A stretch of 64,000 nucleotides of DNA from Chloroflexota bacterium. GTDB taxonomy: Bacteria; Chloroflexota; Anaerolineae; Anaerolineales; Villigracilaceae. Shown here piece after piece: positions 1-64,000 of this stretch. The stretch lies in NCBI GenBank assembly GCA_013388855.1, contig JACAEM010000033.1, forward strand, positions 1 through 64,000. The letters are read 5' to 3'. A program made the translations under genes and the position numbers. The notes beneath the pieces are model-generated. The model saw nothing but the letters and a program-made list of their open reading frames with translations, was not told the origin of the DNA and did not search any database. Every line of letters starts with the position of its first letter. The first letter of the stretch is position 1.

Positions 1-402
1 CACCGCATCCGTATTCAGGATCAGGCGGTCGTAGGCGATGACCTTCACACCAGCGGCATGAGCCGCTTCAGCGGCGGCGGCGGCGGCAGCGCCATCCTGC
101 GGGGTCAGGATGAGAACCTTGATACCCTTGGTAATCAGCGCTTCGACGTTGGCTTTTTCCTTGGCGGAATCACCCTGGCTGAAGAGAATCTCGACATTGT
201 AGCCAGCGGCGGTAAAGGCATCTTTGAAGCGGGTCTCGTCCTGGATCCAGCGCGGCTCATCTTTCGTCGGAAGGACGATACCCACGGAACCGGATACTGT
301 CGGCGCGCTGGGTGTCTCGGTCGCGGCGGGACCACAAGCTGACAGGATCATGGTAACCGCAACAAGCAATGCAAGCAGGCTGTATAAAGCTTTCTTGGAC
401 AT
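1..402 (-). CDS. Sugar-type ABC transporter substrate-binding lipoprotein (5' part only)
   Basis: The first 134 codons are present and the gene runs off the left edge. The product starts with a lipoprotein signal peptide (hydrophobic residues 5-20, lipobox LSAC with Cys23), so it should be anchored outside the membrane. The following VGIVLPTKDEPRW, then a segment ending LILTPQDG and VKVIAYDRLI, is the first lobe of a type I periplasmic binding protein of the ChvE/XylF/RbsB kind, which bind monosaccharides. A strong Shine-Dalgarno (AAGGAG) precedes the ATG at 402. It lies downstream of, and on the same strand as, the ABC-ATPase/kinase fusion gene at 875-2545, so it is a plausible target or partner of that system. 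The exact sugar cannot be told. Confidence 0.85.
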   Translation of the reverse strand, partial: MSKKALYSLLALLVAVTMILSACGPAATETPSAPTVSGSVGIVLPTKDEPRWIQDETRFKDAFTAAGYNVEILFSQGDSAKEKANVEALITKGIKVLILTPQDGAAAAAAAEAAHAAGVKVIAYDRLILNTDAV

Positions 403-874
403 ATTTTCTTCTCCTTGTTATTTTTCTTTTCAGTTTCAAACGTGACAATCAGGGAATGTGACCTTTAAACACCTCCTTTCAAAGATATAAGAATAAAAAA
501 GCGAAGCCGCCCGTCATTGATAAACGGAACGCGCTTCGCTTTGGGTAAATCGAAATCCAACTGCTGACAATTTTGACTTATAGGTTTCATGAACCGACAC
601 CACGATTGAGGAAAATGAATACCTGCATAGCAGGCTGATTGGCATCCTTCAACTTTCAGGTCGTTCGTACTTTATCAGGTTATGTCAGACGGCGCATTAT
701 AAAAATGCCACCAAATCAATCCAGAAATACCCAAGATTGGCTTGGTTTCACTTTTATTTTATTTTTTTTGTTGCAGTTGTAAACCGTCTGATTATCAACT
801 TATGCTGATTTATCCCCCAATTGGGTAAGGGGAAATCCCCCAATTTCACAAAAAACCTGAAAAATCATCATCAT
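403..874 (-). promoter_or_regulatory. 472-bp intergenic region / long leader of the binding-protein gene
   Basis: No credible gene is seen here. On the minus strand it holds a hairpin with T-tract (498-542), an AGGAGGTGTTT motif (467-477) about 65 nt upstream of the binding-protein ATG, and the functional AAGGAG just before the ATG. The part from 700 to 850 is AT-rich with homopolymer T runs and probably contains the promoter, but no clear -10/-35 pair was settled on. Confidence 0.4.
491..542 (-). terminator. Intrinsic terminator or attenuator hairpin
   Basis: AAAGCGAAG (498-506) pairs with CTTCGCTTT (534-542), with an inner CCGT/ACGG pairing. Read on the minus strand the stem is followed by TTTTTTATTC. 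It lies 330 nt past the kinase-fusion stop and about 95 nt before the binding-protein start. It could therefore terminate the former or attenuate the latter. Confidence 0.6.
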
Positions 875-2545
875 TCATGAAACAATTGGATAAGGGCTGG
901 GAATCTCTACCTGCAGGATCATCCCCCCACCCTTGGACGACTCGATGCTCATCACGCCGCCCAACAAAGCCACCCGCTCGCTGATGCCGACCAACCCGAA
1001 ATGTTTGTTGACAGAGAGCGATGCCAGGTCCGCCGGGACGGAAAGTCCCTGCCCGTCATCCTCCAGACGAACAAGCAGGCTGGCAGACGGGGTACGTTGC
1101 AGCGAAAGCCGCACATGCTTCGCAAATGAATGCTTGCGAATATTGCTCAACCCCTCTTGCACAATGCGAAATACCGAAAGCTCTATCGTTTCAGGCAGAC
1201 GCCCCAAAGCGGGGTCGATCTCCAGTTGAACATGAATATTGCTCCGAGTTGCCCATTCATGCGCGAGGGAATCGATGGCAGCAGAAAGTCCATGATGATC
1301 GATCGTGGGTGGACGCAAATCGCTGCAAATCTGCCTCAACTCGCTTACAACGTTTCGGATACCCTGGCGAACCGACTCCACCTCTTCCTGCACGGGAGGG
1401 TCCGCCACATTGCCTTCGATCTCTTCCAACCGATAATTGAAACTCAACAGATCCTGGATGACCTGATCGTGGAGTTCACGCGCCAATGCCTTCCGCTCGT
1501 CTTCACGTTCGGTGATCAGGCGGCGTTGGGTGGCTTGCAATGCCGCAGTCAACTGTCCGAGAGCGCCGATTTGATCCTTGAGCCGCTCGAGCAATTGCCG
1601 GTTCAGGGAGGTGCGCGCATCGAGGCTTTCCTGCAGAGTTGCCTGTATCCGGCGCAGTTCCTCCGCCTGTTGCTGGGCAGTGTGATAACTTTCCAGCGCC
1701 CAGATCAAGGGCGTTACCTGTTCCTGCCGCGACGATCCCACGATTAACTCAACGATTTCCTTCGGGACCGCCTCTGATGTGGGACGATCCGCCACAAGCC
1801 TGCCCTCGTACAGTACAAGAATGCGGTCCGTTACCGTGAACAGGTGTGTCAGGTCGTCGCTGCTGATGATCACGGAAGTACCCTGCGCGGCAAGCCGCTT
1901 GATCTTCTCCATTAATATCTTTTGCCGTTCAAAACTCAGGATCGGAATGATATCGTCCAACAACAAAAGACGACAAGGCTTATAAAAGGCACGCGCCACT
2001 GTCAGTAATTGCCTTTGTTCATCCGAAAGATTGCGAACCTGCTCATGGATCAGACTGGGCGGGAGGTTGGACTCCTCCAGCAGGCGAATGGCGGTACGGG
2101 TCATTTGATCCCAATGGATAAGACCAAGTTTCGAAAAGCGGGTCACTTCGCGTCCCAACATAATGTTTTCGACAACATTGAAGTGCTCCACCAGTCCGGA
2201 GGTACGCCGCGTCGTCTCCTTTCCGACATCCCTGTCGAACAGGAAGCCAAAACTGACGTTGAACTGATCGATGGGGCTGGAGATCTGATACACGGTTTCT
2301 ATCCCCAGTTTTTGCGCCTGGGAGCGACTCGCCAGCCGTTGCGGGACGCCATCCACATAAATGGTACCGGACGAAGGCGGGATCACGCCGTTCAACAAAT
2401 GAAAAAGGGTGGATTTCCCCGCCCCCTGGCGACCCACCAAACCCAAAATTTCGCCGCGCGAAATCGAAAAAGTGACATCCTTCAAAACAGGCAGGCGGTC
2501 AAAATTCTTCGACAAATTTTCAACACGCAAAAAAGGGACGGACAT
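875..2545 (-). CDS. Fusion of a sugar-ABC-type ATPase domain with a HisKA_3 histidine kinase
   Basis: The protein is 556 aa. Residues 1-270 are an ABC ATPase domain of the RbsA/XylG/MglA type: Walker A GRQGAGKST (38-46) and Q-loop Gln87. The signature is eroded to LSDEQ (173-177), Walker B ends in DD rather than DE (197-198), and the H-loop reads IISSDD with no His, like the C-terminal half of sugar ATPases. A roughly 35-residue insertion follows the Q-loop. Residues 285-345 are a predicted coiled coil. Residues 350-375 carry the dimerisation/H-box ARELHDQ (His359) of the NarL-type kinase family. Residues 450-550 are the HATPase domain (N-box around Asn468, DDGQG, GLVGISER). There are no membrane spans. 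I infer a cytoplasmic kinase that senses nucleotide or transporter state, perhaps by docking on a sugar permease. It is divergent from the response regulator at 2648. Confidence 0.88.
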   Translation of the reverse strand: MSVPFLRVENLSKNFDRLPVLKDVTFSISRGEILGLVGRQGAGKSTLFHLLNGVIPPSSGTIYVDGVPQRLASRSQAQKLGIETVYQISSPIDQFNVSFGFLFDRDVGKETTRRTSGLVEHFNVVENIMLGREVTRFSKLGLIHWDQMTRTAIRLLEESNLPPSLIHEQVRNLSDEQRQLLTVARAFYKPCRLLLLDDIIPILSFERQKILMEKIKRLAAQGTSVIISSDDLTHLFTVTDRILVLYEGRLVADRPTSEAVPKEIVELIVGSSRQEQVTPLIWALESYHTAQQQAEELRRIQATLQESLDARTSLNRQLLERLKDQIGALGQLTAALQATQRRLITEREDERKALARELHDQVIQDLLSFNYRLEEIEGNVADPPVQEEVESVRQGIRNVVSELRQICSDLRPPTIDHHGLSAAIDSLAHEWATRSNIHVQLEIDPALGRLPETIELSVFRIVQEGLSNIRKHSFAKHVRLSLQRTPSASLLVRLEDDGQGLSVPADLASLSVNKHFGLVGISERVALLGGVMSIESSKGGGMILQVEIPSPYPIVS

Positions 2546-2612
2546 GCAACGATTTTAACCCGGTTTTCAAGAAGGAATAAAACAATTCAAGGAACTGCAA
2601 GCATCGGATGGT

Positions 2613-2641
2613 TTGTCAGTTATCGTGTCTTACGGCATAAT
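2613..2641 (+). promoter_or_regulatory. Sigma70-type promoter of the response regulator; predicted leaderless transcript
   Basis: TTGTCA (2613-2618), a 17-bp spacer and CATAAT (2636-2641). Only six bases separate the -10 from the ATG at 2648, so transcription would start at or next to the start codon. No Shine-Dalgarno is present at the right distance. Confidence 0.6.
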
Positions 2642-2647
2642 AGCCGC

Positions 2648-3703
2648 ATGATGCCCACACAGGTTCTGCTTGCAGACGACCACACCGTTGTACGGGCTGG
2701 TTTGCGCAACGCGTTGGATGGATTACCAGAGATCGAAATCATTGGCGAAGTGGGGAATGGAAGGGAACTGATGGAGACGTTAGCCGGGTCCCATGTCGAT
2801 CTTCTCGTCATGGATGCCAATATGCCCGATTTCGAGCCCATTTCAGCCGTCAGGGAAATCAAGGCAAAATATTCCAATCTGAAAATCCTGATTGTCAGCG
2901 CCTACGCCGACGAAACCTACGTGGTGGGACTGCTCAAGGCAGGCGTGGACGGCTATCACCTGAAAGATCAGCCGCTTGCCGACCTCCGCCTGGCAATAAA
3001 AAGAATCTTGAGCGGCGAACGCTGGATTACCAGTTCACTCCTAAGCCACCTGACCAATTCTGAAGCTCCTCATCCACACTCAACAAAACTCCCATCGCTC
3101 ACCCGCAGACAGCGCGAATTGCTTCGTCTCCTCACTCAGGGAGCCGACAATCGTACCATTGCCGCCGAACTCGATATCAGCGTCAAAACCGTGGAGAACC
3201 ACCTGACCACCCTCTATAGAGTCCTTGGGGTGGACAGCCGGTTGAAGGCAATGAACTATGCCATTCACCATCCCGGAATACTGGCTTCCAACGGGCAGGA
3301 AATGATTGATATGGATGCCGCCGTCCGCGGTGAGGACAGTTTGACCATCCTCGTGGTGGATGACAACCCCCGATACCGGCATCAACTCTGTCACTTAATC
3401 GGAAAGATCACGCCCACCTCGGTCATTTATGAAGCAGATAACACGGCGGAGGCATTGCGCATCGCTGAAAAAGCCCAGCCTCATCTGGGATTGATCGACG
3501 TTGTGCTGGAGGATGAGGACGGCATCAAATGTGCGAGCCGGTTAAAGAGCGTTTCCCCATCCACCCGCATGGTACTCATCAGCGCCTACCCCGACCGCGA
3601 ATTTCACAGGCGGGCGCTTTCAGCAGGAGCTGTCGCGTTTTTGGATAAAAAGGATTTGGATACCGCCTCGCTCCGGCAGGTGGTGGAAGACGCCCTCAGA
3701 TAG
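2648..3703 (+). CDS. Response regulator with receiver - LuxR HTH - receiver layout
   Basis: The protein is 351 aa from ATG 2648; a second ATG follows at 2651. Receiver 1 (residues 4-122) has the acidic pair DD (10-11), phospho-acceptor Asp56 in VMDANMP and Lys106. A LuxR/NarL-type HTH (about 150-205) has the typical LTRRQRELLRLL and SVKTVENHL segments. A second complete receiver follows (231-351) with ILVVDDN, Asp284 in LIDVVLEDEDG and Lys333/334. A C-terminal extra receiver after a NarL-type HTH is unusual. It is divergent from the ABC-ATPase/kinase fusion, whose kinase core is of the family that normally pairs with NarL-type regulators, so they are very likely cognate. The reading frame is open further upstream, but that part is antisense to the kinase gene. 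Confidence 0.88.
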   Translation: MMPTQVLLADDHTVVRAGLRNALDGLPEIEIIGEVGNGRELMETLAGSHVDLLVMDANMPDFEPISAVREIKAKYSNLKILIVSAYADETYVVGLLKAGVDGYHLKDQPLADLRLAIKRILSGERWITSSLLSHLTNSEAPHPHSTKLPSLTRRQRELLRLLTQGADNRTIAAELDISVKTVENHLTTLYRVLGVDSRLKAMNYAIHHPGILASNGQEMIDMDAAVRGEDSLTILVVDDNPRYRHQLCHLIGKITPTSVIYEADNTAEALRIAEKAQPHLGLIDVVLEDEDGIKCASRLKSVSPSTRMVLISAYPDREFHRRALSAGAVAFLDKKDLDTASLRQVVEDALR

Positions 3704-4982
3704 CAAACAGGAAGATCAGATCGTTGACGTTCGTACCCGTTGGACCGCTTTTGATCAAATCGCCCAACGCCTCAAAAAATGGATACGCGTCATTCCGGGA
3801 TAGTGAGCCTGCCGCGTTCATCCCAAGCGACTCTGCCCTCCGGGCCGATTCCCCCGTTACCACCGCGCCCGCCGCGTCGGTCGGGCCGTCATCGCCATCA
3901 GTGGCGAACGAAATCAACATGCAATTTTCCAATCCACCCAGTTCGTCCACCGTGCTTAAAGCCAACTCCTGATTTCGACCGCCTTTACCCCCGCCTTTAA
4001 TCGTCACAGTCGTCTCCCCGCCCGCAATCAAACAGAATGGACGTGACCGCCTGACCGCTTCGCCGCGCAGCCTCTTTGCCAGCATCGCGCCGATATCGCG
4101 TGCCTCCCCTTGCAATTCGTTGGTCAATATCTCGACATGAAAGCCCTCGCGCCCCGCCTGTTCCAACGCGGCTTGCGCGGCAAGTTTATTATCGCCAATG
4201 ATGATGTTTTGCACATTTTGGAATCGAGAAATTCGTTTATAGTCATCCGCCAACAAACGGCCGGACTCCAGGACCTGGAGAATGGAAGCTGGAACTTGTT
4301 TTTCCAAGCCATATTTCTTCAAAACCGCCATCGCGTCTTCTCGCGTCGTCGGGTCGGGCACGGTGGGACCGGAGGCAATTGCTTCCAATGGATTCCCGAT
4401 CACATCAGAAAGAATCAAGCTGACGATCTTTGCTTTCGTGGCTCCTGCCAATCCCCCGCCTTTGATCCGGTCAAGCTGCCGCCGGAGGGTGTTGATTTCT
4501 TCAATGCGCGCGCCGCAGGCAAGCAATTCGCGGGTAAGTGACTGCATGTCGTCGAGGGTGACGCCTTTGTGCGGCGCGGTCACCAAAGCGGAACCGCCGC
4601 CGGAGATTAGGCAAACCAGCGTATCCTCTTCATGCAAAGAGGAAACAAATTCCAGGACACGTTCGCCTGCACTTACCGAGCGCACATCAGGGATGGGATG
4701 TCCGCCTTCAATGACGGCGAACAGGTTCCGGCTTCGCGAAGAGGCGTGCTTGCAGACGGCGAGACCGTCGATGAGGGGAATCCGCCCGGCGAGGGCATCC
4801 ATCATTGGGATCGCGGCTTTCCCAATCCCCAATCCAAATACGCGGCCAGTCAGTCCGGGCAGATGCGTTTGCACCGCCTTGTGGGGATCCACGGCATCGA
4901 TGGCGGCGGCAAGGATGCGCAAAATACGCGGGTCGCGCAGGCTGTGGGTCGCGAAACGATTTACATCCATTTCTGTTATCAT
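3696..4982 (-). CDS. Glycerate 2-kinase (MOFRL/DUF4147 family)
   Basis: The protein is 428 aa. It should phosphorylate D-glycerate to 2-phosphoglycerate in the cytoplasm. The N-terminal DUF4147 region shows GLGIGKAAIPM, the GGGSAL loop and the LSDVIGNPLEAIASGPT segment. The C-terminal MOFRL region shows GGETTVTIKGGGKGGRNQE and ATDGDDGPTDAAGAVV. Length and motif order match the family. Its last codons overlap the convergent response regulator by 8 bp (3696-3703). Its start lies 25 bp from the divergent dehydrogenase at 5008, which would make or use the same metabolite, so the two form a hydroxypyruvate/glycerate module. Confidence 0.9.
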   Translation of the reverse strand: MITEMDVNRFATHSLRDPRILRILAAAIDAVDPHKAVQTHLPGLTGRVFGLGIGKAAIPMMDALAGRIPLIDGLAVCKHASSRSRNLFAVIEGGHPIPDVRSVSAGERVLEFVSSLHEEDTLVCLISGGGSALVTAPHKGVTLDDMQSLTRELLACGARIEEINTLRRQLDRIKGGGLAGATKAKIVSLILSDVIGNPLEAIASGPTVPDPTTREDAMAVLKKYGLEKQVPASILQVLESGRLLADDYKRISRFQNVQNIIIGDNKLAAQAALEQAGREGFHVEILTNELQGEARDIGAMLAKRLRGEAVRRSRPFCLIAGGETTVTIKGGGKGGRNQELALSTVDELGGLENCMLISFATDGDDGPTDAAGAVVTGESARRAESLGMNAAGSLSRNDAYPFFEALGDLIKSGPTGTNVNDLIFLFAI

Positions 4983-5007
4983 ATCAGAAGATTTTCATGG
5001 AGATCGT

Positions 5008-5985
5008 ATGACGAAGCCAAAAGTATTTGTGACTCGAATCATTCCCGATAAAGGACTCGACATGGTCAGGGAGTTTTGCGATGTGGATCTGTGGACGGAA
5101 GAACTTCCGCCCAGCCGCGAGGAATTGCTCAGGCGTGTGCAAGGCGTGGATGGCATCCTGAGCCTGCTTACCGATTACATCGACGGCGAAGTGATGGACA
5201 CGGCAGGCGAACAATTGAAGGTCATCAGCAATCATGCGGTGGGCTTCGATAATATCGACATTCATGCCGCCACGGCGCGCAAAATCCCTGTGGGCAACAC
5301 ACCCGATGTGCTCACCGACGCCACCGCCGATTTTGCGTTCACATTGATGATGAGCGCCGGGCGCCGGATTCTGGAAGCAGATCGCTACGTGCGTGAGGGC
5401 AAGTGGAAAACATGGAGTCCGATGTTGTTGCTTGGCACCGAGATGAGAGGTTCCACGCTGGGGTTGGTGGGTTTTGGCCGCATCGGCAAGGCAATGGCGC
5501 GCCGCGCGGTGGGATTCGACATGCGCGTGATCTACTATGATCCCGGGGAATCGAAGCCGGATCCCGATATCAAAGCGTCACGCGTGGATTTCGAATCGAT
5601 CCTCGAGGAATCGGATTTTATCTCGCTTCACACCCCGCTGACGCCTGATACGCGCCACCTGATCGACTCGGAAGCCCTGTCGAAGATGAAGCCCACCGCT
5701 GTGCTGGTGAATACCTCGCGCGGTCCGGTCGTGGATTTGGACGCGCTGTACGACGCGTTGAAGGAAAAACGCATCTTCGCTGCCGGATTGGACGTGACCG
5801 AACCCGAACCACTGCCCACCGATCATCCCTTGCTTACATTGGACAACGTGGTCGTGATGCCACACATCGCCAGCGCCAGCAAAGTGGCACGCGATAAAAT
5901 GTCCTGGATGGCGGCAAAGAATCTGATCTCCGGTTTGAAGGGAGATCATCTACCGAACTGTGTAAATCCCCAAGTATATAAATAA
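5008..5985 (+). CDS. D-2-hydroxyacid dehydrogenase, probably glyoxylate/hydroxypyruvate reductase (glycerate dehydrogenase)
   Basis: The protein is 325 aa from ATG 5008, preceded by GGAG. The longer open frame upstream is only antisense to the kinase. It carries the NAD(P)-binding GFGRIG motif (about residue 153-158), the catalytic Arg in NTSRGP, the Glu in DVTEPEPL and the His in PHIASAS. This is the standard Arg-Glu-His set of the family. The order and length fit enzymes that reduce glyoxylate or hydroxypyruvate to glycolate or D-glycerate. Pairing with the divergent glycerate 2-kinase supports hydroxypyruvate/glycerate as substrate. Its promoter must lie within the first codons of the kinase gene, because only 25 bp separate the two starts. 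Confidence 0.88.
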   Translation: MTKPKVFVTRIIPDKGLDMVREFCDVDLWTEELPPSREELLRRVQGVDGILSLLTDYIDGEVMDTAGEQLKVISNHAVGFDNIDIHAATARKIPVGNTPDVLTDATADFAFTLMMSAGRRILEADRYVREGKWKTWSPMLLLGTEMRGSTLGLVGFGRIGKAMARRAVGFDMRVIYYDPGESKPDPDIKASRVDFESILEESDFISLHTPLTPDTRHLIDSEALSKMKPTAVLVNTSRGPVVDLDALYDALKEKRIFAAGLDVTEPEPLPTDHPLLTLDNVVVMPHIASASKVARDKMSWMAAKNLISGLKGDHLPNCVNPQVYK

Positions 5986-6015
5986 TAGACGTTATCGGAC
6001 ATAATCGGCAGACAT

Positions 6016-6057
6016 CGTCCCGAAGGTTTCTTGACATGCCAACCTTCGGGATGTTTT
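6016..6057 (+). terminator. Intrinsic terminator of the dehydrogenase gene
   Basis: Perfect 10-bp stem CCCGAAGGTT (6019-6028) / AACCTTCGGG (6041-6050), extended by three more pairs and followed by ATGTTTTG. Confidence 0.8.
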
Positions 6058-6103
6058 GCACTATTACCGATAGTATCTGGTCGAAATTTTCAATAACCCG
6101 GAA

Positions 6104-6140
6104 GAAAAAAAGGGAGCGCCACTGTCTGAGCGCTCCCTTT
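6104..6140 (-). terminator. Intrinsic terminator of the nuclease gene
   Basis: AAAGGGAGCG (6109-6118) pairs with CGCTCCCTTT (6131-6140). On the minus strand the stem runs into eight T residues (complement of 6104-6111). It lies 42 bp after the nuclease stop codon. Confidence 0.85.
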
Positions 6141-6181
6141 TATACAGACTTCTTACAACGTGTCTATGAAAATCCCCAACG

Positions 6182-9100
6182 TCAAGGCAGTGTCACATTC
6201 CCACCGCCAAAGTCATCGAAGAAGGCATTCGTGGAATTGATGAACCAGAGACCGATGTAACCGCCCCGGGTATTGAAGAATGCCTGGTCCGCGGCGTTCA
6301 AGGTCACGCGTCCCACTTCGACGCCATTCTTGAAGATCACCACATTTCCGTTTGCCAGCGCCTGCGCGCCAAGTTCGTCGCCGTTATTGAAGGTGACCGG
6401 GATGGCGGAATAAGCATACCACTGCAATGTGGATGGGAGGAACGTTTCAACCGTCACATTGTCCGTGACAGCGTTATAGTGCACTTCGATGGCGCCCGAG
6501 CCCCAGTTGGGCAGGAATCCGCCCTGGACTTTCAACAGCAGATTCTGTTCCAGTCCCGCCGAGTCCACCGTGGTCAGTATTACGCTGGCTTCCTGGTTGA
6601 TTCCAAAGTAATTTCTCCAGTAGATGGGTCCGCTGCCGCGAACATCAACCCGATTGCCAACGATGCGATACACATTCGCCCCAACCGAGCCTCTCCAATT
6701 CGCGCCAAGAGCGGCGCTGGGACGGTTGAAGTTATCCAGAATGGAGGTCACATTCTTGACGACGATAACCGCTGCGTACAGGCTGCTGCCATCATCTTTG
6801 TCCATGACCTTGCCAGTCACAGTGTAGGTACCGTTGAAGGGGAAGGTGCAGGTGAAGGAAGGATCCGTTCCACTATTGGCGTAATCCGCCGAAACCAGCG
6901 AACCGCCGTTGCAGTCGAAGGCATAGTGGAAGCCCGCCGCCGTATCGGCATCCGAAGGGTCGAATGCACCGCTGAAGGAGATGACAAAGGATTCGCCTTC
7001 GCTCACCATGGCAGGAGCTGTAAAGATGGCAGTAGGAGCCGTATTGGCTACCTCAACGGTGGCGCCAGCGACAGCGGAAAGACCTCCGGGATCGGTCACT
7101 TTCACGCTGACGGGGAGGGTATCGGGTCCATCCATTGAACCGACCACGAAGGCAACCGATTGACCGGGGGTTTCGAATGAGCCGTTGTTGTCCAGATCCC
7201 AGGCATAGGTGAGGCTGTCGCCGTTCGGGTCGAAGCCGGTTGCGGTGAGGATGACCGAAGAGCCTTCTTCCGCTGGATAGGGTCCGCCGGCATCCACGGT
7301 CGGCGGGGCGTTCAAATTCAGCCCGATAACGACCGGGTCGTGGTCAGAGGTGCGGAATTCGTTCGGTTCGTAAAGCGGAAGCACATCCGATTCTTCCTCG
7401 AACGCAGCTTCGTCGGCAGTGCGTTCGTCGTCGTTGTAGTCAAAGAGCGGGATTTCGTCGGCGTTGATGTGCCACTCTGCCACGCCAGCCACTTGAGGCG
7501 CCAGGCTGGAATTAGCCAGTGCATGGTCGAGGTAACCCAGTTGTCCGTCGAAAACGTAGCCGTAGGCATCGGGTCCGCCAAATGCCGCCACCATATCGGT
7601 ATAACCGGCATTCTGGAGGGCGACAATCGGGTCTTCCTTGGCATAGGAGTTCAGGTCGCCGATGATTAGCACGTCTGAGTCTCCGCTGCCGGTCGGGTCG
7701 GTCGCCAGCCAGTTGGCAAGTTCCTGGGCGGCCAGGGTGCGGGTCAGGTTGCAGTTCCCCTGACCGGTGGTGGTATCGTCATCGCCAACACCGCAGCTCG
7801 AGCCCTTGCTCTTAAGATGGTTGACCACGACAGTGAAGCGCGCACCAGTGGAAATTTCTTCAAATGCCTGCGCTACCGCCGGGCGGTTGCGGTCTACATC
7901 CGCATTACGCGGGTTGACGAATGCTTGTGTGTCGAGGACGGCATAGTTACCGACCGGTGCGACTGTGGAGGTCTTGTAAATGATCCCGACGCGGATGGCA
8001 TCGGTGCCAATCACACCCGTATCCACATAGGCATAGCCCGGCAAACCGGCGACAATGTCGGCCAGTGGTTCGACGCCGGGGGTATTCTCCATTTCCATGA
8101 AGCCGAAGACATCGGCGTCAAGGGCGGAGAGCGCCGCGAGCATCTTGGTGCGCTGGCGTTCCAGTTCCTGGGCGCTATCGGCGCCGCGGCAGTCTTGATT
8201 CTGAGTTGGAGCACAAGTATTGCTGGTGTCGATGGTCAGGAAGTAATTGAGGACATTGAAACTGGCGACCTTGATTCGGCCATCCACCTCAGGCATGGGT
8301 GCACGCGGGTTGACCTGGGTAAAGGCATAGGAGTATGCCTCGGTCACCGGGCGGATACGCCAGGCATCGGTCCCAGTCTGACCGGCGAAGGACCAGTGCA
8401 GGACGCCGGTGAGGTTCGTGATTGTGTCTCCGCCGCGGAAGAAGTTACTCGTGCTAAGTCCCGGAACGGGGTGGTAGTACGCCGTGTTCGGTGTGTCGAC
8501 CGGGCGGTTCTGACGGTTATCGGTATCATCGAGAATGATCGTGCGACTTGCCAGGTTGATCTCATTATCAATGAACCCGGCTGCCGACGGTGTGTTAACT
8601 GCTGTGAATGTATGCGGGCGTCCGCCTTCGGTAAGGACCACCTGTCCATAACGAGCCAGTTCGAAGTACTCGCTGATCGATAAAGTATCGGGGAAGGTAA
8701 CCAGCATACCTTCGAATGCTTCGAAATAGGCATTAATGACGGTGGTTGCCGCGGTCAAGTCTCCGCTGGGCACGCCAGGCACAGGTAATTCGACCGTTGC
8801 AGGCGTGGGCAGAGGGTTGCCCGAACTGAGTACGCTGACGCTGCCAGCGGTGGAGGCAGTAAGCTGGGTCATGTTGAAGAATTCGCTGGAGGCGCCGGTC
8901 ACTCGCACCTTGTCCCCCACGTTCACAGGTGTGGGGCAACTGCTGCAGAAGATGAAGATACCCTCGGAAGTAGCCGGATTGGCATCGACATCCGCATCTT
9001 CCTCCTGCAGGAAGAATCCGCGCAATTGACCGGAACCCTGCGTCTGATAGTCACCCACCACAATCGCCTCAACGGTGAACGTGCCGGGATTGGATGTATT

Positions 9101-11296
9101 GCCGCTGCCCTGAATATCGTGGATGAATGTAATCGCGGCATCATCGTTGACAATAGTCCCCTGACCCTGCCCATCGGCGACGGTTGCACCTGTTACATTG
9201 ATGACGTTGACAAAGAAAGTTTCGTCGGGTTCGTTGGTCGGATCTCCGTTGACAAGCACATCGAACGTATAGGTGGAATTGCCTTCGGGAATGGTCTGAC
9301 CCGTCAACGACTTCGCGGTGAAGTCGCTTGGCGAAGCGGCCGTATTATCAGCGGTGGCGATGTCAAATGTCACTCCACCTGCTCCTGCCGCCACGGAAAG
9401 GCCAACGGTAAATGAGAACGTAGTCGTACCGCTGTCGCCCTCCGCCAGGGAGACATCATTGATGGTAAGTTGAGGCAGGGCGGCTGTGCAGTCATTGGCA
9501 GCGCCCGGGGTGATACCTGCCAAGGTGAAGTCAACATTGTTGACATTGGTATCAGCGCCATCCAGACACCGTGAAATACCCTCTGTTCCTGCAGCAGTGT
9601 CCACCAACCCCTCGCCGGAGCCCTCGGTGTAGGGCGCTCCGGTGTTGCCTTCATAACTGACCGCATCCATCAAATCGCCGTTGAACCGCAAGCCGACCGC
9701 ATCAGGCGCGCCATTCTGGATGAAATCCGTATCTGGGCTGGCATCCAGGTCGCAGTTCGCGACGGTGGTCGCGTTGGCACAGACCACGAAATAATCGCCA
9801 GCCGCCAAGCTCACAGCGGGAAGGGTGATCGTGTTGTAAAGTGCCGCGCCGCCGCCAGTGCCATTGACCAACTCAAGAGTCCAGCCGTCGAGCGAGACAG
9901 CAGAAGAACCGTAATTCTTGATCTCAATGAATTCGGCCGTATCGGTGCTGGGTTGATCATAGTCCACTTCATTGATAACCAGTTGAGGCGGGGGAGGAAG
10001 CACAACCTGATTGAGGGCGCCGGGTGTGTTGTATGCTTCCCCGACGATGGGTGTACCGTCATTGCCGGGTATGCCCGCCAGATCGAAATCGTTGCGGACC
10101 CAGTCGGCAACGGTATCCGTATCGGCTCCATCTGGAACGCGGGAGGCGCCGCCCGGAGCAAAAGGCAAACCATCATAGGAAACGCCCAGGCTGGGTGTAC
10201 CGTAGGTCACATCGCCCGCGCCGCCATCATTGACGGCAACTGAGTCCACAATGGCATCCCAGGGTGAGTTATCGAGCACGCCATCATTATCGGTGTCAAG
10301 ATCGGTATTCAGCGCGCCTGTAAAGTTCTTTACAAGCAGAAGTGAAATCGAACCATTTTCCAGCGCATTTGCCGGCAGGTTTGCCAGGTACAGCCCATTG
10401 GCATCTGTCGTGCCGAGATTGATCACTTCATCAATCGTGCCGACCGAGGTGCCGCTATCCCCTTCGATTTCAAGCGCGGTATAAGCGGAGTAATCCGTAT
10501 TGGCTGCGCCGAAAAATTCCATGTATTCGACATCGGTACCAGCAGTGCTGGCAGAGAATTCATTGATTACCGGAGGCGCAACTTCACTGTCGCCTGTCAC
10601 GACAATATCATCAATTCCGACCCATTCATCATTGCCCACGGCGTTCGCCGTAATGATGCGAACCTGAATCTCCGGCTGGTTTTCAGCCGCCACCGGCAGT
10701 TGTACACTGACCGGCGTAACCAGCGTGGCCAGACTCGGTCCCGTGGTCGCATCGGCGACAAAACCCGCCGGGAGGTTGGTAAAGTCTCCACTCTGCCCGA
10801 CACGGTATTGAAGCGCAACAGGCTGAATGGAATTATCAGCCGAAGCGTCAATATCACGAAGGTTATACGAGACAGTAATGTTCGTGCGCCCCGTAGTGTT
10901 GAAATGCAAAAGGACATAAGGAGCGTCGGCTGTTCCAGAACCTTGTAAGGCGATCGTGGCATCCGTGATTTCAAATTCAGCAACGCCGCCATTGGTAATA
11001 TTGGGGTTGGTCTGATTGGCGATCACGTCCACATCGGTGGCAGATGCGCTGACTCCAAGCAAAGTCTGCGGATCGGTCCCTGTAACGGTTGTGATATCCT
11101 GTCCCAAGAAACCCAGGATTCCCGGCACCCCCGACCAATTATCGTTGGTCGTGATCAGTCCAGTGTTAGCCCAATCCTGGCTGAACGGAAGAGACTGGAC
11201 TGAGTTATCTGCCTGCGCACTCTGCATGGGCAATCCCCCCACCGCCAATGCCAGCACGACAGCCAGTGAAAACGCCTTCGAAAAAGTTTTCGTCAT
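6182..11296 (-). CDS. Very large secreted ExeM/NucH-type endonuclease with lamin-tail, Calx-beta and PKD domains
   Basis: The protein is 1704 aa. ATG 11296 is chosen because GAGGAG precedes it and a signal peptide follows at once (cleavage after AQA, about residue 30). Order by rough residues: lamin-tail-like domains near 244 and 439; a Calx-beta domain 610-717; an OB-fold of ExeM type 720-880; an endonuclease/exonuclease/phosphatase domain 1005-1325 with FNVLNYF, the MEMEN acid, VNHLKSKG, GDLNSY and SDHDPV; two PKD-like domains 1327-1510; and a C-terminal beta-rich domain. It has no LPXTG or membrane anchor, so release is likely. Family members degrade extracellular DNA. A Pho-box array upstream (11490-11533) suggests induction by phosphate starvation, with DNA as phosphate source. 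Confidence 0.92.
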   Translation of the reverse strand: MTKTFSKAFSLAVVLALAVGGLPMQSAQADNSVQSLPFSQDWANTGLITTNDNWSGVPGILGFLGQDITTVTGTDPQTLLGVSASATDVDVIANQTNPNITNGGVAEFEITDATIALQGSGTADAPYVLLHFNTTGRTNITVSYNLRDIDASADNSIQPVALQYRVGQSGDFTNLPAGFVADATTGPSLATLVTPVSVQLPVAAENQPEIQVRIITANAVGNDEWVGIDDIVVTGDSEVAPPVINEFSASTAGTDVEYMEFFGAANTDYSAYTALEIEGDSGTSVGTIDEVINLGTTDANGLYLANLPANALENGSISLLLVKNFTGALNTDLDTDNDGVLDNSPWDAIVDSVAVNDGGAGDVTYGTPSLGVSYDGLPFAPGGASRVPDGADTDTVADWVRNDFDLAGIPGNDGTPIVGEAYNTPGALNQVVLPPPPQLVINEVDYDQPSTDTAEFIEIKNYGSSAVSLDGWTLELVNGTGGGAALYNTITLPAVSLAAGDYFVVCANATTVANCDLDASPDTDFIQNGAPDAVGLRFNGDLMDAVSYEGNTGAPYTEGSGEGLVDTAAGTEGISRCLDGADTNVNNVDFTLAGITPGAANDCTAALPQLTINDVSLAEGDSGTTTFSFTVGLSVAAGAGGVTFDIATADNTAASPSDFTAKSLTGQTIPEGNSTYTFDVLVNGDPTNEPDETFFVNVINVTGATVADGQGQGTIVNDDAAITFIHDIQGSGNTSNPGTFTVEAIVVGDYQTQGSGQLRGFFLQEEDADVDANPATSEGIFIFCSSCPTPVNVGDKVRVTGASSEFFNMTQLTASTAGSVSVLSSGNPLPTPATVELPVPGVPSGDLTAATTVINAYFEAFEGMLVTFPDTLSISEYFELARYGQVVLTEGGRPHTFTAVNTPSAAGFIDNEINLASRTIILDDTDNRQNRPVDTPNTAYYHPVPGLSTSNFFRGGDTITNLTGVLHWSFAGQTGTDAWRIRPVTEAYSYAFTQVNPRAPMPEVDGRIKVASFNVLNYFLTIDTSNTCAPTQNQDCRGADSAQELERQRTKMLAALSALDADVFGFMEMENTPGVEPLADIVAGLPGYAYVDTGVIGTDAIRVGIIYKTSTVAPVGNYAVLDTQAFVNPRNADVDRNRPAVAQAFEEISTGARFTVVVNHLKSKGSSCGVGDDDTTTGQGNCNLTRTLAAQELANWLATDPTGSGDSDVLIIGDLNSYAKEDPIVALQNAGYTDMVAAFGGPDAYGYVFDGQLGYLDHALANSSLAPQVAGVAEWHINADEIPLFDYNDDERTADEAAFEEESDVLPLYEPNEFRTSDHDPVVIGLNLNAPPTVDAGGPYPAEEGSSVILTATGFDPNGDSLTYAWDLDNNGSFETPGQSVAFVVGSMDGPDTLPVSVKVTDPGGLSAVAGATVEVANTAPTAIFTAPAMVSEGESFVISFSGAFDPSDADTAAGFHYAFDCNGGSLVSADYANSGTDPSFTCTFPFNGTYTVTGKVMDKDDGSSLYAAVIVVKNVTSILDNFNRPSAALGANWRGSVGANVYRIVGNRVDVRGSGPIYWRNYFGINQEASVILTTVDSAGLEQNLLLKVQGGFLPNWGSGAIEVHYNAVTDNVTVETFLPSTLQWYAYSAIPVTFNNGDELGAQALANGNVVIFKNGVEVGRVTLNAADQAFFNTRGGYIGLWFINSTNAFFDDFGGGNVTLP

Positions 11297-11489
11297 ATTT
11301 GTTCTCCTCAAACAAAAGACTATATTTGGTTGAATTACGACATTTGCCAAAAACTGGTCTTGCCTTTGAACTGGATCCCGAACACCTCCTCAAACTTTGC
11401 CAGAAGTTTTATGAGTACGAACGAGAAAAGACACCCGCCTGATTCAAACACAAACGATTTTATGTGATGGGAAACAAAAAAACAAGGGA

Positions 11490-11533
11490 CGTGTAACCTA
11501 TTCATCGTCATATTCTGGTTAACGTCTTGTTTA
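11490..11533 (-). promoter_or_regulatory. Pho-box-like array and promoter upstream of the nuclease
   Basis: Read on the minus strand: TAAACAAGACG (11533-11523), TTAACCAGAAT (11522-11512), ATGACGATGAA (11511-11501), then TAGGT and a possible -10 TACACG (11495-11490). The first 22 bases nearly repeat the arrays before phoB and pstS. The spacing from last repeat to -10 is like that before the PHP gene. This would give a 5' leader of about 190 nt for the nuclease. Confidence 0.55.
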
Positions 11534-11543
11534 ATCCACCTGC

Positions 11544-11549
11544 TATAAT
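11544..11549 (+). promoter_or_regulatory. -10 element of the membrane protein gene; predicted leaderless
   Basis: TATAAT lies six bases before ATG 11556, with no Shine-Dalgarno. The Pho-like array on the opposite strand occupies the -35 region, so phosphate control of both divergent genes is possible. Confidence 0.5.
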
Positions 11550-11555
11550 CCCCTC

Positions 11556-12425
11556 ATGTCCCACATCCGTACCGCCATCAAATACTTCTGGACCCGTGAC
11601 AGCAGCATCCTGCTGGGCGGATTCTTTGCCGTTTGCATCCTGATCGTCTATGTTTGGTGGCCCCTAGCGGAGGAAGCGCTTGCCTATGTCGATTGGAATG
11701 GTCCCTGGTGGCTGTACATGGACTGGCTCCTGCTCGGCATCTTTGGCTTCATGTCTCTGACCATTATCGCCCGTGCAAATCTCAAAACAGACCTGCTCAT
11801 CGTTTTTGTAGGCATGTGCGGCGGGCTTGCCATCGAGTCATGGGGCACACAAACCAATCTCTGGCATTATTACACGGCAGAACGCCCTCCGCTGTGGATC
11901 ATCCCTGCCTGGCCCATCGCCTCGTTATCCATTGACCGAATCACACGCTTATTGGATTGGCTCGTCGAGCGCGCGAATCTCAAACCAATCGCTCATCACT
12001 CACTATTTACCGCTCTTTACTGGATCACCTTCGCCTCGTTTCTAAGCCTGATGCTGGTCTTTGTTGCCCCGACCTTTGACAAATCCTTTACCTGGCTCTC
12101 GCTCACTCTATGCGTTCTCCTCATATTAACCCCCACCGACCATCGCTTTGCCTTGTTGACCTTTATCGCCGGAGCCGGGTTGGGATATTTCCTTGAAGTA
12201 TGGGGGACCACCCGCGAGTGCTGGACATATTACACCCTGCAAAAACCACCCCTGTTCGCGGTGCTGGCACACGGCATGGCGGCGGTCGCTTTTTGGCGGG
12301 CAGGGTTGATGGTGAAGACCATCTGGGGAAGACTCGGCTTTTCGAAGCCTCAGCAGGCGTATTCTGAGGAAGACCGAAAGGTCCCAGCGTGGGGTGAGGC
12401 GGGTCAAGAAATCATCAAGAAGTGA
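11556..12425 (+). CDS. Polytopic membrane protein with an internal duplication, function unknown
   Basis: The protein is 289 aa with about seven hydrophobic segments; I do not recognise the family. It contains two copies of a patterned unit. Copy one, about residues 89-128, contains AIESWGTQTNLWHYYT followed by PPLW. Copy two, about 208-247, contains FLEVWGTTRECWTYYT followed by PPLF. The shared spacing is E-x-WGT-x4-W-x-YYT-x3-PPL, so the protein is probably a duplicated module of three or four helices with conserved Glu, Trp and Tyr facing one site. The C-terminal 35 residues are polar and likely cytoplasmic. It appears to be expressed from a leaderless promoter next to a Pho-box-like array. 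It could be a transporter or a lipid- or isoprenoid-modifying enzyme; nothing in the sequence decides. Confidence 0.75.
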   Translation: MSHIRTAIKYFWTRDSSILLGGFFAVCILIVYVWWPLAEEALAYVDWNGPWWLYMDWLLLGIFGFMSLTIIARANLKTDLLIVFVGMCGGLAIESWGTQTNLWHYYTAERPPLWIIPAWPIASLSIDRITRLLDWLVERANLKPIAHHSLFTALYWITFASFLSLMLVFVAPTFDKSFTWLSLTLCVLLILTPTDHRFALLTFIAGAGLGYFLEVWGTTRECWTYYTLQKPPLFAVLAHGMAAVAFWRAGLMVKTIWGRLGFSKPQQAYSEEDRKVPAWGEAGQEIIKK

Positions 12426-12446
12426 CGTTTGTCATTCATAATCCCA

Positions 12447-12474
12447 TTGACAGGGGGACAATTCGTCCTATAAT
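12447..12474 (+). promoter_or_regulatory. Consensus sigma70 promoter of the TetR/efflux operon
   Basis: Perfect TTGACA (12447-12452) and perfect TATAAT (12469-12474) with a 16-bp spacer. The -10 abuts the first operator, so bound repressor would block polymerase. Confidence 0.8.
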
Positions 12475-12475
12475 G

Positions 12476-12505
12476 TGACCACCAGGTCATATGACCCAGA
12501 GGTCA
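12476..12505 (+). promoter_or_regulatory. Double operator for the TetR-family regulator
   Basis: Two copies of TGACC-N4-GGTCA (12476-12489 and 12492-12505), 16 bp apart centre to centre. The inner arms also form the perfect palindrome GGTCATATGACC (12485-12496). The site lies between the -10 and the start codon and covers the ribosome binding site AGAGGT (12498-12503). Confidence 0.75.
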
Positions 12506-12510
12506 CATTT

Positions 12511-13173
12511 ATGCCCAAACGAACTTTTTTGAATCTTCCGGAAGAAAAACGCAACAACATCATCAACGCGGCGATCGAAGAATTCGCGGAATATGGGTTG
12601 GAGAATGCCTCCACAAATCGTATCGTCTCGAACAGCGGCATTTCCAAGGGAAGTTTCTACCAGTACTTTGAAGACAAGCAGGATGTCTTCATGTACCTGC
12701 TCACCGTGCTCGAACGCGAGAAAATGGAGTACTTCAAAGGCAAGCATCCGCCGAGCGCGAATATGGATACCTTTGGGTACTTTCGTTGGATGATCAAAAC
12801 GGGTATGGAGTTCAACTCCGCCTACCCAAGCTTGGTTCAAGCCATCAGCCGCGTGATGTTCGGCGAGGGGTTGTACTACGGAAGCAAATTTGCTGATGTC
12901 CGCGAACGGACCACGCAGGGACTGCGGGCGATGATCCAGCAAGCCATTGCAAATGGCGAGGTGGACCCGAGTGTGGACGTGGACCTGGCGGTGATGATCA
13001 TGGAGACCTGGAGCAACGCCATTAGCGCCTACATTTTAAACGAAGGCATGAAACAAAAAGACATCATGAAGTGGGTGCGCTCAACGGAAACCCAGGAAAG
13101 AATCGACAAGATGTTATACGTGATGGAATACGGTTTACGTAAAACAGAATCGGAATTCGGAAAGCACTTTTAG
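12511..13173 (+). CDS. TetR/AcrR-family repressor of the efflux operon
   Basis: The protein is 220 aa. ATG 12511 is chosen because the protein then opens like the family (MPKRTFLNLPEEKR) and the open frame upstream is operator DNA. The N-terminal HTH (about residues 15-60) has IINAAIEEFAEYGLENAST and SGISKGSFYQYFEDKQ, typical of TetR DNA-binding domains. The rest is an all-helical ligand-binding/dimer domain that cannot be assigned a ligand. It is the first gene of a run of six on the same strand (gap 15 bp to the permease), and a double palindrome sits over its own promoter. Autorepression and control of the whole efflux operon are therefore very likely. Confidence 0.9.
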   Translation: MPKRTFLNLPEEKRNNIINAAIEEFAEYGLENASTNRIVSNSGISKGSFYQYFEDKQDVFMYLLTVLEREKMEYFKGKHPPSANMDTFGYFRWMIKTGMEFNSAYPSLVQAISRVMFGEGLYYGSKFADVRERTTQGLRAMIQQAIANGEVDPSVDVDLAVMIMETWSNAISAYILNEGMKQKDIMKWVRSTETQERIDKMLYVMEYGLRKTESEFGKHF

Positions 13174-13188
13174 AGAAAGGAAATCACC

Positions 13189-14418
13189 ATGAGTTTATTT
13201 CTGCGCATTGCGTGGCGCAACGTATGGAGACAACGCCGCAGGACGTTCCTGATTGCGGGCGCGATGGGGGTCATGATGGCGTTGCTGGTGTTCTACGACG
13301 GAATGATCGGCGGTTTCGAGCAGGCGATCTATGGCAATGCCATTCAGTTGCTGGGAGGCAATATCCAGGTGCACGCTCCCGGCTATGGCGATGCGTTGGA
13401 GAACAAACCGCTGCTTCCGTTGAACGACCCGGATGCCGTTGTTCAGGCGGCGGAGGCGCGCCCGGAGGTGGTCGCCGCCTCGAAGCGGATTGTCACCGGC
13501 GGGTTGGTGACCAATCGTGAAGGCGCGTTCGCAGTCTCGATCATCGGCATTGAGACCGCAAAAGAGGCAAACATCACCCCTGTTGCTGACAACATCACCA
13601 AGGGGCGTTACCTCAACCCGGACGACGGCGACATGATCGTCATTGGTCAGGGACTCGCCACCGCCATGAGCATCGACGTGGGTGACCGCATCACGATGGT
13701 GGGCAACACGAAGAACGAGCAGAACCGCCAGCGCACGATGACCGTTGTCGGTATCTACGATGTTGGCGTTCCCTCTGTTGAAAAAGCCATGATCTACATG
13801 TCGCTTGCCGAGGCGCAAAGCCTGTTTGGGTTGAATGGGCAGGTGACGGAAGTGGTCGTTTCGTTGAAGCAGATCGGGCAGGAACCGGCAGTCGTGAATG
13901 CCATCAACAATTCGGCGGCAGGCTATGAAGTGGATACCTGGGAGAGCTCCTTCCCGGAACTCAAACAGACCATGGAAATGAAGACCGGCGTGATGGGCTA
14001 CATGGGCGTATTCATGCTGAGCATTGCCGCGATCGGCATTCTCAACCTGCTGATGATGGCGGTCTTCGAGCGCACACGCGAGATCGGCATCATCGGCGCG
14101 CTGGGATTGAAACCGCGCGAGATCACATTCCTTTTCCTGTTGGAAGGGACTCTGATTGGAGTGATGGGTGCTGTGATCGGCGCCGTATTGGGCACCACCA
14201 TCAACGGCATCTTCAGCGTTGTGGGACTGGACTACAGCCAGTTCGCCAGCTTGACCGAGTACACCGCCCTGATCAGTGGAAGTATCTACACCCAGCTTGT
14301 ACCCTTGAAGGTGCTTCAACACGCGCTGACCGTCGCGATCATTGCCGCGCTGGCGGCGCTGTATCCTGCCATTCAAGCCTCGCACCATGAACCAGCAGAG
14401 GCGTTGCATTACGTTTAA
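13189..14418 (+). CDS. ABC transporter permease, MacB/LolC-FtsX type (first copy)
   Basis: The protein is 409 aa. It has an N-terminal helix (about 18-40), then a large extracytoplasmic MacB_PCD domain (about 45-265) and three C-terminal helices in the FtsX domain with the hallmark AVFERTREIGIIGALGLKPREI segment (about 300). An ATG with upstream AGAAAGG fixes the start. With the second permease and the ATPase it forms a MacB/LolCDE-like exporter that moves amphiphilic compounds, lipoproteins or peptides out of the membrane by mechanotransmission. TetR control and two membrane-fusion-like adaptors downstream argue for a drug- or toxic-lipid-exporting pump rather than lipoprotein sorting. Confidence 0.9.
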   Translation: MSLFLRIAWRNVWRQRRRTFLIAGAMGVMMALLVFYDGMIGGFEQAIYGNAIQLLGGNIQVHAPGYGDALENKPLLPLNDPDAVVQAAEARPEVVAASKRIVTGGLVTNREGAFAVSIIGIETAKEANITPVADNITKGRYLNPDDGDMIVIGQGLATAMSIDVGDRITMVGNTKNEQNRQRTMTVVGIYDVGVPSVEKAMIYMSLAEAQSLFGLNGQVTEVVVSLKQIGQEPAVVNAINNSAAGYEVDTWESSFPELKQTMEMKTGVMGYMGVFMLSIAAIGILNLLMMAVFERTREIGIIGALGLKPREITFLFLLEGTLIGVMGAVIGAVLGTTINGIFSVVGLDYSQFASLTEYTALISGSIYTQLVPLKVLQHALTVAIIAALAALYPAIQASHHEPAEALHYV

Positions 14419-14421
14419 CGA

Positions 14422-14454
14422 ACTTCTTTCATCAATAGGAAAGATGAAAGAAGT
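14422..14454 (+). other. Perfect 12-bp inverted repeat between the two permease genes
   Basis: ACTTCTTTCATC (14422-14433) and GATGAAAGAAGT (14443-14454) with a 9-nt loop. No T-tract follows, so it is not a classic terminator. In mRNA it would make a stable hairpin 18 nt before the next start codon, which could affect processing or the relative expression of the two permeases. Confidence 0.6.
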
Positions 14455-14472
14455 CAACGAAGTGAGACACCG

Positions 14473-15690
14473 ATGATTAATTATTTCAAACTTGCATACC
14501 GCAATTTGGGCAGGCACCGCCGCCGCTCGCTCCTTTCGGGATTGGCGCTTGCCATGGGTACCGCCCTGTTGATGTTCCTTGCCGCCTTCTTTCAAGGCGA
14601 GATGCGCAGTGCCATGGAATCCACACTGCGCCTCAATTCGGGGCACATCCAGGTACGGGATGCGGATTATGACCCCGACAAACTCAGCGTCGCCTGGGAC
14701 TATCTGATCGAAGACCCGGAGCAGGTATCGGCGCAGATCGAAGCGCTGGATCAGGTGGATGTGGCGACGCCGCGCCTGTTCGCAAGCGGTATTATCACAG
14801 CGCAAAACGATTCCGTTGGCGTCCAGATCATGGGCATCGACCCAGCCTCGAGGGCGAATGACCCGTATCGTCACCTCGTCTCCGGCGAATTCCTCATGGC
14901 AGATGACCGGGAAGGAATCCTGATCGGATACCCGCTTGCACAAAACCTTGCGCTCAATGTTGGAGACCAGATCAATCTGTTGGTCAACACGTCTGATGGC
15001 ACAGTGGACGAGCAATTGTTCACCGTGCGCGGCATCTACACGACCGGTACCACCGCCTACGACAAGGGAATCGTATTCCTTCCGCTCAAGAAGGCGCAGG
15101 CATTTTCAGGCGCGGGGAATCGCGCCAGCATGATCTTTGTCCTGTTGAAGGACCGCGAACAGGCTGAGTTTGTGGCGGAGGCAATCCCCAGTCAGAACTT
15201 CAAGGTGGAGACGTGGCGGGAGTTGAACTCACTGCTCGTGCTGGTCAACGATTTTTCGAACGCCTATCTCACGGTCATCAACCTGATCGTCCTTGGCATC
15301 ACTGTCACGGTCATTGTCAACACCATGTTGATGTCCGTCTTCGAACGCACGCGCGAGATCGGCATCCTTTCCGCCATCGGCATGAAGGGCAGGCAGATCA
15401 TCGCCATGTTCCTGGCAGAGGCAAGCCTGCTGGCTTTGGGCGGTGTCACGGTCGGCTCACTGGCTGGCTGGGCTCTTTCCGCCTACTTTGGAAAAGTCGG
15501 CATCTATTTTGGAGACCTCGGCTTGAGCGCCGACATGCTTCTTGAGGACCGCATCTATACCTACCTGACGCTTGAATCAGCCATCAACCTGATTGTCACC
15601 GCATTCGTCTTTACCCTGATCGCTTCACTCTACCCGGCACGGATGGCTTCCCGCATGGAACCTGTCGAAGCATTACACAGCGCACAATAA
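14473..15690 (+). CDS. ABC transporter permease, MacB/LolC-FtsX type (second copy)
   Basis: The protein is 405 aa and has the same layout as the preceding permease: an N-terminal helix after YRNLGRHRRRSLLSG, a MacB_PCD-like extracytoplasmic domain (about 45-255) and a C-terminal FtsX domain with MSVFERTREIGILSAIGMKGRQI. The two permeases are paralogues and probably form a heterodimer, as in LolC/LolE. It starts at ATG 14473 with only a weak GTGAGA upstream and lies 54 bp after the first permease, with a stable hairpin in the gap. It ends 12 bp before the ATPase gene. Confidence 0.9.
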   Translation: MINYFKLAYRNLGRHRRRSLLSGLALAMGTALLMFLAAFFQGEMRSAMESTLRLNSGHIQVRDADYDPDKLSVAWDYLIEDPEQVSAQIEALDQVDVATPRLFASGIITAQNDSVGVQIMGIDPASRANDPYRHLVSGEFLMADDREGILIGYPLAQNLALNVGDQINLLVNTSDGTVDEQLFTVRGIYTTGTTAYDKGIVFLPLKKAQAFSGAGNRASMIFVLLKDREQAEFVAEAIPSQNFKVETWRELNSLLVLVNDFSNAYLTVINLIVLGITVTVIVNTMLMSVFERTREIGILSAIGMKGRQIIAMFLAEASLLALGGVTVGSLAGWALSAYFGKVGIYFGDLGLSADMLLEDRIYTYLTLESAINLIVTAFVFTLIASLYPARMASRMEPVEALHSAQ

Positions 15691-15702
15691 AGGAGATACA
15701 AA

Positions 15703-16395
15703 ATGGAAGTCGCAAAATTAACGGATGTCACCCGCATCTACAAGATCGGCGAAGTGGAAACCCGCGCCCTCAACGGCGTCAGCCTGACCATCGAAAGTGG
15801 AGAGTTTACCTCGCTTGTCGGACCTTCCGGCTCCGGCAAGACCACCCTCCTGCAACTCATCGGCTGTCTCGACCAGCCCACCTCCGGCAAAGTGATCATC
15901 GCAGGCAAGGAAACGACCGGTCTCAGCCGCAACCAACGCGCAGATTTGCGGAAGGGCACCATCGGATTCGTGTTCCAATTCTTCGCCCTCATCCCCACGT
16001 TGACCGCCTACGAGAACATCGAGATGCCGCTCCTGCTTAATGGCAAGACAGCGGCACAGCGCAAACAACGCGTCATGGATTTGCTCTCAGCCGTCGGCAT
16101 GACCGACCGCGCCAACAACCGCCCCGACCAACTCTCTGGCGGGCAGCAACAACGCGTCGCGGTCGCCCGGGCGCTTGCCACCGACCCCAAACTGATCCTC
16201 GCCGACGAGCCTACCGCCAACCTCGACACCGAGAACGGCGAGCAAGTCATGGAAATCATGAAGAAACTCAATAAAGAGACCGGCACCACCTTTGTCTTTG
16301 CCACACATGATCCGCGCGTCATCAAATATGCCAGTCGCGTAGTTACACTCCATGATGGCTTGATAGAAAAAGATAGCAAAGTCAACGGAAAATAG
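15703..16395 (+). CDS. ABC transporter ATPase, MacB/LolD type
   Basis: The protein is 230 aa and soluble, with all ATPase motifs intact: Walker [10 protein letters not shown] (about 40-48), the Q-loop in [17 protein letters not shown], the signature LSGGQQQR (about 145), Walker [13 protein letters not shown] and the H-loop His in FVFATHDPR. The sequence after the Q-loop and the short length are typical of LolD/MacB-N ATPases that power FtsX-type permeases. It sits directly behind the two permeases with an AAGGAG ribosome site. Confidence 0.93.
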
Positions 16396-16418
16396 CTACT
16401 TCAGGAGACAAATAAAGC

Positions 16419-17192
16419 ATGAAACTACGTTGGAGCATTCTCATACTCATCACAACATTGATTCTTGGCGCGTGCATGCCGCAGGCAACGCCCACACCAT
16501 CCACAACGGAGGCAGAACCCACGCCCGTCATCGACGCGGGGGTAAACGCTTCCGCGGTGGTGGTGCCACTTGATGTCGTCGAACTTGCATACACCACCGT
16601 GGGACGGGTTAAATCCGTCGAAGTCAAGGTCGGCGACGAGGTCACCGCCGGGCAGGCGCTCGTGCAACTCGATACCGCCATCCTGGATGCGCAAGTCATC
16701 GAAGCTGAATTCAATGTCCAGGCTCTTCAAAGCCAATTGGATAAGTTAACCCGCAACATCGCCACGGAACGCGATCGAGACATCGCCAGGGCCAACCTGG
16801 AGGCTGGAAAAGCAAAACTCGATTCGATCAAAGCCCAGCTCGCCAACACCACCCTCATCACTCCGATAAGCGGCACTGTCACCGCTGTGGATATCAGCGT
16901 GGGCGAAACTGCCACCCCCGGGCGCATCTTGATCACCGTCGCCGACATTAGCGCCTTTCGCGTCGAGACCACAGACCTAAGCGAAGTGGACGTGCCACAG
17001 GTAAAAATTGGACAAACCGCGACCGTCTACATTGAAGCCCTCGACAGGGAGATCACCGGCAAAGTGATCGAAATCGATCAACAATCACAGACGATTGGCG
17101 GCGATGTGGTCTTCAAAGTAACGATCGAACTCGATGAGCAGCCGGAAGGGTTACGGTGGGGCATGAGCGCCGAAGTGACTCTTGAGGAGTAG
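16419..17192 (+). CDS. HlyD/MacA-like adaptor lipoprotein (first copy)
   Basis: The protein is 257 aa. It has a lipoprotein signal peptide with lipobox LGAC (Cys19), then a Thr/Pro-rich linker. Next come a biotinyl-lipoyl-like half motif around VGRVKSVEVKVGDEVTAGQ, a short helical hairpin (about 95-130), the second lipoyl half ITPISGTVTAVDISVGETATPG and a beta-barrel domain. The hairpin is much shorter than in MacA, in keeping with a cell envelope that needs no outer-membrane partner. It is in the TetR-controlled operon 23 bp after the ATPase. It likely assists substrate delivery from the MacB-like pump. Confidence 0.85.
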   Translation: MKLRWSILILITTLILGACMPQATPTPSTTEAEPTPVIDAGVNASAVVVPLDVVELAYTTVGRVKSVEVKVGDEVTAGQALVQLDTAILDAQVIEAEFNVQALQSQLDKLTRNIATERDRDIARANLEAGKAKLDSIKAQLANTTLITPISGTVTAVDISVGETATPGRILITVADISAFRVETTDLSEVDVPQVKIGQTATVYIEALDREITGKVIEIDQQSQTIGGDVVFKVTIELDEQPEGLRWGMSAEVTLEE

Positions 17193-17196
17193 GATC

Positions 17197-17967
17197 ATGA
17201 ACCGCATACGATGGACCGTGCTCGCGGCATTGATCGTGCTCAGTCTCTCGCTTCCCGCCCAGCCGGTCTCTGCTTCCGTTATGAAGAACGGATTCGCCCA
17301 GACAGGCCCAGTGGTCGCTTCCGCCAACGTCGCGCCTGCACAGGTCACGCACCTGAGTTTCACCATCGCAGGGCGCGTCAAGGAAGTGCTGGTGAAAAAG
17401 GGCGAGGAGGTCACCGCAGGACAACCTCTGGTCACACTCGATTCCTCCGAACTGGACGCGGCAGTTCATCTTGCCACCGCCAACCGCGATGTGACCCTGG
17501 CACAATGGACCTATAACCTGCAACCGCGTCGTTTCCAATTGCCCGAAGACCGCGTCTTTGCCCGCGCCCGCCTTGACCAGTCTGAGGCCCAGCTCAAGAT
17601 TGCCCAACTTAGGCAGGCGGAATCCATTCTGCTTTCCCCCATCGATGCAACCGTCGTCTCCGTGGATATAAAACCCGGCGAATCGGTGGATGTGGCGCAG
17701 GTGGTCGTGACCATCGCCACACTTGACAATCTACAAGTGGAGACCAAGGACTTGAGCGAACGCGATGTGCCGGATGTGAAGATCGGTCAACCTGCCATCG
17801 TCTATGTGGATGCACTCGACGAGGAATTCGCCGGCAAGGTTGTCGCCATATCTCCCGTCTCGAGCACCATCGGCGGCGAAGTGGTCTACAAAATCACTAT
17901 CGCGCTGGATGCACAACCGGAGGGTCTACTCTGGGGCATGAGCGCCGAAGTGACAATCGGCAAATAG
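17197..17967 (+). CDS. HlyD/MacA-like adaptor, secreted paralogue of the preceding gene
   Basis: The protein is 256 aa. ATG 17197 follows the previous stop by 4 bp with GAGGAG upstream. It has the same fold order as its neighbour and nearly the same C-terminus (TIGGEVVYKITIALD, then PEGLLWGMSAEVTI), so the two are tandem duplicates. It differs at the front: a signal peptidase I type signal (hydrophobic 8-22, VSAS) instead of a lipobox, so it may be free or held by its partner. A helical segment (about 85-135) joins the two lipoyl halves. The pair suggests a hetero-oligomeric adaptor ring. No transcription stop is evident directly after it. Confidence 0.85.
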   Translation: MNRIRWTVLAALIVLSLSLPAQPVSASVMKNGFAQTGPVVASANVAPAQVTHLSFTIAGRVKEVLVKKGEEVTAGQPLVTLDSSELDAAVHLATANRDVTLAQWTYNLQPRRFQLPEDRVFARARLDQSEAQLKIAQLRQAESILLSPIDATVVSVDIKPGESVDVAQVVVTIATLDNLQVETKDLSERDVPDVKIGQPAIVYVDALDEEFAGKVVAISPVSSTIGGEVVYKITIALDAQPEGLLWGMSAEVTIGK

Positions 17968-18011
17968 AATCAGCAAACAGTAAATAATGAGGAATGGTGA
18001 TGCGGATGACG

Positions 18012-18017
18012 TATAAT
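18012..18017 (+). promoter_or_regulatory. -10 element upstream of the GH4 gene
   Basis: TATAAT 42 bp before the start codon at 18060. No good -35 hexamer is seen at 16-18 bp, so an activator may be needed. Confidence 0.4.
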
Positions 18018-18059
18018 CTCCGCATCACTTTGTTTTTAATCCGACACAGGAACGCCCTC

Positions 18060-19454
18060 ATGACACTCCCCACAAAAATCACGGTCATCGGTGCAGGCTC
18101 GGCATCGTTCGGAGAAAATACCCTGTCCGCCATGATGCGTTCCAAGAAGTTGAAAGGCTCCACACTTGCGCTGGTGGACAGGAACGTTCAAAGTCTGGAT
18201 ATCGTCCGTCGGCTGGCGAACAGGCTCAACGTCGAGTGGGAGGCGGGGTTTGTCATCACAGCCCACACCCATCACGAAGAAGCACTGCCAGGCAGTCAAT
18301 TCGTCGTCAACGCCATCGAAGTCGGCGCGCGTGAGAATTTGTGGAAGCGTGATTTCGAAATCCCGCTCAAGTATGGCGTGCGACAACCTTACGCTGAAAA
18401 TGGCGGACCCGGCGGCTTTGCCCACGCGGCACGCAACATCGGCCCAATCATGCAGATCGCACACGACATGGAACAGGCTTGTCCCGATGCATGGTTTGTC
18501 AATTTCACCAACCCCATGGTGCGCATCTGCGACGCAGTCAACCGTCATAGCCAGATCAAGGCGGTCGGACTGTGTCATCAAATCTATGCGGGATACACCA
18601 TGGTCGGCGTGGCGCTGGCAAAGGACCTGGGCATCGAAGTCCCGGAGGGACTCACCGGCATGCACGCTGCCGTGGACCAGCATCCGCTTCAGCATCGCAT
18701 CCGCGAACAGATCGTCCCGCTTGTGGACATTCGTGCTGCCGGATTGAATCACTTCACATGGATGCTTTCCGTTCATGACCGGCGCACGGGTGAGGACCTG
18801 TACCCGCTATTTAGAAAACGTTTCTTTGAACTGGACCCGGGGTTTGAACCGCTCACGAGGGACGTTTTTTCCGCCTTTGAGTTGTTCCCCATCCCCGGCG
18901 ACACACACCTGTGCGAATACCTGCCGTGGGCTTCCGACCTGCAAACCAAACCTTGGGAGAAATACAACATCCGCCTCTATGATTGGGATTTGATGACAGC
19001 CGTTCGTAACTTTGAACTCGACCGCTTGAACGACATGGCGAATGGTGATGCGACCATTGAAGGTTTGCTAGACACCGACTCGGAAGGCGCGCTGGAAATG
19101 ATCGAAAACGTGGCAGGCGCAGGGAATCATTATCACCTCGCGGCGAATTTGCCGAATGTGGGGCAAATTGGCAATTTGCCGTATGGGTGCATCGTTGAAA
19201 CCCCCGTTCAAGTCAATGGCGCAGGGATACATCCCGTCCATGTCGGCGCGTTGCCCGAACCCATCGCCGCCCTCCTGCGCCGCGAAATCACCGCCGCTCA
19301 ACTGTGTGTCGACTCCGCTGTGGAAGGTTCGCGCGAAAAAGCATTGCAGTGCTTATTGCTTGATCCGGTCATCACGGACATCGACACTGCAAAGAAAATT
19401 CTGGATGAGTATTTGACGAGTTACAAAGAATACCTGCCACAATATTGGAAATAA
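18060..19454 (+). CDS. Glycoside hydrolase family 4 (NAD- and metal-dependent alpha-glycosidase)
   Basis: The protein is 464 aa from ATG 18060, which puts the dinucleotide-binding motif VIGAGSASFG at residues 9-18 as expected. GH4 enzymes use NAD and Mn2+ with a redox-elimination mechanism, in the cytoplasm. Seen motifs are ENGGPGGFAHAARN, VNFTNPM and GLCHQ (the Cys and later His that bind metal), a second His in LNHFTWM, and the C-terminal NLPYGCIVETPV region. Subfamily (alpha-glucosidase, alpha-galactosidase or alpha-galacturonidase) cannot be set by eye; GLCHQIYAG resembles the galactosidase/galacturonidase side. It stands alone with its own -10 element, followed closely by a GNAT gene. 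Confidence 0.9.
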   Translation: MTLPTKITVIGAGSASFGENTLSAMMRSKKLKGSTLALVDRNVQSLDIVRRLANRLNVEWEAGFVITAHTHHEEALPGSQFVVNAIEVGARENLWKRDFEIPLKYGVRQPYAENGGPGGFAHAARNIGPIMQIAHDMEQACPDAWFVNFTNPMVRICDAVNRHSQIKAVGLCHQIYAGYTMVGVALAKDLGIEVPEGLTGMHAAVDQHPLQHRIREQIVPLVDIRAAGLNHFTWMLSVHDRRTGEDLYPLFRKRFFELDPGFEPLTRDVFSAFELFPIPGDTHLCEYLPWASDLQTKPWEKYNIRLYDWDLMTAVRNFELDRLNDMANGDATIEGLLDTDSEGALEMIENVAGAGNHYHLAANLPNVGQIGNLPYGCIVETPVQVNGAGIHPVHVGALPEPIAALLRREITAAQLCVDSAVEGSREKALQCLLLDPVITDIDTAKKILDEYLTSYKEYLPQYWK

Positions 19455-19493
19455 AGTTGGCGGGTTGAAAGGTCGGAATAATTGGAAGGTTCA

Positions 19494-20048
19494 ATGAAAA
19501 TCAGTTCCCTATTCCCCGATGATGAGATTCTTATCCATCAAGCCGCGCAATTATTGGTGGATGCCTTTCGTAAGCATTGGCCCGATGCCTGGCCTACAGT
19601 TGACGATGGAATGAAAGAAATCCACGAAATGCTCGAAGCAGAACGCATCTGTCGTGTCGCACTCGACGAGCAGGGACGTCTGCTCGGCATCATCGGCGGC
19701 ATTCCGGGCTATGACGGCAACGTCTGGGAATTGCATCCACTGGCGGTGCAGCCATCCATGCAGGGAAAAGGCATTGGTCGTGCGCTGGTCGAAGACTTCG
19801 AAGAGCAAGTGCGTGCACGCGGCGGGCTGACCATCACACTCGGTTCGGACGACGAGGATTACATGACTTCCTTATCGAATGTCGATCTCTACGAAAATCT
19901 TTGGGATCAGATCAGGGAAATTCAGAATTTCAAAAAACATCCATATACTTTCTATCAAAAACTGGGGTACATCATTACCGGCATTGTCCCCGACGCGAAC
20001 GGAATTGGCAAGCCGGATATTTTGATGTCGAAGAGGGTAGGGAAATAA
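19494..20048 (+). CDS. GNAT-family N-acetyltransferase
   Basis: The protein is 184 aa. ATG 19494 follows GGAAGG. The acetyl-CoA binding segment is clear: LHPLAVQPSMQGKGIGRALVEDFEE (about residues 80-105, with the Q/RxxGxG/A loop QGKGIG), followed by a beta strand with TITLGSDD. The C-terminal FYQKLGYIITGIVPDANG matches the last strand region of small-molecule GNATs. The insertion DEDYMTSLSNVDLYENLWDQIREIQ is reminiscent of aminoglycoside 6'-acetyltransferase-like members, but no substrate can be claimed. It follows the GH4 gene by 39 bp and may be cotranscribed. Confidence 0.85.
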   Translation: MKISSLFPDDEILIHQAAQLLVDAFRKHWPDAWPTVDDGMKEIHEMLEAERICRVALDEQGRLLGIIGGIPGYDGNVWELHPLAVQPSMQGKGIGRALVEDFEEQVRARGGLTITLGSDDEDYMTSLSNVDLYENLWDQIREIQNFKKHPYTFYQKLGYIITGIVPDANGIGKPDILMSKRVGK

Positions 20049-20501
20049 TCAGCAAATGCGGAATACGGCCATCATCAACAATTGAACGTAGTGTGTTTCT
20101 ATCATCTTGGTGATAATACACAGGATGTTTATGTTGTGCTCCTTGGGTAGTGCAAGGCGGCAGAGGAATAATCCAGCGAGAATGATGTTCACAAACAGGA
20201 TCAGCCATTCGGGGCTCTGAAGCGGGAGTCGGATCAGAGACTGGGCAAGTGCAGTCAAATCCACATCAGCGGAAATACACAATTTCATCGAACAACAAAA
20301 CAAACGAATAATACTTATTACCATTTCCACGATTAGATATATCCGTCCGTATTAGCTCGATCATTATTCATCAATTCAATGAACATGCAAACGAATCATC
20401 GATTCATTCATTTGCAATTTTTTAAAGTTAATCATCATCAAAAAACCTTTACAACAATTCAATAACAGATACAATCTATATAGTTGTATGTCATCGTTAT
20501 A

Positions 20502-20528
20502 TGATTCAATAAACATGATATTGAATCA
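20502..20528 (+). promoter_or_regulatory. 9-bp inverted repeat TGATTCAAT / ATTGAATCA
   Basis: Arms at 20502-20510 and 20520-20528 with a 9-bp gap, perfect. Spacing and AT-richness fit a dimeric regulator site about 115 bp upstream of the ATP-grasp start. Confidence 0.4.
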
Positions 20529-20572
20529 ACAGGAATGAATCAATCAACATAACGAACGATCAACATACAACG

Positions 20573-20611
20573 CGATCAAGATAAAGCAACAACACAAATC
20601 CATCTTGATCG
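20573..20611 (+). other. 10-bp inverted repeat CGATCAAGAT / ATCTTGATCG in the leader
   Basis: Arms 20573-20582 and 20602-20611, perfect, 19-nt loop. It ends about 10 nt before the AAGGAAAAGG ribosome site of the ATP-grasp gene, so in RNA it would form a 5' leader hairpin; no U-tract. Confidence 0.5.
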
Positions 20612-20639
20612 AATGTAAAAGAAGGAAAAGGACTCGACA

Positions 20640-21665
20640 ATGTATCTCTGTGTTTTATCAAGTACGCCGGATGATCCCAACGACAAACCATATGACCCAT
20701 CGCCGCACATGACCGGGCTCAAGTGGAAACATCATCCGGTGAACCCGAAGAACGTTGAAAAACAAATACGCGATCTGGTGAATGAAGGGGTGGATGTATT
20801 CTTCAATCTCTGCGATGGCACACCCGATGATGCACTTTCAGGGATTGGTCTTGTGCAATTGCTCGAAAAAATGGGTGTGGCATTTACTGGAGCCGATTCG
20901 AAATTCTTCGACCCCTCCCGCCAGGAAATGAAATCATATGCAAAGAAAGCAAATGTACCCACACCGGGCTGGGTGATGGTGGATCGCGTCGAAGATGTGG
21001 AGCGCGTGTCGAAGCGCTTGCGCTTCCCCATACTCGTCAAGCCGCCTCATGGATATGCCAGCGTCGGCATCACACGCGACTCGCGTTGCGAGAATGTGGA
21101 ACAACTCAAGGTGCAGGTGGCAAAAGAGATTGAGTTGTTTGGTCGCGCCTTGCTCGAGGAATTTATCGAAGGGCGCGAGTTCACCTGTCTCATCGCGGAA
21201 AATCCGGATGACGAAAACAACCCGATCACGTTCAAGCCGGTGGAGTTCATCTTTCCCAACGGTGAATCCTTCAAACATTACGACATGAAGTGGGTCGAAT
21301 ACGAGAAGATGTCCGTGGCGCCGGTCAATGATAAGCGCATCGAAAAGACCTTGCGCGAACAGACCGTCCGTCTCTTCAAAGCCATGGACGGTAACGGCTA
21401 TGCCCGCTGTGACTACCGCATGGCAGCGGATGGCACCATTTATATGCTGGAGATCAACCCGAATTGCGGAATCTTCTACGCACCGGACGAGCCAGGTTCA
21501 GCCGATTTCTCCCTGATTAACGATCCAGTCTACAACCACAAGAAATTCCTCAAGTTGATCGTCCGCTCGGCGCAGAAGAGACAAGCCACCATGCTCGCCG
21601 CACGCATGGCAAAGAAACAAATGAAGAAGCAGCGTGTCGAAGTGGAACAGATGGCTTATACATAG
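20640..21665 (+). CDS. ATP-grasp ligase related to D-alanine-D-alanine ligase
   Basis: The protein is 341 aa. ATP-grasp signatures are visible: the N-terminal domain ending FNLCDG, GVAFTGAD (as in D-Ala-D-Ala ligases), the ATP-binding lysine in FPILVKPPHGYASVGI (about 125-140), the acidic LLEEFIEGREFTCLI, and the metal-binding MLEINPNCGIF near residue 275. The N-terminal domain is short and the C-terminal 35 residues are Lys/Arg/Met-rich (MAKKQMKKQR), which is not typical of Ddl. It may therefore ligate another amino acid or peptide. It is monocistronic: a long AT-rich leader precedes it and a terminator follows at 21695. Confidence 0.85.
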   Translation: MYLCVLSSTPDDPNDKPYDPSPHMTGLKWKHHPVNPKNVEKQIRDLVNEGVDVFFNLCDGTPDDALSGIGLVQLLEKMGVAFTGADSKFFDPSRQEMKSYAKKANVPTPGWVMVDRVEDVERVSKRLRFPILVKPPHGYASVGITRDSRCENVEQLKVQVAKEIELFGRALLEEFIEGREFTCLIAENPDDENNPITFKPVEFIFPNGESFKHYDMKWVEYEKMSVAPVNDKRIEKTLREQTVRLFKAMDGNGYARCDYRMAADGTIYMLEINPNCGIFYAPDEPGSADFSLINDPVYNHKKFLKLIVRSAQKRQATMLAARMAKKQMKKQRVEVEQMAYT

Positions 21666-21694
21666 CCGATGGTCAGTAAATGGTTTCAGTGAAC

Positions 21695-21728
21695 AATGAG
21701 CGGACGGTTTCGTCCGCTCATTTGCTTG
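21695..21728 (+). terminator. Terminator hairpin of the ATP-grasp gene
   Basis: Perfect 12-bp stem AATGAGCGGACG (21695-21706) / CGTCCGCTCATT (21711-21722) with a GTTT loop, followed by a weak T-rich TGCTTGTC. Confidence 0.65.
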
Positions 21729-21758
21729 TCCCCTCCGCCTTCGGCACCCCCATCGCAT

Positions 21759-21787
21759 TTGGGGGAGGCTGGGTGGGGGCTTATAAT
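21759..21787 (+). promoter_or_regulatory. Promoter of the proC gene
   Basis: TATAAT (21782-21787) with TTGGGG (21759-21764) at a 17-bp spacing, 25 bp before ATG 21812. The spacer is unusually G-rich. Confidence 0.5.
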
Positions 21788-21811
21788 CAACCCACTCGGA
21801 GGAACTTACCC

Positions 21812-22660
21812 ATGCTCAAAAACAAGATTGCATTCATTGGTCCCGGCGTAATGGCGGAAGCCATGATCGCAGGTTTGTTGCGCAAGAGACTGGCAAAGCC
21901 GGAAAATATCATTGCGGCAGGTCCGCGGGAGGAGCGTGGGAGCGAACTCAGCAGGAAATACGGGATCAAATCCACGAGGGATAATTCCTCCGCCGTTTCA
22001 CAGGCGGATGTGGTAGTACTCTCAGTCAAGCCGCAGCGCCTCAGCGAAGTGATGAAGGGATTAAAAGGCATTCGCCCGGACGCGTTGGTGTTGTCCATTA
22101 TTGCGGGCGCGTCCATCAAGAAGATTAGCACGGGGCTGAAGCACAAAGCCGTGGTGCGGTCCATGCCAAATACGCCGGGGCAGATCGGCGAAGGAATCAC
22201 GGTCTGGACATCCTCGAAGGAAGTGACCAAGGAACAACAGAATATGGCACGTGAGATCATCGGCGCGCTGGGCGAGGAAGTCTTTGTGGAAGATGAAAGC
22301 TATCTCGACATGGCAACGGCTCTCTCCGGCTCCGGTCCTGCCTACGTGTTCCTCTTCACGGAAGCCCTCATCGACGCGGGCGTGCATATGGGATTTCCCC
22401 GCCGCATCGCTGAGCAATTGGTCTTGCAGACCATAAAAGGCTCCGCATCTTTCTACGAAGCAGCGGGACGTCATCCTGCCACGCTGCGGAATCAGGTCAC
22501 ATCACCAGGAGGAACGTCTGCCGAGGCGTTGTATTACCTTGAGAAGGCAGGCTTCCGCACAGCCATTTCGCGTGCGGTCTGGGCGGCATATCAACGCTCA
22601 TTGGAGTTGGGCAAGGAAAAGCCCGGTCATTTGCATGAGGCGGATGAGGAAAAGACATGA
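21812..22660 (+). CDS. proC: Pyrroline-5-carboxylate reductase
   Basis: The protein is 282 aa from ATG 21812, preceded by GGAGG at good spacing. It catalyses the last step of proline synthesis, reducing pyrroline-5-carboxylate with NAD(P)H in the cytoplasm. Family marks: the N-terminal dinucleotide fold AFIGPGVMAEAMIAGLL (with GPGVM in place of the usual GxGxM), VVLSVKPQ, MPNTPGQIGEG, the GSGPAYVF segment with the helical tail, and the C-terminal NQVTSPGGTSAEAL. Length is as usual. A 21-bp hairpin follows the stop codon. Confidence 0.94.
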   Translation: MLKNKIAFIGPGVMAEAMIAGLLRKRLAKPENIIAAGPREERGSELSRKYGIKSTRDNSSAVSQADVVVLSVKPQRLSEVMKGLKGIRPDALVLSIIAGASIKKISTGLKHKAVVRSMPNTPGQIGEGITVWTSSKEVTKEQQNMAREIIGALGEEVFVEDESYLDMATALSGSGPAYVFLFTEALIDAGVHMGFPRRIAEQLVLQTIKGSASFYEAAGRHPATLRNQVTSPGGTSAEALYYLEKAGFRTAISRAVWAAYQRSLELGKEKPGHLHEADEEKT

Positions 22661-22666
22661 CCCTCC

Positions 22667-22716
22667 CCACCTTCCCGATTTTCCTGCTGAAGTTCGCAGG
22701 GAAATCGGGAAGGTGG
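22667..22716 (+). terminator. Long hairpin directly after proC
   Basis: Arms 22667-22687 and 22696-22716 pair over 21 bp with one G-U pair and an 8-nt loop. No T-tract follows, so it may protect the mRNA 3' end or act as a factor-assisted stop. Confidence 0.6.
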
Positions 22717-22810
22717 CCATCAGGGCGGTAGGGGTCGTTTATAATTCGGGGGCAAATTACCAATTACGGATTACGAAATACGCAGTACGCACTAGTGCTC
22801 ACTGATCACC

Positions 22811-24838
22811 ATGTCCCTCATCACTGTCTCCTCCCTCTCCAAATCCTTCGGCGCGGAAGATCTGTTTTCTGGCGTCACGTTTTCTGTTGCCAAGGGTGCG
22901 CGGCTGGCGCTCGTCGGTCCCAACGGCATCGGCAAGACGACTCTCCTGCGCATCCTGATTGGACAGGAAGAACCCTCCGGTGGGACGATCACACGCGCCA
23001 AGAATCTGCGCATCGGCTATCTCTCGCAGGAAGCAGACTTCGAATTGCAGGGCGTGCTCTGGGATGTGTGTCTTGAGCCGTTCGCGGACCTCATCCGCAT
23101 GCAGGGGGAAGTGGAACGACTCGAAGCGGAAATGTCCGACCCGGTTAAACGGGAACAGGCCTTGGTCCGGTATGGAAGCGTGCAGCAGGAGTTCGAGCGG
23201 CGCGGCGGATACGTCTATCAAGTCCGCATCAAGCAAGTGCTCACTGGTCTGGGCTTCGATCCCGATGATTTTCATATGTCGCTCGATCATCTCTCTGGCG
23301 GGCAGCGTACGCGCGCGCATCTGGCGCGTCTCTTGTTGTCTAATCCTGACTTGTTACTGCTCGACGAGCCCACCAATCATCTCGACATCAAAGCGGTCGA
23401 ATGGCTAGAAGGGTATCTGACGCAGTGGGAAGGCGCGGCGATCATCGTCTCGCACGATCGATATTTTCTCGACCATGCCTGCAACGCCCTGCTCGAAATG
23501 GCGGTCAGCGGCGCGGAATATTATCGCGGAAATTACAGCACCTATCTGCAGGAGCGCGAGATCCGCTGGGCGCATCGCTTTGAAGTGTTCGAGAGCGAGC
23601 GCGAAAAGTTGATGAAGGAAGTGGAGTACATCAAGAAAAATATTTCGGGGCAGAACACATTGCAGGCGAAAGGTAAACTCAAACGACTCACGCGCGTGGT
23701 GCAGGCCATCGAACAGGTTGGCATGGATGCAGTGGTGGCGTCGAACTGGTCGCAGTTGGATGTGGAGACGACCACCAGTCCGTTCAGTGTGGAGGAAGCC
23801 GAGCGGCGCGTGCGCGGCTTGCGACCTCCGCGGCGCGTCACCCCCGACCTGCACCTGCATTTGCGCTCGACGAATCGCTCCGGCGATCTGGTCATCCGCA
23901 CAAAAAATTTAACGGTGGGGTATCCCGCTGAAGATGGAATCCCTGAAAAGGTTTTGTTCTCCGCACCCGATCTGGAACTCCGCCGCCTGGACTGCGCCGC
24001 GTTGATCGGACCGAACGGCGCGGGCAAATCAACGTTCTTGAAGACGATCCTCGGCTCCATCCCCCCGCTGGCGGGTGAGGTGATTCTGGGAGCGAGTCTG
24101 CACGTCGGTTATTTCGCCCAGGCCCACGAGGGACTCGACCCGAACAAGACCGTACTCGACGAAATTCTGACCCAGTCACCGGGCATGTTGCCGTATCAAG
24201 CCCGTGACTATCTTGGCAAATATCTCTTCTCTGGCGATGACGTGTTCAAGCTGGTCTCGATGCTCTCCGGCGGCGAACGCGGACGATTAGCACTCGCCAA
24301 ACTCGGACTGCAAGATACGAACCTGTTATTGCTAGATGAACCGACCAACCACCTCGACATCACCTCACAGGAAGTGCTGCAAGCCGTGCTCAATGCTTAT
24401 CAGGGAACCATCCTGTTGGTCAGCCATGACCGCTACCTGATCGATGCCCTCGCCACCCAAATCTGGGAGATCGATCCCGACGAATCGAAGATGATTGCCT
24501 TCAATGGCACATACTCTCAAATGAAAGAGGAAAGAGAGAAAGAGGCAGCGCGACTCGCGGAACAAAATTCTCTACTCTCCAATTCTCCAATCTCCGCCGC
24601 TCGAACAGCTAAAAACGCCAGGAACAAAGAAACGAAAGAGGAAAGACGAAGGCTCGCCCAGTTGCAGGAGTTGGAGAACACCATCGCCGAACTTGAATCG
24701 AAGCTGGCGAATCTGACGTCGCAGTTGGAGAGTCCCTTTGTGAAGCCGGACGAGGTCCGCAAACTGGGAACCGAATACGAGCGCGTGCAGAAGGAAATGG
24801 ATGAGAAGTTGGGCGAGTGGGAGAAGATGCAAGGGTAA
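22811..24838 (+). CDS. ABC-F family ATPase (ribosome-associated type)
   Basis: The protein is 675 aa with two ABC domains in one chain and no membrane domain. Domain 1: Walker A GPNGIGKTT, signature LSGGQRTR, Walker B LLLLDEPTNHLDI. Domain 2: GPNGAGKST, LSGGERGR, LLLLDEPTNHLDI. The interdomain linker (about 245-330) is charged and helical, as in the ABC-F P-site tRNA interaction motif. The C-terminus (about 565-675) is a coiled coil, as in Uup and EttA relatives. ABC-F proteins act on ribosomes in translation quality control or antibiotic protection. A short iterated repeat inserts NSLLSNSPISAA at about 587-598 between domain and coiled coil. The ATG at 22811 has no clear ribosome site. Confidence 0.93.
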   Translation: MSLITVSSLSKSFGAEDLFSGVTFSVAKGARLALVGPNGIGKTTLLRILIGQEEPSGGTITRAKNLRIGYLSQEADFELQGVLWDVCLEPFADLIRMQGEVERLEAEMSDPVKREQALVRYGSVQQEFERRGGYVYQVRIKQVLTGLGFDPDDFHMSLDHLSGGQRTRAHLARLLLSNPDLLLLDEPTNHLDIKAVEWLEGYLTQWEGAAIIVSHDRYFLDHACNALLEMAVSGAEYYRGNYSTYLQEREIRWAHRFEVFESEREKLMKEVEYIKKNISGQNTLQAKGKLKRLTRVVQAIEQVGMDAVVASNWSQLDVETTTSPFSVEEAERRVRGLRPPRRVTPDLHLHLRSTNRSGDLVIRTKNLTVGYPAEDGIPEKVLFSAPDLELRRLDCAALIGPNGAGKSTFLKTILGSIPPLAGEVILGASLHVGYFAQAHEGLDPNKTVLDEILTQSPGMLPYQARDYLGKYLFSGDDVFKLVSMLSGGERGRLALAKLGLQDTNLLLLDEPTNHLDITSQEVLQAVLNAYQGTILLVSHDRYLIDALATQIWEIDPDESKMIAFNGTYSQMKEEREKEAARLAEQNSLLSNSPISAARTAKNARNKETKEERRRLAQLQELENTIAELESKLANLTSQLESPFVKPDEVRKLGTEYERVQKEMDEKLGEWEKMQG

Positions 24839-24891
24839 AGCGCTATACTATTTCTAGATATGGGAAACATCCGTTTTCTAAATAGTGTATC

Positions 24892-24924
24892 AAAAAGACC
24901 GAGAGCAAGCGCCTCGGTCTTTTT
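24892..24924. terminator. Bidirectional intrinsic terminator
   Basis: AAAAAGACCGAG (24892-24903) pairs perfectly with CTCGGTCTTTTT (24913-24924). T-tracts on both strands serve the ABC-F gene and the convergent MBL-fold hydrolase. Confidence 0.88.
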
Positions 24925-24932
24925 GATTTCTA

Positions 24933-25619
24933 CTACAGCGAATAACTCTCCCCCGGCTTCAAGACAACCGCTTTCGTGCCCGTCTCCTTCCCCACTCGCT
25001 CCGCCCAGGCGTTCGCATCCTGCGCGATCAGATCCCAGGTATTGTAGTGAATGGGAATGACAACCTTTGGCTGGAGTAGTTTGACCGCGCGGAGGGCATC
25101 ATCGGGTCCCATGGTGTAGTTGTCGCCGATGGGAACGACTGCCAGGTCAAGTCCTTCTTCACCGATCAATTTCATATCGCCAAATAGACCGGTATCCTGC
25201 GCCATGTAGATTTTCTTCCCATCATTGGTGGTGAGCAAAAAACCTGCCGGGTTGCCGCCATTCGAACCATCGGGCAGGGCTGAGCCGTGGAAGGCAAGCG
25301 TTAGTTTCAGATATCCGAAGGGGTGTTTGAATCCGCCGCCGTGTTGTTGACCGTGCGTCCGGGCAACGCCTTTGCCATCGAACCAGCCTGCGATCTCGAA
25401 GTTGCTGATGATCATAGCGCCGGTGCGTTTGGCAATATCGATGCTGTCGCCCACGTGGTCACCGTGTCCGTGACTGACGAGGATGAAGTCCGCCTCCACG
25501 GCATCGGCTGAGATGGACGCGGCGGGATTCCCGCTAAAGAAGGGATCAACGACAAGTTTGTATCCGCCGGTTTTCAGTCCGAGGGCGGCATGTCCGTACC
25601 AGGTTAACGTAGTAGTCAT
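24933..25619 (-). CDS. MBL-fold metal-dependent hydrolase, UPF0173 type
   Basis: The protein is 228 aa. Metallo-beta-lactamase fold marks: LTWYGHAAL at the N-terminus, the metal-binding HGHGDHV motif (about residues 50-56), the HG..QHGGG segment, the Asp in MAQDTGLFGD and the C-terminal VIPIHYNTW. This is the UPF0173/UlaG-like set of small cytoplasmic hydrolases with two metal ions; the physiological substrate is unknown. It is convergent with the ABC-F gene, with a shared terminator 9 bp beyond its stop. GAGGC precedes its ATG at 25619. Confidence 0.9.
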   Translation of the reverse strand: MTTTLTWYGHAALGLKTGGYKLVVDPFFSGNPAASISADAVEADFILVSHGHGDHVGDSIDIAKRTGAMIISNFEIAGWFDGKGVARTHGQQHGGGFKHPFGYLKLTLAFHGSALPDGSNGGNPAGFLLTTNDGKKIYMAQDTGLFGDMKLIGEEGLDLAVVPIGDNYTMGPDDALRAVKLLQPKVVIPIHYNTWDLIAQDANAWAERVGKETGTKAVVLKPGESYSL

Positions 25620-25678
25620 GAGAGCCTCCTTTGCTTATAAATCAAGTATAGGCAAAATCCAATAGGAGTCAATTCCCG

Positions 25679-25707
25679 TTGGCAACACGAATAAAAAATC
25701 CTATAAT
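25679..25707 (+). promoter_or_regulatory. Sigma70 promoter of the channel gene
   Basis: TTGGCA (25679-25684), 17-bp spacer and perfect TATAAT (25702-25707), 26 bp before ATG 25734. Confidence 0.7.
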
Positions 25708-25733
25708 GAATGAATTCCTGCTGCGGAGGTTTT

Positions 25734-27632
25734 ATGAAGGCGTCATTCCGTCAAAGATTTCAATACTGGTTCGATAACCTGATGTCGCGCGGCACGCCCG
25801 CCATGATTGGCATGTTGTTTGTGCTGTCGCTGGGGGTGGTGGTCGTGGCAGGCGCGGTCATTTCGATGGCGCGCTTCACACAGGAGGACGGCGTATCGCT
25901 GTCCTTTGGGGAAGCCGCCTGGGCAAGCCTGATGCGCACGCTTGATTCCGGCACGATGGGCGGGGATACCGGCATGGGCTTCCGCGCCGTCATGCTGCTT
26001 GTCACGCTCGGCGGCGTGTTCATCGTCAGCGCATTGATCGGCGTGTTGAACAATGCCATCGAAGGGCAGATGGAGCGTCTTCGCAAGGGACGTTCGCAGG
26101 TGCTTGAAACCAACCATACGCTCATCCTTGGCTGGTCATCGCAGATCTACACCGTGCTCAATGAACTGATGACGGCAAACGAAAACCAAGACCATGCCCG
26201 CATCGTCGTTTTGGCAGATAAAGACAAGGTGGAGATGGAAGATGAGATACGAGAGCGGGTCAAAGTCAAGGGAAAGACGCGCATCATTTGCCGCAATGGA
26301 AGCCCCATCGACCCGAACGATATCGAGATCGCCAGTCCGTATTCCGCAAAATCCATCATCGTCCTGCCGCCGGAAAACGAAGACCCTGATACCGATGTCA
26401 TCAAAACCGTGCTGGCAATCACCAACAACCCAGGGCGCCGCGCCGGGAAATATCACATCGTCACGCAGATTCGCAACCAAAAGAATCTCGCCGTGCTCAG
26501 GATGGTTGGCGCAAACGATGTTGTGCAGGCTGTGCTCACCGGCGACCTGATCGCGCGCGTCGTGGCGCAAACTTCGCGGCAATCGGGTCTCTCCGTCGTG
26601 TACACCGAGTTGATGAACTTCGGCGGCGACGAAATCTATTTCAAACATGAGCCTGCGCTGGAAGGAAAGACCTTTGGCGATGCCCTGCTCGCCTATGAAG
26701 ATTCATGCGTGATGGGTCTCCGCAAGGCAAATGGAAAAATTTTGCTGAGCCCCAAAATGGACACGCGCATCGAAAAGGACGACCAGATCTTTGCCCTCTC
26801 TGCAGATGACGATACGATTCGCCTCTCCAGCCTGAGCCAGCCTCCGATCGACGAGGCGCTCATCCACTCAGGCGGGAATCCGTTAAAACCCAGACCCGAA
26901 AAATGTCTCATCCTCGGATGGAATCGCAGCGGCACGACCATCGTGCATGAACTCGATAATTACGTCCCGAAAGGTTCGCAAGTGACCGTCGTCGCGGATG
27001 TGTACAACATCGAAAAACAGATTCGCACGCACGGCGGGAAGCTGGCGAATCAAAAACTGATCGTGATGGAAGGCGAAACCACCGACCGTGACCTGCTTGA
27101 TTCGCTCAACATCCAGGATTATGACCACGTCATCGTGCTGGCATACAGCACGCTCGAACCGCAGGAAGCCGATGCGAAAACCCTCGTCACGCTCCTGCAC
27201 CTGCGCGACATGGCAGACAAGGATGAAACGCCCTTCTCCATCGTCAGCGAAATGCTCGACCTGCGCAACCGCGAACTCGCCGAAGCCACCAAAGTGGACG
27301 ATTTCATCGTCAGCGAACATCTCGTCAGCCTGATGATGGCGCAGCTCTCCGAAAACGCCGAACTATTCGATGTCTTTGCCGACATCTTCGATCCCGAAGG
27401 CGCGGAAATTTACCTCAAACCTGTCGGCGATTACGTTGTCGCCGGACAACCGGTCAATTTCTACACCGTGGTCGAAGCGGCAAAGGCGCGCGGCGAAACG
27501 GCGCTCGGATACCGTATTGCATCCGAAGTGAACGATGCAGGCAAGTCATACGGGGTGCACACCAATCCCAAAAAATCGGAATTTGTGACTTTTTCCGCAC
27601 AGGATAAGGTGATTGTCATCGCGGAGAACTGA
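25734..27632 (+). CDS. CASTOR/POLLUX-like ion channel with two RCK-type domains
   Basis: The protein is 632 aa. ATG 25734 is chosen because GGAGG lies 5 nt upstream. Two membrane helices (about 22-48 and 83-107) enclose a pore-like loop EAAWASLMRTLDSGTMGGDTG. A long cytoplasmic part follows with two Rossmann/RCK-like units starting HTLILGWSSQ (about 130) and KCLILGWNRSG (about 397). The GW-S/N motif and the two-unit layout match the DUF1012 family, which includes plant CASTOR/POLLUX and bacterial relatives, thought to be tetrameric cation channels gated through the RCK ring. Ion selectivity cannot be read from the sequence. It has its own promoter and is followed by a GC-rich hairpin at 27634. 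Confidence 0.85.
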   Translation: MKASFRQRFQYWFDNLMSRGTPAMIGMLFVLSLGVVVVAGAVISMARFTQEDGVSLSFGEAAWASLMRTLDSGTMGGDTGMGFRAVMLLVTLGGVFIVSALIGVLNNAIEGQMERLRKGRSQVLETNHTLILGWSSQIYTVLNELMTANENQDHARIVVLADKDKVEMEDEIRERVKVKGKTRIICRNGSPIDPNDIEIASPYSAKSIIVLPPENEDPDTDVIKTVLAITNNPGRRAGKYHIVTQIRNQKNLAVLRMVGANDVVQAVLTGDLIARVVAQTSRQSGLSVVYTELMNFGGDEIYFKHEPALEGKTFGDALLAYEDSCVMGLRKANGKILLSPKMDTRIEKDDQIFALSADDDTIRLSSLSQPPIDEALIHSGGNPLKPRPEKCLILGWNRSGTTIVHELDNYVPKGSQVTVVADVYNIEKQIRTHGGKLANQKLIVMEGETTDRDLLDSLNIQDYDHVIVLAYSTLEPQEADAKTLVTLLHLRDMADKDETPFSIVSEMLDLRNRELAEATKVDDFIVSEHLVSLMMAQLSENAELFDVFADIFDPEGAEIYLKPVGDYVVAGQPVNFYTVVEAAKARGETALGYRIASEVNDAGKSYGVHTNPKKSEFVTFSAQDKVIVIAEN

Positions 27633-27633
27633 C

Positions 27634-27663
27634 CCCGCTGCCCCAAGCCCTCCTGGCAGCGGG
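27634..27663 (+). terminator. GC-rich hairpin after the channel gene
   Basis: CCCGCTGCC (27634-27642) pairs with GGCAGCGGG (27655-27663). No T-tract, so weak evidence for true termination. Confidence 0.45.
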
Positions 27664-27737
27664 TGGGATCGGGTTGCAACTCTTGATTATTGATTTGCGT
27701 AAACAAATTGGTACTTACAGACCAAAAGGAGGTCTAA

Positions 27738-28119
27738 ATGACTGGCTTCTTCATAGCGGCTGGCTTGATTGTAGCGGGCATTCTTGGAATAATCACATTA
27801 TCAGGTATCCGCTTCATCTCCAACACCCGCATTGGGATTGTCGAAAAACGCTTTAGTCCGAAAGGCTCGATCAAAAGCGGCTTTATTGCGCTCAACGGCG
27901 AAGCAGGCTTTCAACCGAAGGTTTTGCGTGGTGGTCGGCGGAGACAAGGAAAGCGGCACCAGCAATATCATGGAAGGCTTGCTCGCCATGCTGCTCTCTG
28001 TCTCTGACCGCTTCGGCGCCCTCGCCAATGAGGTACAAGGCAAACGCTCGGAAGAGGCGGAGCAACTGCGCTCGGAGATCCGCAAGAGTATGACAGGTAA
28101 AACCGAGAAGAAAGAGTAA
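27738..28119 (+). pseudogene. SPFH/flotillin-family gene with large internal deletion and frameshift
   Basis: A strong AAGGAGG precedes ATG 27738. Frame 1 encodes a membrane helix and the start of an SPFH protein (GIRFISNTRIGIVEKRFSPKG, then IALNGEAGFQPKVLRGG), then runs into nonsense and stops at 28007. From about 27925 another frame encodes VVVGGDKESGTSNIMEGLLAMLL and a charged C-terminal tail ending at 28119, which looks like the far C-terminus of the same kind of protein. The middle (SPFH core and coiled coil, probably well over 1 kb) is missing and the ends are joined out of frame at a GGTGG tract. It is most likely a broken gene; an assembly error cannot be excluded. Confidence 0.72.
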
Positions 28120-28125
28120 ATTTCA

Positions 28126-28158
28126 AGGGCGACCCCGCAAAAGGTCGCCCTGATTTTT
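28126..28158 (+). terminator. Intrinsic terminator after the SPFH remnant
   Basis: AGGGCGACC (28126-28134) pairs with GGTCGCCCT (28143-28151), followed by GATTTTTC. The core GGGCGACC recurs in the hairpins at 32006 and 61037. Confidence 0.8.
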
Positions 28159-28162
28159 CATA

Positions 28163-28265
28163 TGTCATTGCGACCTGCGGAGCGGGGAAGCAATCTCCTG
28201 TAATTTGCAGGATATTTGCTTGAAAACGGGAGATTGCTTCGGGGCTGACGCTCCTCGCAATGACA
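28163..28265. repeat. Dispersed palindromic repeat (full copy)
   Basis: Outer arms TGTCATTGCGA (28163-28173) and TCGCAATGACA (28255-28265). Inner arms GAAGCAATCTCC and GGAGATTGCTTC fold the whole 103 bp into one long hairpin with a central loop. Partial or diverged copies lie at 56229-56270 and 58096-58174. It is noncoding and intergenic, of the REP/MITE-like kind. Confidence 0.75.
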
Positions 28266-28333
28266 ATATTTCATCCGAATAAAAGTGTGGACTTCCTCGT
28301 TAAGAGTACGGCAAGAGAAAAGGAAACCAGATA

Positions 28334-28912
28334 GTGGTAACGGTTCAGGCAGTCAGTGAGGCAAAGTTAATCATTAGTTCACAAAGTGGAGATCGAAGCG
28401 CGTTCAGCGAATTGGTACGCCTTCATACCCGCGGCGTGTTCAATGTGGTCTACCGCATGTGCGGCGACGCGCTGATCGCGGAGGATGCCACTCAGGAAAC
28501 ATTTATCCGTGCCTGGCAAAACCTGTCCTCCTACCGCCCACAGACATCGCTGCGCAACTGGTTGTATCGCATTGCCTTCAACGCCGGTATGGATATGCTC
28601 CGCAAAGAAAAGCGCATCCTGCCCACCGATATCGAAGATTTACAACTGAAGGATGATCAACCCAGCCCCGAATCACTCGCTTCTCAAAACGAACGAACGG
28701 CGCTGGTGCAAAAAGCGATCCTGTCTCTGCCGGATGCCAGCCGCGCGGTGCTGGTGTTGAAAGAGTATGAAGGAATGTCTTACCGCGAGATTGCCGAGGC
28801 GCTCGACATTCCACTTGGAACGGTCATGTCACGATTGAATTATGCCCGCAAATTATTGAAGGAAAAATTGGAACCAAAATTATTCGTATCAATGGAGGTA
28901 GAACATGTCTAA
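28334..28912 (+). CDS. ECF-type RNA polymerase sigma factor
   Basis: The protein is 192 aa with GTG start at 28334 and AAGGAAA upstream. Region 2 (about 20-90): AFSELVRLHTRGVFNVVYRM, EDATQETFIRAW, RNWLYRIAFN. Region 4 (about 125-180): LSLPDASRAVLVLKEYEGMSYREIAEALDIPLGTVMSRLNYARK. There is no region 3 or 1.1, so it is a group IV sigma factor. The stop codon overlaps the start of the zinc-finger anti-sigma gene by 8 bp, so the two are translationally coupled. The signal they sense is unknown; a membrane protein gene follows. Confidence 0.93.
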   Translation: MVTVQAVSEAKLIISSQSGDRSAFSELVRLHTRGVFNVVYRMCGDALIAEDATQETFIRAWQNLSSYRPQTSLRNWLYRIAFNAGMDMLRKEKRILPTDIEDLQLKDDQPSPESLASQNERTALVQKAILSLPDASRAVLVLKEYEGMSYREIAEALDIPLGTVMSRLNYARKLLKEKLEPKLFVSMEVEHV

Positions 28913-29513
28913 CCACGTGATCGAATGGTTGAATGCCTACTTCGACGGTGAATTGCAGGGTTACCGGCTGCACCAGGTGGAGGCGCATCTCGCCGGGTGT
29001 GAAGCTTGCCGGGCAGAGTTGGAATCGCTGGGCAAACTCTCAGGGCTGTTGCATGAGGTCCCACTACCGGACTTCCCGTCACCGGAACGCTTCGCCTCTC
29101 AGATCAACCTGCTCCTGCCTCAAAAGCGAACTCCCCCTCCCCGGCGTTCCCTCTTCGAAGTCGGCTGGTGGATGATCCCGGTGGGCATCATGGCGGTCTG
29201 GGTCTTTGTCAGCACCGCGCTCCTGCTCAGCAACGTGGTTTCGGTGGCAGATTCCTTTGGGCTGCTGGGAACGACCACCTCTTCGTGGATCTCCAGCCCG
29301 GCGGAAACCGCAGACCTGACGGCGGTGCTCGGAGGCTTCGGCGTGCTGGGTGGGGACAGCCTGCAATGGGCTGAGCGGACCGAAAGCCTCACCCGGAGCA
29401 TGGTTCCACAGTTCGTATTACAGGTTTCGGTGGCAGTGTTGTACCTTGCCTGGTTTGCGACTTGGTTGGCGCGGCATACGCGTCAGCCGCGGGAAGGGCT
29501 GATCGAAGGCTGA
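28905..29513 (+). CDS. Membrane anti-sigma factor with zinc finger
   Basis: The protein is 202 aa. The N-terminal cytoplasmic zinc-binding anti-sigma domain has His28-x3-Cys32-x2-Cys35, then a Pro-rich linker, one membrane helix (about 88-110), an extracytoplasmic stretch of about 60 residues and a second helix (about 170-190). The layout would hold the sigma factor encoded just upstream until a signal arrives. Two helices rather than one is slightly unusual. GGAGG precedes ATG 28905 inside the sigma gene end. Confidence 0.9.
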   Translation: MSNHVIEWLNAYFDGELQGYRLHQVEAHLAGCEACRAELESLGKLSGLLHEVPLPDFPSPERFASQINLLLPQKRTPPPRRSLFEVGWWMIPVGIMAVWVFVSTALLLSNVVSVADSFGLLGTTTSSWISSPAETADLTAVLGGFGVLGGDSLQWAERTESLTRSMVPQFVLQVSVAVLYLAWFATWLARHTRQPREGLIEG

Positions 29514-29614
29514 GGCAGGTTCAGGTCCCGCATGAAGCGATAGCGTCCCGAAAGGGAATATTCCTGAAAATTTCGAGCTATATCAATAAGAAGTTCAGTC
29601 AACAAGGAGAAAGA

Positions 29615-30730
29615 ATGGATCCCGTTAAAATTTTGAAACGTTCATGGTACATCCTGTGGAGCTATCGCGCTCTGTGGGTGTTTGGCTTGATCCTGGCGCT
29701 TGCTGCCGGTGGCGCGGCGTCTGGCAATGGTTCGAACAACAGTTATCAGTATCAGCAGAATCGCCCTGAAACTCCGCACGTGAACCTGACTCCGCAGGAT
29801 ATGCAACAGGCATATCAGGAGTTCCGGGCAGAGTTGAACAGGCGCTTCGAACAGGGAATCCCGGAGATCGATATAACCGGGAGAGAATTGACCACGTTCC
29901 TGTGGATCGTTGGCGGCTTTGTGCTGATGATGATGCTGGTGGGGATCGTCATGACAGTGGCGCGTTATGTTTCGGAGACCTCGGTCATCCGCATGGTGGA
30001 CGAGTACGAAGCTAGCGGAACAAAGATGACCGTCCGTCAGGGTTTCCGTATCGGCTGGTCCAAAACGGCATGGCGGTTGTTCCTGATCGACCTCATTGTG
30101 AACCTGCCAGCAATTATCCTCGTACTTGTGTTGCTCTTCGCAGGTATCGGTCTTTTCTTCTCGGTGGTCAACGGCACGGCAGATTTTGCAGTGTTTGGCA
30201 TGGTTTCGGGAATCGTGATCGTATTCCTTGCCATTTTTACCGTGGTGGTGTTGACCATTGTGCTGCACCTGCTGCGTAACTTCTTCTGGCGGATCAGCGC
30301 GCTGGAGGATGTGGGAGTGCGCGAGTCGCTGCGACGCGGATTTTCGTTCGTGCTCGAGAATTGGAAGAATGTCGGCTTGATGTGGCTGGTGATGATCGGC
30401 CTGGGAATCGTGTGGGCGTTTGCATCCATCATCCTGGTCATCGTCACCATCCCGGTGGTAGTTGTGACCGCTGTCATCGCAGCGCTCATTTCTGCCCTGC
30501 CGTATCTGGTATTTGCCGGAATTTTCAGCGCCTTCCTCGGTGGCTGGCTTCCCTGGGCTGCGGGTGCATTGTTCATAGCGCCCCTGTTCTTCACCATTGC
30601 CTTCTCGCCCTGGCTGTTGCTGGGCAGCTGGCAGATGGTATACACCTCCACGGTGTGGACATTGACCTACCGTGAACTTAAGGTGCTGCCCGCGGCATCT
30701 GTTGCAACAGAAGTGCCGGCGGCAAGTTAA
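29615..30730 (+). CDS. Polytopic membrane protein of unknown function in the sigma-factor operon
   Basis: The protein is 371 aa. ATG 29615 is chosen with AAGGAG upstream; the open frame before it is not conserved-looking. Residues 10-35 are a first helix; residues 40-95 are polar (NGSNNSYQYQQNRPETP) and likely outside. Then come at least five more helices, with amphipathic segments typical of proteins with a glycerophosphodiester-phosphodiesterase-like membrane region (RMVDEYEASGTKMTVRQGFRIGWS; VRESLRRGFSFVLENWKNVG). No catalytic motif is seen. It lies 100 bp after the anti-sigma gene and is closed by a terminator at 30743, so it is probably part of the same stress response. Confidence 0.8.
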   Translation: MDPVKILKRSWYILWSYRALWVFGLILALAAGGAASGNGSNNSYQYQQNRPETPHVNLTPQDMQQAYQEFRAELNRRFEQGIPEIDITGRELTTFLWIVGGFVLMMMLVGIVMTVARYVSETSVIRMVDEYEASGTKMTVRQGFRIGWSKTAWRLFLIDLIVNLPAIILVLVLLFAGIGLFFSVVNGTADFAVFGMVSGIVIVFLAIFTVVVLTIVLHLLRNFFWRISALEDVGVRESLRRGFSFVLENWKNVGLMWLVMIGLGIVWAFASIILVIVTIPVVVVTAVIAALISALPYLVFAGIFSAFLGGWLPWAAGALFIAPLFFTIAFSPWLLLGSWQMVYTSTVWTLTYRELKVLPAASVATEVPAAS

Positions 30731-30742
30731 CCATTCTTTTTG

Positions 30743-30776
30743 CATCGTCCCTGCCCATGGCGGGGACGATGTTTTT
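30743..30776 (+). terminator. Intrinsic terminator
   Basis: CATCGTCCC (30743-30751) pairs with GGGACGATG (30763-30771), followed by TTTTT. It closes the sigma operon and touches the stop codon of the convergent methyltransferase gene. Confidence 0.85.
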
Positions 30777-31995
30777 AACGCTCAAAAATGGAAATGCTCT
30801 CGATATGATACGTCTGCGGGAACAGATCGAACGGCGTGATTTCCTTCAGCTTGTATTCCCCATGGATCAATCGCGCCGCATCGCGCGCCAACGTGGACGG
30901 ATCGCAAGAGACATATGCAATCAGACCGGGACTCAATTTCAGGATTCCGTCCACGACAGCCTTGTCCAAGCCCGCACGCGGCGGGTCAACCAAAACAATG
31001 TCCGGTCCCGCTTCGAGAAGCGGAATCACATCCTCGGCCAAGCCCTCGTAAAGTTCCACATTGTCGAATTCATTCAGATTGACGGTGAAATCCTCACACG
31101 CGGATCCAGACGATTCGATGCCGATCACGTATCCGCATTTGGAAGCGAGGAAGGCGCTGAAGAGTCCAACCCCGCAGTAGACATCGAGAACGGTGAGGGA
31201 ATTGGTAATTGGTAAATTGGTAATCAGATGTTCAACCATCTTTCCCGCCATGACCGTATTCACCTGAAAGAACGAAGCCGCAGAGACTTTGAAATCTCGT
31301 CCCAACACGTTGATCACAATATGATCATTCCCTGCCAAGACGACTGCATGTTCTTCATAGATATGTGCGATGGAGATGCCCGCCTCGATCTCGAGTTCGG
31401 GAGGCTCGGGGGAATCCGATTCGAGCACGAGCATGAGATCATCCTCCTTTCCGGCACGCAGGGAAACGCGCTCAACGTCTGTTTCCGGCTCGAATTCAAG
31501 TTGATGCCAGAAATCATTGATGGACGGTTCCGGGAGGTGACATTCGGAAATGGGAATCACCCGGTTTGAATGGGGTATCTGAAATCCCAGCCTGCCCAAC
31601 TCACCCAGGGAAAATTGCACATGATTCCGGTAATTCCACGGGGTCGGACATGTCACCATTGATTTGACCGGCGGATTCTCGACCTTGCCAATGCGCATCA
31701 ATTGGTCGCGCAAAATCCCCGTTTTGATTTCCAGTTGTTTTTCATAGGGCAGGTTTTGGTAATGACATCCGCCGCATATACCAAAATGTTTGCATTTCGG
31801 GCTAATTCGATCAGGCGAAGTCTCAAGGAATTCGACGATCTCCCCGCGCGCAAAATTCTTCTTTTCCTCCGTCAACCTCACACGGACACGCTCCCCCGGC
31901 AGCCCGAACGGGATGAAGACCGCGCGGGAATCAGGCAACCGCCCCATTGCATCGCCGCCATATGTGAGCGTTGTCAGAGAGACTTCGTATTCCAC
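30775..31995 (-). CDS. 23S rRNA (uracil-5-)-methyltransferase, RlmD/TrmA family
   Basis: The protein is 406 aa. It has an N-terminal TRAM domain (about 1-55), a [4Fe-4S] cysteine set CKHFGICGGC (about 68-77) with a fourth Cys later, SAM-binding LDVYCGVGLFSAFLA, the acidic DPPRAGLD, and the catalytic cysteine in AYVSCDPSTLARD. These place it with the RumA/RlmD enzymes that make 5-methyluridine in rRNA; a tRNA-methylating role is the alternative. A short iterated repeat (31199-31226) encodes LITNLPITNSL inside the protein just before the SAM-binding loop. A terminator separates it from the sortase operon upstream. Confidence 0.9.
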   Translation of the reverse strand: MEYEVSLTTLTYGGDAMGRLPDSRAVFIPFGLPGERVRVRLTEEKKNFARGEIVEFLETSPDRISPKCKHFGICGGCHYQNLPYEKQLEIKTGILRDQLMRIGKVENPPVKSMVTCPTPWNYRNHVQFSLGELGRLGFQIPHSNRVIPISECHLPEPSINDFWHQLEFEPETDVERVSLRAGKEDDLMLVLESDSPEPPELEIEAGISIAHIYEEHAVVLAGNDHIVINVLGRDFKVSAASFFQVNTVMAGKMVEHLITNLPITNSLTVLDVYCGVGLFSAFLASKCGYVIGIESSGSACEDFTVNLNEFDNVELYEGLAEDVIPLLEAGPDIVLVDPPRAGLDKAVVDGILKLSPGLIAYVSCDPSTLARDAARLIHGEYKLKEITPFDLFPQTYHIESISIFER

Positions 31996-32029
31996 AAAAT
32001 CAAAGAGGGCGACCCGGTCGGGTCGCCCT
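31996..32029 (-). terminator. Intrinsic terminator of the sortase operon
   Basis: AGGGCGACCC (32006-32015) pairs with GGGTCGCCCT (32020-32029). On the minus strand it continues CTTTGATTTTG. It lies between the small membrane protein and the methyltransferase. Confidence 0.75.
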
Positions 32030-32041
32030 TCTCCCTGTTTG

Positions 32042-32209
32042 CTACTTGATGAAGAACGAAAGCACGATCAACACAACGATAAAGAAACCCGCCAGCGTCC
32101 CAATGCGGGCCAGGTCCTTTTTCACGGTGCTGTAATCGGGGTTGAACTCGGCGCGCGACGTGGAGGGTGTCACGCTCACAGTGGTTGTTCGTTTATTACT
32201 CTTTGCCAT
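32042..32209 (-). CDS. Small membrane protein (55 aa) downstream of the sortase
   Basis: ATG 32209 has AAGGAG upstream. The first 30 residues are polar and Ser/Thr/Lys-rich (MAKSNKRTTTVSV). Residues 32-53 are one membrane helix (IGTLAGFFIVVLIVLSFFI) ending with Lys. It begins 10 bp after the sortase stop, so they are cotranscribed. The shape recalls small translocase-associated subunits, but no family is recognised; a partner or regulator of the sortase is an inference from position only. Confidence 0.75.
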   Translation of the reverse strand: MAKSNKRTTTVSVTPSTSRAEFNPDYSTVKKDLARIGTLAGFFIVVLIVLSFFIK

Positions 32210-32219
32210 TTCAAACTCC

Positions 32220-33116
32220 TTAATTTTGTAATCGCGCAAAAACAACAATGCGCTGTTTATTGACAAGATAGGGGTAACACGAAATCAATGTCACCGTTGG
32301 GCTGCCAGTACTTGCCATCACTTCCACCGCGGTCGGCTCGACAATCGCCGTGCGGTCAACCACATAGACATACTGTCGCTGCTGTGTATACAGAATGATC
32401 TGGTCGCCTGGCGCCAATTTATCGAGATGCCGAAAAATCTCGCCATACACATCGTTATGCGCCGAAAGGATTACGTTCCCATTCTGCCCAGGATTCACCG
32501 AAGCGACATTTTGTCCTACGCCTTTTTTCAACTGCTCCCAGCCATCGCCCTGCACCACCGGGGCATCGACATCAATGGCAGGGATCTGAATACGGATTGT
32601 CTGGTCGGGTGCGGCGGTCGGAATCGGGATATTCGCCAGCGACTGCACCATCGGCTGTAAATGCGCGGGAATCTCCGCATCGTTTGGGCGCGTATTTCCG
32701 TTGGCATCCGGGGGAATATGTCCCGACGGCAGGACGACCGCCATCACCAGCGGCGTCGGCGTGAACGTTTCCTGGATCAACGCAGAGGCGATTTCATTGT
32801 TCAAATCGCGCAGGATGCCGAACCCACTGATGAGGACCCCGACGAGTCCCACCACCGCCAGGACCTCCACCGCTAAAAGGAAACGGTCCATCACCCGGCG
32901 GCGCTTCGATACCGGGACCTCCGGCTGGTCGCCGGTTCCCTCAAGCGTATCCACCACCGGAGCGGACGATGCCAGCGCATCGGGTTCCACGGCAATGACG
33001 CGCCCCGTTCTTTTAAAATGCTCCAGCCGTTCCCGACGCGCCCCCCGCCGCTTCTCGATCAGCAACCGGCGCAACTCTTCGACAGACATCTCTTCAGGGG
33101 CTTTCCGTCTCGGCAT
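32220..33116 (-). CDS. Sortase (class D-like)
   Basis: The protein is 298 aa from ATG 33116. A basic cytoplasmic N-terminus of about 80 residues precedes one membrane helix (about 84-106), so it is anchored by its N-terminus with the catalytic domain outside. The sortase triad is visible: His220 in SAHNDVYGEIF, Cys280 in TLISCYPY and Arg289 in NKQRIVVFA. Sortases join sorted surface proteins to the cell wall or to each other. No LPXTG-like target is encoded in this window. The promoter at 33126-33153 leaves almost no leader (ATG about nine bases after the -10), and there is no Shine-Dalgarno. Confidence 0.9.
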   Translation of the reverse strand: MPRRKAPEEMSVEELRRLLIEKRRGARRERLEHFKRTGRVIAVEPDALASSAPVVDTLEGTGDQPEVPVSKRRRVMDRFLLAVEVLAVVGLVGVLISGFGILRDLNNEIASALIQETFTPTPLVMAVVLPSGHIPPDANGNTRPNDAEIPAHLQPMVQSLANIPIPTAAPDQTIRIQIPAIDVDAPVVQGDGWEQLKKGVGQNVASVNPGQNGNVILSAHNDVYGEIFRHLDKLAPGDQIILYTQQRQYVYVVDRTAIVEPTAVEVMASTGSPTVTLISCYPYLVNKQRIVVFARLQN

Positions 33117-33125
33117 GGCGATGGG

Positions 33126-33153
33126 ATTATACCGCAAGGGATTGTCAAATCAA
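33126..33153 (-). promoter_or_regulatory. Sortase promoter, predicted leaderless
   Basis: On the minus strand TTGATT (33153-33148), 16-bp spacer, TATAAT (33131-33126). The ATG at 33116 is nine bases after the -10. The -35 overlaps the spacer of the divergent tRNA promoter. Confidence 0.6.
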
Positions 33154-33170
33154 GTTACTCTCGTTATAAT
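33142..33170 (+). promoter_or_regulatory. tRNA-Val promoter
   Basis: TTGTCA (33142-33147), 17-bp spacer, perfect TATAAT (33165-33170); the tRNA begins 12 bp later. Confidence 0.75.
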
Positions 33171-33181
33171 GTTAGTCCTTC

Positions 33182-33255
33182 GGGCGGGTAGCTCAGTTGG
33201 TTAGAGCACTGCTTTGACATAGCAGAGGTCGTAGGTTCGAGCCCTATCTCGCCCA
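33182..33255 (+). tRNA. tRNA-Val (anticodon GAC)
   Basis: 74 nt fold into a full cloverleaf. The acceptor GGGCGGG pairs with CTCGCCC (one G-U). The D-arm contains AGCTCAGTTGGTTAGAGC. The anticodon stem is CTGCT/AGCAG with loop TTGACAT, so the anticodon is GAC (valine). The T-arm contains GGTTCGAGCCC. The discriminator is A; CCA is not encoded. Confidence 0.96.
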
Positions 33256-33262
33256 CAAAGTA

Positions 33263-33285
33263 GCTGATGGCATTTCGCCATCAGC
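33263..33285 (+). terminator. Hairpin after tRNA-Val
   Basis: GCTGATGGC (33263-33271) pairs with GCCATCAGC (33277-33285), 5-nt loop. No T-tract follows, so it may terminate poorly or act as a tRNA 3'-end processing signal. Confidence 0.45.
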
Positions 33286-33557
33286 CCCAAAACGCAACGA
33301 CCGAGACGAGTACGCGGTCACTTCCCTGACAGGGAGAAGAGATCGAAGATTGAGAATCTCTTCCTGGGAAACCACGGAAAACCACTCGCGAGCGTAACGC
33401 GGAAAGCTTTCAGCAATCGGCTGTTGGCAAGTACGTTGAACGGATGGCTCCGTTATCGGCTGAAGAGATGTAAAGCGAGATACCATCTCGCTTTACAAAT
33501 CGGGTGGAACCGCGTGAATCCAATTCTCGCCCCGTGTTCGGGCGAGAATTTTTGTTT
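33286..33557 (+). promoter_or_regulatory. T-box leader of thrS
   Basis: The conserved T-box GGGTGGAACCGCG (33502-33514) sits just after a perfect stem III (GTAAAGCGAGAT 33470-33481 with ATCTCGCTTTAC 33485-33496). It is followed by an intrinsic terminator, AATTCTCGCCC (33522-33532) / GGGCGAGAATT (33540-33550) with TTTTTGTTT. Upstream sequence can form a stem I; ACC threonine triplets in GGGAAACCACGG (33371-33373) and at 33381-33383 are candidate specifiers. Uncharged tRNA-Thr should stabilise the antiterminator and turn on thrS. No separate promoter was settled, so read-through from the tRNA-Val promoter is possible. Confidence 0.88.
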
Positions 33558-33696
33558 AAGGCAGGAGGTCGCCATGACTCCCCACACTGGTCAGCGACAC
33601 GGAGGTCGTTTGCTCCAAAGAGCAGATGCCGCTTCTCCGGGGTCGCAAAAGCCAATCAAAGCGGCAACAAACCTACAGTCAAGAAAGGAAGCAAGA

Positions 33697-35493
33697 ATGT
33701 CGCAACAAGTTCAGGAAAAATACGAAGAGTCGCATCTTTATAAGATCCGCCATTCAGCGGCGCACGTCATGGCGCAGGCTGTCGTTGAACTGTTTCCCGA
33801 GGCTAAATATACGATCGGTCCTCCGGTCGAGAACGGGTTTTATTACGACTTTGACCTGTCGCATCATCTCACGCCCGAAGACCTGGAAGCCATTGAAAAA
33901 CGGATGCGCCAGATCGTGCAGGGCAAACATGAGTTTAAAAAGACGGTCATCTCCGCCGAGGAGGCGAAGAAAATCTTTGCCAACCAGCCCTATAAATTGG
34001 AATTGATCGAAGGCTTGGAAAAAGGCGGCTTCGATGAGTACGGCAATCCGCTTGATGAGAAGCCGGAGATTTCCATCTATCAGCACGACACGTTTACGGA
34101 CCTATGCCGCGGGCCTCATGTGGAAAATACGAAGGAGATCAAGCAGGATGCCTTCAAGCTGATGTCCGTTGCGGGCGCGTATTGGCGCGGCGACGAGAAG
34201 AACAAGATGTTGCAGCGCATCTATGGCACGGCGTGGGAAAAGGCGGAGGACCTCAAGCAGTATTTGTGGAAACTGGAAGAGGCGAAGAAGCGCGACCACC
34301 GCAGGCTGGGCAAGGAACTCGACCTGTTCAGCGTGTCGGAGGATGTCGGTCCGGGGTTGATCCTGTGGCATCCGAAGGGCGCCATGATCCGCGTGCTGGT
34401 GGAGGATTTCAGCCGCAATGCCCATTTGCAGGGCGGCTACGAGTGGGTGTTTTCCCCGCATATCGGGCGCGCCCACCTGTGGCAGACGTCGGGGCATCTC
34501 GATTTTTACAAGGAGAGCATGTATTCCCCGATGGACATCGAAGGCGAGGACTATTACGCCAAGCCGATGAATTGCCCGTTTCACATTCAGATCTTCAAAC
34601 ACCATACGCGCTCCTATCGCGACCTGCCGCGCCGCTACGCCGAATACGGCACGGTCTACCGCTACGAGCGGAGCGGCGTGCTGCACGGGCTGACGCGCGT
34701 GCGCGGCTTTACGCAGGACGACGCCCACATCTTCTGCCGACCCGACCAGGTGGAGGCGGAGATCAGCCGCGCGCTGGAGTTTTCGCTGTACGTCTTACGT
34801 TCGATGGGACTGACGGACTTCAAGGCGTATCTCTCCACAAAGCCCGAGAAATCCGTTGGCGACCCGGCGAAATGGGAGAAAGCCACCGAGGCGCTGCGGC
34901 GCGCCATCGAGGCGCACAACCTGCCCTATGAATTGGACGAAGGCGGCGGTGCGTTCTACGGTCCCAAGATCGACCTGAAAGTGATGGATGCGCTCGACCG
35001 TGAGTGGCAGCTCTCCACGATCCAATTCGACTTCAACCTGCCCGAGCGCTTCGGGCTGGAATACATCGGCGAGGACGGACAAGCCCATCAGCCGTACATG
35101 GTGCATCGCGCCCTGCTTGGCAGCATGGAACGGTTCTTCGGGGTGTTGATCGAACACTTCGGCGGCGCGTTCCCCGTCTGGATGGCGCCGGTGCAGGTGG
35201 TCGTCATCCCGATCGCGGACCGTCACCTGGAGTATGCCCGCGCGGTCGCGGATAACCTCCGCGCCGCGGGTCTGCGCGTGGAAGTGGACGAGCGCCCAGA
35301 ACGCATGAACGCCAAGATCCGCGACGCGCAAAACCAGAAGGTACCGTACATGCTGGTCCTGGGCGATCACGAAATGAACGCCGGGCAGGTATCCGTGCGG
35401 GTGCGGGATGGCAGCCAGCAGAACAATATTCCATCCGGTGAGTTCATTGCGCGTGCGAAGGATAGGATTGCCAGACGCGCGGCGGAGTTGTAA
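33697..35493 (+). CDS. thrS: Threonyl-tRNA synthetase lacking the N-terminal TGS domain
   Basis: The protein is 598 aa from ATG 33697 (AAGGAA upstream). It charges tRNA-Thr. The editing domain opens almost at once with IRHSAAHVMAQ, so the usual ~60-residue TGS domain is absent. Other parts are intact: the class II core with zinc ligands Cys in MNCPFHIQIF, His in DDAHIF and His in VHRALLGSMERF; motif 2 RYERSGVLHGLTRVRGF; and the C-terminal anticodon-binding domain (VQVVVIPIADRH onward). An alternative in-frame ATG at 33574 has a stronger AGGAGGT and would add 41 residues not resembling TGS. A T-box leader controls expression, and a strong terminator follows at 35501. Confidence 0.95.
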   Translation: MSQQVQEKYEESHLYKIRHSAAHVMAQAVVELFPEAKYTIGPPVENGFYYDFDLSHHLTPEDLEAIEKRMRQIVQGKHEFKKTVISAEEAKKIFANQPYKLELIEGLEKGGFDEYGNPLDEKPEISIYQHDTFTDLCRGPHVENTKEIKQDAFKLMSVAGAYWRGDEKNKMLQRIYGTAWEKAEDLKQYLWKLEEAKKRDHRRLGKELDLFSVSEDVGPGLILWHPKGAMIRVLVEDFSRNAHLQGGYEWVFSPHIGRAHLWQTSGHLDFYKESMYSPMDIEGEDYYAKPMNCPFHIQIFKHHTRSYRDLPRRYAEYGTVYRYERSGVLHGLTRVRGFTQDDAHIFCRPDQVEAEISRALEFSLYVLRSMGLTDFKAYLSTKPEKSVGDPAKWEKATEALRRAIEAHNLPYELDEGGGAFYGPKIDLKVMDALDREWQLSTIQFDFNLPERFGLEYIGEDGQAHQPYMVHRALLGSMERFFGVLIEHFGGAFPVWMAPVQVVVIPIADRHLEYARAVADNLRAAGLRVEVDERPERMNAKIRDAQNQKVPYMLVLGDHEMNAGQVSVRVRDGSQQNNIPSGEFIARAKDRIARRAAEL

Positions 35494-35500
35494 AATAGCC

Positions 35501-35551
35501 AACAGACCATGGGTGACGGAGGATTTTTGATCATCCATGGTCTGTTTTTTG
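35501..35551 (+). terminator. Intrinsic terminator of thrS
   Basis: 16-bp stem: AACAGACCATGGGTGA (35501-35516) with TCATCCATGGTCTGTT (35531-35546), one G-U pair, then TTTTTTG. Confidence 0.9.
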
Positions 35552-35615
35552 AACATCTTAACCAGAGATTCTTTTGGGGCTCGGTGGCTGTTTTAGACTC
35601 AATTGCTCACTTTTG

Positions 35616-35645
35616 TTGACGATTCCGCCGCCTTCATGGTATTAT
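35616..35645 (+). promoter_or_regulatory. Promoter of the infC-rpmI-rplT operon
   Basis: TTGACG (35616-35621), 18-bp spacer, TATTAT (35640-35645), giving a leader of about 50 nt. A small CCAGC/GCTGG hairpin (35658-35672) lies in that leader, where feedback control of this operon occurs in other bacteria. Confidence 0.6.
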
Positions 35646-35704
35646 CAGCCCGCTAAAAAACCAGCCAAGTGCTGGTCAACTGTTTTGAACTATAGGAGAA
35701 GCAT

Positions 35705-36277
35705 ATCAGCGCTACAGAATTTCGAGTCAATGAGGGCATCCGCGTCGCGGAAGTACGGCTGATTGGGCCGGATGGCAGTAACATCGGTGTTGTACCGATA
35801 CGCCAGGCTCTCCAGATCGCACGCGACGCCGAGCTGGATCTTGTAGAGGTTTCGCCGAACGCCACCCCGCCCGTTTGCCGTGTGATCGACTATGGCAAGT
35901 TCATCTACGAACGGGCAAAGAAGGATCGGGAGGCGCGCAAATCGCAGACCAAGATCGAAGTCAAGGAAATCCGCCTGCGCCCGAAGACAAATGAAGCGCA
36001 TCGCGGTTTCAAGGTGGATGATGCCCGGCGCTGGTTGTTGCAGGGGCACAAAGTCCGCGTAACGATCAAGTTCCGGGGGCGCGAGATGGACTACCCCGAG
36101 ATTGCGCTCGAAGACTTGAAAGAGATCGCCACCGCCCTGGCGGATGTGGCAGTGATCGAAGTGCCGCCGCAGATGGAAGGTCGCACGATGCTCGTGGTGA
36201 TGGCGCCCAGCAAAGGCGGCGCGAAAAAGAAAGAAAAGGGTGACCAGGCTCCGGCTGAGAAGGAAGCGCAAGCCTAG
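35705..36277 (+). CDS. infC: Translation initiation factor IF-3 with non-canonical AUC start
   Basis: The protein is 190 aa. The N-terminal domain (FRVNEGIRVAEVRLIGPDGSNIG), linker and C-terminal domain (IRLRPKTNEAHRGFKVDDARRWL) are complete. In frame, a TAG stands at 35693 and there is no ATG, GTG or TTG before FRVNE. The only start matching the AGGAG at 35694-35698 is ATC at 35705, six bases away. IF-3 genes in other bacteria use AUU or AUC so that IF-3, which rejects such codons, limits its own synthesis; the same is inferred here. A GTG at 35882 would remove the N-terminal domain. The Lys-rich tail (KKKEKGDQAPAEKEAQA) is an extension. rpmI and rplT follow. Confidence 0.93.
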   Translation: MSATEFRVNEGIRVAEVRLIGPDGSNIGVVPIRQALQIARDAELDLVEVSPNATPPVCRVIDYGKFIYERAKKDREARKSQTKIEVKEIRLRPKTNEAHRGFKVDDARRWLLQGHKVRVTIKFRGREMDYPEIALEDLKEIATALADVAVIEVPPQMEGRTMLVVMAPSKGGAKKKEKGDQAPAEKEAQA

Positions 36278-36368
36278 TCCCAAGCAAGTCCCAAAGATGT
36301 CGAAGAGTCCGCGGGCATGCATGAAGTCCGCGGTTTTTTGTCGAAATTTTTTGAAAGGAGTATCAGCA

Positions 36369-36599
36369 ATGCCTCGCAAAGCAAAGGCTGGCAAGACCAA
36401 ACTGAAGACCCACAAGGCGACGTCCAAGCGGTTTCGCTTGACCGGCTCCGGCAAGGTCGTGCGCACCAAAGGCGGCAAGAGCCACCTGCGCAGGAATACA
36501 TCCAAGCGCACCAAGGCTCAGTTGCCTGAAATGCACGAAGTAAAAGGACGCAAGATTATCAAGCGCGTGAAGCGCCTGGCGCCCAACATGGAAGCGTAA
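36369..36599 (+). CDS. rpmI: 50S ribosomal protein L35
   Basis: The protein is 76 aa, slightly longer than the usual 65 because of an extra C-terminal stretch (EVKGRKIIKRVKRLAPNMEA). The opening (MPRKAKAGKTKLKTHKATSK) and RFRLTGSGKV-R match L35. GAAAGGAG precedes the ATG. It lies between infC and rplT, the conserved order. Confidence 0.95.
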   Translation: MPRKAKAGKTKLKTHKATSKRFRLTGSGKVVRTKGGKSHLRRNTSKRTKAQLPEMHEVKGRKIIKRVKRLAPNMEA

Positions 36600-36696
36600 G
36601 CTCCGGACTATCGTATCCATCATGATTTGCGGCTTTCGGGTGTACACAACTGGCATGACCTGCCGACGCCCGCGAGTTTGCAGGAGGTATTAGGAA

Positions 36697-37038
36697 ATGC
36701 GTGTCAAGGGAGGCCCGCAAGGGCATCTACGTCATAAGAAAGTCTTAAAGATCACGAAAGGACAGCGCGGCGCGAAGCATCGCCTGTTCAAGCGAGCCAA
36801 CGAGGCCATGCTCAAGAGCCTCTGGTACGCGACCCGTGATCGCCGTGTGCGCAAGCGCGATCTGCGCAAGCTGTGGATCGCCCGCATCAACGCAGCGGCC
36901 CGCCTGAACGGCACCACCTACAGCAAGCTGGTGGCGGCGTTGAAGAAGGCAAACATCGAACTCAACCGCAAGATGTTGTCTGATCTGGCAATTCGCGACC
37001 CGCAGGCTTTCGCCGCCGTGGTCGCAAAGACAAAGTAA
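36697..37038 (+). CDS. rplT: 50S ribosomal protein L20
   Basis: The protein is 113 aa with the L20 features: a basic N-terminal helix region ([24 protein letters not shown]), then [23 protein letters not shown] and the globular C-terminus. AGGAGG precedes the ATG. In several bacteria L20 represses its own operon by binding the infC or rpmI leader; a matching site is not evident here. The operon ends at the terminator 37071-37104. Confidence 0.96.
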
Positions 37039-37070
37039 GCACACAGGCAAGTTGGCAATTCGCAAATGAG

Positions 37071-37104
37071 CGTCCGGTGAGAGTTTTTCCCACCGGACGT
37101 TTTG
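37071..37104 (+). terminator. Intrinsic terminator of the rplT operon
   Basis: CGTCCGGTG (37071-37079) pairs with CACCGGACG (37091-37099), followed by TTTTGTTG. Confidence 0.88.
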
Positions 37105-37107
37105 TTG

Positions 37108-37113
37108 TAGAAT
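37108..37113 (+). promoter_or_regulatory. -10 element of the macrodomain gene; predicted leaderless
   Basis: TAGAAT is six bases before ATG 37120 and just after the rplT terminator. No Shine-Dalgarno; the -35 is weak (TTTTCC at 37085). Confidence 0.45.
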
Positions 37114-37119
37114 CACAAC

Positions 37120-37713
37120 ATGAATACCGTTCTCCTGGAACGTCCTCTTTCAACAGGTCAAACGCTACAGATCGTGCAGGGGGACATCACAGCGGAGGAG
37201 GTGGATGCCATCGTCAACGCGGCGAACGAGCAGCTACAGCACGGTGGTGGAGTGGCATGGGCGATCGCGAAAAAAGGCGGACCGGCGATCCAAAAGGAAT
37301 CCAACGACTGGATTCGGAAACATGGCACCGTCTCCCATTCGGCTCCCGCGTGGACCTCGGGCGGGCTCCTGCCTGCGAGATACGTGATCCACGCTGTGGG
37401 TCCGATCTGGGGTGACACCCAAAATGCGGGTGCAGGCAGCAGCAAAGATGTCCAATTAGCCGATGCCGTGACAGGCTCCCTGCGTGTGGCAGACGAACTA
37501 GAGTGTTCATCCATTGCCATGCCTGCCATTTCAACAGGGATCTTCGGTTTTCCCAAGGATCGCGCGGCAGGGATTATTTTTTCAGCCATTGAAAAATATT
37601 TTGAAGGGAATCCATCTTCGAGGATAAAAACCGTCAGGCTCATTTTGTTCGACCGCCCCAGCGTAGAGGTGTTCGTACAAATCTGGCAATCGAAGTGGGG
37701 TCAACAGGTGTGA
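37120..37713 (+). CDS. Macrodomain protein (ADP-ribose / O-acetyl-ADP-ribose hydrolase type)
   Basis: The protein is 197 aa, one macrodomain. ADP-ribose pocket motifs: VQGDITAEEVDAIVNAANEQLQHGGGVAWAI at residues 19-49, the HAVGPIW strand, and the PAISTGIFGFP phosphate loop. Such proteins remove ADP-ribose from proteins or split O-acetyl-ADP-ribose. Its TGA overlaps the GTG start of the TrmH-family gene (GTGA), so the two are translationally coupled, and that gene in turn overlaps a DUF711 gene. It forms a three-gene operon behind a -10 that implies a leaderless mRNA. Confidence 0.92.
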   Translation: MNTVLLERPLSTGQTLQIVQGDITAEEVDAIVNAANEQLQHGGGVAWAIAKKGGPAIQKESNDWIRKHGTVSHSAPAWTSGGLLPARYVIHAVGPIWGDTQNAGAGSSKDVQLADAVTGSLRVADELECSSIAMPAISTGIFGFPKDRAAGIIFSAIEKYFEGNPSSRIKTVRLILFDRPSVEVFVQIWQSKWGQQV

Positions 37714-38504
37714 TCACATCATCGCAAAACCCAAAGCTGAAACTCATCCGCGCCTTGATGGGTCGCGCTAAAGAACGCCGCGAAGCGAACGCGTTCGTTG
37801 TGGAGGGGGTGCGTCTGGTGGAAGAAGCCGTCAACGCGGGTTGGAAATTCCAGTTTGCGTTGTACACGGATGGCTTGAGCGAACGCGGCAGGGGGTTGCT
37901 CAACAAGCTGTTTTCCAGTCAGATCGATACTGAAGAGGTCGCTGGCGACCTGTTGCAAAAACTGAGTGACACCGAGACGCCGCAAGGTGTTCTGGCTGTC
38001 CTTGAATTTTCCCAATTTCCCATTCCCAATTCTCTTGATTTCGTCCTCGTCCCGGACCAGATCCGCGACCCGGGGAATCTGGGCACACTGCTCCGCTCTG
38101 CCGCGGCGGCGGGTGTTCAGGCTGTTTTGCTGCCTCCCGAAACGACAGATGCCTTTGCGCCAAAAGTCCTGCGCTCGGGGATGGGAGCACATTTCCGTTT
38201 GCCAATCCATTCCATGTCGTGGGGTGAGATTCATTCGGTTGGAAAGGTGGCAGGTTTACAAGTTTTTATTGCAGATATGGATGGGGCTTCCTGTTGGGAA
38301 ACAGACCTACGCCAACCGTTAGCTTTGATCGTTGGCGGCGAAGCGGAAGGGGTCAGTGAAGAGGCGCGCAAGCTGGTAACGCAGAAAATTTCCATCCCAA
38401 TGGCTGGGAATGTTGAGTCGCTGAACGCGGGGGTGGCGGGATCGGTGTTGATGTTTGAGGTGATGAGACAAAGATCATTGGACAACAGGCAGCAAATTAG
38501 ATGA
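37710..38504 (+). CDS. TrmH/SpoU-family RNA 2'-O-methyltransferase
   Basis: The protein is 264 aa with GTG start at 37710 overlapping the upstream stop; GTG 37695 is an alternative. The N-terminal substrate-binding domain begins ITSSQNPKLKLIRAL and contains FVVEGVRLVEEAV. The SPOUT knot shows LVPDQIRDPGNLGTLLRSAAAAGV, LIVGGEAEGVS and the C-terminal SIPMAGNVESLNAGVAGSVLMFE. It likely methylates a ribose in rRNA or tRNA. A short repeat (38005-38036) inserts FSQFPIPNS at the domain junction. The last 4 bp overlap the DUF711 start. Confidence 0.9.
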   Translation: MITSSQNPKLKLIRALMGRAKERREANAFVVEGVRLVEEAVNAGWKFQFALYTDGLSERGRGLLNKLFSSQIDTEEVAGDLLQKLSDTETPQGVLAVLEFSQFPIPNSLDFVLVPDQIRDPGNLGTLLRSAAAAGVQAVLLPPETTDAFAPKVLRSGMGAHFRLPIHSMSWGEIHSVGKVAGLQVFIADMDGASCWETDLRQPLALIVGGEAEGVSEEARKLVTQKISIPMAGNVESLNAGVAGSVLMFEVMRQRSLDNRQQIR

Positions 38505-39706
38505 AAATCCGCTCCATCACTTACTTTTGCAATCCAACATACCCTCTCAGTGAAAAAGTCTTGCAAAAGGCGGGAAAATTTCTTGCCAAAGCCAGGACCG
38601 CGTATGAAGCAGCGGGATACGAAGTGCAGACTGTGCGATTGGCAACGATTCCATTTCCCAGGTTACTGGGTACGGAGAACATCAACAAACTGCCGGAATA
38701 CACCAAATGGATCGCGGACATTGCGCAAGGACTGAACATCGGCTATGTGTCGCTGGGCCCTGCTCTGCCGGATTTGCCGCGCAGCTATGAGGTCATCCCT
38801 GAGGCGATCTTTGTGTCGAAGAATGTTTTCTTCAGCGGCGTGATGGCGGATAAGACGCGCGGCGTCGACCTGGCAGCTATTCGCGCCTGTGCGGAGGTCA
38901 TTGTCAAGTCCGCGACCATTGAGCCAGACGGATTCGCCAACCTGCAATTTGCCGCGCTGGCGAATGTGGAGGCAGGCGCGCCGTTCTTCCCGGCTGCTTA
39001 TCACAACCAGGATAAGCCTGCTTTCGCCATTGCCACTGAATCCGCGGATCTGGCGGTCAGCGCCTTTGAAAATGCAAAAAGCATTGAAGAAGGCAGAAAC
39101 AAACTGTCCAGCGAAATTGAAAGCCACGGAAAAAAATTGACCGAGATCGCTAGATCGCTGCGAGTCAAATTCCAAGGCATCGACTTTTCGCTGGCACCCT
39201 TCCCGGATGATGCTCATTCGCTGGGTAACGCTGTCGAAAAAATGGGCGTTCCCCGCATCGGATTGCACGGGTCGCTCGCCGCCGCTGCCATTCTGACCGA
39301 AGCCGTCTTCCGCGCAGGTATTTCCCTCACAGGCTTCAGCGGATTCATGCAACCGGTGCTGGAAGATTCCATCCTTGCCAGGCGCGCCGCCGAAGGGACG
39401 CTCACCATCAAGGATGCCCTGCTCTATTCCGCGGTTTGTGGCACCGGCTTGGACACTGTCCCTCTGCCGGGGGACACTACACCCGGACGACTGGTCCCCC
39501 TGTTGCTGGACTTGTGTGCGTTGGCATTACGACTCGATAAACCCCTCACGGCGCGGCTGATGCCCATTCCCGGCAAAAAGGCAGGCGACGAAACAAACTT
39601 CGATTTTGGCTTCTTTGCCAACAGCAAAGTGATGGATTTGGCTTCGGAAGAATTGCAGGCTTCCCTTGCCAGGAACAATACTTTTTATCTGCTCTCCCAC
39701 CGATGA
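38501..39706 (+). CDS. DUF711-family protein
   Basis: The protein is 401 aa. The start overlaps the methyltransferase stop (ATGA). The opening MKIRSITYFCNP and later segments LAPFPDDAHSLGNAVEKMG, GFSGFMQPVLEDSILARRAAEG and the GTGLDTVPLPGDTT loop resemble the DUF711/UPF0210 family, whose biochemical role is not established. No signal peptide or membrane span. The Gly-rich loops and conserved acidic residues suggest an enzyme, but no reaction is claimed. Coupling to an RNA methyltransferase and a macrodomain gene is the only functional hint. Confidence 0.8.
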   Translation: MKIRSITYFCNPTYPLSEKVLQKAGKFLAKARTAYEAAGYEVQTVRLATIPFPRLLGTENINKLPEYTKWIADIAQGLNIGYVSLGPALPDLPRSYEVIPEAIFVSKNVFFSGVMADKTRGVDLAAIRACAEVIVKSATIEPDGFANLQFAALANVEAGAPFFPAAYHNQDKPAFAIATESADLAVSAFENAKSIEEGRNKLSSEIESHGKKLTEIARSLRVKFQGIDFSLAPFPDDAHSLGNAVEKMGVPRIGLHGSLAAAAILTEAVFRAGISLTGFSGFMQPVLEDSILARRAAEGTLTIKDALLYSAVCGTGLDTVPLPGDTTPGRLVPLLLDLCALALRLDKPLTARLMPIPGKKAGDETNFDFGFFANSKVMDLASEELQASLARNNTFYLLSHR

Positions 39707-39786
39707 ATCTACCGTTAGATCTAAAAATCGTTAGAAAGTTTGCAAGTTGAAAAGCTTGAACGCTCCAACCTGCAAACTTGCAACCC

Positions 39787-41586
39787 CTAAACTCTCAACT
39801 TCCACATCTTGAACGGTTCATCGAAGCCTTTCAATTCCCCGGTAAACTGCATCAACGCGCTGGGAGGAATATTCTCCGCAATAAAATTTCGTATCTCAGG
39901 GTCATTGTAAAATTCCTCCGAGAAGATCAACTCGCCGCCCTTCGAGAAGCCGGGCAGTCGCGCAGCAATGTTGACCGTCGAACCGAAATAATCCAGACGG
40001 TCATTTAAGTTGACCACAATGCACGGACCTTTGTGCAATCCCACCTTCAACCAGAGCATGGGTTCGCCGTATTTGGCGATCTCGGTTTGGGCTTTCCATA
40101 CCGATTTCAAAGCATTGATGGGATGACGGAAAGTCGCCATCACCGCATCGCCCATCGTTTTGACGATCGCGCCGCCTTCTTCGGCAATGGCTTTTTCCAA
40201 CACTTCGAAATGCTCGCGCACGCGCCCAAAGGCGGAGGCATCGCCGATTTTGCGATACAAACGCGTCGAGTCGCGCAGGTCGGTGAACATCAGGGTCACA
40301 GAGCCGATGGAAATCTCCTCGCCGGGGCGAACCACTTCTGTCGCGAACAGGTCACGGAAGACCTGCAACGCAGTCACGTCCGCGGCGGTCGCGGCCTGGT
40401 CGCTCCAGGCGGTGCGTTCCAACTGAAAGGTTTGATCCGTCTCGGTCGCATTGATCAGGTTGAGGGTGGGAAGAAGCGAGACGTGTTGCGCTTCGGAGGG
40501 CCAGCCAAATTGCGAGACCCGCAGGTCGGCTTTTGTCCCGCCATTCACATCCGCATACAGAGAAACGGAACCGGGAGCTTTCGAAGCTCGCAAGGTATAA
40601 CGTCCTGCTTCGAGTTGCAGAGGCATGGGCAGGGAACGCAACGGGGCAATGCTTTGCGACATCACCACATGCGGCTGCAATTGCGGACTTCCCGCGCAGA
40701 ATGCCGCGCTGAACTCCACCCTCCGCACCGATGGGTTGGGTTTAAAAACCACCTCGATGTTGTGATCGAAATTCGCCGTGAAATCGATGCGGCAGGTATT
40801 GCAATGCGAATGTCCGCGCACCTCGCCAAGGTTGGTGTGTCCCTCCGCCGTGCCGCGGCAGGATGGACACAGCAAGTCCCAGGACATGTCGAGGATGCCG
40901 GCACGCGTGGCTCGCAGGAACAACTCGAGCACTGCGCGGCGATTCGCCCCCCAATGATCGGCAAGCGCGTACGGGCGAATCCTTTGGAGGGACAATTCGT
41001 CGGCTTGATCGAGAAATTCTTCAAGACGTTCCACCAGGGAACGATCCGTACCTTGACGGATCACCGCCTCGCTCTGCGACCGGAAACTGGCGCGTCCACC
41101 CGGAGTGAGTCCACGCTGGCGCGTCGATGTGAACAACGACGCGCCCTTTTTTACGATGCGGTCATACAAGCGGATGACTCTCTCGAACCTTCTCCTGGCA
41201 ACAATGCCGATCGCGATGGGAAGCCCCAATTGAGCGAGAAGATTGCCGGTCCACATCCAGGTCTGGTAATGAACGCGCGTCCCGCCTCCGGGAAGCGGAT
41301 CGAAATCCACATGTACGCGCATCTCATCGATGGGGCCTTTGCTGTATCGGCGGACAATGCCAAATGAATAGGGGTACGTCCACTCGAACGGTTCCTCCTC
41401 CCATTCCACCCTGATGATCGGGAGCCTCATGCGCATCTTTTTGGCGCCCATCACATTGCTGAGCATTTCCACCTCGGGCTGCCCCGTGTCGCGGTTGAAG
41501 CGATTCGTATCCGCCGCGAAGGGCCAGATCGCCTCCGGTGCAGATTGAATATCCCATTGCCAGGAGAAGTGGAATTCTTTTGTCAT
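39787..41586 (-). CDS. Class III adenylate cyclase with START-like and DUF5939 domains
   Basis: The protein is 599 aa from ATG 41586 (MTKEFHFSWQWDI); ATG 41670 would add 28 residues. Residues 1-160 look like a SRPBCC/START hydrophobic-ligand domain (QSAPEAIWPFAADTNRFN). The middle holds a zinc-ribbon-like CPSC...CNTC pair (about 240) as in DUF5939. Residues 425-599 are the cyclase: metal Asp in LMFTDLRDSTRLY, MGDAVMATF, and DYFGSTVNIAARL with the Asn/Arg pair. Substrate-selecting Lys before TMGD and Asp before YFG favour ATP over GTP. It is soluble and likely makes cAMP in response to a bound lipid or other small ligand. It is divergent from phoB. Confidence 0.88.
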   Translation of the reverse strand: MTKEFHFSWQWDIQSAPEAIWPFAADTNRFNRDTGQPEVEMLSNVMGAKKMRMRLPIIRVEWEEEPFEWTYPYSFGIVRRYSKGPIDEMRVHVDFDPLPGGGTRVHYQTWMWTGNLLAQLGLPIAIGIVARRRFERVIRLYDRIVKKGASLFTSTRQRGLTPGGRASFRSQSEAVIRQGTDRSLVERLEEFLDQADELSLQRIRPYALADHWGANRRAVLELFLRATRAGILDMSWDLLCPSCRGTAEGHTNLGEVRGHSHCNTCRIDFTANFDHNIEVVFKPNPSVRRVEFSAAFCAGSPQLQPHVVMSQSIAPLRSLPMPLQLEAGRYTLRASKAPGSVSLYADVNGGTKADLRVSQFGWPSEAQHVSLLPTLNLINATETDQTFQLERTAWSDQAATAADVTALQVFRDLFATEVVRPGEEISIGSVTLMFTDLRDSTRLYRKIGDASAFGRVREHFEVLEKAIAEEGGAIVKTMGDAVMATFRHPINALKSVWKAQTEIAKYGEPMLWLKVGLHKGPCIVVNLNDRLDYFGSTVNIAARLPGFSKGGELIFSEEFYNDPEIRNFIAENIPPSALMQFTGELKGFDEPFKMWKLRV

Positions 41587-41673
41587 CGGATAATAAGATG
41601 AGGAAGTTGGTCTGAATTTTACAGCGAAGCGGGTGAAAATTCCATTACGATACTCATCCAAAGTTCCCATCCT

Positions 41674-41718
41674 TTAACAAGACCTTAACCTGTTCTAAAA
41701 AATGTCTTATGGTATAGT
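41674..41718 (+). promoter_or_regulatory. Pho-box array and -10 of phoB-phoR
   Basis: Phased 11-bp units: TTAACAAGACC (41674-41684), TTAACCTGTTC (41685-41695), TAAAAAATGTC (41696-41706), then the -10 TATAGT (41713-41718). The first two units match the pstS array (49518) almost base for base. No -35 hexamer, as expected for an activated promoter; autoregulation by PhoB is inferred. Confidence 0.75.
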
Positions 41719-41774
41719 TTGTTAACAAAAAAGCGGCAGCCACTTGAAGTGATTGTTACCAAAGAGCAAAACCC

Positions 41775-42485
41775 ATGCCAGAAACCATTCTCGTCGTCGA
41801 AGACGAACCCGCCCTGCGAGACACCCTCATCTACAACCTGAAAAAGGATGGTTTCACCGTCGAAGCGGTCGGTGACGGACGTTCCGCTCTGGATTCCGCC
41901 CGAAAGCTGAAACCCGACCTCATCTTGCTCGACATCATGCTCCCCGAATTGGACGGGTTTGAAGTGGCGCGCATCCTCCGCAAGGAAATGACCACTCCCA
42001 TCCTGATGCTCACCGCCCGCGATGACGAGATCGACCGTGTCGTCGGGCTCGAAGTAGGCGCGGACGATTACCTGACGAAACCGTTTTCCATGCGCGAGTT
42101 GATGGCGCGCGTCAAAGCACAACTGCGGCGTTCACGCTTGTTGCGGGAGGAATTCAGCAAAGCCGAACCGGTACAAAAACAGCAGGAAAAACTCAAATAT
42201 GGGAATCTCGTGGTCAACCTGACCCGCCGCGAGGTGACACTGGATGGCAATCCAATCCAACTCAAGCCGCAGGAATACGAATTGCTGGTCTTCTTCGCCG
42301 AACACAAGGGGCAGATGCTCTCACGCGAATTCATCCTTGAACGCGTCTGGGGCTGGGATTTCATCGGCGACAGCCGCACCGTGGATGTACACGTGCGTTG
42401 GCTGCGGCAAAAGATCGAAGAGGATCCCAGCGAGCCAAAGCGTATCGTCACCGTGAGAGGCGGGGGATATCGATTTGAAGGCTAG
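41775..42485 (+). CDS. phoB: PhoB/PhoP-type response regulator
   Basis: The protein is 236 aa. Receiver domain: acidic EDE (9-11), phospho-acceptor Asp in [13 protein letters not shown] (about 55), Lys in [10 protein letters not shown]. The C-terminal winged helix of OmpR type contains [31 protein letters not shown] and [16 protein letters not shown]. Context decides the name: it lies before a PhoR-like kinase and within a region with ppk, pst and phoU genes, with Pho boxes at its own promoter. It is predicted to activate phosphate-starvation genes at the 11-bp repeat arrays in this window. Confidence 0.9.
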
Positions 42486-42539
42486 TCCAGGAATAAAGAG
42501 TAATTGGCAAACGGCAATGACCAATTACAAATCACCAAA

Positions 42540-43754
42540 ATGAATTATTCGTTCTTTATCACGATTATTGCTCTTAGTATCGCCGCGTGGTTCGCGTGGC
42601 GATATTTCAAACTACGCCACAGCGTAGACGAATTTGCAGCTCGCCTCAGGCAAAAAAAAACGGACAGTGAAACCAGGGAACTCGGAAACCTTTCCAGCGC
42701 AGTTACATCCATCCTCTCAACCTTAAACCTTCAACTATCGACCCTCGACTCCGAGCGCGCCCGTCTCGCCACCCTCCTCGATCAGATCACAGATGGCGTG
42801 TTGATTGCAGACGCTCAGGGAATCATCCAATTTGCCAATCCGGCCGCGGGAAGATTATTTCAAACATCCGAGCCGATTAAACGAAGCATCGCGGAAGTCG
42901 TCCGCAATCACCAGCTCGTTGAGGCATGGCGGCGCTGCCAGCAGACGCGCCGCATGCAAAGTGAGTCTGTCGAATTGCCGGCGCGCCACCAATATTTACA
43001 GCTCGTCGTCATCCCCGACCAGCACTCCAGCGGAAGCCTTCTGCTTGTGCAGGACCTCACGCGCATTCGCCGCCTCGAAACCGTGCGGCGCGATTTCATC
43101 AGCAATCTCTCGCATGAACTGCGCACTCCGCTGGCTTCACTCAAGGCTTTGACCGAGACCCTCCAAGACGGCGCGTTGGATGATCCGCCCGCGGCGCGGC
43201 GCTTCATCGATCAAATTCAAGTGGAGGTGGACGCGCTGACCCAGATGGTGACCGAGCTTCTCGAACTCTCGCGCATCGAATCCGGTCGCTTCACTCTGGA
43301 CCTGACGCCTGTCTCGCCGCGCGACCTGCTCTTCTCCGCCTCCGGGCGGATGCAGCTTCAAGCCGAGCGCGCAGGATTGAGTCTGCGCGTCGAGTGCGCG
43401 GAGGATTTGCCCAAGGTCAAGATCGATTCGCAACGACTGGAGCAGGTGCTGGTCAATCTGATCCATAACGCGGTCAAGTTCACGCGCGCGGGCGGAGAGA
43501 TCGTCCTCTTGGCGGAGGCAGAGCCCGGCGTGGTCATGTTCGCTGTTCAAGATACGGGGATCGGAATCCCGGCGGAGGATGTCTCCCGCATCTTCGAGCG
43601 TTTCTATCGTGTCGATAAGTCCAGAGCCGGGAGCGGGACCGGGCTGGGATTATCCATTGCAAAACATATTGTGGAAGCGCATAAAGGAAAAATTTGGGCG
43701 GAAAGCATCGAAGGACAGGGAAGCACGTTTTATTTCACGATCCCGATTGAATAA
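42540..43754 (+). CDS. phoR: PhoR-like sensor histidine kinase
   Basis: The protein is 404 aa from ATG 42540. One membrane helix (4-21), no outside sensor domain; a cytoplasmic linker; a PAS domain (about 75-175); HisKA with His192 in NLSHELRTPLASL; and HATPase with the N-box LVNLIHNAVKFT, DTGIGIP and GSGTGLGLSIAKHI. This is the minimal PhoR layout, in which phosphate status is read through the Pst transporter and PhoU. Short iterated repeat DNA lies just before its start (42501-42530, where a ribosome site would be) and inside codons 57-70 (LSTLNLQLSTLD). Confidence 0.88.
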   Translation: MNYSFFITIIALSIAAWFAWRYFKLRHSVDEFAARLRQKKTDSETRELGNLSSAVTSILSTLNLQLSTLDSERARLATLLDQITDGVLIADAQGIIQFANPAAGRLFQTSEPIKRSIAEVVRNHQLVEAWRRCQQTRRMQSESVELPARHQYLQLVVIPDQHSSGSLLLVQDLTRIRRLETVRRDFISNLSHELRTPLASLKALTETLQDGALDDPPAARRFIDQIQVEVDALTQMVTELLELSRIESGRFTLDLTPVSPRDLLFSASGRMQLQAERAGLSLRVECAEDLPKVKIDSQRLEQVLVNLIHNAVKFTRAGGEIVLLAEAEPGVVMFAVQDTGIGIPAEDVSRIFERFYRVDKSRAGSGTGLGLSIAKHIVEAHKGKIWAESIEGQGSTFYFTIPIE

Positions 43755-43782
43755 AAAATCCTGACCCGGGTCAGGATTTTTT
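43753..43782. terminator. Bidirectional palindromic terminator between phoR and ppk
   Basis: A perfect 30-bp palindrome with core CCTGACCCGGGTCAGG and A6/T6 ends. It includes the ppk stop codon and begins at the phoR stop. Confidence 0.88.
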
Positions 43783-45882
43783 CACTCCCAAATTGTTTTT
43801 CATCAACCATTCCTGGATGTCCACCGCCTTGCTTTCGCTGGGCGGTTTCAGGCGCACGTAGGTTCCGTCGGGTTTCATTACGCGGGCGCGCACATTGTCG
43901 CTGAAATAGGTCGCCAACATGCCATGGCGCAAATAATCAATGTGTTCCTTGCTCTCGACAGGGAAGACCACTTCCACGCGGTGATCTTGATTGCGGCGCA
44001 TCAGGTCGGCGCTGCCCATGTAGATCTCCTCCCTGCCGTTATTGAGGAAATAAAAGACGCGGCTATGCTCGAGATAACGCCCGACAATGCTGATGACTTT
44101 GATGTTGTCACTCACGCCCTTGAGACCGGGGCGGAGACAACACATGCCGCGCACCAGCAGATCGATCTTTACCCCTGCCTGCGAGGCTTCATAGAGTAAT
44201 TGGATGAATTGCGGGTCCACCACCGAGTTGACCTTGAGGATCATATGTGCATGGCGCCCGTTCTGCGCGTGTTCGATCTCGCGGCGGATCAATTTTTCCA
44301 ACCCGACACGCAAATTAATAGGCGCGACCAGCAGTTTTTTGAAATGTTGTTTGGTGGAATATCCGGTCAGGTAATTGAACAGATCGGTAACATCGGCACC
44401 CATCGCTTCGTCGCAGGTGAACATGCCGATGTCTTCGTAGATGCGCGCGGTCACTGCGTTATAGTTCCCCGTGCCGAGGTGCAGGTAACGGCGGATGCCG
44501 TCCCCTTCCTTGCGCACGACCATCGTCACCTTGCAGTGGGTCTTGAGTCCCACAAGTCCATACACCACATGGACTCCCGCTTCTTCCAGCATCTTTGCCC
44601 AACCGATGTTGCTTTCTTCATCGAAACGCGCTTTGAGCTCCACCAACACCGCCACCTGTTTGCCGCGCTCGCTGGCTTCGAGCAGGGCTTCGACTACCGG
44701 CGCATTCTGTCCCACGCGGTAGAGGGTTTGCTTGATTGCCAGCACGTTCGGGTCACGCGCCGCCGCCCTGAGAAAATCGATCACCGGGCTGAACGAATTA
44801 TACGGGTGATGCAGGAGGATGTTCCGCTCGCGGATCAGGTCGAATATATCGCCTGCCATCGTGGCATTCTCGAACAACTTCGGCACGGAAGGGTGATAGA
44901 CCGGGAATTTCAGGTCGTGCCGTTCGACGTTCCCATAGACCTGCCACAGACTGCTCAACCCCAGCGGAGCCGGGAGAATATAGACATCGTTCTCGCGTAT
45001 CTCCAGGTTTTCGATCAGGAGTTCGCGGATATTTTGAGGCATCGTGTCATGGATTTCCGCCTGCACTACCGAACCGAACTTTCGCTTGCGGATGCTTTGT
45101 TGCATGGTCTCAAGCAGATCGTCCGCCTCGAGCTCCTGGATCTCCACATCGGCATCGCGGATGATACGAAAGGGATGCGCTGCCACCACTTCCAAACCGG
45201 GGAAGAGCGGCGCGAGGTTCGCCATGATGACTTGTTCCAGCCAGACAAAATAATGATGATGGGGAATCGTCCCGTCTTTACGAACACCACCCGAAGAACG
45301 TTTGATGGGGATCAAACGCGGCAGAGTATCGGGCACTTTCAAGCGGGCAAATTTCTCATGCCCCTTTTTGTCCCTGATGACAATGGCAAGGTTGAGGCTC
45401 AGGTTGGAAATGTGCGGGAAGGGATGTCCAGGGTCGAGCGCCAACGGCGTAAGCACCGGATAAATGACTTCGTTGAAATAGGCGTTGACCTTTTCGAGTT
45501 GAACGTTGCTCAGCCTGGAATAATCAAGCAGATGAACACCCGCCTTATCCAACTTGGAGCGCAGTTTCTTGTTGAAGAAGTGCAGAGCGTCGCCGTACAA
45601 CTCAAGAGACGTTTTCCGCGCCGCCGCCAGCACATCGGGCGGGGTCAACCCATCAGGAAAAACCTCCATGATATGCGCCTCAACCTGCTTGCGGATGCCC
45701 GAGACGCGCACCATGAAGAATTCGTCCATGTTCGAACCGAAGATGGCGAGGAATTTCAACCGCTCGAGCAGTGGATTGCGCTCATCCAACGCTTCATCCA
45801 GGACGCGGCGCTGGAACTCGAGCAGGCTGAGCTCGCGATTGATGAATAGATTAGGCGGGGAGGAATTCATCTCTTGGGTCAT
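43771..45882 (-). CDS. ppk: Polyphosphate kinase (PPK1)
   Basis: The protein is 703 aa, the usual PPK1 length. N-domain: FINRELSLLEFQRRVLDEA. Then the head domain, then catalytic domains with the autophosphorylated His in RYLHLGTGNYNAVTARIYEDIG and the second conserved region RGMCCLRPGLKGVSDNI. It makes polyphosphate from ATP (reversible). The start at 45882 has no good ribosome site, but the gene begins 4 bp after sixA, so coupling is likely; ATG 45870 is an alternative. With SixA and a CHAD protein it forms a polyphosphate operon inside the phosphate island. Confidence 0.95.
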   Translation of the reverse strand: MTQEMNSSPPNLFINRELSLLEFQRRVLDEALDERNPLLERLKFLAIFGSNMDEFFMVRVSGIRKQVEAHIMEVFPDGLTPPDVLAAARKTSLELYGDALHFFNKKLRSKLDKAGVHLLDYSRLSNVQLEKVNAYFNEVIYPVLTPLALDPGHPFPHISNLSLNLAIVIRDKKGHEKFARLKVPDTLPRLIPIKRSSGGVRKDGTIPHHHYFVWLEQVIMANLAPLFPGLEVVAAHPFRIIRDADVEIQELEADDLLETMQQSIRKRKFGSVVQAEIHDTMPQNIRELLIENLEIRENDVYILPAPLGLSSLWQVYGNVERHDLKFPVYHPSVPKLFENATMAGDIFDLIRERNILLHHPYNSFSPVIDFLRAAARDPNVLAIKQTLYRVGQNAPVVEALLEASERGKQVAVLVELKARFDEESNIGWAKMLEEAGVHVVYGLVGLKTHCKVTMVVRKEGDGIRRYLHLGTGNYNAVTARIYEDIGMFTCDEAMGADVTDLFNYLTGYSTKQHFKKLLVAPINLRVGLEKLIRREIEHAQNGRHAHMILKVNSVVDPQFIQLLYEASQAGVKIDLLVRGMCCLRPGLKGVSDNIKVISIVGRYLEHSRVFYFLNNGREEIYMGSADLMRRNQDHRVEVVFPVESKEHIDYLRHGMLATYFSDNVRARVMKPDGTYVRLKPPSESKAVDIQEWLMKNNLGVKKS

Positions 45883-45886
45883 GCAG

Positions 45887-46387
45887 TCATGATAATCCGG
45901 TCAGGATCTTTGGCGTAAGGAGCCATTCCAGGAAAGCCTTGCGTTCGGTGCGCAGGTTGTCAACGGAGAGACAGCAGACGCCGCCTTTTTTGAGTTCAAT
46001 GCCAAGATTGGGATTTTCAGCGATCAGTGTACCTGCCAACGAACTGAGACACGGTTCGTGACCGACGAGAACCAGTTCATCCACACTGTATTTTTCGTTG
46101 ATCTCTCCGATGATGTCGTCAGCGGCTCCCGTCGGTACAAGGGCATCATTGAACAACAATTCCTTCCTGTATTTTAGCACTTTTGCCAATATCTCCGCCG
46201 TCTCCCGCGCACGGATGTAGGGACTGGAAACGATCAGGTCTGGTTTCAGCTCCAGCGCTTTGAGGGACAAGGCGATCTCTTTCATTTTATCGCGTCCCTT
46301 TTCGGTGAGCGGACGCAGGCTGTCATCTTCATTGCCGGACGTGCCCGGGTCCACGGCGTTACTGTGACGGATTAAATAGATTTTCAT
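45887..46387 (-). CDS. SixA-type histidine phosphatase
   Basis: The protein is 166 aa. Histidine phosphatase superfamily: the RHG-like IRHSNAVDP (catalytic His8) at the N-terminus, SSPYIRARETAEIL with the second Arg, and the second catalytic His in LVLVGHEPCLSSL. The C-terminal GGVCCLSVD strand is typical of SixA. These enzymes remove phosphate from phosphohistidine proteins or small molecules. Its start overlaps the CHAD gene stop by 4 bp and ppk follows 4 bp later, so it belongs to the polyphosphate operon. A role in dephosphorylating PPK or a kinase is speculation. Confidence 0.9.
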   Translation of the reverse strand: MKIYLIRHSNAVDPGTSGNEDDSLRPLTEKGRDKMKEIALSLKALELKPDLIVSSPYIRARETAEILAKVLKYRKELLFNDALVPTGAADDIIGEINEKYSVDELVLVGHEPCLSSLAGTLIAENPNLGIELKKGGVCCLSVDNLRTERKAFLEWLLTPKILTGLS

Positions 46388-47265
46388 ACGGTTCTCTCCC
46401 AGGGGAATGGTTGGTCTGGTCCCCCGCGCCAGAAACTTTCCAGTTGGTTCATCTCTTTCGCGTATGCGGAAATGGCTTCGGTGCAGCGTTGTTCTTCATA
46501 ACGGTGAACGGGTTCGGGGTCTGAAAGAGAGGCGTGTTCTGAAAAATCGGCAAGCGTCTGTGTGAAGATTTCTGCATCCTGTATTTCTCCCATCAGGGAT
46601 TGGTAGTCGTTCATGCGTTTTAGGTTCTCTTTGGGAAAATCCTTCAGGAGGGGATGGACGATCTCGACCATGTAACGGAGTGATTTGAAAGCAACGCGCA
46701 CGCGATGGATGGTGGCGGGGCGGGTAAGTTCGATGCTGCCGTACCGTTGTTTGGTGCGCAGGAAGGCATCGTCCACTGCCTGCATGATCTGTGTTCCCAG
46801 TTTATCCTCCGCCCAGGTCTCAATGGATTCGTGAGTCTTACGAATGCGACTGGTTGTTTCGGAAGTCTCGAGCTTCCTGATTTTTTTGCGGAGCATCCGC
46901 AGCATCCGTTCCTCGGTGGACCGAAGATGTTTTTGAAAACCCTGTAGTTGTGGAAATTCCTGTACGATTTCGGACAGTTCTGCAAGGATGACTTGTGTAT
47001 CGCGCAGAGTGTCGAATTCGTCGAGCTGGTCTTTGAAAACGCGAATCAGCTTCTGCAGGCGCGGGCGCGGGGAAATGGAATTCAACAGTTGGATGAGGGC
47101 AAGCATGCGCCGCGTGGAGACGCGGAGATCGTGGACCGCCTCGTTCGAGAACTCGGCGCGGCAACGTTTGAGTTCAAGACGATAATTCCTCCAGCGGTTT
47201 TCCAGCCCTTCGAGCAGGAGTTGTCTTGGGCGCGGTTGTGAGGCGACGGGCGCGGGTGTGGTCAT
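46384..47265 (-). CDS. CHAD-domain protein
   Basis: The protein is 293 aa, nearly all one CHAD domain: an alpha-helical protein rich in conserved His, Arg and Lys, such as AVHDLRVSTRRMLALIQLL and TIHRVRVAFKSLRYMVEIVHPLLKD, with the family spacing. CHAD domains bind polyphosphate and are found on polyphosphate granules. It is first in the CHAD-sixA-ppk operon. A candidate Pho-like repeat lies 36-68 bp upstream (47301-47333). No catalytic function is expected. Confidence 0.92.
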   Translation of the reverse strand: MTTPAPVASQPRPRQLLLEGLENRWRNYRLELKRCRAEFSNEAVHDLRVSTRRMLALIQLLNSISPRPRLQKLIRVFKDQLDEFDTLRDTQVILAELSEIVQEFPQLQGFQKHLRSTEERMLRMLRKKIRKLETSETTSRIRKTHESIETWAEDKLGTQIMQAVDDAFLRTKQRYGSIELTRPATIHRVRVAFKSLRYMVEIVHPLLKDFPKENLKRMNDYQSLMGEIQDAEIFTQTLADFSEHASLSDPEPVHRYEEQRCTEAISAYAKEMNQLESFWRGGPDQPFPWERTV

Positions 47266-47300
47266 GCGGGTTTCAATCAGATAATGTTAATCCCCGGCGA

Positions 47301-47333
47301 TTAACGAACCTGAAATGGGAGATTAACGATGGG
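47301..47333. promoter_or_regulatory. Weak Pho-box-like repeat upstream of CHAD-sixA-ppk
   Basis: TTAACG occurs at 47301-47306 and 47323-47328, exactly 22 bp (two 11-bp turns) apart. The orientation on the plus strand is opposite to the operon, so this is only a candidate. Confidence 0.35.
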
Positions 47334-47409
47334 TAAATGATACACCTGCATGGGATTAAGGTCAAAACCGGGTTTTCATATTTGTTTTGCATTGGCAAAC
47401 CCTCTGTAA

Positions 47410-47438
47410 AGCACGGATTCACGAGTCCGTGCTATCCT
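47410..47438 (+). promoter_or_regulatory. Inverted repeat and -10 before the first microprotein gene
   Basis: AGCACGGA (47410-47417) and TCCGTGCT (47426-47433) form a perfect 8-bp inverted repeat ending in the -10 TATCCT (47433-47438), six bases before ATG 47445. This suggests an operator and a leaderless message. Confidence 0.4.
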
Positions 47439-47444
47439 GTAGGC

Positions 47445-47561
47445 ATGGAAATCTTCCTGGTGTTGACAGTCACTGCAATGATAATAGTGGTTATCGTGGA
47501 TACCCAGCAGAAGCGCCGCGCCTTCCTGTGCCAGCAGGAACAGGCAATTCGGCGAAACTGA
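47445..47561 (+). CDS. Membrane microprotein (38 aa), paralogue of the one at 48519
   Basis: The peptide has residues 3-19 as one hydrophobic helix, then VDTQQKRRAFLCQQEQ and a basic end. The block V-D-T-x-Q-K-R-R-x-F-L recurs in the 33-residue peptide at 48519-48620. Two copies of such a pattern within 1.1 kb of a phosphate-related region strongly suggest both are translated. Orientation by the positive-inside rule puts the basic tail in the cytoplasm. It has no Shine-Dalgarno but a well-placed -10. Function unknown; single-helix microproteins often tune a neighbouring membrane protein. The next 175 bp before the PHP gene hold no other gene. Confidence 0.6.
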   Translation: MEIFLVLTVTAMIIVVIVDTQQKRRAFLCQQEQAIRRN

Positions 47562-47658
47562 TCACCCCGGGAGCGTTTCATTCTCTCCTCTGTACAAGAG
47601 CCTGGTCTCCTCCCGGGCTCTTGTGCCGTTTTAAACCCCCATTTGCGCGCCCAAATTG

Positions 47659-47712
47659 TTAACTCAATCTTAAACAGCTTTTGATTAGCCCTTAACCACC
47701 CCTTGTTACACT
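47659..47712 (+). promoter_or_regulatory. Pho-box array upstream of the PHP gene
   Basis: Four perfectly phased 11-bp units, TTAACTCAATC (47659-47669), TTAAACAGCTT, TTGATTAGCCC and TTAACCACCCC (to 47702), then a -10 TACACT (47707-47712). AAGGAG and the ATG at 47737 follow. Confidence 0.7.
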
Positions 47713-47736
47713 TTTGATGTGCAACAAGGAGAAGTT

Positions 47737-48444
47737 ATGGGACTTGCCGATTTACACATACACACCATTTACAGCTACGATGGCACAGCCTCCGTCGCGG
47801 CTGTGTTGACCCGCGCCCGGCAGATCGGGCTGGACGTAATCGCCATCACCGATCATGACGAGATCGCTGGCTCGCTCAAGGCATTGGAACTCGCGTCCCA
47901 ATATGGCGTGGAGGTGATCCCCGGTAGCGAAGTGACCACCTCCGAGGGCGATCTGCTGGCATTGAACATCACGGAAAAAGTTCAACCTGGTCGCTCGTTG
48001 GTTGAAACTATTTTGAGAATTGGAACATTGGGCGGCTTCTGCATTGCCCCCCATCCCATGGCGGGTGGATTTGGAATGAAGAGCCTGAGCGCCTACTCCA
48101 TACTGAAAGCGCTCCGCAACCCGGATGTCGCCCGTGTCTTGATCGCCATTGAATCTTATAACGCCACCGCCATCGACCGGTTGAGCAATCACTATGCACG
48201 CATCCTTGCCGAGCGGCTGGGCATCGCGCAGACCGGCAACAGCGACGCCCACGTAGTGGAAGCCATCGGTCTCGGCGCAACGGAGTTCGATGGGCACACC
48301 GCCCAAGACCTAATCGATGCCCTGCGCAATGGGGATGTCCGCATCCGCAAACAAAGGGAGTGGAACTCCGTCCGCATCATCGGCAGTTGGGCGGCAAATT
48401 ACGTAGGGAGTGCATTTACCCGGCTTGTCAATGCCTCACAATAG
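47737..48444 (+). CDS. PHP-domain phosphoesterase
   Basis: The protein is 235 aa; ATG 47737 has AAGGAG upstream. PHP metal-binding motifs in order: DLHIHTIYSYDG (9-16), ITDHDEIAGS (about 38-44), PGSEVTT, the His in IAPHPMAGG and GNSDAHV near 170. This set of His/Asp binds three metals and hydrolyses phosphate esters; relatives act on nucleoside phosphates or 3',5'-bisphosphates. The Pho-box array before it and surE downstream suggest use in recovering phosphate from nucleotides. A microprotein gene lies between it and surE. Confidence 0.88.
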   Translation: MGLADLHIHTIYSYDGTASVAAVLTRARQIGLDVIAITDHDEIAGSLKALELASQYGVEVIPGSEVTTSEGDLLALNITEKVQPGRSLVETILRIGTLGGFCIAPHPMAGGFGMKSLSAYSILKALRNPDVARVLIAIESYNATAIDRLSNHYARILAERLGIAQTGNSDAHVVEAIGLGATEFDGHTAQDLIDALRNGDVRIRKQREWNSVRIIGSWAANYVGSAFTRLVNASQ

Positions 48445-48518
48445 CGGAAACAAAAACATGGGCTTCATCGTCATCCTCTTTCAAAGCTGATATCGATGGA
48501 CAATTTCAAGGAATAAAA

Positions 48519-48620
48519 ATGGAAACGACAATTCTTACCGTCATGATCATTGGTCTTCTGATCGTCTTCGCTGTGGACACACGTCAGAAACGCCGCAGTT
48601 TCCTCAATCAGGATAAATGA
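48519..48620 (+). CDS. Membrane microprotein (33 aa), paralogue of the one at 47445
   Basis: The peptide has a helix from residue 5 to 19 (ILTVMIIGLLIVFAV) followed by DTRQKRRSFLNQDK. AAGGAA lies 7 nt before the ATG, and the stop overlaps the surE start codon (ATGA, 48617-48620), so it is embedded in the PHP-surE operon. The VDT-x-QKRR-x-FL block is shared with the upstream copy. It is too short for ordinary gene callers. Function unknown. Confidence 0.65.
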   Translation: METTILTVMIIGLLIVFAVDTRQKRRSFLNQDK

Positions 48621-49459
48621 GAATGACAAAACATATCCTCGTAACCAATGACGACGGCGTGAGCGCACCCGGTCTGTTCGCCCTCGTGCAGGAAATGCGC
48701 AAACTGGGAAACGTCTCGGTGCTCGCGCCAGACCGAAACTGGTCCGGAGGCGGACACGTCAAAACATTGGACCGCGCACTCCGCGTTCGAGAAGTCCGAC
48801 TCGCAGACGGCACACAGGCATTTGCCAGCGACGGCGCCCCGTCCGATTGCGTCGCCCTCGCCACGCTGGGTTTCTTCAAGCAGCCTGTTGACCTGGTTGT
48901 CTCCGGCATCAACGCGGGCGCGAACCTCGGTCATGACGTGACCTACTCAGGAACCGTTACCGCCGCCATGGAAGCCGTCATTGCGGGCGTGCCGGGCATC
49001 GCGGTTTCGCTCGAAACACTGGATGGACATCTTGGCGAGATCGACTATGGACCGGCAGCGCGCTCTGCTTCGAGGGTCGTCCGCCAAGTGATCGAGAACG
49101 GTCTTTCTCACGAGATTCTGCTCAACGTGAATATACCGTTCTTACCCGACGAGAAGATTCGCGGTATCGCGCTCACCCGTCAGGGACTGCGCGTCTACCA
49201 CAGCCGCCTCGACGAGCGCGTCGATCCGCGCAACAAGCCCTACTACTGGATCGGCGGCGACGCGCCGACCGGCGTCCCCGAACGCGGCACCGATGTCGGC
49301 GCGCTGGCGGAGGGATTCGTCTCCGTCACCCCGCTCCAACTTGACCTCACCGCCTACCGCGCCCTCACCGACCTCAACACATGGCATTGGGATGCCCCCT
49401 CCTATGAAACTACACTGCTTCAAGCGTCAGACAAACTGACTTTATTCCGCAGTGATTGA
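48617..49459 (+). CDS. surE: 5'/3'-nucleotidase SurE
   Basis: The protein is 280 aa. SurE marks: ILVTNDDGVSAPGLFAL with the metal-binding Asp-Asp, LAPDRNWSGGG, SDGAPSDCVALA, VVSGINAGANLGHDVTYSGTVTAAMEA with the metal-binding Asn, and SVTPLQLDLTA near the C-terminus. It releases phosphate from nucleoside monophosphates. ATG 48617 overlaps the microprotein stop; ATG 48623 is an alternative with better AGGA spacing. Its place between a PHP phosphoesterase and pstS fits phosphate salvage. Confidence 0.93.
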   Translation: MRMTKHILVTNDDGVSAPGLFALVQEMRKLGNVSVLAPDRNWSGGGHVKTLDRALRVREVRLADGTQAFASDGAPSDCVALATLGFFKQPVDLVVSGINAGANLGHDVTYSGTVTAAMEAVIAGVPGIAVSLETLDGHLGEIDYGPAARSASRVVRQVIENGLSHEILLNVNIPFLPDEKIRGIALTRQGLRVYHSRLDERVDPRNKPYYWIGGDAPTGVPERGTDVGALAEGFVSVTPLQLDLTAYRALTDLNTWHWDAPSYETTLLQASDKLTLFRSD

Positions 49460-49477
49460 GTTTCTCTCCTCCTTGCT

Positions 49478-49517
49478 TAGCCCCTAAAGCTTTCGGAAAT
49501 CTTTAGGGGCTATATAT
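49478..49517 (+). terminator. Hairpin terminator after surE
   Basis: Perfect 12-bp stem TAGCCCCTAAAG (49478-49489) / CTTTAGGGGCTA (49501-49512), followed by TATATTTA, which runs straight into the pstS Pho boxes. Confidence 0.75.
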
Positions 49518-49571
49518 TTAACAAGACGTTAACCAATCCTTCTCTTGACCTTAAACACGGCCTGATAAGAT
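49518..49571 (+). promoter_or_regulatory. Pho-box array and -10 of the pst operon
   Basis: Four phased 11-bp units: TTAACAAGACG (49518-49528), TTAACCAATCC, TTCTCTTGACC and TTAAACACGGC (to 49561), then a -10 TAAGAT (49566-49571). Layout equals that before the PHP gene; the first two units match phoB and the nuclease array. Confidence 0.78.
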
Positions 49572-49604
49572 TTCAGCGTATAAAAAACACAGGAGAAAAT
49601 AGAA

Positions 49605-50642
49605 ATGACCAAAACTGTTCGTTCATTACTGTTCGTATTTGTCATGGCAAGCCTCGTACTCGCCGCTTGTGGCTCGCCAACCGCTGAGGCTCCCGTCGTT
49701 GAGCCGACCACCGCCCCCGCCGAACCTACAACAGCTCCGGCAGAACCAACCGCCGCCCCCGCGGAAGATCCGATGGCAATGTATGCGCCTGACGCTGTCT
49801 CCGGCGACATCATCACCGCCGGTTCCTCCACCGTCTTTCCCGTCACCGAACGCATGGCGGAACTCTTCCAACAAGAAGGGTACACCGGCAATGTCACCGT
49901 TGACTCCATCGGCACCGGCGCCGGTTTTGAGCGCTTCTGCGTCGCTGGCGAGTCCGACATCTCCAACGCTTCCCGCGCAATCAAGGATAGCGAAGTGGAA
50001 CAGTGCAAAGCCATCGGTCGTGAGCCGCTCGAATTCCGCGTTGCCACCGATGCCCTCGCCGTGGTCGTGAGCGCGGAAAACGATTTCGCCACCAACCTGA
50101 CCATTGAGCAGCTCGGTCAAATCTACTCCGGCGAAATCACCACCTGGGATCAGGTTGACCCATCCTTCCCCGCTGAAACCATCCAAATCTATTCCCCCGG
50201 CGCGGACTCCGGCACCTTCGACTATTTTGTCGAAGCCGTCATGGAAGAGCATGGTGGTGAAGAAGCCCTGCTCGCCCGCGAAGGCGCCCAGTACTCCGAA
50301 GATGACAACGTCCTCGTGCAGGGCGTGGTCGGCAGTCCCTACGCCATTGGTTACTTCGGTTATGCTTACTATGTCGAGAATACCGACACTTTGAAGGCGC
50401 TCAATATCGAAGGCATAGAACCCAACCAGGAAAACGTGGACAACGGAACCTATCCCCTCGCCCGCCCGCTCTTTATCTACTCCACCGCCGAGATTATGCA
50501 GGAGAAGCCGCAGGTTGCCGCTTTCATCTACTTCTACCTGACCAACCTCGAAGACAACATCGTTGACATCGGTTACTTCCCCGCTCCCGCTGCTGAGTTC
50601 GACCAGGCGATGAAAAACTGGGAAACCGGCGTCGGCAAATAA
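49605..50642 (+). CDS. pstS: Phosphate-binding lipoprotein PstS (system 1)
   Basis: The protein is 345 aa. Signal peptide with lipobox LAAC (Cys22), then a Pro/Thr/Ala repeat tether (PTTAPAEPTTAPAEP), then the binding domain. Phosphate-binding loops are visible: AGSSTVFPVTERMAE, SIGTGAGFERFC, DISNASRAIKD and SPGADSGTFDYFVEAV. It captures phosphate outside the membrane for PstCAB. AGGAG precedes the ATG. The hairpin between pstS and pstC would allow more PstS than permease. Confidence 0.95.
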   Translation: MTKTVRSLLFVFVMASLVLAACGSPTAEAPVVEPTTAPAEPTTAPAEPTAAPAEDPMAMYAPDAVSGDIITAGSSTVFPVTERMAELFQQEGYTGNVTVDSIGTGAGFERFCVAGESDISNASRAIKDSEVEQCKAIGREPLEFRVATDALAVVVSAENDFATNLTIEQLGQIYSGEITTWDQVDPSFPAETIQIYSPGADSGTFDYFVEAVMEEHGGEEALLAREGAQYSEDDNVLVQGVVGSPYAIGYFGYAYYVENTDTLKALNIEGIEPNQENVDNGTYPLARPLFIYSTAEIMQEKPQVAAFIYFYLTNLEDNIVDIGYFPAPAAEFDQAMKNWETGVGK

Positions 50643-50663
50643 TCGACCCGACAGAGTTATTTC

Positions 50664-50693
50664 GGGCTGGTCCCATTGCTTGGGGACCAGCCC
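50664..50693 (+). terminator. Intra-operon hairpin between pstS and pstC
   Basis: GGGCTGGTCCC (50664-50674) pairs with GGGACCAGCCC (50683-50693), then CATTTCTG. Without a real T-tract it probably acts as a partial terminator or mRNA-stabilising element. Confidence 0.6.
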
Positions 50694-50760
50694 ATTTCTG
50701 CTGTAAACATGGGATAACACGCATTGCCGCCCACCCAAACAAAGCATCGAAAGAGTTCTC

Positions 50761-51711
50761 ATGAAGGAAGAAGCACTAAAAATAAAAACTGTGGATGTCA
50801 AAAGTTTTCGTCAAGTTGATCTGAAGAAGAAAACCCGGGTTGGCGAAAGCCTCATCCAAATCCTGCTTTTCATGGCAGGGGTATTATCCATCTTTACAAC
50901 GATTGCCATCGTCTACGAACTGGGCAAGGAAGCCATGCTCTTTTTTGGCGACCCGGATGTGACGTTGGTCAAGTTCTTCACAATGACGAGGTGGCAGCCG
51001 GGCATCGGTCAGTATGGGATCGCCGCCCTGGTCTCTGCCACGTTGACGACCAGTTTCATCGCCATCCTGATTGCGCTTCCGTTGGGGTTGGCGTCCGCCG
51101 TTTATCTGAGCGAATACGCCTCTCCGAAAGCGCGAGGCGTCCTTAAACCGGTATTGGAAATTCTGGCAGGCATTCCAACCGTGGTGTATGGGTATTTTGC
51201 CCTCCTTTTCGTCACCCCAATCCTGAAAACCATTTTCGAAGACCGCATTCAGGTTTACAACATGCTGTCGGCAGGATTGGTAATGGGGATCATGATTCTG
51301 CCGTTGATTGCCTCGATGAGCGAAGACGCGCTCAGCGCCGTGCCTCGGGCACTCCGGGAGGGCGCCTACGCCATGGGCGCCACTCGTCTGGAGACGAGCC
51401 TGCAAATCGTGGTGCCCGCCGCATTATCGGGCATTGGCGCGGCGGTCATTGTGGGCGTTTCACGTGCGGTCGGCGAAACGATGATCGTGGCGGTCGCGGC
51501 GGGAGCAGGTCCCAACTTCTCCTTCAACCCGCTCGATGCCGCCGAGACCATGACCGGTCACATTGCGCGCATCAGCGGCGGCGACCTGTCGTATAACACC
51601 ATCGACTACACCAGCCTGTTCGCCATCGCGTTGATGTTGTTCCTTGTGACTCTGGTCCTAAACCTCATCAGCCAGTGGATCGTGAACCGCTTCCGGGAGA
51701 AATACGAATGA
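50761..51711 (+). CDS. pstC: Phosphate ABC permease PstC (system 1)
   Basis: The protein is 316 aa with six membrane helices and a basic N-terminal tail of about 35 residues. Typical PstC segments: SATLTTSFIAILIALPLGLASAVYLSEYA, EILAGIPTVVYGYFAL, and the ATPase-contact EAA loop SAVPRALREGAYAMGATRLETSLQIVVPAALSGI. Pairs with PstA to form the channel. The start ATG 50761 has no strong ribosome site. The stop overlaps the pstA start codon (ATGA). Confidence 0.94.
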   Translation: MKEEALKIKTVDVKSFRQVDLKKKTRVGESLIQILLFMAGVLSIFTTIAIVYELGKEAMLFFGDPDVTLVKFFTMTRWQPGIGQYGIAALVSATLTTSFIAILIALPLGLASAVYLSEYASPKARGVLKPVLEILAGIPTVVYGYFALLFVTPILKTIFEDRIQVYNMLSAGLVMGIMILPLIASMSEDALSAVPRALREGAYAMGATRLETSLQIVVPAALSGIGAAVIVGVSRAVGETMIVAVAAGAGPNFSFNPLDAAETMTGHIARISGGDLSYNTIDYTSLFAIALMLFLVTLVLNLISQWIVNRFREKYE

Positions 51712-52949
51712 TGAATCAAAGACGGGCTCATTTCCCCGAGGGAACCGATTTTTTCGCTTCACTACAGACCCGGTACCGGGTCGCCGCCATCTGGCAAAGC
51801 CTCTTCCTTTCAGCCTTGCTGATCGCGATCATCAGCCTGACCGCCCTGCTCTACAACGTGGTGGATGGCGCGTTCGGCTATGTGGCGTACGATTACAAAA
51901 AAGATCCAGCCACATTTACTTCCATACCGGTCAACGAACTGACAAAGGACGACCTGCTCATCATCTTGAAAGAAAACCTTTCCTCCGGCGCGTACAACAA
52001 GCTGGATGATGAGAAGAAAATGGAAACCCGCTCCCATGCAGACCTGTATGTGCTCTTTTTGGAGCGTCTCGTCCAGATCGACACCAAAGCCACCTGGAGC
52101 ATGACCGATTCCCTCTTGAGAGGCGCGGAAATCCGTACAGAAGCAGCAGAGAAATACCCCGACGCACAACTGGAATTTCGTTCCTGGCTGACGCCTCAGT
52201 TCCTGGCCACCCCCATGTCTTCCAAGGCTGAATTTGCCGGGGTACGCACTGCCATTCTCGGTTCACTCTGGCTTGTCGGGATCGCTATCCTGTTTGCCTT
52301 GCCCATCGGAGTGGGTGCAGCGGTCTATTTACAGGAATACGCCCCAAAGAATTGGTTGACATCCATCATCCAGACCAACATCAACAATCTGGCTGGCGTC
52401 CCCAGCATCGTGTACGGCATGTTGGGACTGGCAGTGTTCGTCCGCACACTCGAAGCGTTGACCAGCGGTTCCGCCTTCGGGATAACCGACTCGAACGGAC
52501 GCACCGTTCTCTCCGCCGGGTTGACCATGGGCATCCTCGTCCTGCCGCTCATCATCATCAACGCGCAGGAAGCCATCAAGGCAGTACCGGATTCGTTGCG
52601 GCAGGCGGCTTTCGGCGTGGGTGCGACGCGCTGGCAGACCGTCTGGCATCATGTTTTGCCGAACGCCCTGCCCGGCATCCTCACCGGCAGTATCTTGGCG
52701 GTTTCCCGCGCGCTGGGTGAAACGGCTCCGCTCATTGTGGTGGGCGCGTCCACTTTCATCAGCATCGACCCGAATAATCCGTTCTCAAAATTCACCGCCC
52801 TGCCCATCCAAATCTACAACTGGACCACACGCCCTCAATCAGAGTTTCATGCCATTGCGGCGAGTGCGATCATTGTCCTGTTGGTGATGCTATTGACCCT
52901 CAATGCAACTGCAATTTTGCTACGCAACCGCTTCCAGCGGCGATATTAG
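51708..52949 (+). CDS. pstA: Phosphate ABC permease PstA with a large extracytoplasmic insertion
   Basis: The protein is 413 aa from ATG 51708, over 100 residues longer than an ordinary PstA. After the first helix (about 24-45) comes an extra hydrophilic stretch (about 48-165: DYKKDPATFTSIPVNELTKD, later a helix rich in charged residues) before the permease core. The core has the usual VGAAVYLQEYAPKNW, NLAGVPSIVYGMLGL and EAA loop KAVPDSLRQAAFGVGATRWQTVWHHVLPNALPGI. The insertion lies outside and may contact PstS. pstB follows 9 bp later. Confidence 0.92.
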   Translation: MMNQRRAHFPEGTDFFASLQTRYRVAAIWQSLFLSALLIAIISLTALLYNVVDGAFGYVAYDYKKDPATFTSIPVNELTKDDLLIILKENLSSGAYNKLDDEKKMETRSHADLYVLFLERLVQIDTKATWSMTDSLLRGAEIRTEAAEKYPDAQLEFRSWLTPQFLATPMSSKAEFAGVRTAILGSLWLVGIAILFALPIGVGAAVYLQEYAPKNWLTSIIQTNINNLAGVPSIVYGMLGLAVFVRTLEALTSGSAFGITDSNGRTVLSAGLTMGILVLPLIIINAQEAIKAVPDSLRQAAFGVGATRWQTVWHHVLPNALPGILTGSILAVSRALGETAPLIVVGASTFISIDPNNPFSKFTALPIQIYNWTTRPQSEFHAIAASAIIVLLVMLLTLNATAILLRNRFQRRY

Positions 52950-52958
52950 GAGAAGGAA

Positions 52959-53741
52959 ATGCAATCTGAAAACGGTAAATATGCCATCGAAACCAAGAAT
53001 CTGAGTATCTTTTACGGCGCTTTCGAAGCCGTGAAAGATGTTGACCTGCAGATCGAGAAGCAGAAGATCACTGCTATCATCGGTCCGTCAGGATGCGGCA
53101 AGTCCACGCTTCTGCGCGCGTTCAATCGTATGAACGACTTTGTTGTGACCAGTCATGTAAAGGGTGAAATCCTCATGCATGGTACCAATCTGTATGGCAG
53201 GGGGATCGACCCGGTGGAGGTTCGCCGCCGTATCGGCATGGTGTTCCAGAAGCCCAACCCCTTCCCAAAATCCATTTACGAGAACATTGCCTGGGGAGCA
53301 CGCATCAACGGCTTCAAGGGGGACATGGATGAACTTGTTGAAGCATCCTTGCGCGGCGCAGCATTATGGGATGAGGTAAAGGATAAACTCAAGGAAAGCG
53401 CCTACGCGCTCTCTGGTGGACAACAACAACGCCTATGCATTGCCCGTACCATTGCCATCCAGCCTGAGATCATCCTGATGGACGAACCCGCCTCCGCTCT
53501 CGATCCGATCTCGACTCTACGCATCGAGGAACTGATGCAGGAACTGAAAAAGAACTACACCATCATCATCGTCACTCACAACATGCAGCAGGCGGCACGC
53601 GTCTCCGACTATACCGCCATGATGATGCTTTACGAAGATACCCGCTCCGGCACGGTGATCGAGTTCGATGCCACGAACCGAATCTTTACCAATCCCAAGG
53701 ACAAAAGAACCGAGGATTATGTCACCGGGCGCTTCGGTTAG
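52959..53741 (+). CDS. pstB: Phosphate ABC ATPase PstB (system 1)
   Basis: The protein is 260 aa with all ATPase elements: Walker [11 protein letters not shown]-loop VFQKPNPFP, signature LSGGQQQR, Walker [13 protein letters not shown] and H-loop [13 protein letters not shown]. PstB-specific AFNRMNDFV is present. AGGAG precedes the ATG. It powers PstCA phosphate import. Followed by phoU after 35 bp. Confidence 0.96.
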
Positions 53742-53776
53742 TGTGTATAATTATCGAATATCATCGAGAGGTATTT

Positions 53777-54466
53777 ATGGTACGAAAAACATTTGAAACC
53801 GAGATTCAGCAGGTCAAGGATAATGTTCTTGTCCTGGGTAGCATGGTCGAGCAGGCTTTGCTCGATTCGGTGGATGCACTAAAGAAGCGCGACATCAAAG
53901 CTGCGGAAAAGATCTTTGCCGAAGACAAGGAAATCAACAAAAAACGGTTCGAGATCGAAAACCAGCTCATGATCTTGATCGCCACCCAGCAGCCGATGGC
54001 ACGCGACCTGCGCGTTCTGGCTTCCACGCTCGAAATCATTTCCGAATTGGAGCGGATGGGCGATTATGCCAAAGGCATCGCCAATATCAACATCCGCATG
54101 GGTGATACCCCTCTGCTCAAACCGTTGATCGATGTTCCGCGCATGGCAAATAAAGGGGTGGATATGCTTCACCGCGCTTTGACCGCTTTCGTCAACGAGG
54201 ATGTGGAGACTGCGAAGAACCTCCCCGTCGAGGACGATGAAGTGGACGCACTCTACAACCAGATCTACCGCGAACTGATGACCTTCATTATCGCGGACCC
54301 CAAGACCATCGAGCGTGCCAACTGGCTCCTATGGGTGGCCCATAATCTGGAACGCTTTGCCGACCGAGTGACCAACATTTGTGAGCGAACCATTTTCATC
54401 GCGACCGGGGAATTGTTCGAAGTCAAATCCAGCGATGACGAGTTCTGGAAACAGCAAAACAAGTAA
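53777..54466 (+). CDS. phoU: Phosphate transport regulator PhoU
   Basis: The protein is 229 aa from ATG 53777 (GAGAGG upstream). Two three-helix PhoU repeats with the metal-binding E/D-x3-D patterns: LRVLASTLEIISELERMGDYAKGIA (repeat 1) and LLWVAHNLERFADRVTNICERTIF (repeat 2). PhoU joins the Pst transporter to PhoR and shuts off the Pho response when phosphate is ample. A TATAAT at 53746-53751 in the pstB-phoU gap could give phoU some independent transcription. A terminator follows at 54488. Confidence 0.95.
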   Translation: MVRKTFETEIQQVKDNVLVLGSMVEQALLDSVDALKKRDIKAAEKIFAEDKEINKKRFEIENQLMILIATQQPMARDLRVLASTLEIISELERMGDYAKGIANINIRMGDTPLLKPLIDVPRMANKGVDMLHRALTAFVNEDVETAKNLPVEDDEVDALYNQIYRELMTFIIADPKTIERANWLLWVAHNLERFADRVTNICERTIFIATGELFEVKSSDDEFWKQQNK

Positions 54467-54487
54467 ATGCAGTGGAAAAACAAAAAT

Positions 54488-54510
54488 CCGCCGGTGAACG
54501 GCGGTTTTTT
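54488..54510 (+). terminator. Intrinsic terminator of pstSCAB-phoU
   Basis: CCGCCG (54488-54493) / CGGCGG (54499-54504), loop GTGAA, then TTTTTT. Confidence 0.85.
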
Positions 54511-54530
54511 GTCTCCTCAGACCCATCATC

Positions 54531-55289
54531 CTATCCCATTTTTCCCGTGATGTAGGCTTCTGTCAATTCCTGCTTGGGAACAGTAAACATGGTTTCCGTC
54601 GGTGAAAATTCGATCAACTCCCCAAGCCAGAAAAGCCCTGTGTAATCAGAGACGCGCGCCGCCTGCTGCATGTTGTGCGTCACAATGACAATGGTATAGT
54701 CCTGTTTCAGCTCGGCAATCAACTCCTCGATCCGCGCAGTGGCAATCGGATCGAGCGCCGATGTGGATTCATCCATCAGGATCACTTCCGGCTGCACGGC
54801 AACTACGCGTGCAATGCAAAGTCTCTGCTGTTGCCCGAGCGAAAGCCCCAGAGCGTCAGATTTCAAGTTGTCCTTCACATCGTCCCATAGCGCCGCAGCG
54901 CGCAGGGATTTCTCCACCACATCGTCGAGGTTCACGTTCATGCCCATCACGCGCGGGCCGAATGCCACGTTATCATAGATCGACTGCGGAAACGGATTCG
55001 GTTTTTGGAACACCATCCCCACCCTCTGCCGGAGTGTGACCACGTCCATGTCCGCGTCGTAGATATTTTTACCGTTCAAAAGAATTTTGCCTTCCACGCG
55101 TGTTTCAGCAATGGTATCGTTCATCCGGTTCAGGCATCGCAGGAAGGTGGATTTTCCACACCCGGATGGTCCGATAAGCGCCGTCACTTTGCGGGGCTGG
55201 ATTTCGAGGCTGATCTTCGACAGGGACCTCTTGGAACCATAATAAAAATCAAGGTCTTGAACAGAGAACACAGATGGAGACACAGACAT
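54531..55289 (-). CDS. pstB: Phosphate ABC ATPase PstB (second copy, divergent)
   Basis: The protein is 252 aa with intact motifs: Walker [11 protein letters not shown]-loop VFQKPNPFP, signature LSLGQQQR (Gly to Leu at the third position), Walker [12 protein letters not shown] (Pro to Ser after DE) and H-loop THNMQQAAR. The LSLGQ and DES variants are slight departures from the consensus. It is transcribed alone, away from pstS2 (start-to-start 57 bp). It may supply the working ATPase for system 2, whose own ATPase at 58185 has lost the Q-loop glutamine. Confidence 0.93.
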
Positions 55290-55309
55290 GAACCGATTTT
55301 ATCATGTCA

Positions 55310-55338
55310 ATGACATGCCGAAAACTTTCGACTATAAT
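55310..55338 (+). promoter_or_regulatory. Promoter of the second pst operon
   Basis: ATGACA (55310-55315), 17-bp spacer, perfect TATAAT (55333-55338), eight bases before ATG 55347. No Pho-box array is seen here, so this system may be constitutive. Confidence 0.55.
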
Positions 55339-55346
55339 TCCATGCA

Positions 55347-56228
55347 ATGAAACGATTCATCCCGCTCGTTTTCACCCTGATTGTTTTCGTTTTTTCAACA
55401 TCATGCGGTCCCGCTTCTTCGGCGGAGGCCGCATCTGATTCTTCCACCGCATACATCGAGAACAAAGGCTCGGATACCATTGTCAACCTGGCGCTCGCCT
55501 GGGCGGAAAAATACCAAGACGACCACCCGGAGGTTCGCATATCGGTGACAGGCGGAGGATCCGGGACGGGAATCGCCGCGCTTATCAATAAAACAGTGGA
55601 CATTGCCAACGCATCCCGCCGGATTAAACAGGAAGAGGTCGATGAGGCAAAGTCGAACGGCGTAGAACCAGTCGAGCACATCATTGCACGCGACGCCATC
55701 GCCGTCATCGTGAATCCGGAAAATCCGGTGAGTGAGCTGACCCTTCAACAGATTTCCGATATCTACAGCGGCAAAATCACCAACTGGCAGGAAGTCGGAG
55801 GAGCAGATCGCCCCATCGTGCGGCTCTCGCGTGAGACGAATTCGGGCACCCACGTTTATTTCCTCGAAGAAGTCTTGCGACTGGGAAACAAAGAAAATAA
55901 AACCCTGTTTTCGACCGATACGCTTCTGCTCCCATCCTCGGAAGGCATCATCGCCGAAGTGCGTCAGAACCCGAACGCCATTGGCTATGACGGGTTGGGA
56001 TATGTCCCCGATGACCTCAAGATGATTGCCATTGCAAAAGAGGCGGGCTACGACTACGTCCTGCCATCGATCCCGACCGTGAACGACAAGAGCTACCCGA
56101 TCGCGCGCGACCTGTACATGTACACCGACGGCGAGCCGACTGGCATTGTCGAGGAATACCTCACCTGGATTCTCTCCGGCGAAGCACAGGAGATCGTCGC
56201 CGAGCTTGGGTTTGTACCTGTAAAATAA
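55347..56228 (+). CDS. pstS: Phosphate-binding lipoprotein PstS (system 2)
   Basis: The protein is 293 aa. Signal peptide with lipobox STSC (Cys20), short linker, then the PstS fold: ENKGSDTIVNLALAWAEKY, VTGGGSGTGIAALINKTVDIANASRRIK (phosphate loop), SRETNSGTHVYFLEEV and AIGYDGLGYV. It is clearly a paralogue of the first PstS but lacks the long tether. No Shine-Dalgarno; the -10 is close to the ATG, so the message would have almost no leader. A dispersed repeat fragment lies directly after its stop codon. Confidence 0.93.
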   Translation: MKRFIPLVFTLIVFVFSTSCGPASSAEAASDSSTAYIENKGSDTIVNLALAWAEKYQDDHPEVRISVTGGGSGTGIAALINKTVDIANASRRIKQEEVDEAKSNGVEPVEHIIARDAIAVIVNPENPVSELTLQQISDIYSGKITNWQEVGGADRPIVRLSRETNSGTHVYFLEEVLRLGNKENKTLFSTDTLLLPSSEGIIAEVRQNPNAIGYDGLGYVPDDLKMIAIAKEAGYDYVLPSIPTVNDKSYPIARDLYMYTDGEPTGIVEEYLTWILSGEAQEIVAELGFVPVK

Positions 56229-56270
56229 TGTCGTTGCGAGCGGCGCTTGCAGCGCCAAAAAGCAATCTTC
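56229..56270. repeat. Dispersed palindromic repeat (half copy)
   Basis: TGTCGTTGCGAG starts at 56229, a small hairpin GGCGC/GCGCC lies at 56242-56256, and AAGCAATCTTC ends the copy. This matches the left half of the element at 28163-28265. Confidence 0.6.
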
Positions 56271-56332
56271 TTTTTTGGGAGAAAAATGCCTCGTCTGGAA
56301 AAGTCCCCCTCGCAAAAACATAGTGGAGCATC

Positions 56333-57229
56333 ATGGAAAAATCCTTAACCTGGCGTGAGTTCGTTATCACCCGCCTCATTCAAACCTCGGGGTATTCAGC
56401 CATTGTTTTTGTGGCATTGATCTTTTTCTTTCTCATCCGCGAGGGCATTCCAACCCTCGGCGAAGTGGAACTCTCCTCCCTCCTCAATCTTCGATGGTAC
56501 CCTATCGAAGATTATTTCGGCATCCTCCCGCTTCTCACCGGTTCGCTCATCGTAACGATTGGCGCAGGGCTGATTGCCGTCCCGTTCGGGATCGGCACTG
56601 CGGTGTATATTTCCGAGATCGCCCCGCGCTGGATGCGCGAAATCCTTAAACCGCTTGTAGAATTGCTGGGCGGATTACCCTCGGTCGTGCTGGGATTTCT
56701 GGGAATCCTCGTCCTCTCCCCATTCATACGCGTCTTTCTCGACCTTCCGACGGGTCTGACCGCCCTGACCGGTTCCATCCTCCTCGGCGGGATCGCGGTG
56801 CCTACGGTCGTATCCGTGGCGGAGGACGCGCTTGACGCCGTGCCGCGAGCCTATCGCGAAGGCGCCTGGGCGCTGGGAGCCACACGCTGGCAGACCATCT
56901 GGCGCGTGACCCTGCCCGCCGCACGATCAGGCGTGTTGACCGCGGTCATGCTTGGCATCGGACGCGCCATCGGCGAAACAATGACTGTGATGATGGTCAC
57001 AGGCAATGCCCCCGTGCTGGCGCTCAAACTGGGCAGCCTTTTCTCCCCCGTCCGCACCATGACCGCCACCATCGCGGCAGAAATGGGTGAGGTCGCCAAT
57101 GGAAGTACGCATTACCATGTGCTGTTCTTCATCGGCATGGTGCTGTTTCTGATTTCATTGGGCGTGAATATCGCGGCATCGTCAGTTGTCTTCCGCGCCA
57201 AGAAACGCGCCGAGAGGATACTGTCATGA
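56333..57229 (+). CDS. pstC: Phosphate ABC permease PstC (system 2)
   Basis: The protein is 298 aa, six helices, of ordinary PstC length and without the basic tail of the first copy. Core segments: LIVTIGAGLIAVPFGIGTAVYISEIA, LVELLGGLPSVVLGFLGI, EAA loop DAVPRAYREGAWALGATRWQTIWRVTLPAARSGV, and VANGSTHYHVLFFIGMVLFL. Its stop overlaps the pstA2 start (ATGA). Confidence 0.93.
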   Translation: MEKSLTWREFVITRLIQTSGYSAIVFVALIFFFLIREGIPTLGEVELSSLLNLRWYPIEDYFGILPLLTGSLIVTIGAGLIAVPFGIGTAVYISEIAPRWMREILKPLVELLGGLPSVVLGFLGILVLSPFIRVFLDLPTGLTALTGSILLGGIAVPTVVSVAEDALDAVPRAYREGAWALGATRWQTIWRVTLPAARSGVLTAVMLGIGRAIGETMTVMMVTGNAPVLALKLGSLFSPVRTMTATIAAEMGEVANGSTHYHVLFFIGMVLFLISLGVNIAASSVVFRAKKRAERILS

Positions 57230-58089
57230 AACACCTCCTCGCCCGCAACCGTCATCTTGTCCAGCGCATTGGGTTCACATCCATCACCATGATGGCGTTT
57301 GCCACCGTCTTCCCAATCGTCGCCACGGTCATCTATATCCTTATCAAAGGTGGTCCCGCCATCTCCCTCGAATTCCTGACCGGTTTTCCGCATGATGGAA
57401 TGCGCGCTGGCGGCATCCTGCCTGCCATTATCGGTACGGTCTATCTTACGCTGGGCACGGCGGTCTTCTCCGTTCCGCTTGGTATCGCCGCGGCAATCTA
57501 TCTCTCCGAATACGCCGCAGATACGCCGCTCACGCGCACAATTCGCATTGCCATCATCAATCTGGCGGGCATTCCATCCGTGGTCTATGGCTTGTTCGGT
57601 CTCGGTCTTTTTGTGCTCTTCCTGAACTTCGGCACATCCATTCTGGCGGCATCGCTCACCCTCTCGATCATGACGCTGCCCGTCATCATCAGCACGGCGG
57701 AGGAATCCCTGCGCGCGGTGCCGCAAGCCTTCCGCACTGTGAGCATTTCACTTGGAGCGACGCGCTGGCAGACCATTCAACGCATCGTGTTGAAAGAAGC
57801 GCTGCCCGGCATCCTCACCGGCGTCATCCTCGGGCTCGAACGCGCCGCAGGCGAGACCGCCCCCATCCTGTTCACGGGCGCGGCGTTCTTCCTGCCGCGT
57901 CTCCCCGGCTCACCATTCGATGCGACGATGGCGCTTCCCTATCACCTGTTCGTCATCTCCACTCAAGTGCCTGAAATGCCGATCAAAATCCAATATGGCA
58001 CGGCGCTGGTCTTGCTGGTTTTTGTGCTCACCATGAATCTCATCGCGACCATCATCCGTTCCCGCGCGAGGGCGAAACGACAATGGTAA
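57226..58089 (+). CDS. pstA: Phosphate ABC permease PstA (system 2)
   Basis: The protein is 287 aa, normal PstA length, in contrast to the 413-aa first copy. Segments: GTVYLTLGTAVFSVPLGIAAAIYLSEYA, INLAGIPSVVYGLFGLGLFV and the EAA loop RAVPQAFRTVSISLGATRWQTIQRIVLKEALPGILTG. ATGA overlap with pstC2. A dispersed repeat separates it from the ATPase gene by 95 bp, which is unusual in a pst operon. Confidence 0.93.
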   Translation: MKHLLARNRHLVQRIGFTSITMMAFATVFPIVATVIYILIKGGPAISLEFLTGFPHDGMRAGGILPAIIGTVYLTLGTAVFSVPLGIAAAIYLSEYAADTPLTRTIRIAIINLAGIPSVVYGLFGLGLFVLFLNFGTSILAASLTLSIMTLPVIISTAEESLRAVPQAFRTVSISLGATRWQTIQRIVLKEALPGILTGVILGLERAAGETAPILFTGAAFFLPRLPGSPFDATMALPYHLFVISTQVPEMPIKIQYGTALVLLVFVLTMNLIATIIRSRARAKRQW

Positions 58090-58095
58090 ATTTCC

Positions 58096-58174
58096 GTCAT
58101 TGCGAGCCCAATCCCTTTCATAGTACACAGGGTTGCTTCATTATCAATCACGACAAGCGCTCCTCGCCATGACA
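58096..58174. repeat. Dispersed palindromic repeat (diverged copy)
   Basis: GTCATTGCGAG at the left (58096-58106) and CCTCGCCATGACA at the right (58162-58174), with GGTTGCTTC inside. Same outer arms as the element at 28163-28265, with a decayed middle. It occupies the pstA2-pstB3 gap. Confidence 0.6.
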
Positions 58175-58184
58175 AACATATCTC

Positions 58185-58940
58185 ATGAACAAAATAGTCA
58201 TTGAAGATCTTTCCCTCCAATACTCCGACGGCACCGAATCTCTGCGCGGCGTCAGCCTGGGCATCCGTCAGAACGCGGTGACGGTCCTCTTCGGTCCGGC
58301 AGGAGGCGGCAAATCCACATTATTGCGCTGCCTGAACCGCCTCAACGATCTCACCGAAGTCAAAGCCTCGTCGGGGAAAATCCTGATCGACGGTGAGAAT
58401 ATCCTTGACCCCAAGGTCGATGTCATTGCCCTGCGCCGCAAAGTGGGCATGGTCTTTGCCCGCCCCGTTGTTTTGCCATTGAGCATTCGCGAAAATTTAA
58501 CCTACGGACTGGAACTCGCGGGCGAGAGACGACGCGTCAAACTGGACGAAGCGGTCGAACGAAGCCTGAGGTTGGCGGCGTTATATGAAGAGGTCAAAGA
58601 CCGGCTTGATGATCCCGCCATCGCCCTCTCGGGCGGGCAGCAGCAACGCTTATGTCTGGCGCGCTCGCTCGTGCTTCAGCCCGAGGTCATTCTGCTTGAC
58701 GAACCGACATCCGGCCTCGACCCGATTTCCACTGGCAAGGTGGAATCCGCTTTACAGGAACTCAAACAGGATTACACGATCATCCTCGTGCCGCATTCCA
58801 TCCAGCAGGCAGCGCGTACTGCCGATTTCGCCGCGTTCTTTTTGCAGGGTGAATTGATCGAGTTCGGCGAAGGCAAGTCGCTTTTTACCACGCCAAAAGA
58901 GAAGCGGACGGAGGATTACATCACGGGTAGATTCGGGTAG
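58185..58940 (+). CDS. PstB-like ATPase (system 2) lacking the Q-loop glutamine
   Basis: The protein is 251 aa and close to PstB over its whole length, but altered at key points. Walker A GPAGGGKST, signature LSGGQQQR, Walker B ILLDEPTSGLD and the H-loop His (LVPHSIQQAAR) are kept. The Q-loop reads VFARPVVLPLS where PstB has VFQKPNPFP, so the glutamine that links ATP and permease is an alanine. It has no ribosome site and lies behind a dispersed repeat. It could be a weakened ATPase, one with altered coupling or a regulatory copy working with the intact PstB at 54531. Confidence 0.88.
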   Translation: MNKIVIEDLSLQYSDGTESLRGVSLGIRQNAVTVLFGPAGGGKSTLLRCLNRLNDLTEVKASSGKILIDGENILDPKVDVIALRRKVGMVFARPVVLPLSIRENLTYGLELAGERRRVKLDEAVERSLRLAALYEEVKDRLDDPAIALSGGQQQRLCLARSLVLQPEVILLDEPTSGLDPISTGKVESALQELKQDYTIILVPHSIQQAARTADFAAFFLQGELIEFGEGKSLFTTPKEKRTEDYITGRFG

Positions 58941-58965
58941 ATTTCATTCTCGAAGAGGAGGCTTG

Positions 58966-61032
58966 ATGAGCGGTCCCTATGACATACTATTTGAAACGGT
59001 TCGGATCGGTCCTGTGACGGCTCCGAACCGTTTTTATCAGGTGCCACACTGCAACGGATTCGGTCATCGCATGCCCCACGGTCTCGCCGCCATGCGCGGA
59101 ATGAAAGCGGAGGGCGGCTGGGGCGTGGTCTGTACCGAGGAGACGGAAATCCACCATTCGAGCGACCTGTCCCCCTATTTTGAAGGGCGGATCTGGAATG
59201 ATGACGATATCCCGGCATTGTCATTGATGACCGAGGCAGTACACAAGCATGGTGCGCTGGCGGGGATCGAACTTTCATATAACGGCATCGATGCTTCGAA
59301 TTTATACACGCGTGTTCCGTCGCTGGCGCCGCGCTCGATGGGAACGATTGGCGGTTCCGGGTACGAGCCGGTGCAAACGCGCCGCATGGACAAAGAGGAC
59401 ATCCGCAATGTCCGCAAGTGGCACCGCGAGGCCGCGTTGCGAGCCAGGCGCGCCGGTTTCGATATCGTCTACTGTTATGCCGCGCACGGCATGACGACAG
59501 CATTCCAATTTATTTCAAAACGCTACAACGACCGCGCGGATGAGTATGGCGGCTCACTCGAAAACCGCGTGCGTTTCTTCCGCGAGATCATCGAGGACAC
59601 GAAAGAGGCGATCGGCGATGCGTGCGCTGTGGCAGTGCGCTTCGCGGTGGATGAATTGCTCGGCGAGGACGGCGTCACACATCAAGGCGAAGGCTATGAG
59701 GTGGTGGCAATGCTCGCTGAATTGCCTGATCTGTGGGATGTGAATATCAGCGACTGGAGCAATGACTCGGTTACATCACGGTTTGGGAAGGAAGGGCATC
59801 AGGAAGAGTACATCTCATTCGTGAAGCAACTGACGACCAAACCGGTCGTCGGGGTGGGGCGCTACACCTCGCCGGACTCGATGGCCTCCGCGATCCGACG
59901 CGGCGTGATGGATCTGGTCGGCGCGGCAAGACCGTCCATTGCCGACCCGTTCCTGCCAACCAAGATCAAGGAGGGGCGCATTGAAGACATCCGTGAATGC
60001 ATTGGCTGCAACATCTGTGTGACGGGCGACACGCGCTATGTGCCGATCCGCTGCACGCAAAATCCGACGATGGGCGAAGAGTGGCGGCGGGACTGGCACC
60101 CCGAAAGTATCGCGCCGAAGAAAAGCAACAAGGAAGTACTGATCGTCGGCGCAGGACCGGCAGGGCTGGAAGCGGCGCGGGCATTGGGGCAACGCGGCTA
60201 CCAAGTTACCTTGCTCGACGCACGCAAGGAACTTGGCGGACGCGTATTGCGTGAATCGGCGTTGCCCGGCTTGAATGAATGGCGGCGCGTACGTGATTGG
60301 CGTATGACCCAGCTCAGGAAGATGAAGAACGTGGCGATGTATCCCTCCAGCCCGATGACGGCAGAGGATATTCTCGAAGCCGGTGTGCGAGATATCATCC
60401 TCGCCACGGGTGCGACCTGGCGGCGGGACGGTGTGGGACGGACATTGTGGAAGCCAATACCGGGTTATGAAACGGAAAAAGTGGTCACTCCAGACGATGT
60501 GATGGACGGCAAGGTGATTGATGATTGCGCAAATGGAAATTGGGTGATCTATGACGATGACCATTTCTATATGGGAGGTGTGCTGGCTGAATGGCTTGCC
60601 GGGCAAGGATGCAAAGTCTCCCTCGTCACACCTGCGCCGATGGTTTCGTACTGGTCACAATTCACACTGGAACAGGAACGCATTCAACATAAATTGATGA
60701 AACTCGGTGTGAGATTGTTTCCGCAAAACGTGGTGCGGAAGATTCGAAACGATTATGTGAAAGTATCGAATACGATCTCGGGAGAGGAGATCGAGTTACC
60801 GCGCGACGGTGTAATCTTGGTGAGCGATAGAAAACCAAACGATTCACTCTATTACGAACTCAACCCTGCGCTCCACGATGGAAAAATCAAATCACTGCGG
60901 ATCATCGGCGACGCTGAAGCGCCGAATATCATCGCGCAGGCGGTGTTCGCCGGTCATCTCGCGGCGCGAGAATTTGATGAGGAAAAAATCGAAGGGACAC
61001 CGTTCAAGGTGGAACGTATTCGTATCAAATAA
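58966..61032 (+). CDS. Trimethylamine-dehydrogenase-family iron-sulfur flavoenzyme
   Basis: The protein is 688 aa from ATG 58966 (GAGGAGG upstream). Old-yellow-enzyme barrel (1-340) with RFYQVPHC, whose Cys corresponds to the residue binding FMN covalently in trimethylamine dehydrogenase. Then [4Fe-4S] ligands CIGCNIC and a fourth Cys in IRCTQN (about 345-364), then ADP/FAD-type Rossmann domains (VLIVGAGPAGLEAARALGQRG). Compared from memory with trimethylamine dehydrogenase, the substrate cage keeps one Trp (NISDWSND) but has Glu and a non-aromatic residue in the other two places. Dimethylamine or another amine is thus more likely than trimethylamine. It is monocistronic, cytoplasmic, and probably passes electrons to an electron-transfer flavoprotein not encoded here. 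Confidence 0.85.
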   Translation: MSGPYDILFETVRIGPVTAPNRFYQVPHCNGFGHRMPHGLAAMRGMKAEGGWGVVCTEETEIHHSSDLSPYFEGRIWNDDDIPALSLMTEAVHKHGALAGIELSYNGIDASNLYTRVPSLAPRSMGTIGGSGYEPVQTRRMDKEDIRNVRKWHREAALRARRAGFDIVYCYAAHGMTTAFQFISKRYNDRADEYGGSLENRVRFFREIIEDTKEAIGDACAVAVRFAVDELLGEDGVTHQGEGYEVVAMLAELPDLWDVNISDWSNDSVTSRFGKEGHQEEYISFVKQLTTKPVVGVGRYTSPDSMASAIRRGVMDLVGAARPSIADPFLPTKIKEGRIEDIRECIGCNICVTGDTRYVPIRCTQNPTMGEEWRRDWHPESIAPKKSNKEVLIVGAGPAGLEAARALGQRGYQVTLLDARKELGGRVLRESALPGLNEWRRVRDWRMTQLRKMKNVAMYPSSPMTAEDILEAGVRDIILATGATWRRDGVGRTLWKPIPGYETEKVVTPDDVMDGKVIDDCANGNWVIYDDDHFYMGGVLAEWLAGQGCKVSLVTPAPMVSYWSQFTLEQERIQHKLMKLGVRLFPQNVVRKIRNDYVKVSNTISGEEIELPRDGVILVSDRKPNDSLYYELNPALHDGKIKSLRIIGDAEAPNIIAQAVFAGHLAAREFDEEKIEGTPFKVERIRIK

Positions 61033-61036
61033 AATG

Positions 61037-61061
61037 GGCGACCCAATAATGGGTCGCCTTT
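61037..61061. terminator. Bidirectional terminator
   Basis: GGCGACCC (61037-61044) / GGGTCGCC (61051-61058), flanked by AAAAT on the left and TTTA on the right. It separates the convergent flavoenzyme and nicotinate phosphoribosyltransferase genes and shares its core with those at 28126 and 32006. Confidence 0.75.
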
Positions 61062-61068
61062 ACATCTA

Positions 61069-62412
61069 CTACCACACCCTCTCCAAATTCGGATTTGCCA
61101 GCGGACGCCGCCCGACCTTTGGCATGTCGATCCATTCGCCGTGCACCTTCACGCGCACCACGTCGGCGGTGAAATCGGTCACAGTGGCGCCGTTGTTATT
61201 GAACAACCACGAACCGACCGCGTAAATATCCGCCGGAACCCCCAGCTTCTCGAACTTGCGTATCTTCTCCGGATTGAACCCGCCAGAAACGACAATCTTC
61301 ACATTACGACAATACTCACGTGCCGCGTCCTTCCAGACCTCGGGGATGTTCCAACTTTCCCAAGCAGAATCCAACGCCTGACGGACATTGAACACAAGGC
61401 GAGGGGTCACACCCAAATCTAGGGTGGGATCACCCAGCGGCTCGACCGAAACATCCCGCAGGCTCCCGCTCGTATCCAGACGCACACCGTACAAAACATA
61501 CTTTGCCGCCCCAGTTTCATCCCCCTGATCGCACAGTTCCCGGTATTTCGCGAACATCGCCTTCATCACTCGCAGGGAATCGCGCACGGAATCATTATTG
61601 AAATCGACCAGAGCGATACGCGGAATATGGGCGGGCAAGACGCGGGAGAACTGCATCATCACCTCTGCCGTATCGCCGAGGAAGGAGGCGATTGCCGCGT
61701 GAGCAACCGTCCCGCCGCCCGCGCCGCCCCACCAGTCGCCCTGGGCATCGGTCGAGACGAAGGAACCGATTTGGTGCGAGAAATCCTCGTTGAACCGCTG
61801 AATGGCAATGTTATAAGCGTATCCATCTGCCGCCTGGACCTCATGCAGGTCGAAGCGTGCCGGGAAGAATAGAACCGGCTTGCCGCGCGCCGCCATGAGA
61901 GTTTCATAGACGTTCGTTGCCACGCGGCTGGAACGAGTCAGCACCCCCAGCGACGGCGTTTCCAGCAGGGCAAAATCGCGGTAGCGTCCACGTGCCTTGA
62001 TGACGGGTTCGACATTGAGCGGGTCGCCGTCCGATTTGACAATCGTTCCATCATGGACTGCCCACACTTCCAATTTGTCGGAGGTTTCGATGAATTTGTC
62101 GCCCTCCCAATAGCCCGTGCAATGACGGAGCATGGCCAGGGTCTTGTCCACACCGACGACGATGGTGCTCCCTGGACGGCGCGTGAACCATTGCATCTCC
62201 ACCTCGATGTCGCCGACAGCGATATTTTCGGGAGATACATCCGGAGGAAGATTGTGATGGTTCCCCGCATATGTGTACCCCTCGGAAGCCAAAACGGTTA
62301 ACATGCGGCCAATATTCTCGAAATATTTATCCGAGTACCAGCCGCGGCGCATGCGTTCGATGTCGAGTTTGAAAGTTTCGTTGGTAAGGCGTTTGTTATC
62401 AAAGATGGACAT
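61069..62412 (-). CDS. pncB: Nicotinate phosphoribosyltransferase
   Basis: The protein is 447 aa; ATG 62412 is chosen as the conserved sequence starts right after it (MSIFDNKRLTNETFKLDIERMRRGWYSD). It converts nicotinate and PRPP to nicotinate mononucleotide. Supporting segments: LTRSSRVATNVYETLMAARGKPVLFFPARF, the histidine region, DTSGSLRDVSVEPLG, and the phosphate-binding IVVSGGFNPEKIRKFEKLGVPADIYAVGSWL. It lies 25 bp after the nicotinamidase-like gene, so the two give a two-step route from nicotinamide to NAD. Confidence 0.92.
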   Translation of the reverse strand: MSIFDNKRLTNETFKLDIERMRRGWYSDKYFENIGRMLTVLASEGYTYAGNHHNLPPDVSPENIAVGDIEVEMQWFTRRPGSTIVVGVDKTLAMLRHCTGYWEGDKFIETSDKLEVWAVHDGTIVKSDGDPLNVEPVIKARGRYRDFALLETPSLGVLTRSSRVATNVYETLMAARGKPVLFFPARFDLHEVQAADGYAYNIAIQRFNEDFSHQIGSFVSTDAQGDWWGGAGGGTVAHAAIASFLGDTAEVMMQFSRVLPAHIPRIALVDFNNDSVRDSLRVMKAMFAKYRELCDQGDETGAAKYVLYGVRLDTSGSLRDVSVEPLGDPTLDLGVTPRLVFNVRQALDSAWESWNIPEVWKDAAREYCRNVKIVVSGGFNPEKIRKFEKLGVPADIYAVGSWLFNNNGATVTDFTADVVRVKVHGEWIDMPKVGRRPLANPNLERVW

Positions 62413-62437
62413 GGAGTTCTCAATTTCAGATTTACGA

Positions 62438-63442
62438 TTAAAAATCATCTGTTGATTTTACGACATGCATCCCTGCCGCTGCAAATCGTTCGTACGCCGC
62501 GTTCGCCGCGTCGGTGTGATCCACCACACCGGGGACGACAACCGGGGAGGTGCAATCTTCGAGCAGGTAGACTTTCCCTGCCAGAGCCGGGTCAACGGCA
62601 TGGATATCATCGAGCAGGTCCTGAACCGTCCATGCCACGCAGTGGGACTTTGCCTGCCCGGCAATGATCAATCGATCGAATTGCTGAAGTTGTTCAATGA
62701 ACTTCTGATTGCGAGTCCCCAATGTCTCGCCCATCGGACCGGTCAGCACTTCGGGGCCGATGATCGAGTAATTCTCGGTAAAAGGCTTGTCGCCTTTGAT
62801 CTCGATATCATACTGCGTGCTGCGCGCAATGGAGTGGACAAAGAGCGCCTCTTCAATGGATGGAACAAGCGTGTGACCGATGCCACCCAGCATGGCATGA
62901 TAGGGCCAGATCGTGAGGGCATATTTTCCTTTTTTCTCCAGTTCCTCCGCGTAGTGAACCATCATCTGCTGACCGTATTCAGGCGCGATATCAAACTGGC
63001 TGGCAAGGGCAGGGTTGAATGTCCATTTGCCATCGTGGAGATCAGAGGCGTGAATGTCGGTGTAGGGCGCAGGGTGATTTCCATCCTTGTCTACGAAGAA
63101 AATGGCGTGGAAAATCTGCATGGTTCGGTGCGTATCCATGGTGGCGGTGATATGGGTGAGACTCCCCAGGTTGCGGTAGATGAATTCGCACAGGCGTATA
63201 TTGTCTTCGACTGCGCCGCGTCCGCTCCGCCCGCCAACGTAGAGTTCAAAATCGGGGATGCAGAAGGTATTTTGCACGTCGATCAGCATCAGCCAGGTTT
63301 TGGTCGAATCAACGGAGGCAGGCTCCAGCTTGTGTAGACGCGCCCATTCACGCGCCTGTCCGGCACGCTCTTCGTATGGAATCCGCCAGACGGCTCCGAC
63401 TTTCGTCGGGTCGAAAAAATCGGGAATTGATAGGACTGTCAT
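62438..63442 (-). CDS. Nicotinamidase-like cysteine hydrolase (isochorismatase superfamily)
   Basis: The protein is 334 aa, longer than a typical nicotinamidase (about 180-215). The fold marks are there: the catalytic Asp in WLMLIDVQNTFC, a metal/His region around MDTHRTMQIFH, and the catalytic Cys in LIIAGQAKSHCVAWTV with VYLLEDCTSPV after it. An extra N-terminal stretch (1-45) and a central insertion explain the length. Being directly upstream of pncB strongly favours nicotinamide deamidation; other amide or isochorismatase substrates cannot be ruled out. The ATG at 63442 has GGAGAAAATAAG upstream. Confidence 0.87.
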   Translation of the reverse strand: MTVLSIPDFFDPTKVGAVWRIPYEERAGQAREWARLHKLEPASVDSTKTWLMLIDVQNTFCIPDFELYVGGRSGRGAVEDNIRLCEFIYRNLGSLTHITATMDTHRTMQIFHAIFFVDKDGNHPAPYTDIHASDLHDGKWTFNPALASQFDIAPEYGQQMMVHYAEELEKKGKYALTIWPYHAMLGGIGHTLVPSIEEALFVHSIARSTQYDIEIKGDKPFTENYSIIGPEVLTGPMGETLGTRNQKFIEQLQQFDRLIIAGQAKSHCVAWTVQDLLDDIHAVDPALAGKVYLLEDCTSPVVVPGVVDHTDAANAAYERFAAAGMHVVKSTDDF

Positions 63443-63578
63443 CTTATTTTCTCCGCTTTCATTTTATACCCGTGCAATTGCATGTCAAGTGTATCACCTC
63501 CGGTTACGATGCCGTTGACTTTTTGAGCTGAAACCTTTAGACTTAACGCAATCCATCACGAGTTTCAGAGGAGCCAGT

Positions 63579-64000
63579 ATGACGTCTCAATTTCAATTGA
63601 TCATGCGGTCGGGACCTACACCCGGGGCGGCATTCACACTGGAAGGCGACCAGATGTCGATCGGGCGCGATTCGACGAACGACATTGTGATCAACGATGC
63701 GGAGATCTCACGCCGGCATGCGCGCCTGACCTTTCAAGGCGGGAAGTATGTGCTGGAGGATCTCGGCTCGACCAATGGGACGTTTGTAAACGGTCAACGG
63801 TTGGCGGGGCCGCGTGTGTTGAAGGCAGGTGAAGTGGTCTCGTTCGGTGAGCAGATTGTGCTGGTGTTCGAAGCGTCCACCTTCGACCCGGCGGCGACCG
63901 TTGCCTCTCCGCGCGCTGCGGCGATCCCCTCCGCTTCGCGCCCCGCAACTCCTCCCCCGCCACCGCCTGCGGAATATGCCGGGAGTGTACCTGCCAGCCC
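63579..64000 (+). CDS. FHA-domain protein (5' part only)
   Basis: 140 codons are present and the gene runs off the right edge. ATG 63579 follows AGAGGAG. Residues 20-95 are an FHA phosphothreonine-binding domain: MSIGRDSTNDIVIND, then ISRRHARLTF with the conserved Ser-Arg and His, and DLGSTNGTFVNGQRL. A Pro/Ala-rich linker follows (SRPATPPPPPP), so the missing part is probably another domain, often membrane or kinase-partner modules. FHA proteins read Ser/Thr kinase signals. Confidence 0.9.
   Translation, partial: MTSQFQLIMRSGPTPGAAFTLEGDQMSIGRDSTNDIVINDAEISRRHARLTFQGGKYVLEDLGSTNGTFVNGQRLAGPRVLKAGEVVSFGEQIVLVFEASTFDPAATVASPRAAAIPSASRPATPPPPPPAEYAGSVPAS

Follow-up and report, generated by a model that had tools for sequence, protein, structure and literature searches.

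A Chloroflexota protein joining a sugar-transporter-type ATPase domain to a histidine kinase: a candidate sensor at a sugar permease's ATPase seat

Introduction

What does the ATPase domain of a sugar transporter do at the input end of a histidine kinase? This question is raised by a gene near the start of a 64,000-nucleotide stretch of DNA from a Chloroflexota bacterium (contig JACAEM010000033.1; this whole stretch is hereafter the window). A preliminary description of the locus proposed that a sugar-ABC ATPase is joined there to a NarL-class kinase, and that the ATPase domain either occupies or mimics the place of the ATPase on a sugar permease, or senses ATP/ADP.

Transporter ATPases and sugar-binding proteins are known to signal to regulators, as in the control of MalT by MalK and in ChvE-VirA sensing. 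We know of no fusion of an ABC ATPase domain (NBD) to a kinase in either system, and our search of the open-licence PMC literature, judged by titles and the starts of abstracts, returned no description of an ABC-NBD/histidine-kinase fusion.

Results

The gene at 875-2545 (minus strand) encodes a single polypeptide of 556 amino acids in which a sugar-type NBD (residues 1-270; 1736-2545) is followed by a conserved helical linker (residues 271-345; 1511-1735) and a complete HisKA_3 kinase. Three Pfam domains were matched above their cut-offs: ABC_tran at residues 21-198, the HisKA_3 dimerisation and phosphotransfer domain at 350-413 (1307-1498), and the HATPase_c catalytic domain at 455-550 (896-1183). 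Together with relatives of the same architecture, these matches confirm the proposed union of a sugar-ABC ATPase with a NarL-class kinase. His359 lies in the H-box and its equivalent is present in 72/72 aligned sequences (window protein included), and the N and G boxes were recognised by eye in the alignment. The NBD resembles solved ABC ATPases both by sequence and in an AlphaFold2 model; the linker, 73-81% identical to the window protein in the six clade relatives compared, is modelled as helices, partly with low confidence. This model was built on nine sequences (mean pLDDT 68, pTM 0.44) and is unreliable at residues 89-143, and no argument is therefore based on its fine geometry.

The NBD retains some of the motifs of a catalytic ABC ATPase and has lost others, as the preliminary description had stated for Walker A, the signature, Walker B, and the H-loop. 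Walker A (GRQGAGKST, residues 38-46; 2408-2434) is intact in the window protein, and the equivalent of Lys44 is found in 68 of the 71 sequences with a residue at this position; the Q-loop is likewise present here and in 67/71 sequences. The signature motif reads LSDEQ for LSGGQ (residues 173-177; 2015-2029), with Glu at the fourth place in 72/72 sequences. Walker B ends in D197-D198 (1952-1957): Asp197 is universal (72/72), and the catalytic Glu is replaced by Asp198 in the window protein, with Glu at this position in 32/72 sequences. The H-loop position is occupied by Ser229 (1859-1861), and none of the 72 sequences has His there. These features suggest that the input end is an altered copy of a sugar transporter ATPase that probably no longer burns ATP.

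The segment that follows the Q-loop forms the permease-facing (coupling-helix) side of an NBD. This segment (residues 118-133 of the window protein; 2147-2194) is conserved, and its pattern L...LDV..NIFLGRE is kept as in transporter ATPases. Three relatives (L089, L094, and L096) have lost the Walker A lysine and retain both the domain and the permease-side segment. Immediately after the Q-loop Gln, only the window protein and eight relatives of its clade carry a 27-residue insert (residues 88-114; 2204-2284), which is modelled with low confidence. No membrane helix was seen by hydropathy in the window protein (maximum of 1.49 over 19 residues); among 72 relatives, two attain 1.70 (L083) and 1.72 (L090). 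A periplasmic signal would thus need a membrane partner to reach the kinase.

The response regulator is encoded divergently at 2651-3703 (plus strand; 350 amino acids). Pfam matches (two Response_reg stretches and GerE) bear out the receiver-HTH-receiver order that had been described; the first acceptor Asp, previously numbered 56, is residue 55 with the 2651 start. An ATG at 2648 is also a possible start. The next gene on the kinase strand (1-402, minus strand) matches Peripla_BP_4 and a ChvE model and is, as had been proposed, a sugar-binding lipoprotein; only its N-terminal part is present, since window base 1 is also the first base of the contig. A second contig of this genome (C19) carries the matching C-terminal part at its right-hand end, alongside an ATPase of the GguA type and a permease of the GguB type. 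The junction of these contigs is not assembled and their ends do not overlap. A complete tandem ATPase (GguA) most likely belongs to the window operon. The neighbourhood is that of a CUT2-type importer, with the binding protein adjacent in the window and the permease on the other contig. We also considered an orphan permease in the source genome and rejected it: all nine BPD_transp_2 places lie near ABC ATPase matches, eight of them in pairs, with GguB as the sole single one. No Rfam match (up to E 0.5) indicated an RNA element near the binding-protein gene in window positions 1-6000.

The fusion is a single polypeptide of unusual composition, as first described, yet it is not isolated and belongs to a conserved Chloroflexota family. 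Of 301 genomes from the order Anaerolineales, 48 have it (52 matches minus four kinase-only ones, G294, G296, G007, and G137), as do 27 of 400 genomes in a sample of the phylum, six of which were already in the order set. Some of these loci lie on contigs of 4.7-6.3 Mb. This recurrence leads us to reject an assembly join of two separate genes, a case that the preliminary description had itself raised. One search for relatives returned 22 loci, 12 of which aligned to only part of the fusion protein. Searches that started from one genome of each of three other groups (covering 299, 200, and 148 genomes) gave no relatives outside Chloroflexota at E 1e-50, and five single non-Chloroflexota genomes gave none at E 1e-25; these empty results, obtained without a positive control, are no proof of absence, and NBD-kinase fusions of other origin would escape such searches.

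The regulator is inherited together with the fusion: across the 301 order genomes, both are present in 45, either alone in three and three, and neither in 250. The NBD is under purifying selection, with dN/dS of 0.04-0.20 in seven of nine pairs (the other pairs being saturated). It evolves faster than the kinase part, with a higher dN/dS in five of seven pairs and with 63-70% identity to the window protein in six relatives, against 72-83% for the kinase part. In a tree built from a selection of 65 of the 156 rows, the 30 kinase NBDs included (of 71) form one clade (100/100), which groups with single-NBD sugar ATPases (93/89, not one of the starred branches). The kinase NBDs stand apart from both halves of GguA, and an origin from one half of this tandem ATPase is not favoured. 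Compared with single-NBD and tandem sugar ATPases (GguA, RbsA, and XylG), the fusion NBD is homologous and nearest to the single-NBD ones, but it differs in its altered signature, in its missing H-loop His, and in the attached kinase.

Mapping the genomic neighbours of this architecture, as had been suggested, revealed a binding-protein or permease gene within 8 kb of the fusion in 66/73 loci and in 30 of the 35 loci with at least 8 kb of sequence on both sides. These 73 loci include L103, a split copy absent from the 72-sequence alignment. Genes were classified by blastp against window or own-genome proteins and by purpose-built profiles, and neighbour counts are lower bounds because many contigs are short; "regulator" in this survey denotes any ORF scoring above 130 bits against the window regulator and may take in others. 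In the other seven loci, neither kind of gene lies that close; two of these are on short contigs and five are not. Four members of one group (L130, L131, L132, and L135) have no transporter genes within this distance.

In 12/73 loci, a permease without an ATPase of its own lies directly upstream of the fusion on the same strand, accompanied by a binding protein in 11 (Pfam check on a sample), and the gap to the kinase is at most 52 bases in eight of the 12. On the kinase tree (71 rows; L099 left out), these no-ATPase cassettes occur on several branches in both main clades, requiring seven changes, at least five of them forced by starred branches. Their permeases come from two separate clades in a quick tree that gave long-branch warnings, from which seven GguB-like permeases were dropped and in which the L077 permease is wrongly labelled; the arrangement labels in both trees were assigned by eye. 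Another sugar ATPase gene is present in the fetched neighbourhood of nine of the 12 cassettes and might serve that permease too. Two of the others (L066 and L073) stop at a contig edge inside a ChvE-like gene, which leaves L083 as the only no-ATPase locus showing no other sugar ATPase. We also observed a 161-residue ORF between cassette and fusion in L129 and an unclear overlap between them in L133.

A further 12 loci have the fusion downstream of a permease that has an ATPase gene, which is of the single-NBD kind in seven (L065, L075, L079, L080, L118, L128, and L134). In the window clade, no dedicated permease adjoins the fusion. Twelve order genomes possess the fusion without a GguB match at E 1e-100: another permease lies just upstream in six (G016, G030, G050, G064, G084, and G241), the contig is cut in G167 and G275, GguB itself is cut in G279, and no permease was seen in G009, G036, and G049. 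Conversely, 30 of the 66 order genomes with GguB have no fusion, and the transporter therefore does not need it.

Discussion

We propose, with a probability of about one half, that the fusion protein acts as the sensor in a two-component system tied to sugar uptake and that its NBD is a retired transporter ATPase sitting in a permease's ATPase seat, from which it would report a loaded binding protein. This suggests that the kinase detects sugar by docking onto the uptake machinery, without carrying a receptor of its own. In the arrangement that we infer (dimer geometry, docking, direction of the signal, phosphotransfer, and target operon alike), the two NBDs of the kinase dimer would occupy the seat beneath a dimeric CUT2-type sugar permease (BPD_transp_2). 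Docking of the sugar-loaded binding protein on the outside would move the coupling helices of the permease, a shift that the NBDs would relay via the linker to HisKA_3; the kinase would then phosphorylate the receiver-HTH-receiver regulator, which would control the sugar operon. We expect the NBD to bind ATP but hardly to hydrolyse it, so that such an assembly would signal and not transport.

The seat reading, at these even odds, is favoured by the sugar-gene neighbourhood of most loci, the no-ATPase cassettes, the loci in which the fusion follows a permease with an ATPase gene, the other permeases just upstream in six of the 12 genomes without a GguB match, the permease-side segment (conserved even where the Walker A lysine is lost), the purifying selection on the NBD, and the lack of a membrane helix in the window protein. 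The relatives also speak against the case that the preliminary description had named as refuting, namely canonical motifs in a complete transporter operon with no kinase activity: none of the 72 sequences has an H-loop His, and none has lost the His of the kinase. The proposal that the NBD takes the ATPase seat may hold for the family, judging from the 12/73 cassettes and the conserved segment, but it is weaker for the window protein, whose clade has no dedicated permease and carries the 27-residue insert at the Q-loop, and whose operon most likely encodes its own tandem ATPase. Here the candidate partner permease is the GguB of the operon; alternatively, the docking may have changed. Linkage to the operon would also fit a kinase that simply regulates it. 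On a broader and somewhat more tentative reading, the receptor would be built like an ABC importer, from binding protein, permease, and a kinase NBD replacing the ATPase; the no-ATPase cassettes would signal without transport and the window clade would have moved to GguB.

The rival that survives best, although we consider it improbable, is that the NBD is a degenerate half that pairs with the real ATPase of the transporter (GguA or a single-NBD enzyme) and reads its turnover through NBD-NBD contact, a flux sensor like BceS with BceAB. The grouping with single-NBD ATPases (93/89) is consistent with such pairing, as are the 12 loci in which the fusion follows an ATPase-bearing permease (single-NBD in seven), the sugar ATPase genes elsewhere in nine of the 12 no-ATPase loci, and the GguA that the window operon most likely has. 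However, permease cassettes without their own ATPase recur, the kinase dimer would already supply two NBDs, and both NBDs of the tandem GguA are in one chain.

It is less probable still that the NBD is a leftover dimerisation scaffold in a kinase that senses something else, with linkage to sugar genes reflecting operon regulation only. The loss of the H-loop His and the Glu in the signature (both 72/72), the faster evolution of the NBD, and the four loci of one group without transporter genes nearby would fit this reading, but the domain is still under purifying selection and conserves Walker A, the Q-loop, and the permease-side segment. Least favoured is the other option of the preliminary description, in which the NBD would sense ATP/ADP or energy charge independently of any permease and so gate the genes for sugar uptake: binding without turnover is plausible from the Walker A lysine (68/71), the Walker B Asp (72/72), and the absent H-loop His (0/72), and five long-flank loci lack transporter genes nearby, but three relatives lost the lysine yet keep the domain with its permease-side segment, and such a sensor would need neither this segment nor linkage to permease genes.

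Several known systems offer partial parallels. The CbrA-type SLC5-STAC-histidine kinase of Pseudomonas (PMC7096432) similarly combines a transporter part and a kinase within a single chain and has a partner regulator. CbrA is fused to a membrane-integral carrier, whereas the window protein has a cytoplasmic ATPase-type domain only; it lacks the membrane transporter domain that CbrA and Amt-HK carry in the chain. The Amt-histidine kinase Ks-Amt5 is described as having a transporter domain turned receptor that does not translocate efficiently (PMC8534201); that domain is an ammonium transporter and not an ABC NBD. Flux sensing by BceAB-BceS, in which activation of the histidine kinase relies on an ABC transporter (PMC8534201, PMC10314905), involves separate polypeptides, a membrane-bound kinase, and an antimicrobial-peptide transporter, whereas here the NBD lies within a single kinase chain with no membrane helix seen and with sugar importer genes adjoining.

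Sensing through transporters is already known, but with the components on separate proteins it is difficult to trace how a kinase learns the state of an ABC importer. In this family, a single chain would contain both the kinase and the occupant of the ATPase seat, which would open their coupling to tests by domain swaps and point mutations. Should the no-ATPase cassettes prove to be real receptors, signalling would have taken over an entire importer architecture, in a phylum of which some members are in culture.

Architecture and distribution of the fusion

The gene at 875-2545 (-) encodes a 556-residue protein with three Pfam domains, ABC_tran (residues 21-198), HisKA_3 (350-413) and HATPase_c (455-550), which agrees with the preliminary description of an ATPase and a histidine kinase in one polypeptide. 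Of 301 Anaerolineales genomes, 48 contain full relatives (E 1e-45; 52 rows, including four that are kinase-only); a Chloroflexota sample of 400 genomes has them in 27 (E 1e-60), six of which were already counted in the order set. The identical domain set was found in all five relatives checked by Pfam, with HATPase_c of L121 marginally below the cut-off. An assembly join between the kinase halves, a possibility raised earlier, is ruled out by relatives of the same architecture in many genomes, some on contigs of 5,258,541, 4,890,986 and 4,684,931 bases. The distribution is patchy, since the window's genome alone carries the fusion among 11 sampled genomes of its genus. A second, split copy lies at L103:9099-10564 (+), in the genome that also holds L087. 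In our tree, the ATPase domains (NBDs) of the kinases form one clade, placed with single-NBD sugar ATPases; the fusion therefore probably arose once, from a single-NBD sugar ATPase gene.

The ATPase domain

We aligned 72 fusion sequences, including that of the window; some positions were scored in 71. The Walker A lysine (68/71) and the Q-loop Gln (67/71) are mostly retained, and the Walker B Asp and the kinase His are present in all 72. The catalytic Glu was found in only 32 of 72 sequences and the H-loop His in none, and residue 4 of the signature (Gly in LSGGQ) is Glu in all 72. The altered signature and missing H-loop His had first been noticed in the window. In CFTR, an acidic residue at the corresponding position (G551D) blocks ATP-driven gating, which we regard as a lead.

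In transporter NBDs, the segment after the Q-loop faces the permease. Sequence comparison indicates that this segment retains the transporter pattern in the fusions, including three related loci (L089, L094, L096) that no longer have the Walker A lysine (GSGI/VTT). Purifying selection acts on the NBD, but less tightly than on the kinase part. In the alignments, an insert of 27 residues follows the Q-loop Gln in the window's protein and eight relatives of its clade. The predicted structure connects an ABC fold to the kinase via long helices, the insert region being unreliable. Hydropathy gave no membrane helix in the window's protein and one borderline stretch in each of two relatives. At L133:7354-10881 (-), the fusion lies within a 1175-aa ORF that overlaps the binding-protein ORF; the second half of the 1175-aa ORF had no Pfam match and is either a frameshift product or a real extension.

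The partner regulator

A domain search of the divergent gene at 2651-3703 (+) found a receiver domain on each side of a GerE HTH, as had been read from the sequence. Fusion and regulator co-occur in 45 order genomes, three have the fusion only (counting G261, whose regulator is cut by a contig end), three the regulator only and 250 neither; these genomes are related and the Fisher value is descriptive only. Further checks detected the regulator in nine of ten genomes (G031 was the miss), nine of the ten having been chosen because it was not seen close to the fusion. Regulator and fusion are co-inherited. Beside the regulator, 3696-5985 holds a MOFRL/DUF4147 glycerate-kinase-like gene and a divergent ORF, dehydrogenase-like by eye; the same pair adjoins the regulator at L040 and L041.

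The sugar operon of the window

Base 1 of the window is the start of the contig. The gene that follows the kinase on its strand (1-402, -) encodes, as first described, a sugar-binding lipoprotein: domain and model matches identify the N-terminal part of a ChvE-like protein, truncated at the contig edge. In the same genome, a second contig has, at its right end, a C-terminal part that matches, followed by genes resembling GguA (a tandem-NBD sugar ATPase) and GguB (its permease). Because the relatives L042, L045 and L062 have kinase, binding protein, GguA and GguB in a single row, the operon most likely continues onto this second contig, the two being unjoined in the assembly. At L045:12097-14235 (+), the ChvE-like protein is doubled in one 712-aa ORF with two Peripla_BP_4 stretches, and long ORFs in L042, L049, L062 and L097 also give doubled matches to it; such a repeat may be the reason why the window's contig ends inside this gene.

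The binding-protein leader (470-545) contains a GAAAGGAGGTG-like stretch as well as a terminator-like hairpin that has a T run; both look similar by eye in six relatives compared, and Rfam gave no match for the leader (window 1-6000, up to E 0.5). At L046:14442-16150, two BPD_transp_1 permease genes separate the binding protein from GguA, and L064, L075 and L104 have conserved ORFs of like size at that position; a second type of sugar transporter may share the operon. Farther along the window, a 1722-aa ORF (6182-11350, -) is secreted-looking by eye, with repeats and a nuclease/phosphatase-like part.

Genomic neighbourhoods and proposed mechanism

The survey of same-architecture proteins and their neighbours, advised in the preliminary description, showed that 66 of 73 loci have a gene for a binding protein or a permease within 8 kb of the fusion. 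Three arrangements were observed. The fusion lies before or beside binding protein-GguA-GguB (the window's type); it follows a permease with an ATPase gene (12/73); or a permease without its own ATPase gene lies directly upstream (12/73: L063, L066, L068, L073, L083, L087, L090, L127, L129, L133, L136, L137), with a binding protein in 11 of these 12. These no-ATPase cassettes, of which a sample was checked by Pfam, end within 52 bases of the kinase at eight loci and 140-174 bases away at L073, L129 and L137; that of L133 seems to overlap it. In the kinase tree (midpoint-rooted, for drawing only) they occur on several branches and in each of the two main clades, and their permeases fall in two separate clades of a quick tree, which suggests that what recurs beside the fusion is a sugar permease as such, and no particular one.

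Most likely, the fusion NBD docks on a sugar permease and relays its movement to the kinase; we infer the docking, the direction of the signal and the target operon. The kinase dimer would supply two NBDs, the number needed by a permease dimer. Lacking hydrolysis residues, the paired NBDs would retain ATP and move with the permease instead of driving it. Through the conserved linker the signal would reach His359 and then the regulator, and the regulator would in turn adjust the sugar operon.

Docking has three main rivals: the NBD might pair with a true ATPase and act as a flux sensor, be a permease-free nucleotide sensor, or be a leftover scaffold. Several observations count against docking. 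In the window's clade, the 27-residue insert is present, a dedicated permease is absent and GguA is most likely complete. Another sugar ATPase gene was also found in the neighbourhood examined at nine of the 12 no-ATPase loci and might serve those permeases, which likewise counts against docking; none was found at L083, and the neighbourhoods of L066 and L073 are cut by contig ends. Five loci with long flanks count against docking: binding-protein and permease genes are absent within 8 kb of the fusion at L102 and in one group (L130, L131, L132, L135), and this group lacks the regulator over that distance too. At L131, a radical-SAM CofH/MqnC-type gene lies immediately upstream of the fusion; at the other three loci of the group, the upstream gene is known by size alone. 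Of the 66 order genomes that have GguB, 30 do without the fusion, which counts against docking as well.

Docking on a permease remains our preferred reading. Kinases fused to a carrier include CbrA (PMC7096432) and Amt-HK, and BceS is served by a separate ABC transporter (both in the review PMC8534201). Among the papers listed by searches of the open-licence literature, none showed a fusion between an ABC NBD and a histidine kinase. We place the NBD-kinase fusion with transporter-coupled sensing.
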